Shown here piece after piece: positions 1-64,000 of a stretch of DNA of 64,000 nucleotides (positions within the stretch are counted from its first letter, which is position 1; the number at the start of each line of letters is the position of its first letter). This DNA comes from Stigmatella erecta (GTDB lineage Bacteria; Myxococcota; Myxococcia; Myxococcales; Myxococcaceae): the NCBI RefSeq assembly GCF_900111745.1, contig NZ_FOIJ01000002.1:248001-312000 (forward strand), read 5' to 3'. The translations under genes and the position numbers were made by a program. The notes under the pieces were generated by a model that saw nothing but the letters and a program-made list of their open reading frames with translations, was not told the DNA's origin and made no database searches.

Positions 1-632
1 CGGTGTACCCCTACGGCCAGCCCCGGACGACGCCCCTCCGGGAAGACCATCCCCGCGAGCCCCACACCTTCAAGGGCCGGATGCGCAAGGAGCAAGAGGA
101 CCTGGTGCTGGCCGCGGATGCCGCGGGCCGCATCCGCGGCACCATCCTGCGCCTACCGGACTTCTACGGCCCCGGCGTGGACAAGAGCTTCCTCCACTCG
201 GCCTTCCAGGCAGCCGTCCAGGGGGGCACCGCGAACCTGGTGGGCCCCCTGGATGTGCCCCACGAGTTCGTCTTCGTCCCCGACGTCGGGCCCGTGGTGC
301 TTGCCCTCGCGAACGAGCCCAAGGCCTACGGGCGCTTCTGGAACCTGGCCGGCGCGGGGGTGACCACCCCGCGTGCCCTGGTGGAGCGGATCTTCCAGGA
401 AGCCGGACGCCCCCCCCGCCTCCGGGTGGCCTCCAAGCTGATGCTGCGGCTGATCGGCCTGGGCAATCCGTTCATGCGGGAACTCGTGGAGATGCACTAC
501 CTGATCACGAACCCCGTCCTCATGGACGACACGGCGCTGCGGGAACTGCTCGGCACGGTGCACAAGACCCCCTACGATGAGGGAGTCCGCCGGACCTTGC
601 GGGAGATGGGCCTGAGGAGAAAGAGTGAATGA
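1..632 (+). CDS. NAD-dependent epimerase/dehydratase, 3' part (cut by window start)
   Basis: The C-terminal ~210 residues of an extended short-chain dehydrogenase/epimerase. The reading frame is open from the left edge, so the true start and the N-terminal Rossmann glycine motif lie outside the window. Visible family features are the VYPYG segment near the active site, a downstream Lys in GRMRKEQE at the YxxxK position (the usual Tyr is not obvious), LRLPDFYGPGV in the substrate domain and HEFVFVPDVG, which is typical of sugar-nucleotide or related epimerases. It probably oxidises or reduces a sugar-like substrate in the cytoplasm. The exact substrate cannot be told. Its stop codon overlaps the next start (ATGA), so the two genes are translationally coupled. 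Confidence 0.85.
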   Translation, partial: VYPYGQPRTTPLREDHPREPHTFKGRMRKEQEDLVLAADAAGRIRGTILRLPDFYGPGVDKSFLHSAFQAAVQGGTANLVGPLDVPHEFVFVPDVGPVVLALANEPKAYGRFWNLAGAGVTTPRALVERIFQEAGRPPRLRVASKLMLRLIGLGNPFMRELVEMHYLITNPVLMDDTALRELLGTVHKTPYDEGVRRTLREMGLRRKSE

Positions 633-1030
633 CCACAACGATTGACAAGATTGCCTGGCTGCACGTTGTCAACGGCCGCGTCTTGAGTGCCCGCTCCAAA
701 GGCAAGGACATCTATTATCTCCCCGGGGGCAAACGAGACCCCGGTGAGACGGATATCGACACGCTTGCACGGGAGGTCGAGGAGGAGCTCTCGGTTCGCA
801 TCAAGCCCGAGACGGTCTCTCACTTCGGCACCTTCGAAGCCCAGGCCCACGGCAAGTCCGAGGGCGTGCAGGTGAAGATGACGTGTTACCTGGCGGATTT
901 CGAAGGGGAGCTGAGCCCCGCCTCCGAAATCGCTGAACTGGTCTGGCTGACCTATGCCGACCGGGCCCGTGTCTCCGCCGTCAGCCAGCTCATCTTCGAC
1001 ACACTGCACGAGATGAAACGGCTGGCGTAA
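629..1030 (+). CDS. Nudix hydrolase
   Basis: A 133-residue single-domain Nudix protein that would hydrolyse a nucleoside diphosphate linked to another group, using Mg2+ in the cytoplasm. The Nudix box runs from PGGKRDPGE to REVEEELSV (about residues 36-59). It matches G-x5-E-x7-REUxEE well, except that the usual Gly after EEx is Ser. The start is fixed by a 4-bp ATGA overlap with the epimerase and a GAGGAGAAAG ribosome site inside the upstream gene. Coupling to the epimerase suggests a shared nucleotide-linked substrate, but that is inference. Confidence 0.88.
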   Translation: MTTTIDKIAWLHVVNGRVLSARSKGKDIYYLPGGKRDPGETDIDTLAREVEEELSVRIKPETVSHFGTFEAQAHGKSEGVQVKMTCYLADFEGELSPASEIAELVWLTYADRARVSAVSQLIFDTLHEMKRLA

Positions 1031-1037
1031 CCGCGGC

Positions 1038-1586
1038 TCAAAGCGTGGCGGGGTTGGACACCACTTCCTTGAGCGTGCAGGGCACGTTGCTGGACAACGT
1101 GCTGCAGGTCGACGGCTGTGCCGGAGACCACTTCGTCGCGTTCAGCTTGACGGCCCCCTGCGCGCGCTGCCGGTAGGTGCCCGCGGAGTACGTGATGGGG
1201 TTCGACGTCTGGCCTCCAATGGAGGAGTTCGTGTCCCCGTAGCAGCTGCGGGTGCCCGCCACCGCCGTCCAGGTCACGGTGCCCGTGCTGCTCACCGACT
1301 TCTTCTCCAGCACCGAGCACGTGTAGAGGACGGGATAGGACTGGCCACAGTCATAAATCGAGGCCTGGGCGCTGATCATGTACACATTGTCGACGTTGGG
1401 ACCGTACTGGCTGGGCTCGGTCGCCTCGAGGACACACGACGTGTTCGCGATGGGGGATGTCACCCCCGCTTCGATGTGCACGGTCTCGGAATCACTTCCG
1501 TCCCGGGGTTGCACTTCCGGTGCGGGGCCGCACGCACTGAACGCAATCACTACCACGGCAAGGCCGCAAGGCTTGAGCTGAGTCAT
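1038..1586 (-). CDS. Hypothetical secreted lipoprotein
   Basis: A 182-residue protein of unknown function. The start at MTQLKPCG is preferred over an upstream in-frame start because it begins a lipoprotein signal peptide (hydrophobic VVVIAF, then lipobox SAC at about residue 18). The mature part is Ser/Thr-rich with about ten cysteines (YDCGQSYPVLYTC, RSCYGD, STCSTL, VPCTLK), suggesting a disulfide-bonded periplasmic or surface domain. It is convergent with the Nudix gene and lies downstream of the DMT exporter on the same strand, with ~100 bp between. No family was recognised. Confidence 0.7.
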   Translation of the reverse strand: MTQLKPCGLAVVVIAFSACGPAPEVQPRDGSDSETVHIEAGVTSPIANTSCVLEATEPSQYGPNVDNVYMISAQASIYDCGQSYPVLYTCSVLEKKSVSSTGTVTWTAVAGTRSCYGDTNSSIGGQTSNPITYSAGTYRQRAQGAVKLNATKWSPAQPSTCSTLSSNVPCTLKEVVSNPATL

Positions 1587-1687
1587 GGCTGTTCTTTTCA
1601 AGGGGGTGCGGCAAGACGTATCACCTTCACGGCGGCTCGTCCACGATTCCCCGGATTCCGCGTTCATTGGTCATACAACGATTGGGA

Positions 1688-2584
1688 TCAGGCCTCCACG
1701 GGCGGAGGCACGCGGCGCGCGGTGAGCGCAGCCCCCGCGGACGCAGCGCTCACGAATCCCAGGGCGAGCCATTGCACCGCGGTGAGTTGCTCGCGCAGGA
1801 AGACCAGGCCCGCCAGGGCCGCCACCGCGGGCTCCAAGCTCATCAGGATGCCGAACGTGCGGCTCGCGAGCACCCGTAGCGCCACCATCTCCAAGGTGTA
1901 CGGCACCGCACTGGAGAGGAGCGCCACAGCCAGGGAGGCCGCGAACAGCGGAGGCGTCAGCCGCGCCGCGAGGCCCCCCGCGAACGCGAAGGGGAGGACC
2001 GTCAGGGCCGCGAACAGCATGCCAGTCGCCACGCCCTGCCCTCCTGGGAAGACCCTGGACACGCGCCCGCCGAGCACGATGTAGGCCGCCCAGCATCCGC
2101 CCGCGAAGAGCGCCAGCATCACTCCCAGCGGATCGATCGTACCGGAGCCTCCCGGCCACGGGGCGATGAGGAGGATGCCCACCGCCGCGAGCACCACCCA
2201 CAGGAAGTCCGTGGCGCGCCGTGAGCCAGACACCGCGAGCGCCAGGGGGCCCGCGAACTCCAGGGTGACGGCCAGCCCCAGGGGAATCCGGTCGAGCGCC
2301 ACGTAGAAGCTCAGGTTCATCACGCCGAGCACCACCCCATACGGGATGACCACGCCCCACTGCGCGCGCGTCAGCCGGGCGAGCGGCGGACGGAACGCCA
2401 CGAACAGCAAGAGCGCGGACAGGCCGATGCGCATCCCGGCGGTGCCCACCGGGCCCAACGCCGGGAACAGCTCCTTCGCGAAGGCGGCGCCTCCTTGCAC
2501 GCTCACGATCGCCAGGAGCACCGCGGGAATGGGGGGAAGGGTCCTGGAAGGGCGGACCGGAGGGGCCTCTCTCATGCGCGCCAT
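1688..2584 (-). CDS. EamA/DMT-superfamily exporter (RhtA-like)
   Basis: A ~298-residue inner-membrane protein with about ten hydrophobic segments in two EamA repeats, the layout of RhtA-type amino-acid or metabolite exporters. The start at MARMREAPP is chosen because GGAG lies 8 nt upstream. Longer in-frame extensions to 2902 are Arg-rich and unlike protein. Conserved-looking pieces are GGAAFAKELFP in helix 1, MNLSFYVALDRIPLGLAVTLEFAGPL in the first repeat and SLEPAVAALAGLVFLREQL in the second. It is divergent from the radical SAM gene, with a shared ~120-bp upstream region. That could mean the exporter moves the enzyme's product, but this is inference. Confidence 0.88.
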   Translation of the reverse strand: MARMREAPPVRPSRTLPPIPAVLLAIVSVQGGAAFAKELFPALGPVGTAGMRIGLSALLLFVAFRPPLARLTRAQWGVVIPYGVVLGVMNLSFYVALDRIPLGLAVTLEFAGPLALAVSGSRRATDFLWVVLAAVGILLIAPWPGGSGTIDPLGVMLALFAGGCWAAYIVLGGRVSRVFPGGQGVATGMLFAALTVLPFAFAGGLAARLTPPLFAASLAVALLSSAVPYTLEMVALRVLASRTFGILMSLEPAVAALAGLVFLREQLTAVQWLALGFVSAASAGAALTARRVPPPVEA

Positions 2585-2706
2585 CCTTACCACTCCTGCC
2601 CCGCGAAGCCCCTGGCAAGCCCACGAGCCAGGACATGCGGGTTGCTGAACGCCTCCAGGCGCGGGATCATCCAGGCTCACCGCTTTGGAAGGCCGGTTTT
2701 CGCCCC

Positions 2707-4425
2707 ATGCATGGCCGTCGCGTCCTCTCTCCCGTTCTCCTTCTTGGCGCCGGCACCGGCGAGGCCACCTGCGGAATCCTCTACCTCGCGGGCTACCTGC
2801 GCCGGAACGGCATCGAGGCCTTCGTGCGGCTCCATGATGCGGACGAGACCGAGGAAGAAGTCGTGCGCTCGCTCGAAGCCCTGGTGGCCCGCGTACGGCC
2901 ACGGCTCGTTGGAATCAGCCTCAAATGGTTCCACCACGTCCACCGCGCGCTGCTCCTGGCCCGGACGCTGCGCCAGATTGACCCGGAAATCCGGATTGTC
3001 GTGGGAGGCAACACCGCGTCGTACTGGTGGCGGGAGCTGCGCGCGTTCGACTGCATCGATCACATCGTCCTGGGCGATGGGGAACGGCCGTTGCTGGCGC
3101 TCTGCGAGGGGGACCCCGCTCCTCCCAACTGCGTCACCCAGAGGCCGGATGGCACCCCACAGCGGCGGCCCCTGGAGTACGTGCAAGGGGCCACCAACAG
3201 CGAGGACATCTACTACTCGCACTTCAACGACATCTTTCTGAGCCGCCAGGACCTTCACTCCTTTTCGGGATGGGTCGCGCCCGGCAAGGGCTGCGGCGAG
3301 AACTGCCTCTATTGCGGTGGGGCCCGCGGCAACCAGAAGGCCGCTTTCGGACGCGCGAAACCGTTCCTGCGGTCCGAGGAGAGCGTGCGCCGCGACCACC
3401 AGGAGATCTCCCAGAAGACCTGGCAGTTCCGCTACGACTTCTCGGGAAGCTCGGCGGAGTTTCTGCAAAGCACCTGGGCGGGGGTCGATCTCTCACGCCA
3501 CGCCTGCACCTATTTCCTGTGGGGGGTGGCCCGGATGGGGCTCATCGATGCCCTGGCCCAGACCTTCGAGCGTGTCTACATGGTGCTCGACATCGGTTGC
3601 TTCTCGGAACAGCAGCGGCACGAGCAGATGGGCCGTGGCCTGCTGAAGCCCTGTGCCTCGGACCGGGAGCTTCTCGAGCTCATCGACAACTGCCGCCGCC
3701 ACCCGAACCTGGACGTCGAGATCTCCGGCATCGCGGGCCTCCCGTTCGCCAGCGCCGCCACGCTCAAGGAGGAAGTCCGCCTGGTGGAGCGAGTCATCGG
3801 CCTCGACTGCGTGGTGGGCTACCAACGGCTCGAAGCGCAGCCCGGGGCACTCGTCACCGAGCACCCCGCGCGGTTCGACATGGAGACGGAAGCGCGAACC
3901 TTCACGGAGTTCCTCGACTACTTCGAGCAGCGCGAGCCAGGCGAGGTGACGGTGCCCATGCTGCGCTTCCGCGACACGGCGCTCGAAGAGGCGGTGCAGC
4001 GCACCTCGGAGCACGTGGATGCCCTCGCCTGGAAGCACCGGGACGCGAAGCGAAAGGTCTCGATCAACGGACGCACACGCCTGCGGAATACCGCCCCCTC
4101 GACGCTCCACTTCAAGCTCGGGGATTGGCTGGGAGCTCACCGGGTTCCCGCGAAGGTCGCGCAGGAGCAGGTGACGGTCGTGCGGTCGGTCAACGGAACG
4201 GGCATGGCCTGCGCCCCCTCCGTGAGCCCCCGGAGGTTCACGGACCCGACGCTGGATCAAGGCGAAGACGGGAAGATCCTTCTGACCACCCTGGCGGCCT
4301 TCGAGCAACCCACGACGGTCGCCAGCGCGGTGGCGCACCTGGGAGCCAAAGCAAGGCTCGATCCGGGCTCGGCGCGCGAAGTCATCGACCATCTGGTGGA
4401 CGGACGCTTTCTGCAGCCGGCGTGA
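2707..4425 (+). CDS. B12-binding-domain radical SAM protein
   Basis: A 572-residue enzyme. An N-terminal cobalamin-binding-like Rossmann region (about 1-135; VLLLGAGTGEATCGILYLAGYLR, VGISLKW, IVVGGNTAS, VLGDGE) is followed by a radical SAM TIM barrel with the 4Fe-4S motif C196-x3-C200-x2-C203 (GCGENCLYCGG). The classic DxHxxG B12-ligand motif is not visible, so cobalamin binding is not assured. The C-terminal ~60 residues resemble a small winged-helix tail. The ATG at 2707 fits the family; an in-frame ATG at 2635 would add 24 atypical residues. Members of this superfamily methylate or rearrange peptides, lipids or tetrapyrroles; the substrate here is unknown. No obvious precursor peptide was found nearby. 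Confidence 0.85.
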   Translation: MHGRRVLSPVLLLGAGTGEATCGILYLAGYLRRNGIEAFVRLHDADETEEEVVRSLEALVARVRPRLVGISLKWFHHVHRALLLARTLRQIDPEIRIVVGGNTASYWWRELRAFDCIDHIVLGDGERPLLALCEGDPAPPNCVTQRPDGTPQRRPLEYVQGATNSEDIYYSHFNDIFLSRQDLHSFSGWVAPGKGCGENCLYCGGARGNQKAAFGRAKPFLRSEESVRRDHQEISQKTWQFRYDFSGSSAEFLQSTWAGVDLSRHACTYFLWGVARMGLIDALAQTFERVYMVLDIGCFSEQQRHEQMGRGLLKPCASDRELLELIDNCRRHPNLDVEISGIAGLPFASAATLKEEVRLVERVIGLDCVVGYQRLEAQPGALVTEHPARFDMETEARTFTEFLDYFEQREPGEVTVPMLRFRDTALEEAVQRTSEHVDALAWKHRDAKRKVSINGRTRLRNTAPSTLHFKLGDWLGAHRVPAKVAQEQVTVVRSVNGTGMACAPSVSPRRFTDPTLDQGEDGKILLTTLAAFEQPTTVASAVAHLGAKARLDPGSAREVIDHLVDGRFLQPA

Positions 4426-4442
4426 GGAGCCGGAGGGGAAGC

Positions 4443-4458
4443 GGACGTGATAACGTCC
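4443..4458. terminator. Short perfect hairpin after the radical SAM gene
   Basis: GGACGT-GATA-ACGTCC forms a 6-bp hairpin 17 bp after the radical SAM stop and 25 bp before the next ATG. There is no T tract, so it may be a weak attenuator or a protein-binding palindrome rather than a terminator. Confidence 0.25.
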
Positions 4459-4483
4459 CCTGTGACACGGCCCTCCCCGTTCC

Positions 4484-6358
4484 ATGCGCCCATCCCTGAC
4501 CCTATCCAGCTTCTTCCGCGTCTACGCGCTGCCCGCCCTCTGGCTGTTCGCGCTCCCACTGTTCGGCCTTTGGTTCACCGGCCACGCCACGTCCCGCTTC
4601 GACCGGGACGTGCTCGAGACCCTCGAACGCCAGATCTCCCAGGACCCGGCGCTGGAGGAGCCGCGGCGGCAAGAGCTGCTGGACTTCTTGCGCGCCACCC
4701 CGGCTTCCGTGGCGTGTCTCTCCTCGGAGGAGGCGCTGGAGGGGTTCCGGGGCACCCTCGGCGAGGCATGCTCGGATGTGCGGCAGTATCAGTGGATGAA
4801 CCGCCTGGCGCTCGCCTCGGTGGTGCTGGGGTTGCTCTCGGCAGGGGTGGCCCTCCTGTGTGCCCTGCTGGCGTTTGTGTCGCGGCCTTTCCAGTACGGC
4901 AGCTTCGCCGTGGGCTGGAACGTGCTCCGGCTCACCGGGGCCCTGCAGACACTCGCCCAGGGAGGCCTGGCCGTCTGGTTGTCCTACTGGATCACCGCGG
5001 TGTGGTTCGAGCGCTATTACCCGAAGCTCATCGTCATGGCCGGCATCCTGGCGGCCTTCGCGCTCTTCCACGTGGTGACCGCCATCTTCCGCCGCCCCGC
5101 CATGGACTTCGACGTGGAGGGGGAACGGCTGGAGGAAGCCCACGCGACGGAGCTCTGGGCCCATGTGCGCCGGCTGTGCGCCTCGCTCCAGACGCAGCCC
5201 CCGGACCACATCCTCGTCGGCATTGACGCCAACTTCTTCGTCACCGAGAGCGAGGTGAGCATCAACGGGCAGAAGCTCACCGGACGGACCCTCTACATCA
5301 GCCTGCCCCTGCTGCGCCTGCTCAAGCGGTCCGAGGCGGAAGCCGTGCTCGCCCACGAAATGGGGCACCTCCTGGGCGGAGATACGGGCCACGGCAAGCG
5401 GCTGGCGCCCATGCTCGCGCACTTCAGCGGGTACCTTCAGGCGCTCCGGGACGGTGGGCTCACCTTGCCCATCTTCCACTTCATGATGGCCTACCGCGGG
5501 CTGTTCGAGCTTTCGCTCGGCCGCAGCCGGCGCGCCAGCGAGCTCGCCGCGGACCGGCTTGCCGCGAGCGTCACGTCAGGGCAGGACATCGCCCACTCGC
5601 TCGTGAAGGTCGGTGCGTACTCGAGCTTTCGGGACCACACGGAGGCCAAGCTGTTCGCGCTCAGCGAGCAACAGCAGACCGTGGCCATCGCGCAGCGGGT
5701 CGCGCTGGGCTTCACCGAGTACGCGTTCTCCGAGGAGGTGCACCGCGACCTGCACGGCGTGGTCACACCGCATCCGTTCGACTCTCACCCGCCCCTCGCC
5801 GCGCGCCTGGAGAACGTGGGACAGAAGATCGAACCGGCCGACGTGGCGAAGGTGCTGCTGGAGCCCACGGATTCCTCTTGGGCGAGCGCCATTCTGGAGG
5901 CGGACACCCTCGAGGCGCGGCTGTGGGCCGTGTACGAGGCACGCTTCTCGGAGGCGCACGGCCTGGCCCTTGCCTACCGCTACGAACCCTCCACCGAGGC
6001 CGAGCGGCAACACGTGGAGAAGCACTTCCCGCCCCTCACCTTCGAAGGCAAGAAGGCAGGGCTGGAGGTCCACCTGGACTTCGCGCAGGTGAGCTGCTCG
6101 GAGTGGCAGGGGCCTGTCCGCCTCGACCAGGTGAAAGCCGCCAGCACCCAGGGAGGGATGTTCAAGAAGTACCTGAACCTGCAGCTCAAAGAGGGCGGCT
6201 TGTTCAAGGGCAAGCGCTCCATCTGCCTGAGCAAGCTGCAGGAGGGGGACGGACTGCTCCAAGCTTTTGGGCACTACCTCGGACGCCACAGGGCCATGGA
6301 AGAGCACCGCGCCCGCGCGCAACAGGAGCCCTCCACGGACTCGCAAGAGGCGGCCTGA
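4484..6358 (+). CDS. M48-family membrane metalloprotease
   Basis: A 624-residue protein with a zinc-protease core: HEMGH at residues 291-295 (first two ligands and catalytic Glu), and the SELAADRLAA segment about 65 residues later supplies the third ligand Glu, as in HtpX/Ste24-like M48 peptidases. The N-terminal 200 residues contain a signal anchor (about 14-32) and roughly three more membrane segments (108-132, 160-175, 182-202), so the active site is membrane-tethered. The C-terminal ~200 residues have no recognised domain. M48 enzymes typically degrade or process membrane proteins; the target here is unknown. No strong ribosome site precedes the ATG. The long antisense ORFs are shadows. 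Confidence 0.87.
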   Translation: MRPSLTLSSFFRVYALPALWLFALPLFGLWFTGHATSRFDRDVLETLERQISQDPALEEPRRQELLDFLRATPASVACLSSEEALEGFRGTLGEACSDVRQYQWMNRLALASVVLGLLSAGVALLCALLAFVSRPFQYGSFAVGWNVLRLTGALQTLAQGGLAVWLSYWITAVWFERYYPKLIVMAGILAAFALFHVVTAIFRRPAMDFDVEGERLEEAHATELWAHVRRLCASLQTQPPDHILVGIDANFFVTESEVSINGQKLTGRTLYISLPLLRLLKRSEAEAVLAHEMGHLLGGDTGHGKRLAPMLAHFSGYLQALRDGGLTLPIFHFMMAYRGLFELSLGRSRRASELAADRLAASVTSGQDIAHSLVKVGAYSSFRDHTEAKLFALSEQQQTVAIAQRVALGFTEYAFSEEVHRDLHGVVTPHPFDSHPPLAARLENVGQKIEPADVAKVLLEPTDSSWASAILEADTLEARLWAVYEARFSEAHGLALAYRYEPSTEAERQHVEKHFPPLTFEGKKAGLEVHLDFAQVSCSEWQGPVRLDQVKAASTQGGMFKKYLNLQLKEGGLFKGKRSICLSKLQEGDGLLQAFGHYLGRHRAMEEHRARAQQEPSTDSQEAA

Positions 6359-6525
6359 GCACTCCCGGCTCGCGGGGGATGGGCGCCATGGCTCACGAAG
6401 GCTCCTGACGAGCGTTCGATGAGTTCCTGGGTGGCTTTGCTCAATCCATCAAAACCTGGATTAAACAGAATATCTCGTTATACGGTGCTCCCTCCCCGAA
6501 GTGGAACAGGTGTGAGGAAACCGTC

Positions 6526-8616
6526 ATGTACCGAATCCCGTCCGGCACGCTGTCTCCCGCGGCGCGCTCGTTTCCCCAGCGCGCCCCACGCTGGATGGCC
6601 CTGCTGATCCTCGGGGCCAGTGTGGGGTGCGGTGCTCCTTCAGGCCTGGAGGAAGACACGGCCACCGGGACCCAGAGCCCGTCGCTCGCGGCGGTGCCTC
6701 TGACCGTCACCCTCCAGACCTGGTCAGGCCACTACCTCGTCGCGGACAAAGGGGGCGGGGCCGATCTGATGGCCACCAGCACCCAGACAAAGGAGTGGGA
6801 GACCTTCACGCTCACGGACGTCAACGGCGGCTCGCTCGTCAGTGGAGACGTGGTGACGCTGCAGAGCATCAGCGGCCAGTGGGGCTCGGCCCTCAACGGT
6901 GGCGGCAGCACGGTGCGGTTCACGGCGGCGGCGGCGCAAGCCTGGGAGCAGTTCAGCATCGTGAAGCTCTCGGGCACCGGTCCCATCGTCCACGGGGACA
7001 CCATCGCCCTGAAGACCACGGTCACGGGGCAGTTCCTCTCCGCCGCGAATGCGGGCGGTGGCACCGTCTCCGCCTCTGGGGCCGCGGCGAAGGAGTGGGA
7101 GACGCTCAAGCTGGGTCTCACCGGTTCCGGGGGGAGCGCTGGACCCACCAGCAACATCCTGTTCGTCGGCAACAGCTTCACCCACGGTAACGAAGAGCCG
7201 GTCTACTCGTACAACAAGACGGCGATCACCGATGCGAACAATGGCGGCCAGGGCGGTGTGCCCGCGGTCTTCAAGAAGCTGCTCACCCAAGCGGGTCTGT
7301 CGCACCAGGTCACGATCGAAGCGGTCAGCGGCGAGACGCTCAGCGGCCATTACGCCACGAAGCAGGCGATCATCGGCCGGGCCTGGGACACCGTCGTCCT
7401 CCAGGAGCAGAGCACACGCCCCCTGCCCTCTGCCCGCGGTGGCAGCCCGGCAGACTTCTTCACCGGCACGGACAACCTGCGGCGGCTGGTGTTGACGGCG
7501 AACCCGGCGGCCAAGCTCTTCCTGTACGAGACCTGGGCGTCTCCGGCATCCGTCACGGCCCAAGGCTACACGGGCGGTACCCCCGGGCTCCAAGCGATGC
7601 AGACCGACCTCCGCAATGCGTACTTCAAGGCCTTCCAGGAGCAGGGCTTCACGGGCGTGGCCCGGGCCGGTGACGGATTCCTGCGCGCGATCGAGCAGGG
7701 GCTGGCCGATCCGGACCCCTCCAATGGCATCTCCGCGGGGACCTTCAACCTCTGGAGTGCCTCGGACAGCCGTCACGCCAGCAAGTACGGCAGCTACCTG
7801 TCCGCGGCGGTGCTGTTCGCGAAGCTCACCGGCACCGACCCGCGCGGCCTGTCCGTGGGGACGGGCAGCGCGGCTGCGGGTCTGGGCATCAGCACCACCG
7901 ATGCCTCCAACCTGAATCGCATTGCCTATGAAATCACCGCGCAGCCCGACCCTGTGGGCGCGCCCACGCTTCAGCCCGTCCTCGGCGCGGTCTTCACCGG
8001 GGCGGTCACCGCCGGTGTCCCGGCGGTCCTCACCGGCGCGGCCTCGCTGAGCTCGCTCACCACGCGGGAGGGCACCTTCACGGGCCTCGCCGGCGCGACG
8101 GCCCAAGGCATCACCGGGACCAACCTTCCCAACTCGCGGGGCACCACACCCGCGAACGCCAACGCGGCCGCCACTGGCCTGGCCGTCAACGACGGGGCGA
8201 ATAACCTGGGTGCAGGCAACTTCCAGTTCACCACGGCCTTCACCGCCAGGACCCGCTTCTTCATCGTCGACAGTGGCCTCGCCTCTGGGACCCTGGGCGA
8301 TGCCACCACCGTCACGCTGATCGACGCGTCGAACAAGCAGGTCGGCACATTCTCACTCTCCCTGCTCGCAAGCGATTTCACCGCCTCGGCCGCGGGCAAC
8401 ACGTCCAACGCCCTGGCATCCATCCACTACCTGACCGGGGTCGCGAGCGTCACCGGTACCCCCGCAGGCACCGTGCAATCCAAGCTGGGGGCTGTCTCGT
8501 TCTCCCTGGCGGACCTGGGGGTGAGCAACCTGGACAGCATCGGTACCGCCACGGGCCTCCGCCTCGTCAGCGACACGCTCGATCCGAACGCCGTCGGCCT
8601 GTACACGGTGCCCTGA
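6526..8616 (+). CDS. Lipoprotein with beta-trefoil and SGNH (DUF4886-like) domains
   Basis: A 696-residue exported protein. The signal peptide ends in a lipobox-like SVGC (LILGASVGCG). Residues ~55-205 form a fascin/beta-trefoil-like lectin module with repeated SGxYL or GxxL and KEWETF units. Residues ~212-490 are an SGNH-hydrolase-like domain of the DUF4886 type: NILFVGNSFTHG (block I with the nucleophile Ser), VVLQEQSTRP, and DSRHASKYGSYLSAAVLF (His-containing block V). The Gly/Ala/Thr-rich C-terminal ~200 residues look like a beta-sandwich. A carbohydrate-esterase role is plausible because the neighbour encodes a GH43-CBM6 enzyme. The start follows GAGGAAACC. The AT-rich stretch at 6440-6480 upstream probably holds the promoter. 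Confidence 0.82.
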   Translation: MYRIPSGTLSPAARSFPQRAPRWMALLILGASVGCGAPSGLEEDTATGTQSPSLAAVPLTVTLQTWSGHYLVADKGGGADLMATSTQTKEWETFTLTDVNGGSLVSGDVVTLQSISGQWGSALNGGGSTVRFTAAAAQAWEQFSIVKLSGTGPIVHGDTIALKTTVTGQFLSAANAGGGTVSASGAAAKEWETLKLGLTGSGGSAGPTSNILFVGNSFTHGNEEPVYSYNKTAITDANNGGQGGVPAVFKKLLTQAGLSHQVTIEAVSGETLSGHYATKQAIIGRAWDTVVLQEQSTRPLPSARGGSPADFFTGTDNLRRLVLTANPAAKLFLYETWASPASVTAQGYTGGTPGLQAMQTDLRNAYFKAFQEQGFTGVARAGDGFLRAIEQGLADPDPSNGISAGTFNLWSASDSRHASKYGSYLSAAVLFAKLTGTDPRGLSVGTGSAAAGLGISTTDASNLNRIAYEITAQPDPVGAPTLQPVLGAVFTGAVTAGVPAVLTGAASLSSLTTREGTFTGLAGATAQGITGTNLPNSRGTTPANANAAATGLAVNDGANNLGAGNFQFTTAFTARTRFFIVDSGLASGTLGDATTVTLIDASNKQVGTFSLSLLASDFTASAAGNTSNALASIHYLTGVASVTGTPAGTVQSKLGAVSFSLADLGVSNLDSIGTATGLRLVSDTLDPNAVGLYTVP

Positions 8617-8620
8617 CCCC

Positions 8621-8658
8621 GGCCCCCCGCCGGAGGAGGACTTCCCTTCGGCGGGGCC
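8621..8658. terminator. Bidirectional GC-rich hairpin between convergent genes
   Basis: The arms GGCCCCCCGCCG and CGGCGGGGCC lie between the SGNH lipoprotein and the convergent GH43 gene. There is no T tract; it is called from the stem and position only. Confidence 0.45.
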
Positions 8659-8685
8659 CGATGTTCAGGAGTGCGATGCCGCCCG

Positions 8686-10095
8686 TCAGCCTTGCTTCGT
8701 GAACGTCAAATGGTCGAGGTTGAAGGCATCCCCCATGCGCACCTGAATGACGTGCGTCCCGGCTGGCAGGGACACCTGCGTGCTCACCGTCGTATACGTC
8801 TGCCACTCCCCGGTGTTCGGCACGGTGAGGGTCCCCACCTTCTGTCCATCCACCGCCAGGCGCAGTGAGCTGCCATTGGCCGTCTGCGTCGCGACCCTGG
8901 CGGACACGGTGTACGTCCCACTCGACGCCACATTCACGGTGTACTCCAGCCACTCCGAGGAGCTCACCCAGCCCACGTGGTAGCCACCTCCCGGAATCGC
9001 GCCGACGTCCACCCCTTCGCCAAACCGGTACGCGCCGCCCTCGTTCTGCGGGCTGCCATCGCTGTACGCGACGCCCTGTCCCCCGTTGTCGTAGTCCTCT
9101 GCCTGGATCACTCCGGGAATCGCGCGCGGGGAGCCGTAATACGGCGTGCCGTGCTGCTTTGTCTGCTTGACCAGCTGAATCGTGCCGTCGGCGTTGTAGA
9201 ACAGCTTGTCAACGCTGACCGAGCGGAGCCAGTCGTTTCCGGACAGCATGCTCGTATGGTAGAAGGCATACCACTGACCCTTGTATTGCACGATCGAGCC
9301 GTGGTTCGTCGCGCTGTCGGTGGAGTCAATGTAGATGCCCCGATGCGTCCAGGGACCGAGCGGGCTCGTGCTCGTGGCATAGCGCATGCGGTTGTGCTCG
9401 CCGTTCTGGTCGTGGTTGTCCGAGTACGACAGGTAATAGAGCCCGTTGCGCTTATGCACCCACGAGGCCTCGTGAAAATCGACCAGGCCCTGCATGGTTT
9501 GCATCTGGCCGTCGATCTCCATCATGTTGGCCTTGAGCTTGCCTCCCTTGGCGATGCCGCCACCTCCGTAATACAGATACGCTTGGCCATCGTCATCGAC
9601 GAACACCGCGGGGTCGATCAGTGACTCGAGTCCCGGGATGTAGCCCTGCACCGTGAAGTTCGCGGCCGGCTGCGTGCTCGTCGCCACGCCGATCTTCCAG
9701 GTGTTGTTCCAGTCCGTCCCACTCGGGTGCGGAAAGTAGAAGTAGTACACGCCGTTCTTGTAGGCCACGTCGGGCGCCCACATGAAGCCGCCCTCGGGCC
9801 GTCCCCAGGGAACATTGGACGCCCGAAGGATCTCTCCGTGGTCCACCCAGTTGACCATGTCGTTGGTCGAGTAGACGTGGTACTGGTCCATGAGGTCCGC
9901 ACCGCGCGGCGGGGCGATGTCATGCGACGGATAGACGTAAAGCCGCCCGTCGGCCCAGACATGCGCCGAGGGATCGGCGGTGTAAATGTTGCGGAAGATC
10001 GGGTTGCGCGAATCCCCAACGGTCTGAGCAGCGGCCGAGGCCGCCGTGAGCGACGCGCCGGCGATCGCCAGCGACAAAATGCAACGCTTGGTCAT
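8686..10095 (-). CDS. Secreted glycoside hydrolase family 43 with CBM6
   Basis: A 469-residue exported enzyme predicted to cleave arabinose or xylose side chains or arabinoxylan outside the cell. The signal peptide is MTKRCILSLAIAGASLTAASA. The GH43 five-blade propeller (about 30-335) shows the base Asp41 in ADPSAHVW, the pKa-modulating Asp in FVDDDGQAYLYYG and the acid Glu in DFHEASWVH. The C-terminal CBM6 (about 345-469) starts VIQAEDYDNGG and ends FNLDHLTF. AGGAG lies 6 nt before the ATG. The divergent ~205-bp gap to cutC carries a near-palindrome around GCAATTGC (about 10120-10127) that could be a sugar-responsive operator; this is speculative. Confidence 0.92.
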   Translation of the reverse strand: MTKRCILSLAIAGASLTAASAAAQTVGDSRNPIFRNIYTADPSAHVWADGRLYVYPSHDIAPPRGADLMDQYHVYSTNDMVNWVDHGEILRASNVPWGRPEGGFMWAPDVAYKNGVYYFYFPHPSGTDWNNTWKIGVATSTQPAANFTVQGYIPGLESLIDPAVFVDDDGQAYLYYGGGGIAKGGKLKANMMEIDGQMQTMQGLVDFHEASWVHKRNGLYYLSYSDNHDQNGEHNRMRYATSTSPLGPWTHRGIYIDSTDSATNHGSIVQYKGQWYAFYHTSMLSGNDWLRSVSVDKLFYNADGTIQLVKQTKQHGTPYYGSPRAIPGVIQAEDYDNGGQGVAYSDGSPQNEGGAYRFGEGVDVGAIPGGGYHVGWVSSSEWLEYTVNVASSGTYTVSARVATQTANGSSLRLAVDGQKVGTLTVPNTGEWQTYTTVSTQVSLPAGTHVIQVRMGDAFNLDHLTFTKQG

Positions 10096-10300
10096 GCATG
10101 ACTCCTGAGGTGACGGAAGCGCAATTGCCTCCGCATCCCCGGAATATCCGCCAGCCAAGTTTTTGGCGTCAATCCGGCGAATGCAAAATCGCCCCGCTTT
10201 CCCGGAAATCCATCAAAGGCTGCTGACGGCGGCGATGCCCCTGATCTACAACGGCAATATGCGCACCGGCCTGACCGGCCCTGAAGAGCCCCTGCGTGCC

Positions 10301-11068
10301 ATGTCCAAGAAATCCATCCTCGAAGTCTGTGCCTTCCACATCGACTCCTGCCTCATCGCGGAGAGGGCCGGCGCCGCCCGGGTAGAGCTCTGCGACAACC
10401 CCATCGAAGGCGGCACCACCCCCAGCTACGGCACCCTCAAGCGGGCACGAGAGCGGATCTCCATCCCGCTCTACCCGATTCTCCGCCCCCGCTCCGGCAA
10501 TTACTTCTACAGCGACGAGGAGTTCGCCATCCTCAAAGCCGACATCGAGATGTGCAGACAGCTCGGCTGCGATGGCATCTCCGTCGGCGTTCAAACCCGC
10601 CACTCGGAGATTGATACGGAACGGCTGAAACGCATTGTGGAGTGGGCGGGCCCCATGGGCGTCACCTGCAACCGTGTATTTGATTGTGCGCCGGATCCGT
10701 TCAAGGCCCTGGAGGATGTCATCCTCTGTGGTTGTGAGCGCATCCTCACCTCGGGACAGAAGAGCGCCGCGCCCGAGGCGGGAGCACTCCTGGGCAGGCT
10801 GGTCCAACAGGCCGGCAGCCGCATCACCGTCATGCCAGGGGCGGGCGTGAAGTCCTCCAATATCGCCAAGCTGCGGAAGGAATCGGGCGCACGGGAGTTC
10901 CATTCCTCGGCGAGGGTTGTTGCGCCCAATCCGGTGACCTATGTCAACCCCGCGGTGAGCGATTACGGCAGCGTGTACATCGCGGATGAAGCCGAGGTCA
11001 GGGCCATGGTGGAGGCATTGCGGCAAGAGGACGCCGGCGGAACCGAAACTTCCGCCGATCCAGCCTGA
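10301..11068 (+). CDS. cutC: CutC-family protein
   Basis: A 255-residue TIM-barrel protein of the CutC family, historically linked to copper homeostasis although its biochemical role is unsettled. The start at MSKKSILEVCAF matches the family N-terminus; an upstream extension to 10163 is not family-like. Diagnostic stretches are ARVELCDNPIEGGTTPSYG, YPILRPRSGNYFYSDEE, GCDGISVGVQ, NRVFDCAPDP and ERILTSGQKSAAPEG-like segments, then TVMPGAGVKSSNI and EFHSSAR near the C-terminus. It is divergent from the GH43 gene and followed 83 bp later by a methyltransferase. No metal-binding motif is evident. Confidence 0.9.
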   Translation: MSKKSILEVCAFHIDSCLIAERAGAARVELCDNPIEGGTTPSYGTLKRARERISIPLYPILRPRSGNYFYSDEEFAILKADIEMCRQLGCDGISVGVQTRHSEIDTERLKRIVEWAGPMGVTCNRVFDCAPDPFKALEDVILCGCERILTSGQKSAAPEAGALLGRLVQQAGSRITVMPGAGVKSSNIAKLRKESGAREFHSSARVVAPNPVTYVNPAVSDYGSVYIADEAEVRAMVEALRQEDAGGTETSADPA

Positions 11069-11151
11069 ATCCTCGCCCTCCCCTTCAGGGGGGGCCCGAC
11101 GCATCCTTCAGTCCCATCGCCCGCCTTCCGCTGGCCTCCCGAGGACATGTC

Positions 11152-11883
11152 ATGACGCACGAACACTCCGCCTCTTCCGTCCACCACATCGTGCCGGGCT
11201 TTGGCGCCGACCGCGCCGCCCACTACGACGCTCAGGCCTCCGTCAGCCTGGCCGGCAGCCAGGCGATGTACGAGCTGGGCGTCAGCGCGCTGACCGCTCA
11301 GCTCGACGGCCAGGACACGGCGTCTCTGCTCTTCGTGGGGGTGGGCACGGGCGCGGAGTTGATGCCCTACCTCCGCTTCAACGTGCCAGGCTGGCGCTTC
11401 ACGGGCGTGGACCCCTCCGGCGCCATGCTCGCCGTCGCCCGCAAGCGCCTGGAGGAGGAAGGACTGCTCTCGCGCACGCACCTACACACCGGCGAGCTTC
11501 ACACCCTGCCTCCGGGCCCCCCATTCGACGGCGCGCAGATGATGGGAGTCCTGCACCATGTGGAGAGCGAGGAGGCCCGCCTCGCGCTGCTGCGAGAGGT
11601 GACGCGGCGGCTCAAGCCCGGTGCCCCCCTCGTCCTGGGCTGCCGCGTTGGCAAGGACCCTGTGCTGACGAACGTGGAGCTGCGGCGGTGGCGAGCGTAT
11701 GGCGTTCCCCCGGACGCGCTGGAGCACCGGCGTCAGCTCTTCGCGGCGATGCGGCCCATCGAGTCCGATGCCGCCCTGTTCTCCCTGTTCGCCCAGGCCG
11801 GACTGGTGACGCCCCGTCCGATCTTCGTCTCGCTGCAGTTCAAGGTCTTCCTCGCGCGCTTCGACCCCGGAACCGTGGGCTGA
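11152..11883 (+). CDS. Class I SAM-dependent methyltransferase
   Basis: A 243-residue cytoplasmic methyltransferase. Motif I is FVGVGTGAELMPYL (about residues 61-74), followed by the acidic loop FTGVDPSGAMLAVARKRL, then GVLHHVESEEARLALLREVTRRLKPGAPLVLG, the usual post-I layout of small-molecule methyltransferases. The start has CGAGGACATGTC upstream. It ends 3 bp from the convergent phosphotransferase stop. The substrate is unknown. Confidence 0.87.
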   Translation: MTHEHSASSVHHIVPGFGADRAAHYDAQASVSLAGSQAMYELGVSALTAQLDGQDTASLLFVGVGTGAELMPYLRFNVPGWRFTGVDPSGAMLAVARKRLEEEGLLSRTHLHTGELHTLPPGPPFDGAQMMGVLHHVESEEARLALLREVTRRLKPGAPLVLGCRVGKDPVLTNVELRRWRAYGVPPDALEHRRQLFAAMRPIESDAALFSLFAQAGLVTPRPIFVSLQFKVFLARFDPGTVG

Positions 11884-11885
11884 GC

Positions 11886-12830
11886 TCAATGTCTCCCGCT
11901 TGGGAAGATCAAGCCCGTCAGCTCCTGCAGGCTTTGAACGCGCGTCTCCCAGGCGGGAATTCGCACTTGCTGTTTTAAGTCGCTGTAACGGTGAAGGACC
12001 GCCAGACACATGAGCCAGGATGCCGCGGGAGCATGACCGCCGTATCCCTCGAAAAAGCCCTCGATCAGGGCAGGCTTTCCTTCGGCGAGAAACAAGAGCG
12101 GACCCAAGAAGTCGTATTCCGGCGCTCCGATCATGGCATCTCCGAAGTCAATCATTCCGGTGATGGACCACCTTCCCATCTCCTTTTCCGCCAGAAGATT
12201 GAACGGGGTGTATTCACCGGTCAAAAGGACGGACCGGGGAGCCTGAAAGCGAGGGCGATGCTCCGAGACGAAGCCTTCCAAACCGCTCAAAAACCAGGCT
12301 GGCATCCCCTTGGATTGGTGGCGTTGGAGCGCGCCACCAGCCTGTGTCTCAAGAAATGAATGCCATTCGGGTTGAAGGTCCTTCAGCCCTCCAATCGCGG
12401 CCTGATGAACGGACGCCATGGCCTGTCCGGCTTGGCGGAGAAGCGAGGATTTCTCAGGCTCCGTCAACCCTGCCCAGATCTCTTCCAGAAGAACACCCGG
12501 CAGGGACTCCACGATCACATACGTCCAGCCATCGGGCCGTTGCCCGTGAGCGATCAATGTCGGAATGCGGATGGGCAACGAGGCCCCCTGAAGGTGGCGA
12601 AGTGCTCGCCATTCGCTCTCCCATTGATGCCGATGGAACTCCGGAAAGACCTTCACGACCCGGTCATTCGCGGCCCTCGCGATCAAATTCGAGCCCTCGG
12701 TAAAGGGATGGATTTCGTCTGTATCGATAGCGTGTTCCCGGCAAATCGCCTCGATCGCGGGCCTCCAGGCGGAGAAGTCCCGGCGAAACCGCCGCATGAA
12801 ATCACTGAGTTCGAGCGTAGGAAGCAGCAT
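11886..12830 (-). CDS. Phosphotransferase (APH/choline-kinase fold) with altered catalytic motif
   Basis: A 314-residue kinase-like protein of the aminoglycoside phosphotransferase superfamily. The N-lobe has FTEGSNLIARAANDRVVKVFP, with the ATP-binding Lys in VVKV, and a Glu ~12 residues on. In the catalytic loop the usual HGDxxxxN reads TGEYTPFN, so His becomes Thr and the catalytic Asp becomes Glu. The metal-binding loop is intact (ITGMIDFGDAMIGAPEYDFLG). A Glu could still act as base, so the protein may be active on an unusual substrate or be a pseudokinase. It is convergent with the methyltransferase and separated by 20 bp from the upstream LysR gene on the same strand. Confidence 0.82.
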   Translation of the reverse strand: MLLPTLELSDFMRRFRRDFSAWRPAIEAICREHAIDTDEIHPFTEGSNLIARAANDRVVKVFPEFHRHQWESEWRALRHLQGASLPIRIPTLIAHGQRPDGWTYVIVESLPGVLLEEIWAGLTEPEKSSLLRQAGQAMASVHQAAIGGLKDLQPEWHSFLETQAGGALQRHQSKGMPAWFLSGLEGFVSEHRPRFQAPRSVLLTGEYTPFNLLAEKEMGRWSITGMIDFGDAMIGAPEYDFLGPLLFLAEGKPALIEGFFEGYGGHAPAASWLMCLAVLHRYSDLKQQVRIPAWETRVQSLQELTGLIFPSGRH

Positions 12831-12850
12831 AAAACCGATGGAATGAGGGG

Positions 12851-13831
12851 CTACAGCGCCACCGCCAGGGCCGCCGGGATCGTCTCCCGCATCAGCTCCA
12901 CGAACCTGCGCAGTCTCGCCGGATGGAACCGCGCGTACGGATAGAGCAGATACATCGGTAAGGGCGCGGCCCGCCAGCCCGGTACCAGGTGCACAAGCCG
13001 GCCACTCACGAGGTCTTCGTGGAGCACCCAGGCCGAGGCCACACAGACGCCGAGCCCCTTCACCGCGGCGCTGCGGATGGCATAGAGGCTGTCGGTGCTC
13101 AGGCGCGGATGGAAGACGATGGGCTGGACTTCGCCAGTGGCCACGTGGGTCAGCGAGATTTCATTGCGATAGAACGTGCGCAGCGACAGCCAGGGCAACC
13201 GTGCGAGTTCGTCGGGATGGGAGGGCACGGGCAGTCCCGCCAGCACCTGCGGCGCGGCCGCGACGATGCGCGGCACCTCGGCCACGCGAATCGCCACCAC
13301 GCTGGGGTCCTGCACCTCGCCGACGTGGATCGCGCAGTCGATCCCGTCCGCGATGAAGTCCACCGCCCGGTCATGCAGCAGCCATTCGACCGACACCCGC
13401 GCGTGGCGGTTCAGGTAGTCTGTCAGCGGCTCCACCAGCAGCTGTTGCCCGAATGCATGGGGCACCACGACACGCAGCGTGCCCTCCGGTTCGTCGCTCG
13501 CGCCACGCAGGCCCGCCTCGAACATTTCCCAGTTGGCCAGCAGCTCCTTCGCGCGCTCGTAGCAGCGCGCGCCGTCCTCGGTGAGCTTCATCGCATGGGT
13601 GGAGCGCTGAAGCAGCCGCAACCCCAGTGAGCGCTCCAGCGCTTGGAGCCGGCGGCTCACCGTCGGCTGGGTGGTGCCCATCTGCGCGGCAGCGGAGGAC
13701 AGGCTCCCGGCCTCCACGATGCGGATGAAGGTCTGCATCAACTCGAGCCGATCGGCGGTAACGGGCGCGGTGGAGGGGGGCATCCGCCTCTGGGGAGCAC
13801 GCGGACGAACCGGCTTGGAAGGGTTGGGCAT
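12851..13831 (-). CDS. LysR-family transcriptional regulator
   Basis: A 326-residue regulator. The N-terminal winged helix (about 20-80) contains the recognition segment GSLSSAAAQMGTTQPTVSRRLQALERSLGLRLLQRS, followed by a linker helix and a two-lobe effector-binding domain with DFIADGIDCAIHVGEVQDPSVVA and VKGLGVCVASAWVL. The start ATG at 13831 is chosen over a GTG at 13846 that would overlap nothing useful. It is divergent from an MFS transporter across 121 bp holding a perfect LysR-type operator, so it probably controls both genes in response to the transported compound. Confidence 0.92.
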   Translation of the reverse strand: MPNPSKPVRPRAPQRRMPPSTAPVTADRLELMQTFIRIVEAGSLSSAAAQMGTTQPTVSRRLQALERSLGLRLLQRSTHAMKLTEDGARCYERAKELLANWEMFEAGLRGASDEPEGTLRVVVPHAFGQQLLVEPLTDYLNRHARVSVEWLLHDRAVDFIADGIDCAIHVGEVQDPSVVAIRVAEVPRIVAAAPQVLAGLPVPSHPDELARLPWLSLRTFYRNEISLTHVATGEVQPIVFHPRLSTDSLYAIRSAAVKGLGVCVASAWVLHEDLVSGRLVHLVPGWRAAPLPMYLLYPYARFHPARLRRFVELMRETIPAALAVAL

Positions 13832-13854
13832 GAGGGCGCACTTCACGCTGGTTT

Positions 13855-13869
13855 ATACGCGCAGCGTAT
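13855..13869. promoter_or_regulatory. LysR-type operator ATAC-N7-GTAT
   Basis: ATAC-GCGCAGC-GTAT sits inside a longer perfect inverted repeat, TATACGC-GCA-GCGTATA (13854-13870). It lies 24 bp upstream of the lysR start and ~84 bp upstream of the MFS start. ATAC-N7-GTAT is the consensus described for BenM/CatM-type LysR regulators, so this is the likely recognition site for the adjacent regulator. Confidence 0.75.
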
Positions 13870-13952
13870 ATCCGCTGTGCGGAGCGCGCTACTACCGAGC
13901 CATTCCCCTCTGGCCCACACTCACCTCACTCGCATCGCCAAGGGTGAACAAC

Positions 13953-15245
13953 ATGTCCTTCATTCGCACCGTACATGGAACCGCAGGAAACGGCCCCCTG
14001 GCCGCAGCGGTCTCCGCCGCCACGGCCCGTCCGCTTCAGCCTGCGGCCGCCAGCCACAGCGGCAACGAGTCCTTGCCGCGTGGCCTGCGCCTGCTCCTGG
14101 CCGCGGGCGCCGGGCTGTCGGTGGCATCGCTCTATTACAGCCAGCCGATGCTGGGGGTGATGAGGACTACCCTCGGAGCCTCGGACACCGCGGTGGGCCT
14201 CGTGCCCACGCTCACCCTCCTGGGGTACGCGCTGGGCATCCTGCTGCTGACGCCCCTGGGCGACCGCTTCGACCGGCGCCGCATCATCCTCATCAAGGCC
14301 GCGCTGCTGAGCGTGGCGCTGATGCTGGGCGCTCTTGCCCCGGGCATGGGCCTGCTGCTCGCGGTCAGCTTCGCGGTCGGCCTGACGGCGACCCTGGCGC
14401 AGGACATCGTGCCGGCCGCCGCGGCCCTGGCCTCCGAGCACGAGCGCGGAAAGGTGGTCGGCTCGGTGATGACCGGCCTGCTGCTCGGCATCCTGCTGTC
14501 GCGCGTCATCAGCGGCGTGGTCGCCGAGCACTTCGGCTGGCGCGCCATGTACATGCTCGCCGCCGCCAGCGTGGCCCTGCTCGGCGTGGCGGCTTCGCGC
14601 GGCCTCCCCCACTTCCGCCCGGCCAGCACGCTCTCGTACGGCGCCCTGCTCCGCTCGCTCGCCAGCCTGTGGAGCCAGCACGGCGCCCTGCGCCGGGCGG
14701 CGCTGGCCCAGGGGCTGCTCTCGATTGGGTTCAGCGCGTTCTGGTCCACCCTCGCCGTGATGCTGCACGGCGCACCGTTCCACCTGGGCAGCGCTGCCTC
14801 GGGGGCCTTCGGCCTGGCCGGAGCGGCGGGGGCGTTGGGCGCGCCGATGGCGGGCCGCATCGCGGATCGCTTCGGCCCCAAGATGGTGACACGGCTGGGC
14901 GCCGGGCTGACCGTCCTCTCCTTTGCCACGATGCTGGCGTCACCCTGGCTGGAGCCGAACGCCCGGCTGTGGCTGCTCGCCGCCAGTGCGATCGGCTTCG
15001 ACCTCGGCGTCCAGATCACCCTCGTGGCGCATCAGACGATCGTCTTCGGCATCGATCCCGCCGCACGCAGCCGGCTCAACGCGGTGCTGTTCGTCTGCGT
15101 GTTCATCGGCATGTCCATCGGCGCGGCGAGCGGCAGCCTCGTGCTGGTCCGGTGGGGATGGGTGGCGGTAACCCTGCTGGCGACCGCCTCGGCGATGGCG
15201 GCCTTGCTGGTCCGCCTGCTTCCCGAAGCCCGCACGGTCCGCTGA
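13953..15245 (+). CDS. MFS transporter
   Basis: A 430-residue inner-membrane major-facilitator protein with about twelve hydrophobic segments. Motif A between helices 2 and 3 reads LGDRFDRRRIILIK. Helix 4/5 contains QDIVPAAAALASEHERGKVVGSVMTGLLLGILLSRVISG, typical of drug/metabolite efflux MFS members. Helix 1 starts LLLAAGAGLSVASLYYSQPMLG. The start at MSFIRTVHG follows AGGGTGAAC. The ~45-residue N-terminal cytoplasmic extension is Ala-rich. Divergence from the LysR gene and the operator between them suggest substrate-induced export. Confidence 0.9.
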   Translation: MSFIRTVHGTAGNGPLAAAVSAATARPLQPAAASHSGNESLPRGLRLLLAAGAGLSVASLYYSQPMLGVMRTTLGASDTAVGLVPTLTLLGYALGILLLTPLGDRFDRRRIILIKAALLSVALMLGALAPGMGLLLAVSFAVGLTATLAQDIVPAAAALASEHERGKVVGSVMTGLLLGILLSRVISGVVAEHFGWRAMYMLAAASVALLGVAASRGLPHFRPASTLSYGALLRSLASLWSQHGALRRAALAQGLLSIGFSAFWSTLAVMLHGAPFHLGSAASGAFGLAGAAGALGAPMAGRIADRFGPKMVTRLGAGLTVLSFATMLASPWLEPNARLWLLAASAIGFDLGVQITLVAHQTIVFGIDPAARSRLNAVLFVCVFIGMSIGAASGSLVLVRWGWVAVTLLATASAMAALLVRLLPEARTVR

Positions 15246-15316
15246 AAAACAAAGCCCCCCGATGACTCGGAGGGCGGGAGGACTTGCGATGCGGCGCCTC
15301 GGACTTCAGGCGCCGC
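15243..15316 (-). terminator. Rho-independent terminator(s) of hppA
   Basis: Two hairpins lie downstream of hppA on the minus strand. The first (15291-15316) is a perfect 9-bp stem, GCGGCGCCT/AGGCGCCGC. The second (15253-15275) has arms GCCCTCCGA/TCGGGGGGC and is followed by TTTGTTTTT (15252-15244), a classic terminator. The second stem may also stop the convergent MFS transcript. Confidence 0.75.
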
Positions 15317-15331
15317 CTCCGCGAGCGCTGA

Positions 15332-17410
<2,079 letters not shown>

Positions 17411-17731
17411 CCGTTCCTCCAGAGCAGACCCAGGAGCCTGACTTCCCCCTCTGGGCCACCCGTGTGCCGCGAAAATTTGTACGGAGGGCCTATACGGGAT
17501 TTCAGCGCAAGCTGGGAGCCTTCTCTGATCGCCCCCCAGGAATGGGAGGCCGGGTGGAGGGCGGGGGCGGGGGGAGAAGGGGGGCGGGCTTGACCCCAAA
17601 AGAAAACCCCGGCATGCCTGAGGGCGCCCGGGGCCTTGCCGCGGTGTGGCGGCGGTGGGAACCGCCCCCACCACCAGAGGCAGGCGGCGAGCGCATTCCA
17701 GGCCGTTCAAGCGTAGCTTTTCGTGGTAATT
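17411..17731. other. Non-coding stretch upstream of hppA with a minus-strand terminator
   Basis: No convincing gene. It contains the hppA leader and, at 17598-17633, a minus-strand hairpin (CCCCGG / CCGGGG) followed by a TTTTCTTTT tract. That is a good intrinsic terminator for a transcript arriving from the decayed genes to the right. The rest is G/C-rich simple sequence. Confidence 0.6.
17598..17633 (-). terminator. Rho-independent terminator of a decayed transcription unit
   Basis: The stem CCCCGG/CCGGGG (17607-17612 with 17628-17633) is followed on the minus strand by T-rich 17606-17598. The genes it would serve (17.7-18.4 kb, minus strand) are broken, so it is probably a leftover. Confidence 0.65.
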
Positions 17732-17968
17732 TCAACAGTTTACGCCACCCCTCCCCCATGCCGAGCTGCGTTGAGGTCTCTCCAACGCGGAGCACGGATG
17801 GCCGGGGAGGCGAACTGTGGCATGTGCTCTCCCGGGGTTGGGCACCCAGCCCGCGCCGACGACCGCCACGCCCGGTGCCGCAGTGCCGGTGAACATGCTG
17901 CCTGCGAGCAAGCCAGCGCCGGCGGCCATGAAGCCGGTACCCGCCGCGCCGGCGTAATCACCGTGCAT
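17732..17968 (-). CDS. Unrecognised short ORF with hydrophobic Gly/Ala segment (possible remnant)
   Basis: A 78-residue ORF starting MHGDYAGAAGTGF. Residues ~5-42 form one hydrophobic Gly/Ala segment (FMAAGAGLLAGSMF, VAVVGAGWV), like the glycine-rich helices of exported or toxin-type proteins. The frame is open upstream of the ATG (GYQEA), and the C-terminal half looks like random frame, so this is more likely a fragment of a longer lost gene than a real small protein. It lies between the TPR remnant and the terminator at 17.6 kb. No family recognised. Confidence 0.3.
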   Translation of the reverse strand: MHGDYAGAAGTGFMAAGAGLLAGSMFTGTAAPGVAVVGAGWVPNPGRAHATVRLPGHPCSALERPQRSSAWGRGGVNC

Positions 17969-17969
17969 C

Positions 17970-18418
17970 GCTTCCTGGTACCCCTGCCTGCACGGCCTTC
18001 GCTTGGGTGGAAGGCACGGGGATCAGCGCCGCGTCCCGGGCCAGGTCCAGACAGCGCTCCAGGTGTGCTTCCGCCTCGCCCCGCTCCTCCAGGGTGTCCC
18101 CCAGCAGCTCCGGCCTCCTGGCGCGGGATGGTTCTCGCTGCGCCTCAGCGCGAGGTTCGCGAAGGCGAAGCGCACGCGGGCCTCGGTGCCCATGTCTTGA
18201 GTGCTCCGTGCGAGTTCCGCGAGCCGCGCATAGGCCTCCAGCGCCTCATCGAAGCGACCCAGGTTCGCGCTCACGGAAGCCAGAGGGGTCAGCAGTTGCT
18301 TCTTCACACTGTCGCTGCCCCCGGCGAGCGCCTCCGCACGCTTGAGCAGGCGATAGGCACGTCCCAGGTCCTGCCCCAGGTCGGAGAGTTCGGCGGCCTC
18401 CAGGATGAGCGCGCGCAC
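17970..18418 (-). pseudogene. TPR-domain fragment with a frameshift
   Basis: Two adjoining frames together encode TPR-like helices. The first (18418 down to ~18125) reads ALILEAAELSDLGQDLGRAYRLLKRAEAL, then SVKKQLLTPLASVSANLGRFDEALEAYARLAELARS and TEARVRFAFANLALRRSE. After a frame change near 18115-18125 it continues PELLGDTLEERGEAEAHLERCLDLARDAALIPVP. Such repeats are typical of the C-terminal half of myxobacterial Ser/Thr kinase-TPR proteins, but no kinase domain is present. Upstream (18419-18565) there is only a possible 25-codon ORF (MRRKRVSIGVPDAHYP..., about 18450-18527) of unknown meaning. Confidence 0.65.
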
Positions 18419-18565
18419 CTGACGTCGGCCGCGTGAACCCGCCGCCCATCAGGCCTCGAACAAGGCCACATGAGGGACCGGGTAGTGCGCGTCCGGCACT
18501 CCGATTGAAACCCGCTTCCGCCGCATGGTAGGACGGGGGAGGCCGGCCGCTCGTAACCCGACATC

Positions 18566-21500
18566 ATGGAATCCTCCGGAGCTGGACGTCCTCGCCGGCA
18601 GTTGGCTCGAATCATCGCAGGCCTACTCCTGGGTCTCGTCACGGCCCTGGTGCTGGTGCTGGCCGCGGCGGTGGTCGCGCTGCACCACCTCGAACACCTC
18701 TGGTTGAAACCGCGCATCGTCTCCCAGGTAGAAGCCGCCACGGGGCTGCAGCTGGACTACCAGACCGCCCGGATCGCCCTGCTCTCGGGCCTGCGCCTGG
18801 AAGGGCTGGTGGTGCGGACTCCGCCGCCTTTTCAGGGCGTCGCGCCCGACCTGCTGCGCGTCGGCAGCCTGGAGGTCCAGTGGTCGCTGGGTTCCCTGCT
18901 GAGCAAGTCACCGCGCGTGAAGCGGGTAGCGGCGCAAGACATCACCCTGGCCGTAGTGGCCGACGAGGCAGGACTGACATCTCTCTCTGGGCTGATGGGG
19001 CCGAAAGCCCCCGAGCCACAGCCCGTTGCGCCACCACTCGGAGCCTCTCAGCAGATGGCTGCACTCCTGGCCTCCACGCCGCCCTTCGGCAAGGCCGAGC
19101 TGTCGGGCGTGTCGTTGAGCTACACCCGCGTTCGGAGCGGTGAAGTGCTCGAGCGCTGGTCCTTGGGTGGGCTCGCCGTCACGGTCGAAGCGAAGCATCA
19201 GGACGATGGATGGAAGCTCTTTGCCACCACGGGGCAAACCAGCGCGCCGCTTCCCGTGGAGTTGAGCCGTGAAGGTTCAGCCCTTCCGCCGGCCCAGGCC
19301 TTGTTGGAGCTGAGCTTCTCGGCGGAGGCCGGAGCATCGGCCGCCCGCGTGCGGGTGGATCTCGACGTCGCGCGGCAGACGTTCGATCCGCGGCTCACGG
19401 TCCGCTCGCTGCTGCACGGCACGGCCTCGGCGAAATTCGATGGCGAGAAGCGGCACATCACCCTCGAGCTGGACCGCACGCAGCTTACCGACAGCGCCGA
19501 GGTGCAGGCCCACCTGGTGCTTCCGGATGCGGCGGAGGCTCCCCCCGTCGTGACGCGGGCCTGGGTGGATGTGGAGCTTGGACGGCTGCTGCAATGGGTC
19601 CCCGCCGAGTGGCGGCTGTTCTCGCTCGAGCGCGGCAAGGTGCACTTGGAAGCGCAGGAGCTCACCCTCGGCGCCATACCGCAGCTGGGAGCCCAGGGCA
19701 GACTCGGGCTGGACGTCGAGATCGCGGCGCTCCGGCTTGCTCGAAACGATTCCCGGGTGACACTCGACAGTGGACACATCTCCTGGATGGCGGCCCCTGA
19801 TCCCCAGCAGGGGCTGTCCTCTCAGCTCGCATTCGCGCTTCAGGGGCTCGATGTCAGAGGGCCCACCACGCTTCTCATTCCGAAGGCCTCCGGTGAATTG
19901 AAGGGGCAGCGGTTGCGGCCAGATCCCTCATCGCCCATCCAGGCCGCTGGGGACGCCGTTCTGTCCGGAACGGTGGACGCATTGGACGTCCGTGCAGCCG
20001 GGAACCGCGTGACGGCTGAACGCCTGGGCTTCCAGCTCCAAGCGCCCCTGGCGGGCGAGCCGCCCTTCGCCCTGAAGGCGGACGTGCCCATCGGGGCGCT
20101 CCGGGTAGCCCTGGCGGATGGACGCGAGGTGCTGAAGGGCCCCGTGCACGTGAAGCTCGACGCATCGAACGTCTTCCCGCGGATGGATGAGCCACGGCTG
20201 AGCCGGGCCCGGGCCCGTCTGGAGCTCGATGTGGGCACGATGCACGCGTCGCTGGATGCCACCAAAGGGGCCGACGATGTGGCGTACACCCTGTCCCTCC
20301 AGACCCCGGACCTCGTGGCCGCCCGGCCCTTCATCCCCGAGTCTGTCGCTGCACGGATCCCTTGGAAGCACCTGGCCGTGACCCTGGCATCCACGGGCAG
20401 ACTGGCGGAGGTTTTCTCTCCCTCGCCCCGGCTGGAGCACCGGACGGAGCTGCGCCTGCAGCGGCCGGGATGGGACGGCGTGTCGGCCGGCAACATCGCC
20501 GCCGTGATGACCTCGCAAGGAGATGCTTGGCGGCACAAGGGCGAACTGGACCTTCAGATCGAAGGCCTGCGCATCGGTGAGACCGAAGCGGGTTCTCAGC
20601 ACCAGACCCTGACGCTGGACTTCGATCGCCGCCAGCCATCGCTGCGGCTGGGGCTCAAAAGCCATGCAGGGCTGAAGATGCCACTCGATGCCGCGTTGGC
20701 GTTCGACCGGAAGGCCCGCGCGCTTCGCTTGGATGTGAAGGGAGAGCTTCCACCCCTCGGAGCACTGTCACCGCTCCTGGCCAAGGCTCAGCTGCCCGCG
20801 GAGCTGGATTCCTCGCAGCTCGCGCTGAGCATCGAGTTGCAGGGCACGCTGCTCGGCGCGATCACGGACATCTCCGCGGACGGAACCCTGAGCCTGGCCC
20901 CCGACCCTCGGCGCACGGCCAGCTTCGAGGGAAAGGCGGTGGTGGGCGCACGGGGCATCCGCTGGAGGCAGGAGGGCTTGTCGATCAACCTTCCCGCGCT
21001 GCGTTGGCAAGTCGAGTCGGACGTCGAGGGGCCCCGGCGAAGCGTCCACAGCCACTTGACGGTGGAGATGCTCTCCCTGGGCCTGAGCGATCGCCGGCTG
21101 ATCTTCGCTGACCTGACAAGCGACACCACCGCCACCTTCACCGGCCAGTGGGAGGCGGGCGAGATCGACCTGAAGCAACTGTTGAAGGTCCGCTCGCTCG
21201 AACAGAGGCCCGCGCTGCCGTATCCGGTTCAGGACCTGGAGGGGTCGTTCTCCGTCCGCTGGAAGCCCCATGGCGTCATTCACATTCCCGACCTTTACCT
21301 GTCCCATTCAGGGACCCAGACCTTGCTGAGAGCCAGAGGCCGGCTCGATCTCAGCGACAACCAGCGCCGTCTGGCGGTGCAGGGGGCACTGGAGCAGGAC
21401 CTGTCCAAGCTCGCACAGCCTGGCTTCCTGGAGAGCAGTGGCAAGGCCACGGTCGAGTTCCGGGTGGCTTCGCCCGACCTGGTGGTCTTCCGAACCCTCT

Positions 21501-22252
21501 CCAACCTTCTCCTCCAGAACGTGAATGTGCGGCTGCCCGAGTCGGGGATCGCCATCGAAGCGCTCCATGGCAACGTGCCGGTGAATGGGAACGTGGAGCT
21601 GACCGGGAGCGGGGTGCGGCTGTTGAGCGACATCGATACGAACCCGTACTCGATGCTTCGTTTCGCCGATCAACATCCCTTGCTCACGCGCAGCAGCTTC
21701 ATGTCCGCGAGCAGCATCACCACGCCGTTCGTCTCCATCGCGCCCCTGGCTGGAAACCTGTCCATCAACCAGAACGTGGTGTCCATGAGCCAGTTGGAGA
21801 TGGGCGTCCGCGGTGGGCGTGTCACCGGACAGTGCGTGCTGGACTGGCAGGGGAAACACTCCCTCCTGGAGGCTCACGTGCGGGCGACTGGCGTGAGGTC
21901 GTCCCGGGGAGAGCCCTTCGACGGAAATGCCGCCGTGGTCATCTCCGGCAAGGATCGCAGCATCAACGGGCGCGCGGAGATCCTGCGCATTGGCAACCGC
22001 CACCTGTTCGATCTGCTCGATCTCGAGGATCCGCACCATGCCGATCCCGCCACCAACCGTGTCCGCTACGCGTTGGGGCTCGGCTACCCGAAGCACGTGC
22101 GGGTGAGCTTCAACCACGGCTTTGGCCGCCTGGCCATCACCATGGGCGGCCCGGCCAGTCTGCTCAGCATCGATGAGATCCGGGGCATTCCCATCGGCCC
22201 CATCATCGACCGCGTCATCAACTCCTTGTCGCTTCCGGAGGCCACACCATGA
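18566..22252 (+). CDS. Giant AsmA-like / inter-membrane lipid-transfer protein
   Basis: A 1228-residue protein with a single N-terminal membrane anchor (about 14-42, LLLGLVTALVLVLAAAVVAL) followed by ~1180 periplasmic residues of repetitive beta-strand sequence. This is the AsmA/TamB/YhdP/YdbH architecture, thought to form a hydrophobic groove bridging inner and outer membranes for phospholipid transport. Typical pieces are KPRIVSQVEAATGLQLDYQTARIALLSGLRLEGLVV right after the anchor and repeated LRARGRLDLS or VTGQCVLDW strands near the C-terminus. It overlaps the next lipoprotein gene by 4 bp (ATGA). The start lacks a good ribosome site. No exact subfamily can be fixed without alignment. Confidence 0.8.
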   Translation: MESSGAGRPRRQLARIIAGLLLGLVTALVLVLAAAVVALHHLEHLWLKPRIVSQVEAATGLQLDYQTARIALLSGLRLEGLVVRTPPPFQGVAPDLLRVGSLEVQWSLGSLLSKSPRVKRVAAQDITLAVVADEAGLTSLSGLMGPKAPEPQPVAPPLGASQQMAALLASTPPFGKAELSGVSLSYTRVRSGEVLERWSLGGLAVTVEAKHQDDGWKLFATTGQTSAPLPVELSREGSALPPAQALLELSFSAEAGASAARVRVDLDVARQTFDPRLTVRSLLHGTASAKFDGEKRHITLELDRTQLTDSAEVQAHLVLPDAAEAPPVVTRAWVDVELGRLLQWVPAEWRLFSLERGKVHLEAQELTLGAIPQLGAQGRLGLDVEIAALRLARNDSRVTLDSGHISWMAAPDPQQGLSSQLAFALQGLDVRGPTTLLIPKASGELKGQRLRPDPSSPIQAAGDAVLSGTVDALDVRAAGNRVTAERLGFQLQAPLAGEPPFALKADVPIGALRVALADGREVLKGPVHVKLDASNVFPRMDEPRLSRARARLELDVGTMHASLDATKGADDVAYTLSLQTPDLVAARPFIPESVAARIPWKHLAVTLASTGRLAEVFSPSPRLEHRTELRLQRPGWDGVSAGNIAAVMTSQGDAWRHKGELDLQIEGLRIGETEAGSQHQTLTLDFDRRQPSLRLGLKSHAGLKMPLDAALAFDRKARALRLDVKGELPPLGALSPLLAKAQLPAELDSSQLALSIELQGTLLGAITDISADGTLSLAPDPRRTASFEGKAVVGARGIRWRQEGLSINLPALRWQVESDVEGPRRSVHSHLTVEMLSLGLSDRRLIFADLTSDTTATFTGQWEAGEIDLKQLLKVRSLEQRPALPYPVQDLEGSFSVRWKPHGVIHIPDLYLSHSGTQTLLRARGRLDLSDNQRRLAVQGALEQDLSKLAQPGFLESSGKATVEFRVASPDLVVFRTLSNLLLQNVNVRLPESGIAIEALHGNVPVNGNVELTGSGVRLLSDIDTNPYSMLRFADQHPLLTRSSFMSASSITTPFVSIAPLAGNLSINQNVVSMSQLEMGVRGGRVTGQCVLDWQGKHSLLEAHVRATGVRSSRGEPFDGNAAVVISGKDRSINGRAEILRIGNRHLFDLLDLEDPHHADPATNRVRYALGLGYPKHVRVSFNHGFGRLAITMGGPASLLSIDEIRGIPIGPIIDRVINSLSLPEATP

Positions 22253-22788
22253 AGCACCGCGGGTTGCTGCTGCTTGCCGCCCTCGCCGCTCCCGGGTGCA
22301 TCCGCGCTCCGGAGATCGTCATGGTGGATCGCGCGACAGCGCTCGAAGAGCAGGCCTCGGGATCGTTCCAGGACGTGGAGCGGCGGCTTGCTCGCGCGGG
22401 GATGAGCCCGGCGCCGGTGCCGCTCACGCCCAACCAATTGGAGGATCTCGGGCTCCAACCCACGCCGTTGGTCGAGAACATGGGCAAGACGCAGGCGGAC
22501 CGCGTCGACGAGCTGCTGCGGCGCCACTGCGTGGGCGAGGGGCGGGACGGACTGCTCGTGGACACCCGGCACAGTTGTCAGGCCGGACGCCTGTCGGCGG
22601 ATGACGTCGCCCTGGTGGAGCGAGTGAACCGGGCCCGGCTGCAGCTCTGGCAGTGGATGCAGACGGTCCGCCCCGGCGTGCCGGCAGGGTCCCTGCGGCA
22701 GCGTTGGCGGCAGCTCCATGTGGAGGGGGTGGTCTGCGGGGGCTGGGTCGAGTCCGATGACGGCACCTGGGGAGAAAAGAAGTGCTGA
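22249..22788 (+). CDS. Lipoprotein with YdbL/DUF1318-like C-terminus
   Basis: A 179-residue lipoprotein (signal MKHRGLLLLAALAAPGC, lipobox APGC at residue 17). The C-terminal ~60 residues (VALVERVNRARLQLWQWM ... LRQRWRQLHVEGVVCGGWVESDDGTWGEKK) resemble the DUF1318/YdbL pattern by eye: the LVxRxNxAR helix and the ending with xxxGxWxxK. In E. coli ydbL is encoded with ydbH (AsmA-like) and ynbE (small OM lipoprotein). Here the upstream partner is AsmA-like, and the lipidated N-terminus might stand in for YnbE; that is inference. Both junctions are overlapped (4 bp upstream, 7 bp downstream), indicating one translation-coupled operon. Confidence 0.72.
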   Translation: MKHRGLLLLAALAAPGCIRAPEIVMVDRATALEEQASGSFQDVERRLARAGMSPAPVPLTPNQLEDLGLQPTPLVENMGKTQADRVDELLRRHCVGEGRDGLLVDTRHSCQAGRLSADDVALVERVNRARLQLWQWMQTVRPGVPAGSLRQRWRQLHVEGVVCGGWVESDDGTWGEKKC

Positions 22789-25700
22789 CGCCTCGTGGCG
22801 GGCTCTTCCTGGTCCTGGCCGTTCTCTTCGCGTGCGCCACCTGGGCGCAGGACGATGAGAATGACGGTGGCCTGCGCACGCCCACGCGGCTCACCGTGGG
22901 CATGGGAGATCACTTCCTGGGGCAGCTGGAGCCCGATGGGAAGCGGCTGATCTTCGTGTCCAACCGCAACATCGCGACCGAGATCTATGCGCAGGAGCTG
23001 GAAGGGGGGCGCGAGCGCCGTCTCTTCGATGAAGGCGCTGACGTGACCTGGCCGCGGATCAGCCCCGACGGCAAGCAGCTGCTCTACATCTCGTTCCGGG
23101 ATCAGGCCGGCGGTCAACTGTGTGTGCGGAATCTGCCCGCCGCGGACGAGCGCCGCTGCCTCGAGGAGGAGAGCAGCGCGGTGCAGGCGGAATGGATCGA
23201 TGCCTCGCATGTCGCGTTGGTGAGCCGGGCCGCCATCCAGGGCGACCTGCATTTGTCGCGGGTCGACGTGGCGCACACGCTGAGCGCGAAGCCCCTGCTG
23301 GAGAGAAACCTGACCAGCCCCACCCTCTCTCCCGATGGGCGCTGGCTGGTGTACGTCCCGATCGAGCGCGCCGTGCCGCAGGTAGGCCCCGGGTTCGCCG
23401 CGCGCGCCGCGCGCCACCTGGAGGCACTGCGGCTGGATCGCCCGGGCGCTGCGCCCATCCCGCTGGCCCTCGATCTTCCAGGACAGACCGGGCAGCCGGT
23501 GTTCGCCCGTGATGGGCGCTCCTTGTACGTGGTGCAGTTCTTCACCGACTCCAATGGGGACGAGGTGATTGACGCCAGCGACAGCGGGGTGCTGTTCCGG
23601 GTGCCTTTCGCCGCGGAGCGCGAGGATGCGCCCGAACTGGCCGCCGCCTCCAGTCCGGACCAGCTCACCAGTGTGGCCTGGAACTGCGAGTATCCAGCCC
23701 CTGCGGCCGAGTCACTCATCGCGACCTGCTCGCGCGATCGAACGCTGGATGTGTACCAGCTGCCGCTCGATGGCCAGGTTCCCAGCAATTGGGACGTTCC
23801 TCGTCTCAATGAAGAGCTGAGAATGGTCGGCCGGCGCGCCGATCAGCTCCTGCTCTATCGCCAGCGCCTGCTGCTCGAGGCCCGGCCCAAACCCCGCCGG
23901 CTGCTGATGATGCGCCTGAGCTATCTGCACCTGGCTTTCGAGGACTTCGATGCGGCAGGGTTCTACGCCCGCGGCATGCGCTCGGTGAACGATCCCGCCA
24001 CCGCAGGCCTGGCGGAGCCGCTGCAGATCCTCATCGATCACCGGCGCGCCATGAAGGAGCGCGAGCGCGGCCAGATGGTGGACGAGCTGAGAGAGGACGA
24101 GCGGCAGCGAATGGCCGCGTTGGAGCCCACCGCCGCTCCGAGCCCGCCCTCCACCGTCTTTCAACACGTGGTGCGCAGCGAGCTGGCGGAGGACGCTGGC
24201 GACTTCACGCGGGCGCGTCAGGAGCTGGAGGCGGCGCAGCTGACCGACACCACACCGCGCGCGGTGCTGGAAGCCTGGTTCGAACGGGCGGACTCGCTCT
24301 ACCGCAAGCTCGACGACCGGGAGGCCCTGGTGGAAGCCGGCCGCCGGCTCTCCCTGAACAAGGTCTTCCATGAGGACGATCAGCTCGACTTCGCGCGTGC
24401 CGCCGTCCGTGCCCTGTACCGGGGACGTCCCTATGCACAGGCGGATGCCGCCATGGCCCAGGCCCTTGCGTCGGCACCCGCTGGCTCGGCCTATGCGTTC
24501 GCCCTGGAGATGGGCCGGCATGTCAACGCGGTGCACGACGAGCGCCCTCCCCGCCCTGTCCGGGATGCCTTGATTGCGTTCTACCAGCAGCAGAAGGATC
24601 CCCTTCGCCGCCGTGCACTGGTGCAAGACGCCGTCGAGCGCGCGGCGAGTCTCGGGGCGGACGGGGTGATGGAGGCGCTGGCGACGGTCTACGTCGATGA
24701 CACCCCGGCCGGCACCGAGGAACGCCGCCGGGCCGAGCGGCTGTTCCGCCGTGCGATGACGGGCCGCGCCTACCGCCGGTTGGGGAGGCAGCGCCTGGAT
24801 AACGCCCGTGCCGACTTCGATCTCGTGACGCAGCGGACGGGCTCCCTGGAGAGCGCTGTCGAGTCCATCAACCTGCGTCTGCGCGCTGGCACGAGCCCCG
24901 AGGTGGTGGAGAAGGAAGTCACCACCACCGCCGCCAAGATGGCCGAGCCGCTCGCGCACTTCGTGAAGGCCTATCTCATGGCCTGCCAGCTGCCCGGGCT
25001 GGATGACGAGGCTCACGCTCGGACGGTGTCGGCGGCCGTGAAGGAACTGCGCGTGTCGTGGAAGGAGCTCAAGAGCCAGCGCGCGGTGCAGGCCCTCTCT
25101 GGCGCCATCCATCACGAGGACTTCCTCCGCCGCCAGGATCCAGCCGCCGCGGAGCGGGCCAACCGGCACTACTTGATCGCCCTGGACCTGGTGCGCAACA
25201 ACGTCCGCTACCGGGCGATGATCCTCGGCGCGTTGGGGCTGCTGCACACCCAGGTGGGCAACTTCCACATCGCGCTGGAGTACCTTGAGCAACGGGACAA
25301 GTTCCCCTCCGTGGACAACGCAGCGGGGCTGGCGGTGTCCCTGGCCCGGGCTCGGGCGCTCTTGCACACCGGCCGAGAGGAGGAGGCGGCGAAGACGGCG
25401 GATCAAGCCCTGGCCCGGCTGGATGCCACGCCGGAGCTGGCCGGATTCGGGCTCCTCGCACTGGATCGCGCGGCGCTCTACAACCTCGCCGCGGGACGGT
25501 TCAAGCGTGCGTTGGCGCTCTATGATCGCGAGCTGTCCCTCCTGGACGCGGGAGCCCGCGACCAGGAGGGGCTCCGCAACCGGCTGGTGGTGCGGCTGGC
25601 CCGTAGCGCCGCGGCGCTGGGGGAAGAGCAGCCCCAGCGGGCCTTGGAGGACCTGGCCATCGTTGATCGAGACCTGGCGGATCCTGCGGTGCAGGCCACG

Positions 25701-26246
25701 TTGGGCTGGCGGCGCGCCACCCCCAGGCACGTCATGCGGTCCTATCGCATCATCGCCGCAGGACTGCGCGCCAACGCGGAGACCCGGCTCGGACGCCTGG
25801 AGGTTGCCGCCCGCGCGCTTGAACAGCGGCGTGCACTGTTCCTGGACCAGTTCGACGAGCTGGATCGCGATCAGGACGCCAGCGCGGTGACGTTGGCGGA
25901 GCTGAGACTGGCCGAGAATGCCGTGGATCGCCGGGACATGGCGCAGGCGGCCCGCTGGTTGGGCGAGGCGATCGCGCATGCCGACACCCTCCTCGAACGC
26001 ACCCACGCGCCAGCCGATGCCGGCCAGCTGGGGGCGCTCTGGTTCGCGGCGCAGCTGCACGCAGGGGGGAGCACGCAGCTTCCTTTCGACGTGCCCGAGC
26101 GCCTGGGCCAGGCGCATCGCGCCCTCCTCGGCCAACGCTCTCCTGCCTGGCGTTCATACCTGGCGTGGTTCGAGATCTATCTGGCCCTCGGTGCGAGCGG
26201 AGCGCTCCCCGTGGAGCCCCAGCCGCACTCACCCGAATCTTTTTGA
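22782..26246 (+). CDS. Exported beta-propeller (PD40/TolB-like) and TPR protein
   Basis: A 1154-residue exported protein. It begins with GTG preceded by GGAG and overlaps the lipoprotein gene by 7 bp. The signal peptide is LFLVLAVLFACATWAQ. Residues ~40-350 are PD40/TolB-type propeller blades (LEPDGKRLIFVSNRNIATEIYAQEL, ISPDGKQLLYISFRDQ, LSPDGRWLVYV, FARDGRSLYVVQFF). The remaining ~780 residues are helical TPR-like repeats (GLLHTQVGNFHIALEYLEQRDKF, LYNLAAGRFKRALALYDRELSLLDAG). Its position as third gene of the AsmA-like operon suggests a periplasmic scaffold for the same envelope machine; no enzymatic motif is visible. A bidirectional terminator follows directly. Confidence 0.85.
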   Translation: MLTPRGGLFLVLAVLFACATWAQDDENDGGLRTPTRLTVGMGDHFLGQLEPDGKRLIFVSNRNIATEIYAQELEGGRERRLFDEGADVTWPRISPDGKQLLYISFRDQAGGQLCVRNLPAADERRCLEEESSAVQAEWIDASHVALVSRAAIQGDLHLSRVDVAHTLSAKPLLERNLTSPTLSPDGRWLVYVPIERAVPQVGPGFAARAARHLEALRLDRPGAAPIPLALDLPGQTGQPVFARDGRSLYVVQFFTDSNGDEVIDASDSGVLFRVPFAAEREDAPELAAASSPDQLTSVAWNCEYPAPAAESLIATCSRDRTLDVYQLPLDGQVPSNWDVPRLNEELRMVGRRADQLLLYRQRLLLEARPKPRRLLMMRLSYLHLAFEDFDAAGFYARGMRSVNDPATAGLAEPLQILIDHRRAMKERERGQMVDELREDERQRMAALEPTAAPSPPSTVFQHVVRSELAEDAGDFTRARQELEAAQLTDTTPRAVLEAWFERADSLYRKLDDREALVEAGRRLSLNKVFHEDDQLDFARAAVRALYRGRPYAQADAAMAQALASAPAGSAYAFALEMGRHVNAVHDERPPRPVRDALIAFYQQQKDPLRRRALVQDAVERAASLGADGVMEALATVYVDDTPAGTEERRRAERLFRRAMTGRAYRRLGRQRLDNARADFDLVTQRTGSLESAVESINLRLRAGTSPEVVEKEVTTTAAKMAEPLAHFVKAYLMACQLPGLDDEAHARTVSAAVKELRVSWKELKSQRAVQALSGAIHHEDFLRRQDPAAAERANRHYLIALDLVRNNVRYRAMILGALGLLHTQVGNFHIALEYLEQRDKFPSVDNAAGLAVSLARARALLHTGREEEAAKTADQALARLDATPELAGFGLLALDRAALYNLAAGRFKRALALYDRELSLLDAGARDQEGLRNRLVVRLARSAAALGEEQPQRALEDLAIVDRDLADPAVQATLGWRRATPRHVMRSYRIIAAGLRANAETRLGRLEVAARALEQRRALFLDQFDELDRDQDASAVTLAELRLAENAVDRRDMAQAARWLGEAIAHADTLLERTHAPADAGQLGALWFAAQLHAGGSTQLPFDVPERLGQAHRALLGQRSPAWRSYLAWFEIYLALGASGALPVEPQPHSPESF

Positions 26247-26326
26247 AGGCAACGAGGGCCAAAAAAGCCCAGCACCCCGTTCAGGTTGCTGAGCTTTTGA
26301 ATGTGGAGGCGGCGGGAATCGAACCC
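26245..26326 (+). repeat. Left copy of tmRNA 3' end plus terminator (putative attL)
   Basis: 82 bp nearly identical (~92% by eye) and in the same orientation to 37123-37205. The last 28 bp (26299-26326) are identical and include the T-arm and acceptor end of tmRNA (minus-strand GGTTCGATTCCCGCC then GCCTCC). Beyond 26326 similarity stops; no tag reading frame or other tmRNA part is present. This is the pattern left when an element integrates into the 3' end of ssrA. Confidence 0.8.
26261..26298. terminator. Bidirectional terminator after the propeller/TPR gene
   Basis: The stem 26266-26277 with 26284-26295 (AGCCCAGCACCC/GGTTGCTGAGCT) has one mismatch and G-T pairs. It is followed by TTTT on the plus strand and by TTTTTT on the minus strand. 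It is a diverged copy of the tmRNA terminator at 37.14 kb and now ends the 18.6-26.2 kb operon. Confidence 0.75.
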
Positions 26327-26660
26327 TCCTCAAGGCGGAAGCAAAACCCTAAGCAGGCCGCGCTGTTACCGGCTAACGCATTGCCCTCACACCGTATCGT
26401 TCCCCGCTCCGTCCCGTTGCGTCCCGCCTCGTCCCGTTCAACTCCCCGCTGGAGGGTCACACTGGGGGCACATGCGGCCGAACAGGGGCAATTTGCTTGG
26501 ACGCAAGCGGCCTGAGTTCCCCGGTCTCCCAGGGCTCCCCGTCAGCGTCCCTCACCTCCCGCTCTGCTCCCGCCCGCTACGTCCACCAGGGCTCCTGTCC
26601 TTCCTATGCTCGCGGGCCCTGGCCCTATGGATGGGCCAGCCGGAATGCTATCAGGGCGGC
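26327..26660. other. Non-coding left end of the island
   Basis: No gene supported. Translations such as those containing GIEPSSRRKQ are the well-known artefacts of reading through a tRNA/tmRNA end. The stretch includes tandem CGTCCCG-like units at 26400-26440 and the first copy of the 78-bp repeat (26535-26612). Confidence 0.6.
26535..26612 (+). repeat. 78-bp direct repeat, copy 1
   Basis: Matches 33455-33532 at 77 of 78 positions (only GTCCACC versus GCCCACC differs), in the same orientation, ~6.9 kb apart. It lies 49 bp before the NTase pseudogene. It could be an internal recombination site or the scar of a nested insertion. Confidence 0.85.
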
Positions 26661-27452
26661 ATGCACCACCTCCCTGACCGGCACCGTGAATTCCTCACCT
26701 CCGCGCTCGACGCCTGGAAGGCGCACCCTGGAATCCTGGGCGTCCTGGCGGGTGGCTCGTACCTGAGCCGGAGCATGGATGCGTTCTCCGACCTGGATCT
26801 CGTGCTGGTGGTCTCGGAGGCGCTGCGGGCCACCATCGCCCAGGAGCGCCTCGGGCTCGCGGGCGGCGGGGCCCCTGCTGCAAGGCTTCACAGGGGAGCG
26901 GCGAGCCCCGGCTGCTCATCTGCCTCTATGGTCCGCCGCTGCTGCATGTCGACCTGAAGTTCCTCTCCGTCGCCGAGCTTGACGTGCGCATCGAAGATCC
27001 GGAGGTGCTCTTCGAGCGGGGTGACACCATCACGGAGCGCCTGCGCTCGACGCGGGCGAGCGCCCTGGAGGCGCCATCGCCACAGTGGGTGGAGGACCGC
27101 TTCTGGGTGTGGATCCACTACGGCATCGACAAGGTGCGGCGCGGGGAGCTGTTCGAGTGCATGGACCTGCTGGCGCTCCTCCGGGCCCAGGCCCTGGCGC
27201 CGCTGCTCCACCGCCCGCCTGGACGGTGGACTCTGGCGGGGAGTGCGGCGGCTCGAAGCCTCGCGCCAGGCTCCGGCGCTGGCGCGAGTCTGTGCGCGCC
27301 ATGATGCGCAGGAGTGCCTCCAGGCGCTGGTGGCCGCAGTCGAGGTCTACACCACATTGAGAGGGGAGATGGGTATGCCGGGAGCCCCCCAGCCCTCACC
27401 GGCGGAGCCCGTCGTCCGCGCCTCCCTGGCGGAGATCCGCGCAGGGAAGTGA
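26661..27452 (+). pseudogene. Nucleotidyltransferase-like gene broken by frameshifts
   Basis: The ATG at 26661 opens HHLPDRHREFLTSALDAW, then the nucleotidyltransferase active-site pattern GGSYLSRSMDAFSDLDLVLV (GGS then DxD). The frame changes near 26865 (GPLLQGFTGERR), again near 26895 (GEPRLLICLYGPPLLHVDLKFL through GIDKVRRGELFECMDLLALLRAQAL) and again near 27225 (VRRLEASRQAPALARVCARHDAQECLQALVAAVEVYTTLR), ending at 27452. The four pieces together make one ~260-residue protein like uncharacterised NTP_transf_2 proteins. Three frameshifts make decay more likely than sequencing error. Confidence 0.7.
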
Positions 27453-27552
27453 AGACGCCTCAGGCTTGAGGTGCGCGCGCATCCTGGTGGTGCGGGACAT
27501 AGGATGAATTCACGCTCTTTTCGCCCAGGCCCCGCACCGTTAGGTGTAGGCC

Positions 27553-28503
27553 ATGACAACGAAACAAGCCCCCATTCATTCTGGTTTTGGCGCGCGGACG
27601 ACAGCGCGTGAGGTCCTTGGCAGCCGCAGGCTCGATGGCCTCATCGCCGTGGTGACCGGCGGGTACGCGGGCGTCGGACTCGAGACCACGCGCGTGCTCT
27701 CGGCCGCGGGTGCGACGGTCATCGTTCCGGCCCGGACGCCCGACAAGGCGCGCACGGCGTTGGCGGGGCTGGAGCGCGTAGAGCTCGAGCGTCTCGACTT
27801 GTTCGAGCCAGCCTCGATCGATTCCTTCGCCGCGCGATTCCTCGAGTCCGGCCGCCCCATTCACATGCTCTTGAACAATGCGGGCATCATGGCCACTCCG
27901 CTCGTGAGGGATGCCCGAGGCTTCGAGTCCCAGCTCGCCACCAACCACCTCGGCCACTTCCAGCTCACGGTCCGCCTCTGGCCCGCGCTGCGAAAGGCGA
28001 ACGGTGCACGCGTGGTCACCCTGTCGTCGCGAGGCCACCGCCGCGCCGCGATTGACTTCGAGGACCCGCACTTCGAGCGGCGCCTCTACGACAAGTGGGT
28101 CGCCTACGGCCAGTCGAAGACAGCGAATGCGCTCTTCGCGCTCGCGCTCGACGTGCGCGGAGAGCCGCATCGCATCCGCGCGTTCTCCGTGCACCCCGGA
28201 GCCATCCTGACGGAGCTGGTGCGCTCGCTGTCAGACGAGGAGCTGCGCGCCATCCAGGCTGCGGGCCCAGGCGACTTCTACAAGACCCCGGAACAGGGCG
28301 CAGCCACGAGCGTCTGGTGCGCGACGAGCCCCCAGCTCGACGGCCTGGGCGGCGTGTACTGCGAGGACGTGGACCTCGCCGAACCGGTGCCCGCGGATTT
28401 CCCGGAGCAACGGGGGGTGAAGCCGTGGGCGAGGGATCTGGAGCTGGCCGAGCGCCTCTGGACGAAGAGCGAGGCGTGGACCGGCGTGAAGCTCACCCCG
28501 TGA
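27553..28503 (+). CDS. Short-chain dehydrogenase/reductase
   Basis: A 316-residue SDR oxidoreductase using NAD(P)H on an unknown alcohol or carbonyl substrate. The cofactor motif is TGGYAGVGLET (about 36-46), followed by the structural LLNNAGIM, the catalytic Ser in VVTLSSRGHRR and YGQSK (YxxxK). After the active site come SVHPGAILTEL and GGVYCEDVDLAEPV, the layout of the retinol-dehydrogenase/WWOX-like SDR group. It is convergent with the XRE-family gene, overlapping it by 11 bp. It is the first intact gene of the island. Confidence 0.92.
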   Translation: MTTKQAPIHSGFGARTTAREVLGSRRLDGLIAVVTGGYAGVGLETTRVLSAAGATVIVPARTPDKARTALAGLERVELERLDLFEPASIDSFAARFLESGRPIHMLLNNAGIMATPLVRDARGFESQLATNHLGHFQLTVRLWPALRKANGARVVTLSSRGHRRAAIDFEDPHFERRLYDKWVAYGQSKTANALFALALDVRGEPHRIRAFSVHPGAILTELVRSLSDEELRAIQAAGPGDFYKTPEQGAATSVWCATSPQLDGLGGVYCEDVDLAEPVPADFPEQRGVKPWARDLELAERLWTKSEAWTGVKLTP

Positions 28504-29341
28504 GCCGGAACAGCTTGCGTGCGCGCGCCGTGCTCTCTCCGGGCTGCGGCGAATAGAGCGAGACGCGGAGCTCCCGGCCATCGGGCTCCGCATGCATGAG
28601 CGTGACGTGCTCGAACTCGATCACCCCTACTCCCGGGAAGACGAGCGCCTTGCGTCCCTCGGGAACCTGATCCATCACAGCGTGCTCGCTCCAGAAGCGC
28701 GCGAACTCCGGGCTGACGCTCGCCAGCTCCGCCGCGAGCGCATCGAACTCCGCCCTGTCGGCGGCGCGCGCGGCATCAAGGCGAAAGCCCGCAACGGACC
28801 TGCGCGCGGCGCCCTCCCAGTCCGGCATGAGCGCGCGCCGCTCGGGCTGCGTGAACATCGACCACAGTCCGTTGCGCCGCCCGGCGGGAAGCTGTCCGTA
28901 ATCCCCATAGACGATCGCCGCCGCTGCGTTCCATGCGAGCACGTCCCACCGCCTCGTCGAGACCAGCGCCGGATAGGGATGGGCATCGATGACCCGCTGG
29001 AGGGTGTCACTGACCGCCTGGGGAGCGCGCGAGGGACGGGACGCGGGACGGCCGTGCGCCAGCTCGAAGAGGTGCGCCCGCTCCGTGGGCGTCAGGCGGA
29101 GCGCTCGGGCGAGGCGCTCGAGTAACGGCTCCGACACGTGGATGTCCCGTCCCTGCTCGAGCCACGTGTACCAACTCACGCCAACGTCCGCGAGAACGGC
29201 GACCTCTTCGCGGCGCAGGCCCGGCGTGCGCCGTCGGCGGCCGTCCGGCAAGCCCACATCCGCCGGACGAACGCGCGCACGGCGGCTGCGGAGGAACCGC
29301 GCGAGCTCGTCGCGCTGCGGAATACGTGGCCTTTCCGTCAC
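28493..29341 (-). CDS. XRE-family regulator with MmyB-like ligand-binding domain
   Basis: A ~282-residue transcription factor. The N-terminal helix-turn-helix (about 8-85) contains RTPGLRREEVAVLADVGVSWYTWLEQGRDIHVS. It is followed by a PAS-like MmyB/MLTR ligand-binding domain (HPYPALVSTRRWDVLAWNAAAAIVYGDY ... FEHVTLMHAEPDGRELRVSLYSP). Such regulators usually repress a neighbouring SDR gene and respond to small lipophilic ligands, so the convergent SDR is the obvious target. The start is a GTG at 29341 (VTERPRIPQRDELARFLRSRR), where homology-like sequence begins; the frame is open further upstream but is not convincing. Confidence 0.85.
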   Translation of the reverse strand: MTERPRIPQRDELARFLRSRRARVRPADVGLPDGRRRRTPGLRREEVAVLADVGVSWYTWLEQGRDIHVSEPLLERLARALRLTPTERAHLFELAHGRPASRPSRAPQAVSDTLQRVIDAHPYPALVSTRRWDVLAWNAAAAIVYGDYGQLPAGRRNGLWSMFTQPERRALMPDWEGAARRSVAGFRLDAARAADRAEFDALAAELASVSPEFARFWSEHAVMDQVPEGRKALVFPGVGVIEFEHVTLMHAEPDGRELRVSLYSPQPGESTARARKLFRLTG

Positions 29342-29785
29342 GAAGCCACACTTTACGCGAAAGGCGGCACCTGGGGGAGAAGCGCGAAGCTCCCGCGAAC
29401 CTGGAGCCAGGGGATGCGGAACCCTCCTGTGGAAAGACTTGTGGCTGCGCTCGTAGCCCATGAAGCCACGAGGACGCGGCGCTTGGCACCCGATGTGTCG
29501 ATCTGGATGTCCGAGATGCGCGAGTTGGCCAGCGCCACACCGAACACCGACACCCCGTAGTGCGCCACGGATCAGCTGGCGCACCACCTGTCCTTCAGGC
29601 GTCACCTCCACCAGCCCGCGCGAGAATCGGCTGAGCCAGGGCTGAGCCCGCGCTGTGTAAGCACAAGGTCCAATACCCATGACCTGACACTTTCGGTACA
29701 GGTGGCCGCGCTGACATGGCCCAGCACCTCGTCTGGCTTCTGGCCGTCTGGGCCGTTCCCCAGCATGCACTCAGCGCCACATCGC
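29342..29785. other. Island spacer without a supportable gene
   Basis: Several short minus-strand frames (for example 29353-29568, and VEVTPEGQVVRQL around 29600) look like scraps of a decayed surface protein, but none is long or consistent enough to call. The 55-bp repeat copy at 29641-29695 is here. The Kelch gene promoter presumably lies near its right end. Confidence 0.5.
29641..29695 (+). repeat. 55-bp imperfect direct repeat, copy 1
   Basis: Similar to 31851-31905 at about 85% by eye, both containing GCTGAGCCCGCGC, then ACAAGGTC and CCATGACCTGACACT. The two copies flank the Kelch lipoprotein gene in the same orientation. Confidence 0.7.
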
Positions 29786-31651
29786 ATGAAAAACCTGCCG
29801 AGCTCACTTCTTGCCTTCTGCTTGACGCTTGCAGTCACTGGCTGCGACTGCTCTTCATCGTCATCAGACGATTTCTCACTCAGTGTCGTCCTCGCGGAGA
29901 CCCGCATCTCCGCAGGGATGGAGACCACCGCGAAGGCCCAGCGGGTCTATGACGATGGCCGCGCCGTCGACCTCGACGCCTCCACTCCACGGCAATGGAC
30001 CTCGTCCGCTCCTCAAGTGGCCTCCGTCGAACCACAACCGGACGGCACCGTCAAAGTGACGGCGCTCAAGCCCGGTAGCACCACCATCACAGTCAACTCG
30101 GACGGAGCCTCGGGCGAGGCCACCCTCGAGGTCACCGACGCTCGCCTCCTCTCGCTGCAGGTGTCACCCACCAGCGCCTCCGTGCTTGCAGGCCTCACGC
30201 AGCAGTTCACCGCCCAGGGCACCTACGGCGACGGCACCACGCGCGACGTGACGAGCAGCGCGACGTGGACCTCGAGCAACACCGCCATGGCCACCGTCAG
30301 CAGCACGGGCCTGAGCACCGGCGTGGCCGCGGGTGGGCCTATCACCCTCACCGCCACCCTGGGTGGCGTGAGCGGCACGGCTCAGTTCACCATCACCCCT
30401 CCCCCGCCCGTGCTCATCTCCATCAAGATCACCCCCGCGACGGCTTCGGTGCTCCTGGGCTCGACACAGCAGTTCACCGCTCAAGGCAGCTACAGCGACG
30501 GCACCACGAGCGATGTGACGAACAGCGCGACGTGGACCTCGAGCGACGCCGCCATTGCCACCGTGAGCAGCATGGGCCTGGGCACCGGCGTGGCCGGGGG
30601 TGGGCCCGTCACACTCACCGCCTCCCTGGGTGGCGTGAGCGGCACGGCTCAACTCAGCGTCAAGGGGTGGACGTCCGCAGGGTCCATGTCCACGAGCCGC
30701 TACAACCACACCGCCACGCGGCTGGCCTCGGGCAAGGTGCTCATCGCTGGGGGGCGCAATGGGACGACCCCCCTGAGCAGTGCGGAGTTGTACGATCCAG
30801 CTACCAACTCCTGGTCTCCAGCCAAGGCCATGGCCAAGGGCCGCTTCGCTCACGCCGCCCTATTGCTCGACGATGGTTACGTGATCGCCACTGGGGGCGT
30901 CGGCGCCCTGACCAGCACGGAGATGTATGATCCGGCGAGCGACTCCTGGTTTGTGGTCAGCCCCATGAGCGGGGGCCGCTCCGGTCACACCATGACGCTG
31001 CTTCCCTCGGGCCAGGTGCTCGTCACCGGCGGCACCGATGGCAACAGCGCTCTAGCCACTGCGGAGGTGTTCGAGCCGCTCGCCAACCTTTGGGTTCGGT
31101 CCAGCACCATGAGCACCGCCCGCTTCAACCACACGGCCACATTGCTCTCCTCGGGCAAGGTCCTCGTCTCAGGGGGGTCCAATGGCTCCGGGAGCTTGAG
31201 CAGCGCCGAGGTGTACGACCCGGCCACCAACTTGTGGACTCCAGTTGCCACCATGGTGACGCGCCATAGCCTTCACGCCGCCACGCTGCTCTCCTCGGGG
31301 AAGGTGCTCATCTCAGGAGGGACATCGCTCACCGATCCCTCTTCCTCTGAGCTGTATGATCCAGGCGCCAACGTCTGGTCCACAGCGGGCGCCATGGTCG
31401 CAGGCCGCTCCCGCCACACCGCCACGCTGCTCGATTCGGGCCAGGTGCTCGTCGCGGGGGGCGACGGCAGCAGCTATTACAACACTGCGGAGTCGTACAA
31501 CCCAGCCACCCCTTCCTGGTCCGCAGCCTTCCCCATGGCCGTGCCTCGCAGCCAGCACACCGCGACGCTGCTGACCTCAGGCAGGGTTCTCGTCGTGGGT
31601 GGCGAAGATGGCACCCATTCCCTTGCCACGGCGGAGATGTACGCGCCCTAA
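29786..31651 (+). CDS. Ig-like and Kelch-repeat lipoprotein
   Basis: A 621-residue exported lipoprotein. The signal MKNLPSSLLAFCLTLAVTGC ends in a good lipobox. After a Ser-rich linker come an Ig-like segment (about 30-115), two tandem Big_2-type Ig domains (about 118-205 and 207-292; each with SVLxGxTQQFTAQGxYxDGTT and SSxATWTSS), then six Kelch/galactose-oxidase-type blades (about 295-621) with the periodic RxxHTATLLxSGKVLxxGG ... AExYDPATxxW pattern. It is probably a surface-exposed propeller involved in adhesion or carbohydrate binding. Similar proteins are numerous in myxobacteria. The start is set by the signal peptide. Confidence 0.92.
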   Translation: MKNLPSSLLAFCLTLAVTGCDCSSSSSDDFSLSVVLAETRISAGMETTAKAQRVYDDGRAVDLDASTPRQWTSSAPQVASVEPQPDGTVKVTALKPGSTTITVNSDGASGEATLEVTDARLLSLQVSPTSASVLAGLTQQFTAQGTYGDGTTRDVTSSATWTSSNTAMATVSSTGLSTGVAAGGPITLTATLGGVSGTAQFTITPPPPVLISIKITPATASVLLGSTQQFTAQGSYSDGTTSDVTNSATWTSSDAAIATVSSMGLGTGVAGGGPVTLTASLGGVSGTAQLSVKGWTSAGSMSTSRYNHTATRLASGKVLIAGGRNGTTPLSSAELYDPATNSWSPAKAMAKGRFAHAALLLDDGYVIATGGVGALTSTEMYDPASDSWFVVSPMSGGRSGHTMTLLPSGQVLVTGGTDGNSALATAEVFEPLANLWVRSSTMSTARFNHTATLLSSGKVLVSGGSNGSGSLSSAEVYDPATNLWTPVATMVTRHSLHAATLLSSGKVLISGGTSLTDPSSSELYDPGANVWSTAGAMVAGRSRHTATLLDSGQVLVAGGDGSSYYNTAESYNPATPSWSAAFPMAVPRSQHTATLLTSGRVLVVGGEDGTHSLATAEMYAP

Positions 31652-31973
31652 GCCACAGCGTCTCTACCAGGACTGATGTGCCGTGTACCCGAGCGGATAC
31701 CGAACGGTGGACAGGACATCATCCTGGACACGAGCTGTTCCCCTTCCACGGCGTCCACGACACATGTCGCCGCGTTGTGCATCCGGGCCCGCTGACGACA
31801 GGTGCCGCGCCTCCGCGATGGCCTCGGCGGCGCCGTCGTAGGCATCCTCCGCTGAGCCCGCGCGGCGTAGGTACAAGGTCTAATATCCATGACCTGACAC
31901 TCTGAATAGGTTCCTCGCTCGCGACAAATGGACCTTCGAGCGATCCACGCTCGAAGAAAAGGAGCCTGTGGCG
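31652..31973. other. Spacer between Kelch and DUF1254 genes
   Basis: No gene supported on either strand. It contains copy 2 of the 55-bp repeat (31851-31905) and ends with the ribosome site AAGGAG (31959-31964) of the DUF1254 gene. Confidence 0.55.
31851..31905 (+). repeat. 55-bp imperfect direct repeat, copy 2
   Basis: Second copy of the repeat found at 29641-29695. Together they flank the Kelch gene, as would follow from duplication or insertion of a gene cassette. Confidence 0.7.
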
Positions 31974-33353
31974 ATGAGCGCTGGTTTGTACGAGACCGCA
32001 TACGAGATCGGCTGCGAGGGATATACATATCTCTATCCCATCGTGTTGATGGACGTGACGCGCCGGCAGATGACGAACGTCAAGGAGATCGACCTCGCTA
32101 CCTGGCGAAGCCCGGCCAACGTGTTCATGAATAACCCGCGTTTCCCGGGACCGGAAGACCGCACCGTGGTGCGACCCAACTTCGACACGCTCTATTCGAG
32201 TGCGTGGCTCGATCTCGTGCGCGAGCCCATGGTCATCAAGGTCCCTCCGGCCGATGGGCGCTACTACCTCTTGCCCATGCTCGACATGTGGACGGACGTC
32301 TTCACCTGCCCCGGCCCCCGAACGACGGGGACCGCGGCCCAGCAGCTCGTCATCGTCGGCCCGGGGTGGAGCGGGACGATCAACCCGGCCCTGAAGCTGC
32401 AACGGATCGACGCGTCGACGCCGTATGTCTGGATCATCGGACGAACGCAGTGCGACGGTAGTGAATCGGGCGGTGCATCGAGCTACGCCAGCGTGCACGA
32501 GTTCCAGAAGGGCCTCGAGATCATCCCTTACTCCGCCTACGCGGCCGGGCAGCCGGCGCCGCCGCCCGTCGGGTCAGACACCGATGACATCAGCCGCGAA
32601 GAGCCGTTGGTGCTCGTAGAAAAGATGACTCCCGAAGAGTTCTTCGCCTATGGCGCAGACCTGCTGCGCCAGAATCCTGCGCACTTCAATGACTACCCCA
32701 TTCTCGCGCGTCTGGCGCAGGTAGGCTTCGTGGCGGGCCAGCCGTTCGACCTGAACGCAGCCCCGGCGATCGTGCAAAAGGCCTTCAAGAAAGCGGTCCC
32801 CGACGCCCTCGCCCGGATGAAGGAAAAGCAGACCTCCCTCACGCCGCTGACGAATGGCTGGACATACGCGAACGATCTGGTGGGGACCTACGGGACGAGC
32901 TACCTCCGCCGCGCGATCGTTGCCCTGATCGGACTGGGCGCCAATCTCCCGGAGGACGCAATCTACCCGGTCGCCTACAATGACGTGGACGCGGATTCCA
33001 AGCTCACCCCGCTGGACAGCGCCAAGCATTACACGCTGCGCTTCGAGGCCAACAGCCTGCCACCGGTGAACGCCTTCTGGTCCGTGACGCTGTACGACGA
33101 GCAGGGATTCCAGGTCCCGAACTCCATCAACCGCTTCTCGCTGGGCACGCGAAACAACCTGGCCCAGGACCCCTCCGATGGCTCCGTGACGGTGTACGTC
33201 CAACGATCCATGGACGAGACCGATTCGAGGCGGTCGAACTGGCTGCCGGCACCACAGCAGGGCGCGTTCAACCTCACCATGCGGCTGTACTCGCCGAAGC
33301 AGGAGGCGGTCAATGCAGATTGGCACCCGCCTCCGATCATGCGAGCGGAGTGA
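31974..33353 (+). CDS. DUF1254/DUF1214 protein
   Basis: A 459-residue protein of unknown function. The N-terminal DUF1254 part (about 10-160) has YTYLYPIVLMDVTRRQM, then RTVVRPNFDTLYSSAWLDL and RYYLLPMLDMWTDVFTCPGPRTTGT. The C-terminal DUF1214 part (about 340-455) has AKHYTLRFEANSLPPVNAFWSVTLYD then FQVPNSINRFSLGTRNNL and the ending LRLYSPKQE-like MRLYSPKQEAV. The ATG at 31974 lies 9 nt after AAGGAG and is preferred to a GTG 6 nt upstream. No signal peptide is visible. Family members occur widely beside oxidoreductases and regulators, but no reaction is established. Confidence 0.88.
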   Translation: MSAGLYETAYEIGCEGYTYLYPIVLMDVTRRQMTNVKEIDLATWRSPANVFMNNPRFPGPEDRTVVRPNFDTLYSSAWLDLVREPMVIKVPPADGRYYLLPMLDMWTDVFTCPGPRTTGTAAQQLVIVGPGWSGTINPALKLQRIDASTPYVWIIGRTQCDGSESGGASSYASVHEFQKGLEIIPYSAYAAGQPAPPPVGSDTDDISREEPLVLVEKMTPEEFFAYGADLLRQNPAHFNDYPILARLAQVGFVAGQPFDLNAAPAIVQKAFKKAVPDALARMKEKQTSLTPLTNGWTYANDLVGTYGTSYLRRAIVALIGLGANLPEDAIYPVAYNDVDADSKLTPLDSAKHYTLRFEANSLPPVNAFWSVTLYDEQGFQVPNSINRFSLGTRNNLAQDPSDGSVTVYVQRSMDETDSRRSNWLPAPQQGAFNLTMRLYSPKQEAVNADWHPPPIMRAE

Positions 33354-33454
33354 TCCTCGATCGCTCGGTGCGCCGGGCACATCACCAAGGTGGGCAGGCG
33401 TGTGTCTGCTGGAGATGAGAGGCTTCTGCGCCGGCTCGGCGTGCGGCGAATGGC

Positions 33455-33532
33455 CTCCCCGTCAGCGTCCCTCACCTCCCGCTCTGCTCCCGCCCGCTAC
33501 GCCCACCAGGGCTCCTGTCCTTCCTATGCTCG
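33455..33532 (+). repeat. 78-bp direct repeat, copy 2
   Basis: Partner of 26535-26612 (one mismatch). It lies 102 bp after the DUF1254 gene and 57 bp from the broken 3' end of the FAD monooxygenase, suggesting that an insertion or deletion event ended here. Confidence 0.85.
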
Positions 33533-33588
33533 ACGCCCGAACGGATACCGGCTTTCGAGCGATTGCGGACATCCGGGCTAAGGCTTCC

Positions 33589-35971
<2,383 letters not shown>

Positions 35972-36112
35972 GGAGGAGGCGAGAGCGGGGAAGGAGGCAG
36001 CGGCCAGAACGGAGCGGATGAAGCAGAGGAGGCAGCGAGCTGCCGCTGAATCACACGAAGTGCGGGAGAGCCACCCAATCGGGGCAAGCTCAAAGGACCT
36101 CAGACGTGGGCA

Positions 36113-37121
<1,009 letters not shown>

Positions 37122-37122
37122 T

Positions 37123-37205
37123 GAAGGAAACGAGGGCAAAAAAAAGCCCAGCAACCCGTTCAGGTTGCTGGGCTTGTGAATGTGGAGGCGGCGGGAATCG
37201 AACCC
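37123..37205 (+). repeat. Right copy of tmRNA 3' end plus terminator (putative attR)
   Basis: Matches 26245-26326. Here it is joined to the complete tmRNA gene, with 28 identical bp at 37178-37205. The toxin remnant stops exactly at its outer edge. Confidence 0.8.
37136..37175 (-). terminator. tmRNA rho-independent terminator
   Basis: A perfect 12-bp stem (AGCCCAGCAACC with GGTTGCTGGGCT, loop 6 nt) is followed on the minus strand by a run of eight T residues (37145-37138). It starts 5 bp after the mature tmRNA 3' end. Confidence 0.9.
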
Positions 37206-37543
37206 GCGTCCGAAAGCCTTCCGTTCTTCGACCCTACGTGCGTAGTCCGCGCTTTGCTACGTCCCGAAGGCTCCCACGGACGGGATCCTCCGAGCCGATC
37301 CTGGAAAAGTCTCGCCACCTCGGTCCCAGGAACCCTCGGCAGCCAGCCCGCATTGTGACGGTCCTACCCCACCCCACGGGCAGAGAGCGGGAGGACCGCG
37401 CGCTAAGAACTGTTGTTAGGCAGCCAGCGCGAGCTCAACGTTGTCGTTGGCTTTTGTGTCTTTGCCATCGGTTTTTACGAGCCATTGGCCCACTCGGCAC
37501 GCGTCTCGAACTTCTATGCCCCCGTCGAAACCAGGTCGCCCCC
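37181..37543 (-). ncRNA. ssrA: tmRNA (transfer-messenger RNA)
   Basis: The ~363-nt trans-translation RNA that frees stalled ribosomes and tags their products for proteolysis. The 5' end GGGGGCGACCTGGTTTCGACG pairs with the 3' acceptor strand CGCCTCC (7 bp, one G-U). The T-arm is GCGGGTTCGATTCCCGC. The tag frame (37451-37416) reads ANDNVELALAA then TAA, with GCC as resume codon. After the discriminator A the genome reads CAT, so the CCA end is not encoded and must be added. Its 3' end is duplicated at 26.3 kb, marking it as an integration site. Protein ORFs drawn over this region are spurious. Confidence 0.97.
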
Positions 37544-37559
37544 ATTGGTGACCTTCCCT

Positions 37560-37587
37560 ACAGTAACCGCTGACGGCGCCCCGTCAA
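37560..37587 (-). promoter_or_regulatory. Probable ssrA sigma-70 promoter
   Basis: TTGACG (37587-37582), a 16-bp spacer, and TACTGT (37565-37560) on the minus strand, ~17 bp upstream of the mature tmRNA 5' end. This leaves a short leader for RNase P to remove. Confidence 0.6.
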
Positions 37588-37663
37588 TCCTCCTGACAGC
37601 CCTCCCCGCATCCTAGGGTTCTCCTCCGCCCGGGCGACCCCTTGCCCGGCCGTCAGGTCCCCT

Positions 37664-39007
37664 ATGCGAACCCTCCTCCTGCTCCTCGTGATGGGCGCCG
37701 CGGCCTCCTCGGCCGCCCAGCCGAACACCCCCTCGGCCTTCCCGTATCCGGTGAAAACGGACACGCTGCCCAACGGCCTCACCGTGGTGCGCGTGCCGTT
37801 CCACTCCCCCGGCCTGGTCGCCTACTACACCGTCGTCCGCGTGGGCTCCCGCAACGAGGTGGAGCCTGGCAAGACGGGCTTCGCCCACTTCTTCGAGCAC
37901 ATGATGTTCAAGGGCACGAAGAAGCACCCCGAAGGCGAGCGCGAGCGCCTCCTCGCCACCTACGGCTTCGACGACAACGCGTTCACCACCGACGATTTCA
38001 CCGTCTATCACTCGTATGGGCCCACCGCGGGACTCGATGCCCTCATCGAGCTGGAGGCCGACCGGTTCCGGAACCTCGAGTACGCCGAGCCGTCCTTCCG
38101 CACCGAGGCCCTCGCCGTGCTCGGCGAGTACCACAAGAACGAGGCCAACCCCTGGCTGCGCATGGAGGAGCGGCTGCTGGGCACCGCCTTCAAGGCGCAC
38201 CCCTACCGCCACACCACGCTCGGCTTCTACGAGGACATCCAGGCCATGCCCGAGGCCTACGCCTACAGCCGGACCTTCTTCGAGCGCTGGTACACCCCTG
38301 ACAACACCCTCCTGTTCATCGCCGGGGACTTCAACGACAGCGAGGTCATGGCCGATGTGCGCGCGCACTACGGCCCCTGGAACCGCAAGGTGGCCCGCGT
38401 CCCCATCCCCGCCGAGCCGCCGCAGGCGGAGAAGCGCACCGTCTCCGTCGAGTGGCCCTCCAGCACCCTGCCCCGCCAGGTGCTCGCCTGGCGCACCCCG
38501 GCCGCGGCCCTCTCCACCCCCAGCGCCGCCATCCAGGCCGTGCTGGCGGACTACCTCGTGGGCACCACCAGCCCCGTCTACAAGGAGCTGGTGCTCGGCA
38601 AGCAGCTCGTCGAGTCGCTCGGCAGCGGCTTCTACCCGCACCGGGACCCGTCCCTCTTCAGCCTCCATGCGACCCTCAAGGCCGAGGAGAGCCGCCCTGC
38701 CACCGAGGCCGCCCTCACCCAGGCCATCCAGGAGCTGGCCTCGGGCAAGGTGGACCCCGCGCGCGTCAAGGCCATCCAGAGCAACATCCGCTACAGCCTC
38801 CTCATGAACCTGGAGACCCCCAACGATGTGGCGGGCCAGCTTGCCTGGTACGCCGGCATCTTCGGGACGCCGGACGCGCTCTCCCGCCACCTTCAGAACG
38901 TCGCCCGCGTGCAGCCCGAGCAGCTCGTCTCCTTCGCCAAGCGCTACCTCGTCGACTCCCAGCTCACCGTCCTCACCCTCACCCCCGCCGCCGGAGGAAA
39001 GCCGTGA
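37664..39007 (+). CDS. M16-family zinc protease, catalytic subunit
   Basis: A 447-residue exported peptidase (signal MRTLLLLLVMGAAASSAAQ). The inverted zinc motif HFFEH (in GFAHFFEHMMFKGT, about residues 75-87) with the downstream Glu in the EALAVLGEYHKNE helix marks an active M16B insulinase/processing-peptidase N-domain. The C-domain has TLPRQVLAWRTP and LGKQLVESLGSGFYP. It is followed directly by a second M16 gene with a 1-bp TGATG overlap. M16B enzymes usually work as a pair of an active and an inactive subunit degrading peptides, here in the periplasm. Confidence 0.93.
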   Translation: MRTLLLLLVMGAAASSAAQPNTPSAFPYPVKTDTLPNGLTVVRVPFHSPGLVAYYTVVRVGSRNEVEPGKTGFAHFFEHMMFKGTKKHPEGERERLLATYGFDDNAFTTDDFTVYHSYGPTAGLDALIELEADRFRNLEYAEPSFRTEALAVLGEYHKNEANPWLRMEERLLGTAFKAHPYRHTTLGFYEDIQAMPEAYAYSRTFFERWYTPDNTLLFIAGDFNDSEVMADVRAHYGPWNRKVARVPIPAEPPQAEKRTVSVEWPSSTLPRQVLAWRTPAAALSTPSAAIQAVLADYLVGTTSPVYKELVLGKQLVESLGSGFYPHRDPSLFSLHATLKAEESRPATEAALTQAIQELASGKVDPARVKAIQSNIRYSLLMNLETPNDVAGQLAWYAGIFGTPDALSRHLQNVARVQPEQLVSFAKRYLVDSQLTVLTLTPAAGGKP

Positions 39008-40614
39008 TGAACGCGTCCCCTCGATTCGGTCTTCTCCTGGCCACAAGCCTGTGGCTCGGCGGCTGCGCGGCCACCTCCCGCACCGCTCCCCCCACGCCCC
39101 CGGAGGCGGCGCCTCCGCCCCCGGCCGTGGCCCCGTCCGCGCCACCGGCCGCGACGGCCGTTCCCGCGGTGCCCCTGCGGCGGCCCGCCCCGCTGGAGAC
39201 CGTCGTCCAGAGCAACCCTCAGAGCCCCATCGTCAGCTTCCGGCTCGTCTTCCACACGGGCTCCGTGGACGATCCTCCCGGCCGGGAGGGGCTCACCGCG
39301 CTGACCGCGAACCTGCTCTCCCAGGGCGGCACGCGCGAGCTCACCTCCTCGCAGCTCCTGGAGGTGCTCTTCCCCATGGCCGCCGAGCTCGAGGTCTTCA
39401 CGGACAAGGAGTTCACCACCTTCTCCGGCCGCGTCCACAAGGACTTCCTGCCCCGGTTCCTGAAGCTCTTCACCGATGTCCTGCTCGAGCCCCGCTACGA
39501 GCCGAGCGAGTTCGAGCGGCTGCGCACCGATGCCCTCAACACCCTGCGCAACACCCTGCGCAACGAGGATGACGAGGAGCTTGGCAAGGTGGGGCTCGAT
39601 GCTCTCCTGTTCCGGGGGCACCCCTATGCCCACTTCGTGGGAGGGACGGCTCAGGGGCTCCAGGCCATCACGCTCGACGAGCTCAAGGTCCACGCCCGCC
39701 GCGTCTTCACCCAGGACCGGCTCGTCATCGGCCTGGCCGGTCCCGTGGATGAGGCGCTCAAACAGGCCCTCACCTCCCGGCTGGCCGCGCTGCCCGCCAC
39801 GGGGGCTCCCCGCGTGGCCCTGCCCCCCGTGACGGCCCGGCCTGGCGCCGCGCTCGTCCTTCAGAAGTCCACCCTCTCCACCGCCATCTCCCTGGGCTTC
39901 GCCATCCCGATGCGGCGCGGCGACCCCGACTTCTTCCCGGTGGCGCTCGCCCTCTCGTACCTGGGGGAGCACCGGCAGACCCATGGCCTGCTCTTCCAGG
40001 AGCTGCGCGAGAAGCGGGGCCTCAACTACGGCGACTATGCCTACGCCGAGCACTTCATCCAGCAGTCCGGCACCACCTTCGCCCGGCCCAACCTCGCGCG
40101 GACCCAGCAGGACATCTCCCTGTGGCTCCGCCCCGTGGTGCCCGCCACCGCCGTGTTCGCCACCCACGGCGCCCTCTACTATCTCGGCCAGCTCATCCAG
40201 CACGGCATCCCCCGGGATGCCTTCGAGCAAACCCGTGGCTTTCTCCTGAGCTACACCCGGCTGTGGGAGCAGACGGACTCGCGGCGCCTGGGCTACGCGA
40301 TCGACTCACTCTTCTATGGGACGCCGGACTTCCTGGGCAGCTACCGGAAGGCGCTCGAACAGATGACGCCCGAGGCCGTCCACGAGGCCGTCCGTCGGCG
40401 GCTGCGCCCCGAGGCCCTGTCCTTCGTCTTCGTCACCCAGGATGCGCCGGCCCTGGTCACCGGGCTCACGGCCCAGACACCCACGCCCCTCACCTACGCC
40501 TCCGCCAAGCCCCCCGCCGTGCTCGAGGCGGACCAGGCCATCCTCCAGCAGCCGCTCCCCCTGCGTCCGGACGCCATCGAGGTGCTCCCCGCGAGCACCT
40601 TCATGGAGCAGTAG
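39007..40614 (+). CDS. M16-family lipoprotein lacking the zinc motif (partner subunit)
   Basis: A 535-residue protein with a lipoprotein signal (LLATSLWLGGC, lipobox LGGC) and a Pro/Ala-rich linker (about 25-65). The two M16 domains follow. Where HxxEH should be, the sequence is REGLTALTANLLSQGGTREL, so zinc ligands and catalytic Glu are absent. The glycine-rich-loop/R-Y region typical of inactive partners lies in FQELREKRGLNYGDYAYAEHF. Translational coupling (TGATG) to the active M16 gene supports an obligate heterodimer anchored by this subunit to the membrane. Confidence 0.9.
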   Translation: MNASPRFGLLLATSLWLGGCAATSRTAPPTPPEAAPPPPAVAPSAPPAATAVPAVPLRRPAPLETVVQSNPQSPIVSFRLVFHTGSVDDPPGREGLTALTANLLSQGGTRELTSSQLLEVLFPMAAELEVFTDKEFTTFSGRVHKDFLPRFLKLFTDVLLEPRYEPSEFERLRTDALNTLRNTLRNEDDEELGKVGLDALLFRGHPYAHFVGGTAQGLQAITLDELKVHARRVFTQDRLVIGLAGPVDEALKQALTSRLAALPATGAPRVALPPVTARPGAALVLQKSTLSTAISLGFAIPMRRGDPDFFPVALALSYLGEHRQTHGLLFQELREKRGLNYGDYAYAEHFIQQSGTTFARPNLARTQQDISLWLRPVVPATAVFATHGALYYLGQLIQHGIPRDAFEQTRGFLLSYTRLWEQTDSRRLGYAIDSLFYGTPDFLGSYRKALEQMTPEAVHEAVRRRLRPEALSFVFVTQDAPALVTGLTAQTPTPLTYASAKPPAVLEADQAILQQPLPLRPDAIEVLPASTFMEQ

Positions 40615-40629
40615 CCCCTGGACGCACGT

Positions 40630-40664
40630 CAGCCCCGGAGATGGCCCGCGCCATCCCGGGGCTG
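40630..40664. terminator. Bidirectional hairpin between convergent genes
   Basis: A perfect 9-bp stem, CAGCCCCGG/CCGGGGCTG, with a further inner ATGG/CCAT pairing, between the M16 lipoprotein and the subtilase. No T tract. Confidence 0.55.
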
Positions 40665-40683
40665 CTCGCGCCTCCCTGCGGGC

Positions 40684-43227
40684 CTAGAACTGCACCGTCA
40701 CCGTGTTCGTGCAGGTGTTCGTCCCCACCGCGCAAACCTTGTAGGTGTAGGTGCCTGCCAGGAAGAACCGGTCCGAGTACTCGCCGTCATTGTTCGTGGT
40801 GACCAGGCGCTTGTTGTTGCGGAAGATCTCCACTTTGGAAGCCGTGGTCCCGGTCCAGGTGAGATCCACGTGCTTGCCGGTGAGTTCCCGCCGCTGCTGG
40901 GCCGTGAGCGACATGGCCGCGGGAGGAGGCGGAGGAGGCGGCGGCGGCGCCGTCACGGTCACGCTCTTGGTCTCCGTGGCCGTCTTTCCCGCGCTGTTCT
41001 TCACTGACAGCGACACGGTGTAGGTGCCTCCCGCCGCGTAGGCGTGGCTGGGGCTGCTCTCGGTGGAGGAGCCTCCGTCCCCGAAATCCCACGTCCAGGA
41101 GGTCAGCGTGCCCTGGGCGCTGGTGCTGGCATCCGTGAAGCCGCACGCCAGACCCGTACAGGAGAAGGAGAACGAGGCCACGGGAGCCTTCGCCGCCTCC
41201 GCCACCGGGAAGACGAGATCGTCCCGGTCATCGTAGCTGCCCGTGCTGCAGGAGCCTTCCGAGCCGTTGTAGCGGAAGTTGCCCCGGACGGCTTGCAGGG
41301 TGCCTTCCGGCAGCACGTACGTGGCCGACAGCACCTGCGCGCCGCCCACCGAGGGCATCAGCGTCGTCAGGAAGGTCCAGGAGGGCTCGTTCGCGTTCGC
41401 CGTGTAATAGAGGTCCAGCTTGTCCGTGGAGCCCGAGCCCCACGACCAGACCGACACCTCCACGCGCACCGTCTTGCCGGGTGCCATCGGCGTCCCATCG
41501 GCCGTGGAGACGCGGATGCGCTCCAGGGACTCGTCCGTCTCGTAAGTCCCGCTGTTCCCATCGGCGCAGGAGCCCCCGAGCGTGTTGGGCGCATGGGCTT
41601 CCGGTCCCATGGTGCCGCGCCCCTCGACCAGAGAGCCCGTGTCGCAATAAGAGCCCAGCATGGCGCAGCGCGGTACCTTCAGGGCCGCGTCGTAGGTGGC
41701 GAAGCCCTCGTTGCTCACGTTCACCGTGACGGCGGCGCTGGAGCCCACGTTGCCGCTCGCGTCATACGCCTTGGCCAGCACGGTGTGCGCCCCGTTGCCC
41801 CCTCGCGTCGTGTCCCAGTCGAAGGCATACGGGGCCGTGGTGTCCGAGCCCAGCAGGACATTGTCGACGAAGAAGGACACCCGGATGACGCCCACGTCAT
41901 CGCTGGCCACCGCGGTCAGGGAGACGCTGTTGGAGGCGCTGGAGCCGCTCGAGGGCGCGGTCAGCTGCGCCGTGGGGGCCACCGTGTCTCCGGAGCCGCT
42001 GCCCAGGGTGGCCATGTACAGCAGCAGGTTGGGCGAGCCCGTGCCGGGATTGGCCACGTGGTCCGAGGTGGCGATGTTGGCCAGCACCTCCGCCACCTGC
42101 GCGGGCGTCGCGGTGGGGTTGGCGCTCAGGTACAGCGCCGCGGCCCCCGCCACGTGGGGCGACGCCATCGACGTGCCGTTGAGGGTGTTGGTGTCCGAGT
42201 CCCCCGTGTACCAGGCCGAGGTGATGCTGGAGCCCGGCGCGAAGAGGTCCACACACGGGCCATAGTTGGAGAACGAGGAGCGCTCGTCCGCGTTGGTGGT
42301 GGCCCCCACGGTGAGGGCCCCCGGGGTGCGCGCGGGCGACTTGTTGCAGGCATTGCCGTTGTCGTTGCCCGCGGCCACGGCGTACACCACGCCCGCCGCG
42401 ATGGAGGCCGTCACCGCGTCATCCACCGCCTGCGACACCCCGCCCCCGAGGCTCATGTTCGCCACCGCGGGCTTGATGTGGTTGGCCGTCACCCAGTCCA
42501 CGCCGGCGATGACGCCGTCGTACGTGCCCGAGCCGCCACAATCCAGCACCCGCACCGCGTGCAGGCTCACTTCCTTCGCCACGCCCCACGTGGCGCCGCC
42601 CACCGTGCCCGCCACGTGCGTGCCGTGGCCGTGGCAATCACTGGCCCCCTTGCCGTCCGCGATGGCGCTGTAGTCCAGGCTGGCCCGGCCGGAGAACTCG
42701 GCGTGGGTATTCCGGATGCCGGTGTCGATGATGTACGCGTGCACCCCGCCGCCGACCGAGTTGTAGGCGTATTTCGTGTCCAGCGGCAGGTCCACCTGAT
42801 CAATGCGGTCCAACCCCCAGGTCGCATCGTCCATGGTGCCCAAGGCGTACACCCGCCCGTTCTCCTCCACGTACGCCACGCTGGGATCCTCGGCCAGCTT
42901 GAGCGCGGCCGCCTCGTCCATCTGGACCATGAAGCCCGGCAGGGCCTGCTGGTACACCCGGCCCACCTCGCCGCCGTAGGTGGAGGCCAGCCGCAGCGCG
43001 TCCTCCTGGACGCTCATGTCCTTGCCCGCCTTGCCGAGGACGACGATGTACTGGCCCGGTACCGGTTCCGCGCTCCGGCGGAACTTCTTGCCGTGCTCCT
43101 CCTTGAGGGCCGCCTGCCGGGCCTCCGCCGCGTCCGGGGCCTCCGGCCCTGCGGCCTGGCACCCCGTGAGCAAGACCTTCGCAGCCGTGATGATGATCAG
43201 ACCTCTGCCCATCCCCATTTGATCCAT
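40684..43227 (-). CDS. Subtilisin-like serine protease (S8) with Ig and PKD domains
   Basis: An 847-residue exported protease. It has a lipoprotein-like signal (lipobox LLTGC, Cys23) and an inhibitor I9 propeptide (about 57-130; GQYIVVLGKAGKD ... VAYVEENGRVYAL). The proteinase-K-like catalytic domain (about 135-405) has Asp168 (IIDTGI), His201 (GHGTHVAG) and Ser353 (GTSMASPHVAG). After it come an Ig-like module (VAPTAQLTAPSSGS ... GNVGSSAAVTV), a jelly-roll segment, a PKD domain (WTWDFGDGGSSTESSPSHAYAAGG), a Pro-rich hinge and a C-terminal Fn3-like unit. It is an extracellular scavenging or predation protease. ATGs at 43218 and 43212 are alternative starts. Confidence 0.94.
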   Translation of the reverse strand: MDQMGMGRGLIIITAAKVLLTGCQAAGPEAPDAAEARQAALKEEHGKKFRRSAEPVPGQYIVVLGKAGKDMSVQEDALRLASTYGGEVGRVYQQALPGFMVQMDEAAALKLAEDPSVAYVEENGRVYALGTMDDATWGLDRIDQVDLPLDTKYAYNSVGGGVHAYIIDTGIRNTHAEFSGRASLDYSAIADGKGASDCHGHGTHVAGTVGGATWGVAKEVSLHAVRVLDCGGSGTYDGVIAGVDWVTANHIKPAVANMSLGGGVSQAVDDAVTASIAAGVVYAVAAGNDNGNACNKSPARTPGALTVGATTNADERSSFSNYGPCVDLFAPGSSITSAWYTGDSDTNTLNGTSMASPHVAGAAALYLSANPTATPAQVAEVLANIATSDHVANPGTGSPNLLLYMATLGSGSGDTVAPTAQLTAPSSGSSASNSVSLTAVASDDVGVIRVSFFVDNVLLGSDTTAPYAFDWDTTRGGNGAHTVLAKAYDASGNVGSSAAVTVNVSNEGFATYDAALKVPRCAMLGSYCDTGSLVEGRGTMGPEAHAPNTLGGSCADGNSGTYETDESLERIRVSTADGTPMAPGKTVRVEVSVWSWGSGSTDKLDLYYTANANEPSWTFLTTLMPSVGGAQVLSATYVLPEGTLQAVRGNFRYNGSEGSCSTGSYDDRDDLVFPVAEAAKAPVASFSFSCTGLACGFTDASTSAQGTLTSWTWDFGDGGSSTESSPSHAYAAGGTYTVSLSVKNSAGKTATETKSVTVTAPPPPPPPPPAAMSLTAQQRRELTGKHVDLTWTGTTASKVEIFRNNKRLVTTNNDGEYSDRFFLAGTYTYKVCAVGTNTCTNTVTVQF

Positions 43228-43341
43228 CCCCCCACACCAAGCTGAATTGCTTGATTCTCCACCGTCCGACCGGCGATTTCCGTTGTGTCCCGGGAGCCCT
43301 TTTCTTCCGCCCCTGCGAGACGGGCGCTATAAGCGGGCTCC

Positions 43342-45261
43342 ATGCGAGGTCTGCTCCCTGAGCCCGTCCGGCGGCCATTCCTTCGCGGCATCGCGGCGGC
43401 GCTCGCGATCCTGTGTTTTTTCGCTGGAGGTATGGCGGCCTGGGCCGACCCTGAGCCCTTTGCCCGGAGCTTCGACATTGTCCCCGTCAAGCTTGCCGCT
43501 GCGCAGTCGCGCGGCATCGCACTGGAGGGTGCCCGGTCTCTGCCCCCTGGCAGCCTGCATGCTGCCATCGCGCTCGACTTCAACCTGCACGTCCTGTCGC
43601 TCAAGCTCGGGGACGAGAAGTTGGGCAATTTGTTGCCCTACCGGCTCGACGCACATGCCCTGTTCGCCTACCAGCTGAACCGGAGGCTGGAGCTGGCGCT
43701 GGACCTGCCCTTCACCCTCATCCAGGGCAACCAGTTCGGGCTGCTGGGCGAGGCGCTGGGCGCGCCGGACTTCCCCGGGGCCGCCGGCGTGAGCCGCTAC
43801 GGCATGGGGGATGTGCGCCTGCTCCCCCGGGTCTCCCTGCTGGACCCCGACACCTTCCCCGTGGGCCTGGCCCTCGTGGGCGAGGTGCGGCTGCCCACCG
43901 GCAATGGCGGCAGCTTCCTGGGCGAGCGCAGCGTGCTCGTGGCCCCGCGGCTCGCGGTGGAGCGGGCCTTCGGCCCGGTGCGGCTGCTCGGCAACCTGGG
44001 CTGGCGCTTCCGCAAGGCCACGCAGTACCTCAACCTCTACGTGGATGACGAGCTGACCCTGGGCGCGGGCGCCGTGGTGGACCTGCCCAACATGGGCCGG
44101 TTCACCGACGTGCAGGTGATGGGCGAGATGCACCTGTCCACGCCCGCCTCCGCCCCCTTCAACTTCCGCCAGGCCGACTCACTCAAGACGCCCTGGGAGG
44201 TGCTCGCCGGCGTGCGCACCCGGGTGGCGGGCCCCTGGGGCATCGCGCTGAACGTGGGCCGGGGCATGGGCCTGCGCGGGGGGTATGGGCGCGAGGATTT
44301 GCGCATCACCTTCTCCGTGAACTACGACCGGTCCGGCTTCGCGCCGGACAGCGATGGCGATGGCGTCCCCGACAGCGTCGACAAGTGCCCCACCGAGAGG
44401 GAGGACCGCGACGGGTACCAGGACGATGACGGCTGCCTCGATCCGGACAACGACGGCGACGGCATCTCCGACGGCGAGGACCGGTGCCCCAACACGCCCG
44501 GCAAGGTGGAGCATCGCGGGTGCCCGGAGGATCAGGACACCGATGGCGACGGCATCCCCGACGTGCTGGATGCGTGCCCCGACAAGCCCGGCCCCAAGGA
44601 ATACGACGGGTGCCCGGACTCCGACGGCGACGAGGTGCCCGACAACGTGGATGACTGTCCGGACCTGTCCGGCCCGCCCGAGAACAACGGGTGCCCCTAC
44701 GACTCGCCGCCCTTCGTGCTCGTCGAGTCCGACCGCATCCGCATCAAGGGCAACATCCTCTTCGAGACGGGCCAGGCGAAGATCCAGAAGCAGTCGTTCA
44801 AGCTGCTGGACGAGGTGGCCACCGTGCTCCGGCGCAACCCCACGCTCGGCCCCGTCCTCATCGAGGGCCACACCGACAACGTGGGCTCGCGCAACTACAA
44901 CGTCGACCTGTCCCAGCGCCGCGCCAAGGCCGTTCTGGACTACCTCGTCAGCAAGGGCATCGACCGCAAGCGTCTGAGTTCCAAGGGCTTCGGCTTCGAC
45001 CAGCCCATCGCGACCAATGACACGCCGCTGGGCCGCGCCAAGAACCGACGCGTCGAGTTCCGTCTCGTGAAGTCCGAGGTGGAGACCGCGCCCCGGGAGA
45101 TTCAGGTTCCCGCGCCCCCGCCCCCGGCAGCGCCTCCCTCGGGGACACCCGCCGCCCCGGCGGCGCCTGCTCCCGCTCCGGCCGCTTCGAGCCCGGCCCC
45201 GGCGGCCCCTGCTCCCGCCAAGCCCACTCCGGGCCCGGCTCCGGCGGCGCCCAAGCCGTGA
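43342..45261 (+). CDS. OmpA-family protein with thrombospondin type-3 repeats
   Basis: A 639-residue outer-membrane protein. Signal peptide ~1-36 (cleavage near AWA-DP). Residues ~40-330 are beta-barrel-like strands. Residues ~333-455 are Asp-rich TSP3 calcium-binding repeats (DSDGDGVPDSVDKCP, DNDGDGISDGEDRCPN, DTDGDGIPDVLDACPD, DSDGDEVPDNVDDCPD). The OmpA peptidoglycan-binding domain (~460-580) has NILFETGQAKI, LIEGHTDNVGSRNYNVDLSQRRAKAV and KNRRVEFRLV. The tail (~585-639) is Pro/Ala-rich. It anchors the outer membrane to peptidoglycan, and the barrel plus TSP3 stalk is common in myxobacteria. It is divergent from the subtilase. Confidence 0.94.
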   Translation: MRGLLPEPVRRPFLRGIAAALAILCFFAGGMAAWADPEPFARSFDIVPVKLAAAQSRGIALEGARSLPPGSLHAAIALDFNLHVLSLKLGDEKLGNLLPYRLDAHALFAYQLNRRLELALDLPFTLIQGNQFGLLGEALGAPDFPGAAGVSRYGMGDVRLLPRVSLLDPDTFPVGLALVGEVRLPTGNGGSFLGERSVLVAPRLAVERAFGPVRLLGNLGWRFRKATQYLNLYVDDELTLGAGAVVDLPNMGRFTDVQVMGEMHLSTPASAPFNFRQADSLKTPWEVLAGVRTRVAGPWGIALNVGRGMGLRGGYGREDLRITFSVNYDRSGFAPDSDGDGVPDSVDKCPTEREDRDGYQDDDGCLDPDNDGDGISDGEDRCPNTPGKVEHRGCPEDQDTDGDGIPDVLDACPDKPGPKEYDGCPDSDGDEVPDNVDDCPDLSGPPENNGCPYDSPPFVLVESDRIRIKGNILFETGQAKIQKQSFKLLDEVATVLRRNPTLGPVLIEGHTDNVGSRNYNVDLSQRRAKAVLDYLVSKGIDRKRLSSKGFGFDQPIATNDTPLGRAKNRRVEFRLVKSEVETAPREIQVPAPPPPAAPPSGTPAAPAAPAPAPAASSPAPAAPAPAKPTPGPAPAAPKP

Positions 45262-45285
45262 GGCGCGGGCGCGGGGCCCGGAGGC

Positions 45286-45876
45286 TCAGGGCTTGAGCGC
45301 CCGTTCGATGCGCTGGCGGATGGCGGCCTCGGACAGCGAGCCGCGCACCGCGTCCGTCACCTTGCCCTCACGGTCCAGGAAGTAGAGCGTGGGCAGGGCT
45401 TCCACGCGGTAGGCCCGCGCGATGTCGTCGCCCGCGTACACCACGTAAGGCCCCAGGTCCGGCAGGCGGCGCTTGACGAAGTCCGCCACCACGCGGGGCG
45501 CCACGTCGGCGTCATCCCGGCTGGCCGCGACGAAGGCCAGCCCCTGGCCCTCGTACTCCTTGGCCAGCTTCACCAGCGAGGGCATCTCCTCCTGGCACGG
45601 GCCGCACCACGTCGCCCAGAAGTCGAGCATCACCACCTTGCCGCGCAGGTCCTCCAGCGCCATCGAGCCGCCCTCGTAGCGCTCCAGGGTGAACTCGGAC
45701 ATCGCGGCGCCCTCCGGGGCCAGCCGGGCCCGCCGCGCCTCCATCACCCCCAGGTACACCATCCCCGCGAGCCCAAACCCCGCCGACAATACCAGCAGGA
45801 CCTTGGGCATGCTCCCACCGCCCCCACCCGGGCGGGGCGGCGGCGTCTCCTGGGGTTGCATCACCGGCTCCGTCAC
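45286..45876 (-). CDS. TlpA-like membrane-anchored thiol-disulfide oxidoreductase
   Basis: A 196-residue protein. After a Pro/Gly-rich start, one membrane helix (~24-45) anchors a periplasmic thioredoxin-fold domain with the redox motif WCGPC (Cys91, Cys94) in VVMLDFWATWCGPCQEEMPSL, and the cis-Pro in RVEALPTLYFLDREGKV. Such proteins reduce disulfides, for example in cytochrome c maturation. The GTG start overlaps the stop of the upstream CFI-box gene (GTGA), so the two are coupled. An ATG at 45861 is an alternative start. Confidence 0.92.
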   Translation of the reverse strand: MTEPVMQPQETPPPRPGGGGGSMPKVLLVLSAGFGLAGMVYLGVMEARRARLAPEGAAMSEFTLERYEGGSMALEDLRGKVVMLDFWATWCGPCQEEMPSLVKLAKEYEGQGLAFVAASRDDADVAPRVVADFVKRRLPDLGPYVVYAGDDIARAYRVEALPTLYFLDREGKVTDAVRGSLSEAAIRQRIERALKP

Positions 45877-46955
45877 GCGTCACCCTTCCTCGTCAGGCGG
45901 CGGTGCACGAGCGTCAGCACCGCGCGCACCCCCGCTTTCACCCGCGGATGGCGGACCACCCACCCCGCGAGCCAGGGGCCATATCGATAGTAACCCCGAA
46001 TGAAGGCCCGGCCGATCCCATGCTGGCTCAGCACCTCGTCCCGGAAGGCCCGGAAGGCCACCAGCTCGGGCGCCCAGGGCCCGAATGCCGCCGTCGCCAC
46101 GAAGCACGAGGCCGCCGGGCTGATCCACATCAACCGGCCGTTGGTGACGTTCACCACCACCTTCAGCTTCGGCTCCTCCGTATAGAGAAACGCCAGCAAG
46201 TCCCGCCGCGCCGCGGGGAACTCGGCGCCGCTGGCCTCCTCGAAGTCGATGCGCGTGTTGCCCCCGCTGCCCAGCTCGTCCACCGTGAAGCGGAAGCGGT
46301 TGGAGCTGCTCAGCCGCTCCACCTCCAGCCCCCGCAGCTCGCCAAAGTACGCCTTGAACGGGGTCTGGCACGCCGGGCAGAGGAAGCGGTGGTAGGCGTG
46401 GCTCGCCGTGAACGCGTAGTCGTCGATGCGCTTGCACCCCGTGTTGGGGCAGGCGAGCTTCACCTTGGCTTGAGGCGCCGCCTGGGGATCATACCGCGAC
46501 AGGCCCGTGTGCTTGTCGTACACGGCGGGCAGCTCCAGCGGCCGCGTGCCCAGGTTGCGCGTGGGGTGCGCCGCCCGCTCCAGCGTCAGCGCCAGCCGCC
46601 ACGCGGCCTCCGCGGGCCCCAGGCGGCCGGCCACCGTGTGGCAGAGCCCCTCGGCGTGCGCTCGCACCGCGGCGAGGATGCCATGCGCCGCCGCGGGGGC
46701 TTCCGGCTCCCGCGTCACGGCCAGGGCTTCGGCCAGGACCTTCTCGACGTCCGGCAACAGGGACGAGGCCGCCTTGCGGGCCGGATCCTCGGCGCGCCGG
46801 TACAGGGGAGGCTCGGGGATGCGGGCGAACAAGGCCGAGGCGTTCGCGCGCAAGCGCTCCAGCGCCACGGGCAGTTCCTCCCGCCGCACACCCATTTGTG
46901 CCGCCCTCGCCTGGGCGGCCTGGAACAAGTCTTCAGGCTGCAAGGCGGCCCACAT
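45873..46955 (-). CDS. CFI-box-CTERM protein with CxxC zinc ribbon
   Basis: A 360-residue protein of unknown function. The N-terminal ~135 residues are helical. A zinc-ribbon-like pair follows: CPNTGC (Cys169, Cys174) and CPAC (Cys193, Cys196). Then comes a beta-rich segment, and from residue 284 the CFI box: CFVATAAFGPWAPELVAFRAFRDEVLSQ, then GRAFIRGYYRYGPWLAGWV. The CFI box is a recurrent C-terminal module of unsettled role, often at the end of secreted or multi-domain proteins. Translational coupling to the TlpA-like redox protein suggests that the Cys residues may be a redox substrate, which is inference. Confidence 0.8.
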   Translation of the reverse strand: MWAALQPEDLFQAAQARAAQMGVRREELPVALERLRANASALFARIPEPPLYRRAEDPARKAASSLLPDVEKVLAEALAVTREPEAPAAAHGILAAVRAHAEGLCHTVAGRLGPAEAAWRLALTLERAAHPTRNLGTRPLELPAVYDKHTGLSRYDPQAAPQAKVKLACPNTGCKRIDDYAFTASHAYHRFLCPACQTPFKAYFGELRGLEVERLSSSNRFRFTVDELGSGGNTRIDFEEASGAEFPAARRDLLAFLYTEEPKLKVVVNVTNGRLMWISPAASCFVATAAFGPWAPELVAFRAFRDEVLSQHGIGRAFIRGYYRYGPWLAGWVVRHPRVKAGVRAVLTLVHRRLTRKGDA

Positions 46956-47056
46956 TACGGGTGCCTCCCGGCCCTGTCAGCGCCGAAACCGGGGGTGCCC
47001 CAAAACTGGCCCTGGCCGCCCCCTTGATGTACGAGGAGGTAGGAGGCTGTAAACGC

Positions 47057-47359
47057 ATGGGGATTCTGAAGTTCCTGGTGTGGACGGCGTGCGCGGTGGG
47101 ACTGGGCATCTTCCTGGCCCAGGGACGGATCGACGGGCGGACGCCGCTGGACCACATGGACCGGGCGTGGAAGCGCACCACACACCCCTCGCAGATGGAC
47201 CGCATGAAAAATGGGGTGGAGCGGGTGAAGGGCGGGCTGGAGGGCGCCCTGGACGATGCGCAGGAGGCTGTTGGCCAGAAGACAGCCGCGGGCCCCCGGG
47301 AGCGCATCACCGCGGAGGACCGTGCGGCGGTGAATCGCATCATTGCCCAGAAGAAGTAA
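47057..47359 (+). CDS. Small single-pass membrane protein, hypothetical
   Basis: A 100-residue protein with one N-terminal membrane helix (FLVWTACAVGLGIFLA, about 6-21) and a charged helical remainder (MDRMKNGVERVKGGLEGALDDAQEAV) that may form a coiled coil. A strong TAGGAGG-type site lies 10 nt before the ATG. It is divergent from the CFI-box gene and ~90 bp upstream of the HtrA protease in the same direction. The function is not recognised. Confidence 0.75.
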   Translation: MGILKFLVWTACAVGLGIFLAQGRIDGRTPLDHMDRAWKRTTHPSQMDRMKNGVERVKGGLEGALDDAQEAVGQKTAAGPRERITAEDRAAVNRIIAQKK

Positions 47360-47452
47360 GCAGCCCCGCCGCCCAGACTCCTCCCGCTTCCGCGACCGCG
47401 TCCGCCTCCCTAGCTTGATCGAGACGGTGGTCGGGGTGTGTGGAGGCGGTCC

Positions 47453-48598
47453 ATGGTGAGGACTCAGGCGAAGGGCGTGCTGCTGGCGATCGCATGCACG
47501 CTGGGGGTGGCGGGACCCGCCGTGGCAGCACAGCGCCGGGGCGGCGAACGGCTCTGGCTCGAGGCGAAGGGTCAGGAAGTGCGCACCCAGCGCTCCACGC
47601 TCAGCCAGGTGGCCCGGTCCGCCATGCCCTCCGTGGTCTCCATCACCACCCGGCAGGTGAGCACCGAGGCCTCCGGCGAGGAGGAGTCCCAGAAGGGCAT
47701 CGGCTCGGGCTTCATCATCCATCCGGACGGCTACATCCTCACCAGCGACCACGTGGTGGAGGGGGCCTCGGACATCACCGTCTCGGTGCTCTCGCCCGAG
47801 GGGTATGCCGAGGAGTTCCCCGCCGAGGTGGTGGGCGCCGATGCCCGCACGGACTGCGCGCTGCTGCGCATCCAGGCAGGCAGGCCGCTGCCCGCCCTGA
47901 AGCTCTCCTCGGCCTCGCGCGTGGAGGTGGCTGACTGGATCGTCGTCATCGGCAACCCCTTCGGGCTGGCGCACTCCGTCACGGTGGGCGTCGTCAGCTA
48001 CAAGGGCCGCACCGAGGTGACGCCCAACGGGCGGGACGGGGACTTCGACTACATGCAGATGGACGCGTCCATCAACCCGGGCAACTCCGGGGGGCCCGTG
48101 CTGGACCTGAAGGGCCACGTGGTGGCCATCGCCAATGCGGTCAACGTGGCCGGCCAGGGCATCGGCTTCGCCGTCCCCATCGACATCGCCAAGGCGGTGC
48201 TGCCGCACCTGAAGGCCCACGGCAAGGTGCGCCGGGGCTGGATGGGCATCACCGTGGAGGACTTCTCTCCGGGCATGGTCTCGGAGTTCGGCCTGGAGGG
48301 CTCACGCCCGGGCGTCGTCGTCTCGGGCGTGGCGGAGCAAGGGCCCGCCGGCCGGGCGGGGCTGCGCGCCGGGGACGTCATCGTGGCCCTCAACGCCCAG
48401 CCGGTGGCCCGGGCCCACAAGCTGCGCTGGCAGGTGTCCTCCCGGGGCGCGGGCCGGAGCGTGGTGCTCCAGGTCCGCCGGGGCGGCCACCCCCTGAAGC
48501 TGCGCGTCACCCTGGAGGATCTGCCCGAGGAGCAGGCGCCCGTGGCCCCCGTGGCCGCCAGGCCCTCGCCCCCCAGCAAGCCCGTCCGGTCGCCCTGA
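47453..48598 (+). CDS. HtrA/DegP-type periplasmic serine protease with one PDZ domain
   Basis: A 381-residue exported protease for quality control of envelope proteins. Signal ~1-26 (VAA-Q). The trypsin-like domain has the catalytic triad His100 (TSDHVVEG), Asp134 (RTDCALLRI) and Ser212 (NPGNSGGPV). One PDZ domain (~240-345; RRGWMGITVEDFS, VVSGVAEQGPAGRAGLRAGDVIVALN) is followed by a Pro-rich tail. The DegS-like single-PDZ layout differs from the two-PDZ DegP. The start at MVRTQAK has GGAGG 6 nt upstream. Confidence 0.95.
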   Translation: MVRTQAKGVLLAIACTLGVAGPAVAAQRRGGERLWLEAKGQEVRTQRSTLSQVARSAMPSVVSITTRQVSTEASGEEESQKGIGSGFIIHPDGYILTSDHVVEGASDITVSVLSPEGYAEEFPAEVVGADARTDCALLRIQAGRPLPALKLSSASRVEVADWIVVIGNPFGLAHSVTVGVVSYKGRTEVTPNGRDGDFDYMQMDASINPGNSGGPVLDLKGHVVAIANAVNVAGQGIGFAVPIDIAKAVLPHLKAHGKVRRGWMGITVEDFSPGMVSEFGLEGSRPGVVVSGVAEQGPAGRAGLRAGDVIVALNAQPVARAHKLRWQVSSRGAGRSVVLQVRRGGHPLKLRVTLEDLPEEQAPVAPVAARPSPPSKPVRSP

Positions 48599-48737
48599 TC
48601 GGCCCTGTTGACGCATCCAGACCGCGACGCGGCTTGCGTTCCCCTTGCGTGAGCGCTACACAGTGCGCCTTTTCGTCCCCTGACGGGCCACCTGGCGTGG
48701 CGTCCGGGCACGCATCGCAAGGTAAGAGAGGACCCCC

Positions 48738-49010
48738 ATGGCCGAGGAAGCCAAGAAGACCAACCCCCACAAGAGCTGGCCGCGGACGGCCAAGGGCGGC
48801 GGCAAGAAGGCGTGCACTGTCGAGGGCTGCAAGCGCCCCTACCGCGCCAAGGGCTACTGCTTCTTCCACTTCAAGAAGTGGCGTCAGGCGGAGCTGCCCC
48901 ACTCCCGTTACCGCACGTGCTCCAAGCCGGAGTGCCGCGCGAAGACCTCCAAGGGCGGCCTGTGCGAGAAGCACTACGCCGAGACCTACAAGAAGGAGGC
49001 GGCGGCCTAG
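48738..49010 (+). CDS. Small tandem CxxxxC...CxxH protein
   Basis: A 90-residue, very basic protein. Two repeated modules carry a C-x4-C-x(8-9)-C-x2-H pattern: CTVEGCKRPYRAKGYCFFH (about 26-44) and CSKPECRAKTSKGGLCEKH (about 61-79), each able to bind one zinc ion. It has no signal peptide. AGAGAGGA precedes the ATG, and the 140-bp upstream gap gives room for its own promoter. The modules resemble compact zinc fingers that bind nucleic acid; some myxobacterial homologues carry names such as vegetative protein, but no function is known to me. Confidence 0.82.
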   Translation: MAEEAKKTNPHKSWPRTAKGGGKKACTVEGCKRPYRAKGYCFFHFKKWRQAELPHSRYRTCSKPECRAKTSKGGLCEKHYAETYKKEAAA

Positions 49011-49022
49011 AGCCGTCGCCCC

Positions 49023-49056
49023 GGGCGCCTCCTTCCCTCAGGAAGCCGAGGCGCCC
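49023..49056. terminator. Hairpin between convergent genes
   Basis: The arms GGGCGCCTC/GAGGCGCCC form a perfect 9-bp stem. The right arm is within the last codons of the methyltransferase gene. No T tract. Confidence 0.4.
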
Positions 49057-49772
49057 CGCTTCACCCCCCGCCCCAGGTGCTTGAAGGCCGAGAGCCACAG
49101 CTCCGCCTCGCGCTGGGTCAGCTTCGCCCGAAGCAAGGTCCGCTCCATCTCGCGCAGCACGTGCTCCGGCGCCTGCGGGTTGAGGAACTCCGAGGCCAGC
49201 AGCACCTCGTTCATCCGGGTGCCCAGCGCGGTGAGCGTGCCCATGCGCGCGCCCGGCTCGGGCTCGGGCGGCAGCGCGGGCTGAGCCCCCTCCCGGCCAC
49301 ACAGGTACAGCAGCACGCTGGCCGCCTGGGCCAGGTTCATCGAGGGCTGCACCTCACTCGTCGGGATGACGAGGACATCCGCGCACACCGCCAGCTCCGC
49401 GTCGGACAGGCCCCGCTGCTCCCCGCCCAGCACCAGCGCCACCCGGCCCCGGGCGCTCTCCTCCGCGAGCCGCCGCGCCGCCTGTTCCGGCGTGAGCGGA
49501 ACGCGGCCCTTGAGCTGGGTACGAGAGGTGGTGCCAACGGCGTACACGCACTCCGACAGGGCCTCGGGCAATTCGCGGGCCACCGCCATCCGCTCCAGCA
49601 CCTGCTCTCCTTTGACGGCGAGCCGCTCGGCGCCGCGGAAGGCGTAGGTGGCGGGATCCGACAGCACGAGGCGGAAAAACCCAAAGTTCGCCATCACCCG
49701 GGCCACGGCCCCCAGGTTGTCTGGAGAACGCGTCTGATGAAGGACAACGGTCAACTGCTCGCCCAGCCCCAT
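49038..49772 (-). CDS. trmJ: TrmJ-type SPOUT RNA 2'-O-methyltransferase
   Basis: A 244-residue enzyme of the TrmH/SpoU class. Motif 1 is HQTRSPDNLGAVARVMANFGF (N and R residues for RNA 2'-O-methylation), motif 2 is VALVLGGEQRGLSDAEL and motif 3 is VQPSMNLAQAASVLLY. Length and the helical C-terminal extension (FLNPQAPEHVLREMERTLLRAKLTQREAELW) match TrmJ, which methylates position 32 of tRNA. The SAM-binding trefoil knot spans ~80-160. The start at MGLGEQLTVVLHQ fits the family. Close relatives act on rRNA, so the substrate is not certain. Confidence 0.86.
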   Translation of the reverse strand: MGLGEQLTVVLHQTRSPDNLGAVARVMANFGFFRLVLSDPATYAFRGAERLAVKGEQVLERMAVARELPEALSECVYAVGTTSRTQLKGRVPLTPEQAARRLAEESARGRVALVLGGEQRGLSDAELAVCADVLVIPTSEVQPSMNLAQAASVLLYLCGREGAQPALPPEPEPGARMGTLTALGTRMNEVLLASEFLNPQAPEHVLREMERTLLRAKLTQREAELWLSAFKHLGRGVKRGASAS

Positions 49773-49824
49773 ACCCTGGAGTTTAGCTGGATGCCCCGGG
49801 CGGTGATCGGTATATTCCCGCCTG

Positions 49825-50409
49825 ATGCGTCGCTGGGTCCCCGCACTTCTCGTGTCTCTCGTCCTCGTCGCCTGTGGCGGCGCAGGCACTCCCGCGCGCA
49901 CGGCGCCCAGCGCACGCCAGGCCCTCACGGGCTCGCCGGAGGCGCTCGAGTTCGAGTCCGCCTCCACGCGGCTGGAGCTGTTCCGGGAGCTGGCCCGGCT
50001 GTCCGAGCACGAGGCGGGGCGCGCAGCGCAGGCCCTCGTCCTCTTCCCCATCACCCAGAGCGGGGAGCTGGTGGCGGCGCCGGGCTTCGAGGCCCGGATG
50101 GACCTGCTCCAGTCGCCCGAGACGGGCGGGGCGATGCAGCTCGCCTTCGAGGGCCGCGTGGGAGAGCCCTGGCAGGATGACCGCCGGGACAGCCTCCAGG
50201 GCCTGTCCGAGCGCGAGGCCGCCGAGCTGGTGGCGCGCACCCTGCTGACCCACTGGCAGATCCAGCCCGCGGGCCCCGTGCAGGTGGAGCGTGTCCCGGG
50301 CGCCCCGTATGCGGTCGCCTACGTGGATGGCATCCTGCGCATCAACCCCGCCTTCCTCTATCTGGCGGCGGCCTCAGGTCCTGCTTCCCCTGCGGTGGGC
50401 GTCCAGTAG
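49825..50409 (+). CDS. Hypothetical lipoprotein
   Basis: A 194-residue protein with a lipoprotein signal (MRRWVPALLVSLVLVACGG, lipobox LVAC at residue 17). The mature domain is alpha/beta-like without cysteines. No family is recognised; RRDSLQGLSEREAAELVARTLLTHWQI is the most distinctive stretch. It is divergent from the TrmJ-type gene and 41 bp upstream of purC, so it may be co-transcribed with purC. No functional link is evident. Confidence 0.75.
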   Translation: MRRWVPALLVSLVLVACGGAGTPARTAPSARQALTGSPEALEFESASTRLELFRELARLSEHEAGRAAQALVLFPITQSGELVAAPGFEARMDLLQSPETGGAMQLAFEGRVGEPWQDDRRDSLQGLSEREAAELVARTLLTHWQIQPAGPVQVERVPGAPYAVAYVDGILRINPAFLYLAAASGPASPAVGVQ

Positions 50410-50450
50410 AGTCCGCGCCACCCGCAAACCCGCGGGTCCCGAGGCGCCTC

Positions 50451-51407
50451 GTGAACACGTCCGCTCTCCACGCGCAGCTTTCTCACACCCTGCGGCAGAC
50501 GCACCTGCCCGCGCTGGGCTCGCACTACCAGGGCAAGGTCCGCGACACCTACCGGAAGCAGGACCGGCTCATCCTGGTCACCAGCGACCGGCTGTCCGCG
50601 TTTGACCATGTCCTGACCACCATCCCCTTCAAGGGCGAGGTGCTCAACCGGCTGGCGACGTTCTGGTTCGAGAAGACCCGGCACATCATCCCCAACCACG
50701 TGCTGGATGTGCCGGACCCCAACGTCACCGTGGCCCGCGCGTGCCAGCCCTTCGCCATCGAGCTGGTGGTGCGCGGCTACCTCACCGGCAGCCTGTGGCG
50801 CGACTACCAGAAGGGCACGCACACCGCCTACGGCCTGCCCTTCCCGGAGGGGCTGCGCAAGGACGAGCGCTTCCCCACCCCGCTCATCACCCCCTCCACC
50901 AAGGCCGAGTACGGGCAGCACGACGAGCCCATCTCCGAGGCGGCCATCCTCGCCAAGGGGCTGGCGAGCCCCCGCGACTGGGCCCGGCTCTCCGAGGCCG
51001 CCCTGGGGCTGTTCGCCGAGGGCCAGCGCCAGGCGCGCGAGCGGGGCCTCATCCTCGTGGACACCAAGTACGAGTTCGGAAAGGTGGGCGACGCGCTCTA
51101 CGTCATCGACGAGATGCACACCCCGGACTCCAGCCGCTACTGGGTGGCGGACGAGTACGAGGCGCGCTTCGCCCAGGGCGAGGACCAGCGGATGCTCGAC
51201 AAGGAGAACATCCGCCAGTGGCTCATCCGCGAGCGGAACTTCTCGGGCCAGGGCACGCCCCCGCCGATTCCCGACGCGGTGCGCGTGGAGCTGGCGGAGA
51301 AGTACCTCTCGGCCTACGCGCGCATCACCGGCGGCGCGCTCCCGCTGGAGCCCGGGGATGTGCACGCGCGCATCGAGAAGAACCTGCGCGCGGGCGGCTA
51401 CCTGTAG
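50451..51407 (+). CDS. purC: Phosphoribosylaminoimidazole-succinocarboxamide synthase
   Basis: A 318-residue ATP-dependent enzyme of de novo purine synthesis, joining CAIR and aspartate to give SAICAR. Family landmarks in order are YQGKVRDTY and ILVTSDRLSAFDHVL (ATP site), HVLDVPDPNV, ELVVRGYLTGSLWRDYQKG, LITPSTKAEYGQHDEPIS and ILVDTKYEFGK ... VIDEMHTPDSSRYW. The length fits the long bacterial/yeast-type purC. The start codon is GTG. It is convergent with purB, only 12 bp apart, placing two purine enzymes side by side. Confidence 0.97.
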   Translation: MNTSALHAQLSHTLRQTHLPALGSHYQGKVRDTYRKQDRLILVTSDRLSAFDHVLTTIPFKGEVLNRLATFWFEKTRHIIPNHVLDVPDPNVTVARACQPFAIELVVRGYLTGSLWRDYQKGTHTAYGLPFPEGLRKDERFPTPLITPSTKAEYGQHDEPISEAAILAKGLASPRDWARLSEAALGLFAEGQRQARERGLILVDTKYEFGKVGDALYVIDEMHTPDSSRYWVADEYEARFAQGEDQRMLDKENIRQWLIRERNFSGQGTPPPIPDAVRVELAEKYLSAYARITGGALPLEPGDVHARIEKNLRAGGYL

Positions 51408-51419
51408 GCGGCCGCGCCG

Positions 51420-52733
51420 CTAGCCGGTGCGGCCGAACACCCGGCGGAAGATGTCGTCCACGTGCCGCGTGTGGTAGCCCGTGGAGAAGCAGTCGCGGAT
51501 CTCCTCGGCCGTCATCACCTTCAGCAGGTCCGCGTCCCCGAGGAGGGCCGTGCGGAAGTCCGCCCCCTCCTCGTACATCTTCATCGCGTTGCGCTGGACG
51601 ACGACGTAGGCGGCTTGCCGGTCCATGCCCTTGCGCGCCAGCTCCAGCAGGATGCGCTGCGAGTTCACCACGCCGCCGAGCAGCTCCAGGTTCTTCTGCA
51701 TCTGCTCGGGGTAGACGCGCAGGTTCTCCATCAGCCCCGCGAAGCGGTGGAGCATGAAGTCCATGACGATGGTGGCATCCGGCCCAATCACCCGCTCCAC
51801 GGACGAGTGGGAGATGTCCCGCTCGTGCCACAGCGCCACGTCCTCCAGCGCGCTCACCGCGTAGCCGCGCAGCAGCCGCGCCAGCCCCGACAGGTTCTCC
51901 GACAGGATGGGGTTGCGCTTGTGCGGCATGGCGCTGGAGCCCTTCTGCCCCGGCGTGAAGGCCTCCTCCACCTCGCGCACCTCCGTGCGCTGCAGGTGGC
52001 GGATCTCCACCGCGAACTTCTCGATGCTGGCGCCCAGGAGGGCCAGCGCCCCGAAGAACTCCGCGTGCCGGTCTCTCTGGACGATCTGGCTGGAGGCCGG
52101 GGCCGGGTGCAGGCCCAGCTTGCGGCACACGGTCTCCTCCACCGCGGGCGGCAGGTGCGCGAACGTGCCCACCGCGCCGGAAATCTTCCCGACGGCGATG
52201 GTCTCCCGCGCCCGCTCCAGCCGGGCCCGGCCCCGGCTCAGCTCGTCGTACCAGATGGCCAGCTTGTGGCCGAAGGTGATGGGCTCGGCGTGGATGCCGT
52301 GGCTGCGGCCCATCATCACCGTGAGCCGGTGCTCGAAGGCGCGCTTCTCCACCGCCGCCATCGCCCGCCCCAGGCCCTTCAGGATGAGGTCCAACGCGTC
52401 GCGCAGCGTGAGCCCCAGCGAGGTGTCCAGCACGTCCGAGGACGTCATGCCCAGGTGCAGCCAGCGGGCGCTCGGCCCCACCCGCTCCTCCATGAAGGTC
52501 AGGAACGCGATGACGTCGTGTTTGGTGGTGCGCTCAATCTCCTCGATGCGCGCGGCGTCCTCGGGGGTGAAGTCCCCGGCCTTGGCCCGGCAGTCCTCCA
52601 GCGCCTCGCGCGGGGCAAGGCCTGCCTCCACCATGCCCTCCAGCGCCGTGAGTTCCACGTCGCGCCAGCGGCGCAAGCGGGCCACATCGGACCAAAGGGA
52701 GGACATCTCCTGCCGGCTGTATCGAGGAATCAC
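51420..52733 (-). CDS. purB: Adenylosuccinate lyase
   Basis: A 437-residue lyase that acts twice in purine synthesis (SAICAR to AICAR, adenylosuccinate to AMP). The start is GTG, giving VIPRYSRQEMSSLW, the normal PurB N-terminus; a longer frame to 52901 is not family-like. Signature regions are HLGMTSSDVLDTSLGL, MMGRSHGIHAEPITFG (catalytic His) and the fumarase-superfamily loop GQKGSSAMPHKRNPI (catalytic Ser). It is convergent with purC. Confidence 0.97.
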   Translation of the reverse strand: MIPRYSRQEMSSLWSDVARLRRWRDVELTALEGMVEAGLAPREALEDCRAKAGDFTPEDAARIEEIERTTKHDVIAFLTFMEERVGPSARWLHLGMTSSDVLDTSLGLTLRDALDLILKGLGRAMAAVEKRAFEHRLTVMMGRSHGIHAEPITFGHKLAIWYDELSRGRARLERARETIAVGKISGAVGTFAHLPPAVEETVCRKLGLHPAPASSQIVQRDRHAEFFGALALLGASIEKFAVEIRHLQRTEVREVEEAFTPGQKGSSAMPHKRNPILSENLSGLARLLRGYAVSALEDVALWHERDISHSSVERVIGPDATIVMDFMLHRFAGLMENLRVYPEQMQKNLELLGGVVNSQRILLELARKGMDRQAAYVVVQRNAMKMYEEGADFRTALLGDADLLKVMTAEEIRDCFSTGYHTRHVDDIFRRVFGRTG

Positions 52734-52785
52734 GCGTCGACCTTTATGAAAGAGCCCTGTCGGGGAAATGAACGGACGGCCAGCG

Positions 52786-54945
52786 TCATGGCTGAAGCCC
52801 CGAGCAGCAGCGGAACCCCACCGTGCCCGAGCGTGCCGAGGGAAGCCCATTGAGCCGCGCCGAGCAGCGCACCGCGAACGCCGAGCGGTTGAACGCCCCA
52901 CCCTTCTGCGTCATGTCCGCCCCCCCGGCGTACGGCGTGGCCGTCCACTCCGCCACGTTGCCCGAGAGGTCCGCGACCCCGTACGAGGAGCGGCACTGCG
53001 GGAAGTGGCCCGCCGCGGCCAGCACCCGGTCATTGCCCGCCGCGTCGTCGGTGCTGCAGCGGTCCGCATCGAACGCGTTGCCGTAGGGGAAGCGCGCATT
53101 GCCCGCGCCCTTGCACGCCTTCTCCCACTCCTCCTCGGTGCACAACCGCTTGCCCGCGGTCTGGCAGGCGTCCTTCGCCTCCAGCCAGCTGACGTTGACG
53201 GTGGGCAGTGCCCCGGCCTGGTTGGGGTGCTCGAACTCGTCCACACAGAACGAGGGCACCTGCCGGTTCTCGAGTGGACGCTCATCGGAGGCCTGGTCCG
53301 GATCATCCGGCGCGGTGCCCATCTTGAAGGCCCCTCCGCTCACCAGCTTCATCCCCGGAGGACAGCTCCCCGCGGGGGCCATCGCCACAGCCGGGGGGCT
53401 CTCCCGGGGGGGCGGCGCCTGAGGGCGCGGGGCCTCTGGCGCGGGCAGGGACGGCGTCCCCACGGCCCCGGGCGCGGGCCCCGGCCGCAGCCGCTTCAGC
53501 AGCAGGTAGCCCACGGCCGAGCCCGTCACCAACCCCGCGACGGTCAGCAGCGCCAGCCACAGGAGCAAGCGGCGGCGATCCCCCATGTCCCGCTTGCCTC
53601 GGGCCGGGCCCTTCTGGCGAGCCCGGGGCGCGGGCGGCGTGGGAGGGGCCACGGGCGGACTGGCGGCCGGGGGCGGCGGCGCGGCCACGGCGGGCCGGGG
53701 GGCGGGATGAGGCTTGCTGGCGCGCGGCTCGGGCGCTGGCCGGGGCTCCACCGGCGGACTGGCCGCACCGGTGCGGACCGGCGGCTCCGGGACGTCCGCC
53801 TTGCGCGCACCGGGCGCCGCGGGGGTGGCGGCCATGATGGCGGCCAGCATCTCCGCATCCATCGGCTGGGTGGCCTCGGAGGGCGGCTCCGGCCGCTGCC
53901 CTCCCCGGGCCGGGGAAGCCCCGGAGGGGATGGGGAGCTGATCCGTGGGAACCGGCGGCGGCGGCTTTTCGCTCTGGCGCACCGGGGGCAGGCTCCGCGA
54001 GGGGCGGCTCGAGGCCCCCGGACTGCGCGCCACGATGGCGGAGACCTCGGCGGAGAACTCCCCGGCCGTCTTCGGCCGGGCAAGCGGGTTGGCGTTGAGC
54101 GCCCGCCGGTAGAGGGCCTCGAAGGCGGGCGGAAGGTCCGGACTCTTCACCAGGAGCTCCGGCACCCCGGCCCCATCGGGGGTGAGCCCGGTGAGCATCT
54201 CGCCCACGATGGCCGCGAGCGAGTAGAGGTCCATCCGCGTGTCGATCTCCCCGCCGGAGACGTACTCGGGGGCGATGTACCCCTCCACGCGGTGGCTCTT
54301 CTGGGCCTGCACGAACGGCGGGCGCGGAATCCCCAGCGCGAGCCCGTAGTCCGTCACCTTGAGCATGTCTGGCAGGACGATGATGTTCTCGGGCTTGAGG
54401 TCCGAGTGGGGGCCGTACCGGTGCGCGGCATCCACCGCGGAGGCGAGCTGCGCCAGCAGCGGCTCCACTTCCCTCAGCGTGAAGGGCTGCCCCTTGGCGG
54501 CGCGCCCCTCCATCATCCGGCGCAGCGTCATGCCCTCCACGAGCTGCGTGGTGAAGAAGGGCCGCTCCCGGTCAGTGCCCTCCTCGTACACGCGCAGCAG
54601 GTTCGGGTGGCTGAGCTTCTTGCCCACCCTCAACGCCAGGGCGAACTGGGTCCGCTCCTCGGGCTCCTGCAACAGCCGGGGGCTGATGACCTTGAGGGCC
54701 ACCTCCACGTCGTGCGCCTGATCCAGCACGCGGAAGACGTGGCCCAGCGGCCCACCTCCCACCCATTCCTGGATGGTGAAGCGTCCCGCGACGATGTCTC
54801 CCGGCTTGTAGGGCGCGTTCTCGGAGCCACTGCGGCGGCGCGCGGGACCTCCCGCCGCCTGCCGGGCCGCGTCGTACTTCTGGCCGCAGGTCGGGCAGGT
54901 CTCGCTCGTGTCAGGGACGTGGCTGCCGCAGCGGTAGCAGAGCAC
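52786..54945 (-). CDS. Zinc-ribbon Ser/Thr kinase fused to a formylglycine-generating-enzyme-like domain
   Basis: A 719-residue membrane protein. An N-terminal zinc ribbon (Cys3, Cys6, Cys17, Cys20) is followed by a protein kinase domain (~50-305) with VALK (Lys85), the catalytic loop HSDLKPEN (Asp182, Asn187), TDYG (Asp199) and YIAPEY. HRD and DFG are altered to HSD and DYG, but the catalytic residues remain. A Pro/Ala-rich linker (~310-455) leads to one membrane helix (~460-482), then a periplasmic FGE-sulfatase/SUMF-like domain (~526-717; PPGMKLVSGGAFKMGT, VNVSWLEAKDACQTAGKRLCTEEEWEKAC, YGVADLSGNVAEW, GFRC). The kinase is cytoplasmic and the FGE-like sensor or effector external. GTG start. 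Confidence 0.92.
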   Translation of the reverse strand: MLCYRCGSHVPDTSETCPTCGQKYDAARQAAGGPARRRSGSENAPYKPGDIVAGRFTIQEWVGGGPLGHVFRVLDQAHDVEVALKVISPRLLQEPEERTQFALALRVGKKLSHPNLLRVYEEGTDRERPFFTTQLVEGMTLRRMMEGRAAKGQPFTLREVEPLLAQLASAVDAAHRYGPHSDLKPENIIVLPDMLKVTDYGLALGIPRPPFVQAQKSHRVEGYIAPEYVSGGEIDTRMDLYSLAAIVGEMLTGLTPDGAGVPELLVKSPDLPPAFEALYRRALNANPLARPKTAGEFSAEVSAIVARSPGASSRPSRSLPPVRQSEKPPPPVPTDQLPIPSGASPARGGQRPEPPSEATQPMDAEMLAAIMAATPAAPGARKADVPEPPVRTGAASPPVEPRPAPEPRASKPHPAPRPAVAAPPPPAASPPVAPPTPPAPRARQKGPARGKRDMGDRRRLLLWLALLTVAGLVTGSAVGYLLLKRLRPGPAPGAVGTPSLPAPEAPRPQAPPPRESPPAVAMAPAGSCPPGMKLVSGGAFKMGTAPDDPDQASDERPLENRQVPSFCVDEFEHPNQAGALPTVNVSWLEAKDACQTAGKRLCTEEEWEKACKGAGNARFPYGNAFDADRCSTDDAAGNDRVLAAAGHFPQCRSSYGVADLSGNVAEWTATPYAGGADMTQKGGAFNRSAFAVRCSARLNGLPSARSGTVGFRCCSGLQP

Positions 54946-55040
54946 GGAGGGGGGGCTCCAAAATCCTTACGGGCCCTTGGCCGACAGCCCGCGTCATCCC
55001 TATCCTGCCCGTACCCAGGTCCGCAAGGAACGGCCGTGTT

Positions 55041-55499
55041 TCATCGTCCGGTGGAGCCGAAGCCCCCCTCGCCCCGGGGCGTGACTTCCAGCACGGAGAC
55101 CTCCTGAAGCTCCACGGTGGACACGGGCACCACCACGAGCTGGGCGATCCGGTCTCCCCGGCTCAGGGTGAAGGGCTCCTGCGAGAGGTTCACCAGGATG
55201 ACCTGCACCTCGCCCCGGTAGTCCGCGTCGATGGTGCCCGGCGCGTTGAGCAGGGTAACGCCGTGCTTCAGCGCCAGCCCCGAGCGCGGGCGCACCTGGC
55301 CCTCGTAGCCCGGGGGCAGCGCGAGGGCGAGTCCGGTGGGCACCGCCAGGCGCTCCAAGGGCTTGAGCGTCCGGGCCCCCTCGATGTCCGCCCGGAGGTC
55401 CATGCCCGCCGCGAGCTCCGTCTCGTAGCGCGGCAACGGCAAGGGCTCGGGGTGGTCCGGGCGCACACGGCGCACCTGCAGGCTCAGGGGCGAAGGCAT
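55041..55499 (-). CDS. dut: dUTP diphosphatase
   Basis: A 152-residue trimeric dUTPase that hydrolyses dUTP to dUMP, keeping uracil out of DNA. All five motifs are visible in order: [45 protein letters not shown] and the C-terminal Gly-rich arm [10 protein letters not shown]. It lies at the downstream end of the infB-rpsO-pnp cluster, ~45 bp after the M23 peptidase gene, on the same strand. Confidence 0.97.
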
Positions 55500-55545
55500 G
55501 TCCTTCCAAGTAACACACAGCCCTACACCTGTCAGATTCGCGGCC

Positions 55546-56556
55546 TCAAGGAAGGGGCGGGCCGGCGACCGCCTGCTTCCGGACGCGGAAGCGCAGCGGA
55601 TCCACCGCCTGCGCGGACAGCTCGAGCTGGTAGTGAAGGTGGGGGCCGGTCGACCGGCCCGTGTTGCCCGAGCGGGCGATGGGCTCGCCGCGCGCCACGC
55701 GCTGCCCCGGGCGCACCAGCAGCTCCGCGTTGTGGCAGTAGGCGGTCGTCACCCCGCTGCCGTGGTCGATGAGGAGCACCTTGCCGTTCACGGCGTCCTC
55801 GCTCGCGCGGCGCACCGTGCCCTCCGCCACCGTGCGCACCTCCGTCCCGACGGGGACGCCCAGGTCCACCCCGGTGTGCAGCTTCCGCGTGCCCAGCGTG
55901 GGGTGGACGCGGTAGCCGAAGGGGCTGGAGATGCGGGTGGACTCCGGGACGGGCCACCCCAGCCCGAACGCGGTGGTGAGCGCCAGCGTCTGGGTCGCCG
56001 CCACCTTCGCGTCCTCGAAGCCCGGCGGAAGCTGCTGCGCCAGCCGCTCCAGCGAGAGGGCCCCGCCTTCCGCCCCCACCCGCTCCACCGCGTAGCGCGC
56101 GGGAACCCGCCCGGCGAACACGGCCGTGAGGCGGGCCTGCGGGTCGGGAAAGTCCACCCCGAGGGCCTCGTGGAGTGCCCGGGCCGCCGCCGGGCCGCCC
56201 TCGGCATCCAGCAGCGACAGCGGGGACACCCCCACTTCCCGGGCGAGCGCCATCGTGTGCCGGCGCGCCTCGGGCTTCAGCCCCTTCAGCGCCAGGTGGG
56301 TGCCATAGGCAAGGGCCTCCGCCTGGGAGAGCCCCCGGGGCAAGGGCGCCTCCGGCACGAGCGCGGCGGCCGCCACGCCCGAGCTGCTCACCCCCTCGTA
56401 GTAGGCCAGCAAGGGGCGGGCGGTGCTCTGCGTCCGAAAGGCCCAGGCCGCCCCCCGCCGCACCAGCGCCCCCGCGGGCGTGTGGTGGTAGGCCGCCCAG
56501 AGACACAGGAGGGCCATCGTGAAGTCGAGCAGCCCTCGGGCACGGTGCGAGAACAC
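55546..56556 (-). CDS. M23 (LytM-type) peptidoglycan endopeptidase
   Basis: A 336-residue protein with an N-terminal membrane helix or signal ([18 protein letters not shown], ~8-25) and a C-terminal LytM domain (~205-325). Zinc ligands are visible in [24 protein letters not shown] (His and Asp) and GPHLHYQLE (HxH). It would cleave peptide crosslinks of peptidoglycan in the periplasm. The ~180-residue middle region is Ala-rich and helical. The GTG start has GGAG 6 nt upstream. Only 9 bp separate it from the upstream membrane-protein gene, so they form one unit. Confidence 0.92.
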
Positions 56557-56565
56557 GGGCTCTCC

Positions 56566-57372
56566 TCAGCGCAGGAACGAGAGAACGGGAGCGGCATCCC
56601 ACACCGCCGCGAGGGCCAGGGGCACCGCCAGCGCCGAGCCCACCAGGCCATACGAGAGGGCCTGCCACCGGGAGCGGACCTGCGCCTGCGAGGCGGCATC
56701 GGCGTGCTGAAGGTTGCGCAGCACCGCGCGCCAGCCCAGCGTCGCCAGGATGCCGCCCAGCGCCGCGAGCGCCAGCCCCCGGGCCGCCACATCCGCCGCG
56801 CCCTCCCCGAACAGCTCCCGCCAGGACAGATACACCGTGCCCTGGACGAGCCGCGCCACCGAGCACGCGCCGGCGAGGACCACGGCCGCCGTGGCCAGCG
56901 GCCGCACCCACCGGACCGTGGTGGGCTGGCGCAGCGCGCGCGCGAAGAGCGCCCTCCACCCCGGCTTCCCCTCCCGGGGCGGAAGGTACCTGCGCCAGGG
57001 CTCCTCCTCCTCTGAAGGGGGCCGCGTCTCCCGGTAGCCCAGCGCGGGAAGGGCCAGCACCAGGTCCACGGCCAGCTCCCACGCCAGGGCGAGGCCCCGC
57101 GCGAGCTGGGTGCGCCGCTCCAACGACAGGAGGTCCACCCACCCCTCCGTCCACGGGGAGCCGCCCACCCACTGGTCGAACGCGGCATCCAGCCCATCCA
57201 CCAGCGTGAGCAGCCGGTCATCCACCGTGTCCGTCGCGGCATGGACGCCCACGGCGATGAGGCTGAGCAGCCCCAGCGGCATGAAGGCCCAGCGGAAGCC
57301 CCCCATGAAGCGCGAGAGTCCCGCCAGGGGACCGGCGGGCGCGGCACGAGGCGTCAACGGGCGCAGGGACAC
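56566..57372 (-). CDS. Polytopic membrane protein, hypothetical
   Basis: A 268-residue protein with about five hydrophobic segments (FMPLGLLSLIAVGVHA, LAWELAVDLVLALPALG, PLATAAVVLAGACSVARLV, LALAALGGILATLGW, GSALAVPLALAAVW). No family recognised. The start is a GTG (SLRPLTPRAAPAG) with TGGAG 6 nt upstream; a longer frame to 57450 is not protein-like. It precedes the M23 peptidase by 9 bp, suggesting a joint envelope role, and follows pnp at a distance that includes a terminator. Confidence 0.75.
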   Translation of the reverse strand: MSLRPLTPRAAPAGPLAGLSRFMGGFRWAFMPLGLLSLIAVGVHAATDTVDDRLLTLVDGLDAAFDQWVGGSPWTEGWVDLLSLERRTQLARGLALAWELAVDLVLALPALGYRETRPPSEEEEPWRRYLPPREGKPGWRALFARALRQPTTVRWVRPLATAAVVLAGACSVARLVQGTVYLSWRELFGEGAADVAARGLALAALGGILATLGWRAVLRNLQHADAASQAQVRSRWQALSYGLVGSALAVPLALAAVWDAAPVLSFLR

Positions 57373-57470
57373 GGGGGCTCCAGGAGCGGGCCCGCCTTCA
57401 ACGCGCGAGCGGCCGGGAGGATCTTTCCCCGCCCTCCTCCCGCGTGCCAAGCCCCCCCTGGAAACGCGAA

Positions 57471-57500
57471 CGCCCTCCCCCGCCGGAGCAGGAGAGGGCG
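57471..57500 (-). terminator. Probable pnp terminator
   Basis: The arms CGCCCTC/GAGGGCG (57471-57477 and 57494-57500), with additional G-C pairing inside, lie 38 bp after the pnp stop. The tract after it on the minus strand is TTCGCGTTT, a weak T run. Confidence 0.5.
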
Positions 57501-57537
57501 CGGTGGCTCCCCGGAGGGAGCGTGCCGGGAGGGCCGC

Positions 57538-59697
57538 TTAGGCCTTCGCGTCCGGCTGGGTGGCCGAGGGGGCACCCTCGCCCGGGGGCGGCGTCTGCTG
57601 GGCGGCGGCGCGCTCGGCCATCGCCTCCTTGCGCGACAGGCGGATCTTGCCCGTCTTGTCGATGCTGACGACCTTCACCAGCACCTCGTCGCCCTCGTTC
57701 AGCACATCCGAGACGCTCTTGACGCGCTTGTCGGACAGCTCGGAGATGTGGATGAGGCCGTCGGTGCCCGGGAACAGCTCCACGAAGGCGCCGAACTCGG
57801 CGATCTTCCGCACGGTGCCGGTGTAGATCTTCCCGATCTCGGCCTCGCGCGTGAGCGCCTGGATCATCGCGATGGCGGCCTTCACCGAGTCCGAGTTCGC
57901 GCTGGCGATGTCCACGCGGCCCGAGTCCTCGATGTTAATCGCCGCGCCCGTGCGCGCGATGATGTCCTTGATGACCTTGCCGCCCGGCCCGATGACGTTC
58001 TTGATGTACTCGGGACGGATCTGGATGGTGGTGATGCGCGGGGCGTACTGGCTGATCTCCTTGCGCGGCTCCGCCATCGTCTTGAGCATCTCGCCCAGGA
58101 TGTGGATGCGGCCCTGACGCGCCTGCTCCAGCGCGCGGCTCATGATCTCCGTGGTGAGGCCGGTGATCTTGATGTCCATCTGGATGGAGGTGATGCCCTT
58201 CGAGGTGCCGCACACCTTGAAGTCCATGTCGCCCAGGTGGTCCTCGTCACCGAGGATGTCCGAGAGGATGGCGACCTTGTCGCCCTCCTTCACCAGGCCC
58301 ATGGCGATGCCGGCCACGGGGGCCTTGATGGGCACCCCTGCGTCCATCAGCGCCAGCGTGCCACCGCACACCGAGGCCATGGACGAGGAGCCGTTGGACT
58401 CCAGGATGTCCGACACCAGGCGGATGGTGTACGGGAAGCTGTCGCTCTTGGGCGCCATGTTGCGCAGGGCGCGCTCGGCCAGGGCGCCGTGGCCCACCTC
58501 GCGCCGGCCGGGGCCGCGCAGGGGCTTCGTCTCGTTCACGCTGAACGGCGGGAAGTTGTAGTGCAGCATGAAGCGCTTGAAGACCATGCCGCCCAAGAGC
58601 TCCAGCCGCTGCTCGTCGTCGCTGGTGCCCAGCGTCGTCACCACGAGCGCCTGCGTCTCGCCGCGGGTGAACACCGCGCTGCCGTGGGTGCGCGGCAGCA
58701 CGCCCACCTCACAGGTGATGGGGCGCACCTCGGCGTGGCCACGGGCGCCGATGCGGCCCCCGTCCACGGTGATCTGCCGCATGTGCTCGTACTTCAGGTC
58801 CTCCACCACCTGCTTGGCGTGCTTCTCCACGGTGGGGGTGTAGCCCTCGCCGAGCTGCTCCTTGAGCTTGGCGATGGTCTCCTTCTTCGCCTTGCCGAGC
58901 GCGTCGTAGCGGGCCGCCTTCTCCTTGATGGTGTAGCCCTTGACGATGCCGTCCCAGGCCAGCTCCCGCACCTTGGCCTTGAGCCCCTCGTCGATGGAGG
59001 CCTGCTTCTCGTACGCGCGCACCGTCTTGTTCAGCTCGCGGCGCAGCTCGTCCTGGATGTCCAGCGCGGGCTGAACGGCCTGCTTGCCGAACTCGAGCGC
59101 GGCCACCATGTCCGCCTCGCCCACTTCCTCGGCGCCACCTTCCACCATGACGATGGCCTCGCGGCTCACCGCCATCACCAGGTCGATGTCGCTCTGCTCG
59201 CGCTGCTTCATCGTGGGGTTGGCCACGAACTTGCCGTCCACGCGGCCCACGCGGATGCCGGCGATGGGGCCGTTGAACGGGATGTCCGAGACCCACAGCG
59301 CCGCGGAGGCGCCGGTGATGCCGTGGATGTCACCCTCGTTGTCCGGCTCCGCGGAGACGACGCTGGCGATGATCTGCGTCTCGTACGCGTAGCCTTCCGG
59401 GAACAGCGGCCGGCAGGAGCGGTCCACCAGACGGCTCGCCAGGGTCTCCTTCTCGGTGAGGCGGCCCTCGCGCTTGAAGTAGCTGCCGGGGATGCGGCCG
59501 GCCGAGTACAGCTTCTCCTGGTACTCCACCGTGAGCGGCAGGAAGTCGATGTCCTTCTTCTCGCGCGCGCTCACCGCCGTCACCAGCAGCATCGTGTCGC
59601 CGTAGCGCACCACGACGGCGCCATCGGCCTGCTTGGCCAGACGGCCCACCTCGATGCTCAGCTCACTGTCACCAATCTTGACGCTCTTCTTCAGCAT
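57538..59697 (-). CDS. pnp: Polyribonucleotide nucleotidyltransferase (PNPase)
   Basis: A 719-residue phosphorolytic 3'-5' exoribonuclease, core of the RNA degradosome. There are two RNase PH domains (first ~10-145 with [10 protein letters not shown] and [10 protein letters not shown]; second ~310-545 with [22 protein letters not shown] and catalytic-site [14 protein letters not shown]), a helical linker, then KH ([15 protein letters not shown]) and S1 ([17 protein letters not shown] ... [12 protein letters not shown]) RNA-binding domains. A short Pro/Gly-rich tail ends it. The start at [13 protein letters not shown] is the standard PNPase N-terminus. It is downstream of rpsO, as in most bacteria. 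Confidence 0.98.
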
Positions 59698-60059
59698 GTC
59701 CTTGCCTTTGCTTCCTGGAGGCTCCATCCGGCGCGTCCCGCCTCGCACCCGCGAGGGGAGTCCACGCCCCAGAAGGGCCTCACGTGATGAGCGGTCGCCG
59801 GGCCTTGGACAGGCGGAATCGGGCAACCGCAACCTGACTGCACTGGGGGCGCTTGGAGGTGCGCCGGAGGGATGTTGCGGAACTTTTGATCCCTGATCGA
59901 AGGGGCCGACCCACGGGTCAGCCCTCTCGAACGGAAACCAAAACCTCCAGCCCCACCCCGCCCTTGCTCCTTCGCCGCCCCGACTCTTTTCAACGAACCC
60001 GCTACCAACAAACGAACGGGGCGCTGGCATTCACCAGCGCCCCGAAAACCGCGATGTGC
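59698..60059. other. rpsO-pnp intergenic region with pnp leader hairpin
   Basis: No gene. It holds the rpsO terminator hairpin (60017-60044) and, at 59903-59924, a tight stem on the minus strand (GGGCTGACCC, 2-nt turn, GGGTCGGCCC). In E. coli a structured rpsO-pnp leader is cut by RNase III and used for PNPase autoregulation; this stem is a candidate counterpart, by position only. Confidence 0.6.
60017..60044 (-). terminator. rpsO terminator-like hairpin
   Basis: A perfect 11-bp stem (CGGGGCGCTGG with CCAGCGCCCCG, 6-nt loop) begins 16 bp after the rpsO stop, followed by only a short T-containing tract. Partial read-through into pnp is likely. Confidence 0.65.
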
Positions 60060-60329
60060 CTACTTGCGGATACCGAGACCATCAATGAGCTTCTTGTACC
60101 GGTTCGTATCCTTGGACTTGAGGTAGTCCAGGAGACGGCGGCGCTGACCCACCAGCTTCAGCAGACCGCGGCGGGAGTGGTGGTCCTTCTTATGGGTCTT
60201 GAAGTGCTCGGTGAGCATGTTGATGCGCTCGGACAGCAGCGCCACCTGCACCTCGGGGGACCCCGTGTCGGACTCATGGGTCCGGAACTTCGTGACCAGC
60301 TCGGACTTACGCTCCTGATGCAACGACAT
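60060..60329 (-). CDS. rpsO: 30S ribosomal protein S15
   Basis: An 89-residue primary 16S rRNA-binding protein of the small subunit. The full S15 signature is present: [49 protein letters not shown]. The start at [11 protein letters not shown] gives the standard length, and AGAGAGAAG precedes it. It has its own sigma-70-like promoter ~100 bp upstream. Confidence 0.98.
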
Positions 60330-60429
60330 GTGGCTTCTCTCTTGATTCCCACTCCGGGGGTACTGCCGAGGCGCCTCAGTCCGCGGAGGGGTACAGACAG
60401 GGCCTTTGCCTACTAACGGGCGGGGGGGC

Positions 60430-60458
60430 TTATAAGCTTCGCCATCGTAACCGGTCAA
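60430..60458 (-). promoter_or_regulatory. Sigma-70-type promoter of rpsO
   Basis: TTGACC (60458-60453), a 17-bp spacer, then TTATAA (60435-60430) on the minus strand. It overlaps the end of the MoaD-like gene and gives a ~95-nt rpsO leader. Confidence 0.75.
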
Positions 60459-60757
60459 CCTTCCAGGCCTGCCCGGCTGTCTCCTGGGCGGCAAGGCAAG
60501 GTCAGCAGATACACTTTCTGTCCAGCAGCGAGCCCTTGGCCCCCGGAGGCCGTCGCGACGTGCAGGAAGCGGCCTCCCGGGTTTTTCAGGTCTCCGGCCA
60601 GGAAGGCCTTGGCCCGGGGGTAGAGGTGGAGCAGCGCCTCCACCACGTCCCCCACCTGCGCCGTGGCGGGCAGGCTCAGGCTCACCGTGGAGCGGCCGTC
60701 GAAGACGCTCCGGAGCACCGGCGAGAGCACCACGGTGATGTCGAGTGCCCGGGCCAC
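60455..60757 (-). CDS. MoaD/ThiS-like ubiquitin-fold protein
   Basis: A 100-residue small protein. [48 protein letters not shown] and the hydrophobic end [10 protein letters not shown] with KVYLLTLP match the beta-grasp MoaD/ThiS pattern (strand, DVVEALxxxYP helix, late hydrophobic strand). The C-terminus ends GLEG, not the diglycine needed for adenylation, so a sulfur-carrier role is doubtful. It sits between truB (13 bp) and rpsO in the translation cluster, an uncommon position. Confidence 0.72.
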
Positions 60758-60770
60758 ATGCCCCCTCAGG

Positions 60771-61640
60771 TCAGACCAGCACGCGCAGGTAACTCAACCG
60801 CCCCCGGATGACTTCGGCCACGGCCAGGAGCGCCCCCTCGGGCCCCACCACCCGGATGCGGCCGGGCAAGGGCGGGGCCTCCAGCGGCACGCCGTGGGAG
60901 ACGCGCACGGCGGCCTCGGCGCTCACCCGCAGCTCGGGGAGGTTCGTCAGCGCCGCCGACAGGGGCAGCAGCTTGCGCGCCATCGCCTCCCGGTCCTGCG
61001 CCAGCGCGGGCAGCTCCGCCAGGGGCAGGGCCTGGGCCAGGACGAAGGGCCCACTGGCCGTGCGGCGCAGCGCCGTGAGGTGTGCCCCGCAGCCCAGCGC
61101 CCGGCCAATGTCATAGGCCAGGGTGCGCACGAAGAACCCCTTGGAGCAGCGCACCGAGAGCCGCAGCCGCGTGGCGGAGAAGTCCCGCAGGGTCAGCTCG
61201 TAGACCGTCACCTGGCGGCTGGCCCGCTCCACCTCTTCGCCCGCGCGCGCCAGCTCATAGAGCCGTTTGCCGGCCACCTTCACCGCCGAGTACATGGGCG
61301 GCACCTGCTCGAAGGTACCCCGGAAGGAGGCCAGCGCGTTCTCCACCAGCGCGGCCGTCAGCGGGGGCACGGGCGCCTCGGCGACCACCTTGCCCTCGGC
61401 ATCCTGGGTATCCGTCTCCACCCCCAGGTGCACCGTGGCCTCGTAGGCCTTGTCCCCCTCGGTGACGAAGCCGGCCACCTTGGTGGCCTCCCCGAGGCAA
61501 ATGGGCAGCACGCCCGTGGCCATGGGGTCCAGGGTACCGGTATGTCCCACCTTCTTGACCTTCAACAGCGTGCGCACCTGACGCACCACGTCGAAAGAAG
61601 TGGGACCCGAGGGCTTATCGACGACCAGGACTCCGTCCAT
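60771..61640 (-). CDS. truB: tRNA pseudouridine(55) synthase
   Basis: A 289-residue enzyme that makes pseudouridine 55 in the tRNA T-loop. DGVLVVDKPSGPTSFDVV is followed by the catalytic Asp in KVGHTGTLDPMATGVLP, then YEATVHLGVETDTQDAEG, VPPMYSAVKVAGKRLYELAR and the C-terminal PUA-like region GVPLEAPPLPG. The start at MDGVLVVDKPSG is the family start; the longer frame to 62168 runs through rbfA. It lies 35 bp after rbfA. Confidence 0.97.
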   Translation of the reverse strand: MDGVLVVDKPSGPTSFDVVRQVRTLLKVKKVGHTGTLDPMATGVLPICLGEATKVAGFVTEGDKAYEATVHLGVETDTQDAEGKVVAEAPVPPLTAALVENALASFRGTFEQVPPMYSAVKVAGKRLYELARAGEEVERASRQVTVYELTLRDFSATRLRLSVRCSKGFFVRTLAYDIGRALGCGAHLTALRRTASGPFVLAQALPLAELPALAQDREAMARKLLPLSAALTNLPELRVSAEAAVRVSHGVPLEAPPLPGRIRVVGPEGALLAVAEVIRGRLSYLRVLV

Positions 61641-61675
61641 GACGTGCCTATCATCCCGGATGCCGGGCGCCGTGG

Positions 61676-62035
61676 CTACCAGCCTTCCTTCTGCTTCACC
61701 TCGCGCAGCAGGCGGTCGATCTTGTCGCCCTCGCCCACGGACTCGTCGAAGGAGAAGAAAATCTCGGGGGACACCCGCAGGTTGACGGCGGAGGTCACCT
61801 CGCGGCGCACGAAGCCCTTGGCGGCCTCCAGCCCCTTCTGGGTCTCCTCGCGCTCCTTGTCGGTGCCCATCATCGAATAGAAGACGCGGGCCACGCGCAG
61901 GTCCGGGGACACCTTCACCCCGGTGATGGTGATGAAACCGATGCGTGGATCGCGCAGCTCGCCCCGGGTGAGCAGTTGGCCAATGGCGGCCTGGATCTCC
62001 TGGCCCACACGCTCCGGTCGGGAATGCGTCGTCAT
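61676..62035 (-). CDS. rbfA: Ribosome-binding factor A
   Basis: A 119-residue KH-fold 30S maturation factor. [17 protein letters not shown], then [30 protein letters not shown] and [30 protein letters not shown] are the family pattern. The ATG at 62035 has GGGAG 6 nt upstream and overlaps the upstream stop (ATGA), so it is coupled to the DUF503 gene. This infB-DUF503-rbfA-truB order is widespread. Confidence 0.96.
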
Positions 62036-62631
62036 TTCTTCTCCCAATCCCGGGGGTTGCGCAGGGAGCGCGCGCGTGCCCGGGCTTCGTCCAACGTCCG
62101 TGGCGCTCCCGCCGGTGGCGCGGGCTTGCTCGCGCCCTCCCGCCCATCGTGCCGCCGCTCCCAGTCACCCAGGCCTTCCGCCTCGGCCATGGACCGCTCT
62201 CCCCGGTTCAAGCTGGCAATCAGCTCGTCCGGGCTCAAGCCCTGCGGCTCTGCTTCTGTTTCCCCGCCGTCCTCTTCCTCATCCGCCCCGGCCCCCCGGG
62301 AGGACGGGGGCAAGGCCGCCACCTCGTGCGGATAGAGCTGGGCGCCGAAGGCCATCATCTCCTTCTGCCGGGAGATGAGGGGAGCGACGTACATCTCCTC
62401 CACGAAGTGGATGATTTTCTCCATCTGCTCATCCACGTGGCGGCTCTCGTTGCCCACCACCGCCAGCGCGATGGACGCCTTCTGCCAGAGGTCCTGGTCG
62501 TCGACCTCGGCGACGGCGACGTTGAACCGGGCCTTCACCCGGTCCGTGACGCGGCGGAGCACCTGGCGCTTGGCCTTGAGGGAGCCACTCTCGGGAATTT
62601 GCAGCGTCAGACGCGCGACACACACGAACAT
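62032..62631 (-). CDS. DUF503 protein with acidic/charged C-terminal extension
   Basis: A 199-residue protein. The first ~95 residues are the DUF503 domain ([73 protein letters not shown]), a small ferredoxin-like fold found between infB and rbfA in many bacteria (YlxP), probably linked to ribosome assembly. The usual length is about 95; here an extra ~100 residues are disordered-looking (acidic [12 protein letters not shown] stretch, then a charged tail). GGAGGG lies 7 nt before the ATG. Confidence 0.9.
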
Positions 62632-62712
62632 GAAAAAACCCTCCGCCCGGCGGCGGCACAAGGCCAGCCGCCGGGGCCACCGGTGGACAGCTCCGAAGGC
62701 AACAACGAAGGG

Positions 62713-64000
62713 TTACGTCAGGCTCTGACGGGTCTCCTCGATCTCGTACGCCTCGATGATGTCGCCGGCCTTGAGATCATTGAAGTTCTCGATGCCGATA
62801 CCGCACTCGAAGCCCTGAGCCACTTCCTTGACGTCGTCCTTGAAGCGCCGCAGGGACGCCATCTTCCCGGCGAACAGCTGCTTGTTCTCGCGCATGAGGC
62901 GCACGAACGAGCCGCGCTTGATGACGCCGTCGAGCACCGCCGCACCGGCGATGGTGCCCAGCTTCGGCACGTTGAACGTGTTGCGGACCTCGGCGCGGCC
63001 CAGCTTCCGCTCGGTGCGAATGGGCTCCAGGAGCTCTTCCATGGACGAGCGCACCCCGTCGATGAGCTCGTAGATGATGCTGAAGCTGCGCAGCTCCACG
63101 CCCTCGGCCTTGGCGGCGGACTCCGCGCCCGACTCCGGCTTGACGTTGAAGCCGAGCACCACGCCCTTGGAGGCGGCCGCACGCATGACGTCCGACTCGG
63201 TGATGGCGCCCACGCCGGTGTCGATGACCTCCACCTTGACCTTGTGGGTGGTGAGCTTCTGCACCGCCTGCTTCACGGCCTCGGCCGAGCCCTGCACGTC
63301 CGCCTTGATGACGACGCGCAGCTCCTTCGGACCGCCGCCCGCCTTCGTCTTGGCGAAGAGCTGATCCAGCGTCTCGCGGCTGACCTTGCTGAGCTCCGTC
63401 TGGCGCGACTTCATGCCGCGGTGCTCGGCGATCTGCTTGGCCGCCTTCTCGTCCGCCACCACGTTGATGGTGTCGCCGGCGGTGGGAACACCGGACAGAC
63501 CGATGACCTCGGCGCAGTAGCCGGGCAGCACTTCCTTCACCGACTCGCCGCGGCTGTTGTTCATGGCGCGCACGCGGCCGTAGTCCGTGCCGGTGACGAC
63601 GGCATCGCCCAGCCGCAGCGTGCCCTCCTGCACCAGCACCGTGGCCACGGGGCCCCGGCCGCGGTCCAGCTTGGCCTCGATGATGGCGCCCACCGCCGGA
63701 CGGCTGGGGTTGGACGTCAGCTCGAGCACCTCGGCCTGGAGGACGACGTTCTCCAGGAGCAGGTCGATGCCCATCTTCTGCTTGGCGGAGACGGGCACCA
63801 TGATGGTGTCGCCACCCCACTCCTCGGGCACCAGCTCGTGGTTGGCCAGGTCCTTCTTCACGCGGTCCGGGTTGGCGCCCGGCACGTCCATCTTGTTGAG
63901 GGCCACGACGATGGGCACCTCGGCGGCCTTGGCGTGCTTGATGGCCTCGATCGTCTGAGGCATCACGCCGTCATCGGCGGCGACCACCAGGATGACGATG
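62713..64000 (-). CDS. infB: Translation initiation factor IF-2, C-terminal part (cut by window end)
   Basis: The last ~428 residues of IF-2, the GTPase that brings fMet-tRNA to the 30S subunit. The frame is open to the right edge. Visible are the end of the G domain ([16 protein letters not shown] as [10 protein letters not shown], and SAK in [10 protein letters not shown]), domain II ([27 protein letters not shown]), domain III ([14 protein letters not shown]) and the C-terminal fMet-binding domain ([18 protein letters not shown] ... [25 protein letters not shown]). It is the first gene seen here of the minus-strand translation cluster. Confidence 0.98.

Follow-up and report, generated by a model that had tools for sequence, protein, structure and literature searches.

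IS801 of Pseudomonas syringae, a member of the IS91 family, is represented by fragments of 229, 360 and 679 nt that share a common right terminus and contain no left end; the accessible portion of the report ascribes these fragments to one-ended transposition, describes full copies that also recruited adjacent DNA, and judges most natural IS801 fragments to be reorganisations rather than one-ended products (PMC3189936). For ISCR28, two sequential oriIS sites enclose the captured gene sul4 (PMC12772301), and the GIsul2/CR2-sul2 unit, which enters the 3′ end of guaA, combines an integrase-bearing island with an ISCR-type unit beside the att site (PMC9376610). Islands in tRNA/tmRNA genes (Islander, PMC4383910) are bounded by a regenerated tmRNA gene and a 3′ fragment that has been displaced; these statements likewise follow the accessible parts of the three sources.

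The locus that we set beside these systems lies in a 64,000-nt stretch of Stigmatella erecta DNA (GCF_900111745.1, contig NZ_FOIJ01000002.1, positions 248,001–312,000 of the forward strand; hereafter, the window). It carries a direct repeat at 26532–26612 and 33452–33532, whose 81-nt copies are identical at 79 positions (98%) and differ at positions 3 and 51. With the left copy as query, the own genome returned the right copy at E = 2.5e-33, which excluded a chance likeness of the pair; the flanks of the two copies differed. The 77/78 identity given in the initial annotation for 26535–26612 and 33455–33532 holds, because its limits leave out the first mismatch. Our reading of the pair, to which we assign a probability of roughly 0.78, is that the repeat represents the right terminus of an IS91/ISCR-like element, with a deleted element on the left and a truncated remnant on the right, and with one-ended rolling-circle movement as the favoured mechanism.

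The last matching base of the pair (26612/33532, a G) falls outside the element. Across the 61 copies reaching the end, conservation fell from 0.82–0.98 in the final 19 bases, which finish ...CTTCCTATGCTC, to 0.30–0.48 beyond, and this drop placed the right ends at 26611 and 33531; the right terminus of the element family reads ...CTATGCTC. The boundary set consisted of 74 distinct copies, 61 of which reached query position 136 or beyond, after exclusion of matches <40 bases from the locus end, those starting within ~10 bases of the locus start, and identical duplicates. The left copy, delimited by the repeat match, the genome search and this boundary, is a probable 80-nt right-hand (oriIS-type) end (26532–26611, + strand) that abuts, at 26531/26532, a different portion of an element from this family (26304–26531), which is 90% identical to the element at G000:C27. 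The deletion junction lies at a GGGCTC word (26532–26537), which in the G000:C27 copy occurs at either edge of an additional ~305 bp. By its likeness to that copy, the stretch 26304–26611 (+ strand) appears to be an internally deleted element composed of a 25-nt tmRNA T-arm core, an arm and the 80-nt right end. The right copy extends leftwards as element sequence to ~33391, forming a 141-nt 5′-truncated right end of the same family (33391–33531, + strand).

The unit proved to be dispersed among myxobacteria. The left copy gave 17 matches at E ≤ 1 in its own genome, five of them near-full including both window copies; the weakest of the 17 may be chance. Matches were present in all seven genomes of the genus and, with at most 14 candidates scored per genome so that the counts are lower bounds, in at least 22 of 58 genomes and at least 7 of 26 genera of the family sample. 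An exact 24-mer of the unit occurred in 10 stretches, all myxobacterial to judge by their titles. A phage- or plasmid-borne unit was rejected: blastn at E ≤ 1e-3 against 50,697 phage records and 72,556 plasmid records gave no match. The initial annotation had suggested a search for further copies and had set its proposal against a common dispersed repeat with no association to gene breaks; dispersed the unit is, and a gene-break association was seen for the right copy.

Copies of the unit were frequently linked to a transposase. Among 48 copies with enough flank (51 loci named), 21 had a same-strand transposase fragment upstream and 2 had one upstream on the opposite strand, compared with 2 same-strand and 1 opposite-strand fragments downstream. 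The first residue present ranged from 1 to 448 and was at or beyond 236 in 18 of the 21 fragments, the 1.2-kb flank searched missing the first ~100 residues of an undeleted transposase; residue 470 or beyond was reached in 16 of 21. Locus L132 combined a window-type right end with transposase residues 2–474 in broken frames, the terminus lying ~200 bp past the transposase. The complete protein of L136, which belongs to a sister subfamily whose right end has diverged, matched Y2_Tnp (PF04986, 100.6 bits; Pfam cut-off 20.9) and Zn_Tnp_IS91 (PF14319, 63.2 bits; cut-off 26.3). An HFH motif at 191–193 and Tyr308 were invariant in all five aligned transposases; we take these to be the catalytic residues, with one Tyr where IS91 has two. 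All complete transposases found (L133–L136 and L138) belonged to sister subfamilies, and none with a window-type right end was seen among the loci examined. In L134, L135, L136, L138 and L140, a diverged right end (65–74% identical where aligned) finished ...CCGCCTATACGC at ~200 bp past the transposase, and the right end of L133 differed from this type. No intact element was found in the own genome, where PF04986 gave two partial matches only, nor was a transposase gene found at the left or right window copy.

The transposase is related to ISCR clade Ia and to the IS91 equivalog, scoring below the curated cut-off of each. ISCR_clade_Ia (NF052416), the better of two NCBIfam matches, scored 300.2 bits against a curated cut-off of 925, and the IS91 equivalog (NF033538) scored 103.5 bits against 125. 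Aligned from the end, the terminal 22 nt agreed with the ISCR1 oriIS 22-mer given in PMC13023784 at 13 of 22 positions, a level reached by 20 of the 127,956 22-mers of the window; a variant ending CTATACGTC matched at only 5 of 22, yet shared the 10-mer CTTCCTATAC. No conserved tetranucleotide of the GAAC/CAAG type was visible to the right of the terminus in the flanks of the aligned copies, no empty site came to light, and no conserved hairpin was found (DNA folding z-scores of −0.02, 0.68 and 1.40). The HUH/Y2-type transposase with its zinc-binding domain and a right end resembling ISCR1 oriIS are shared with ISCR elements (ISCR1, clade Ia), whereas the cited cases involve resistance genes, unlike the SDR, regulator, Kelch and DUF1254 genes enclosed here. 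The scatter of copies, their single exact right boundary and the frequent presence of a same-strand transposase upstream make it very probable that the repeat represents the right-hand end of a myxobacterial family of IS91/ISCR-like HUH transposons.

Neighbouring ends in the relatives were predominantly co-oriented at short distance. Those <20 kb apart showed the same orientation in 23 of 25 pairs and opposite orientation in 2, while farther neighbours on the same contigs gave 7 same and 13 opposite (Fisher p = 8e-5 versus the near pairs, which are not independent within one array; of the 13 contigs that supply them, 12 are same-oriented throughout). A contig-wide strand bias behind these clusters was rejected on the count of the farther neighbours. 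The orientation set contained 103 matches, 94 from the 58-genome search and 9 from G005 and G006; one same-orientation pair <20 kb apart was dropped, its pieces having no overlap on the query. Truncation also had a polarity: in the 58 genomes, the N-terminal 95 aa of the transposase gave 134 matches versus at least 568 for the C-terminal 95 aa, the latter being a lower bound because only 88 candidates were scored in seven large genomes, and one broken copy being able to yield two matches. C-terminal matches exceeded N-terminal ones in 37 genomes, the reverse was found in 2, and 19 were tied. Same-orientation neighbours together with this C-terminal excess form the pattern that one-ended rolling-circle movement would leave. 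As with IS801, the fragments share one right terminus and the left end is absent; IS801 fragments were caught in the act, whereas the myxobacterial family is known from sequence alone (accessible portion of PMC3189936).

The left copy lies at one end of a larger island. Direct repeats of 71 nt with 93% identity mark the island ends: an attachment-like repeat at 26261–26331 (+ strand), made of a terminator and a tmRNA 3′ end, and its counterpart at 37140–37210 (+ strand), made of a terminator and the 3′ end of the intact tmRNA gene (ssrA, 37182–37543, − strand; ARAGORN, and Rfam RF00023 at 183.9 bits). The window hence shows an intact tmRNA gene and a displaced 3′ fragment as direct repeats, as in the islands of Islander, and differs from these in that no integrase was recognised in the island by tblastn of the window with the L140 integrase or by Pfam on selected island ORFs (PMC4383910, accessible portion); the integrase may have been lost. 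Rfam identified only the tmRNA in the window. The T-arm-like core (26304–26328, + strand) falls within the left attachment-like repeat and may serve as att core or as left end of the element. Among 65 distinct T-arm cores, 26 had a tmRNA-type context and 39 another, at least three of the latter (L204, L206 and L207) lying in tmRNA genes that belong to other families, with several others unclassified. Three copies, G000:C27, G002:C7 and G059:C1, kept only ~the first 44 transposase residues, and their differing deletion junctions rejected a single mini-element. GIsul2 is comparable as an integrase-bearing island with an ISCR-type unit beside its att site; it differs in targeting guaA, the core here being the tmRNA T-arm, with an integrase directly upstream of core and transposase at some loci in relatives (PMC9376610, accessible portion). 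It is conceivable, if rather unlikely, that a composite myxobacterial element unites a tyrosine integrase and an ISCR-like HUH transposase with an att core from the tmRNA T-arm and with the oriIS end; the T-arm would be both att core and rolling-circle left end, the element would move by ssrA integration and elsewhere by rolling circle, building same-orientation oriIS arrays, and the window would hold a decayed instance in its pair of ends.

The genes between the copies are those named in the initial annotation, and the interval is composed of four separate segments found at different loci in relatives. A nucleotidyltransferase-like segment, as the initial annotation named it, has broken frames (26619–27442, + strand; 80–81% identical to G033:C2, G013 and G048), its homology starting 7 bases past the left copy. 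It is followed by a segment with an SDR gene (27553–28503, + strand) and an MmyB-type regulator (− strand) at 27474–29398 (96% to G013:C1; Pfam), a Kelch-repeat protein segment at 29626–31668 (+ strand; ORF 29702–31651; 29649–31660 being 91% identical to G006:C8; Pfam), and a DUF1254/DUF1214 protein segment at 31851–33372 (+ strand; ORF 31968–33353; 93% to G020:C1; Pfam). To the right of the right copy lies an FAD monooxygenase gene that has lost its C-terminal part (33594–33915, − strand). The truncation noted in the initial annotation is real: the fragment matches the first ~50 residues of Pfam FAD_binding_3, and the homologue at G076:C222 in another genus, to which 33594–35908 is 88% identical, is an uninterrupted 374-aa FAD_binding_3 ORF (three candidates scored per genome in the relatives, so that counts are lower bounds). 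The claimed proximity to a gene break stands for the right copy only, where the monooxygenase homology stops at 33594, leaving 62 bases between the break and the element terminus.

Among the alternatives, an attC-type site of an integron, or a MITE with terminal inverted repeats, has a negligible chance of being correct: a cassette array would agree with the size of the repeat and with its direct orientation around genes, but the 80-nt unit folds no better than shuffles (z = −0.02 and 0.68 on the two strands), one edge is ragged and the other exact, and the unit is linked to an HUH transposase fragment. The absence of a fold led us to reject both an attC site and a hairpin MITE. A misjoin of the assembly at or near repeated sequences would account for the gene left of the island (22782–26246), which sits away from ssrA in relatives, and for a junction (26246–26304) that finishes in the repeated terminator and T-arm. 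It is nevertheless highly improbable for the pair, as two differences and different flanks make neither copy a simple duplicate of one contig end.

More weight attaches to readings that accept the two ends as such. The geometry described for ISCR28/sul4, with two sequential right ends in direct orientation around other genes, fits the direct repeats of the window, and a 6,920-bp unit (26612–33531) might have moved, or might still move, as one rolling-circle unit with the right end as start and the left end as stop. Against this stand ends at which no transposase was found and an enclosed mosaic, both unlike ISCR28 (PMC12772301, accessible portion). The 6.9 kb was not found as a single block in the 95 other family genomes searched, no match outside the own genome covered more than one of the four segments (96 genomes in all, three candidates scored per genome), and no repeat was found at 23 relatives' loci matching the segments (L144–L155 and L157–L167, most with 1.5 kb of flank). 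Movement as one block was rejected on the separate matching of the segments, a single-unit history appears quite unlikely, and the recently moved cassette of the initial annotation finds no support. Alternatively, two unrelated old insertions decayed in place; their likeness would then reflect gene conversion or a family of low diversity, and the interval would be accidental. The mosaic suits such a history. So does the left copy: copies in G002 and G020, which are two other species, lie no farther from it than the right copy does (2/80 differences), and of the 53 copies that span almost the full 80 nt, only those two have its T at alignment column 54. Conversely, a CC pair is confined to the two window copies among the 53, and they group as sisters (SH-like support 0.83), which weakly suggests that they are each other's closest relatives; nor would unrelated insertions be expected to leave 23 of 25 neighbouring pairs of ends in other genomes in the same orientation. 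We regard this history as doubtful, with a minority chance of being right.

On the preferred reading of one-ended movement, the left copy would be the end of the internally deleted element whose left end is the T-arm core in the attachment-like repeat of the ssrA island, and the right copy would be a 5′-truncated remnant. Rolling-circle transposition would initiate at the right end and would often stop early or overrun the left end, so that 3′-anchored, 5′-truncated fragments would form and neighbouring DNA would be carried along. Repeated rounds, or the capture of blocks already holding older ends, could then line up several right ends in the same direction, as exemplified by the pair in the window. 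That this very pair arose by one-ended rolling circle has somewhat better than even odds. The pair is now a homology target, and its earlier description as a recombination target is retained in part, the unit itself being a probable mobile-element end.

The best-ranked entries of the literature searched contained no description of this element family for myxobacteria. An odd repeat thereby becomes a marker for a rolling-circle element family, and annotation should avoid calling the 6.9-kb interval a transposable cassette. Truncated 5′ sides, one exact 3′ end and same-orientation clustering provide evidence from natural genomes for one-ended rolling-circle movement, and the link between a tyrosine integrase and the tmRNA core suggests a mobile element with two modes of movement.

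The near-perfect 78-bp direct repeat reported in the initial annotation was borne out (77 of 78 positions), since the two copies belong to an 81-nt pair, 26532-26612 and 33452-33532, with just two differences. A search of the organism's own genome (9.2 Mb, 47 contigs) with the left copy matched the right copy (E = 2.5e-33) and revealed more near-full copies at C1:654013, C27:64930 and C20:109827 (94%; C numbers denote contigs); the matches at C6:392425, C26:6886 and C20:107297 were partial or diverged. A 151-base query built by lengthening the right copy found matches in 7/7 genus genomes and in 22 of 58 family genomes spanning 7 of 26 genera. Ten stretches in the genome collection searched contained an exact 24-mer from the repeat end (Archangium 3, Corallococcus 3, Pyxidicoccus 2, Hyalangium 1 and a Polyangiaceae MAG 1), while the phage and plasmid records searched with the repeat gave no match. 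The suggested check for further copies in own and related genomes thus identified the 78-bp unit as a dispersed repeat.

We consider it very probable (about 0.93) that this repeat is the right end of an element in an IS91/ISCR-like family. The right boundary was identical to the base among copies and the leftward extent varied; conservation over 61 copies was 0.82-0.98 up to ...CTTCCTATGCTC and 0.30-0.48 past that point. Longer copies extended into a reading frame corresponding to the C-terminus of an IS91-type transposase, and among the 48 copies with enough flanking sequence, a same-strand transposase fragment lay ≤1.2 kb upstream in 21 and downstream in 2. The complete transposases found, representing sister subfamilies rather than the window type, carried Y2_Tnp and Zn_Tnp_IS91 domains above cut-off (e.g. 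locus L136, 474 aa), and HFH at 191-193 and Tyr308 were kept in five aligned transposases. At five sister-subfamily loci (L134, L135, L136, L138 and L140) the right end, ...CCGCCTATACGC, lay ~200 bp beyond the transposase and was 65-74% identical to the window end over the aligning part. The window-type end itself was joined to a broken transposase (residues 2-474) at locus L132 and to partial transposases elsewhere. Its terminal 22 nt agreed with the ISCR1 oriIS 22-mer, as given in PMC13023784, at 13/22 end-aligned positions, a score reached by 20 of 127,956 window 22-mers. The repeat works like the ends of IS91/ISCR elements, and superfamily membership rests on domains and anatomy; the family is assigned neither to ISCR clade Ia nor to the IS91 equivalog, because both NCBIfam models (ISCR_clade_Ia and IS91) matched the related transposases below cut-off.

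The left copy ends an internally deleted element (26304-26611). Positions 26304-26531 shared 90% identity with the left portion of the C27 element, which contains ~305 bp extra ahead of its right end, including transposase residues 1-44; the left-copy element looks like a C27-like element after deletion between two GGGCTC words. Copies in the relatives G002 and G059 likewise keep just ~44 N-terminal residues, and these deletions are separate because the sequence after the retained residues differs in each. Evidence that the window copies are sisters was modest and mixed: CC at alignment columns 58-59 was unique to them among 53 copies, and FastTree joined them with support 0.83, yet the left copy shares T at column 54 with the G002 and G020 copies and differs from these at only 2/80 positions.

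The right copy (33391-33531) is an element right end, with no further element sequence seen left of 33391; a DUF1254 segment common to the window and G020 stops at 33372. The claim that a truncated monooxygenase lies beside it held. Positions 33594-35908 matched G076 at 88% identity, and the monooxygenase there forms an unbroken 374-aa ORF (FAD_binding_3, 99.8 bits) adjoined by aldo-keto reductase and LysR genes as in the window; because this homologue is uninterrupted, the window gene is cut at 33594, separated from the element end by 62 unassigned bases (33532-33593). This intact gene is a homologue from another genus rather than the single-copy allele that the initial annotation proposed to look for.

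The proposal that the enclosed DNA moved as one cassette was not supported. Against 96 family genomes including the own, with three candidates a genome scored, the interval 26613-33390 matched the other genomes only as separate pieces at different loci (26619-27442; 27474-29398, 96% to G013; 29626-31668; 31851-33372). The order of the Kelch and DUF1254 pieces is reversed in G001 and G054, where no more than a few kb separate the two, and no right end was found at the 23 relatives' loci fetched for these pieces. A 51-nt direct repeat (88%; 29641-29691 and 31851-31901) lies upstream of the Kelch and DUF1254 genes; in G054 the motif likewise precedes both genes, and in G020 it precedes DUF1254, possibly as a shared promoter or operator. 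Inside the Kelch gene, 30146-30662 holds two 250-nt repeats (82%) in the Ig-like (Big_2)-matching part.

The pair is set in an island in ssrA, the tmRNA gene, intact at 37182-37543; its 3′ end and terminator (37140-37210) are repeated at 26261-26331 with 93% identity. Within ~19 kb read beside ssrA, an extra same-orientation T-arm core was present in five of nine relatives (G001, G003, G006, G013 and G017), in opposite orientation in G002, and absent from G004 and G020; in G005, only 437 bases existed on the side examined. A tyrosine integrase match in G003 stops ~60 bp away from the tmRNA 3′ end. Beyond the far core of G013 come an arm and transposase residues 1-306, an arrangement present in the window in deleted form. 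At loci L078, L080, L082, L106 and L226 an integrase directly precedes the core and transposase sequence follows; no integrase was recognised in the window island by tblastn with the L140 integrase or by Pfam on selected ORFs of the island. The tmRNA-proximal end (36104-37100), 91-92% identical to the G002 ssrA region, carries minus-strand remnants (36116-36505 and 36837-37154) that match the SitI6 immunity family, in its C-terminal part only (162.5 bits, above cut-off), and the SitA6 polymorphic toxin lipoprotein family (35.3 bits, below cut-off). Isolated 23-30-nt T-arm cores also occur in the own genome (e.g. C19:48153, C20:149495, C6:383826 and C5:84877), where ARAGORN found no tRNA or tmRNA gene. 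The gene 22782-26246, on the left side of the island, is without 42 bp near its end that three relatives show between GTGC words; it is present in 5/6 other genus genomes, always distant from ssrA (~1.9 Mb in G003, separate contigs in others); 26246-26304 is a rearrangement or assembly join.

Two patterns across the family are indicative of one-ended rolling-circle movement. With equal-length queries under the same limit, transposase matches in 58 genomes numbered at least 568 C-terminal versus 134 N-terminal (C-terminal excess in 37 genomes, the reverse in 2), even though the best N-terminal matches were the more conserved. Truncation points were ragged; C-terminal fragments could have been kept or detected for other reasons. 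Neighbouring right ends <20 kb apart shared orientation in 23/25 pairs versus 7/20 farther apart, pairs within one array being non-independent (13 contigs, 12 wholly same-oriented). For IS801, the account in PMC3189936 describes right-end fragments of 229, 360 and 679 nt from one-ended transposition and judges the majority of natural fragments reorganisations. Because of this precedent, the pair non-independence and the caveat on C-terminal bias, we favour a one-ended rolling-circle origin of the window pair only slightly. G048:C74:50000-91427 (loci L129 and L130) holds a comparable but large natural array, with eight right-end query matches, some partial, on one strand over ~40 kb, interspersed with other genes.

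The resemblance to the ISCR28/sul4 oriIS sandwich described in PMC12772301 is one of geometry; GIsul2 with its CR2-sul2 unit, as presented in PMC9376610, has a like integrase link but a different target. As a transposon-end remnant the repeat is ordinary, and the family that it reveals is of moderate interest.
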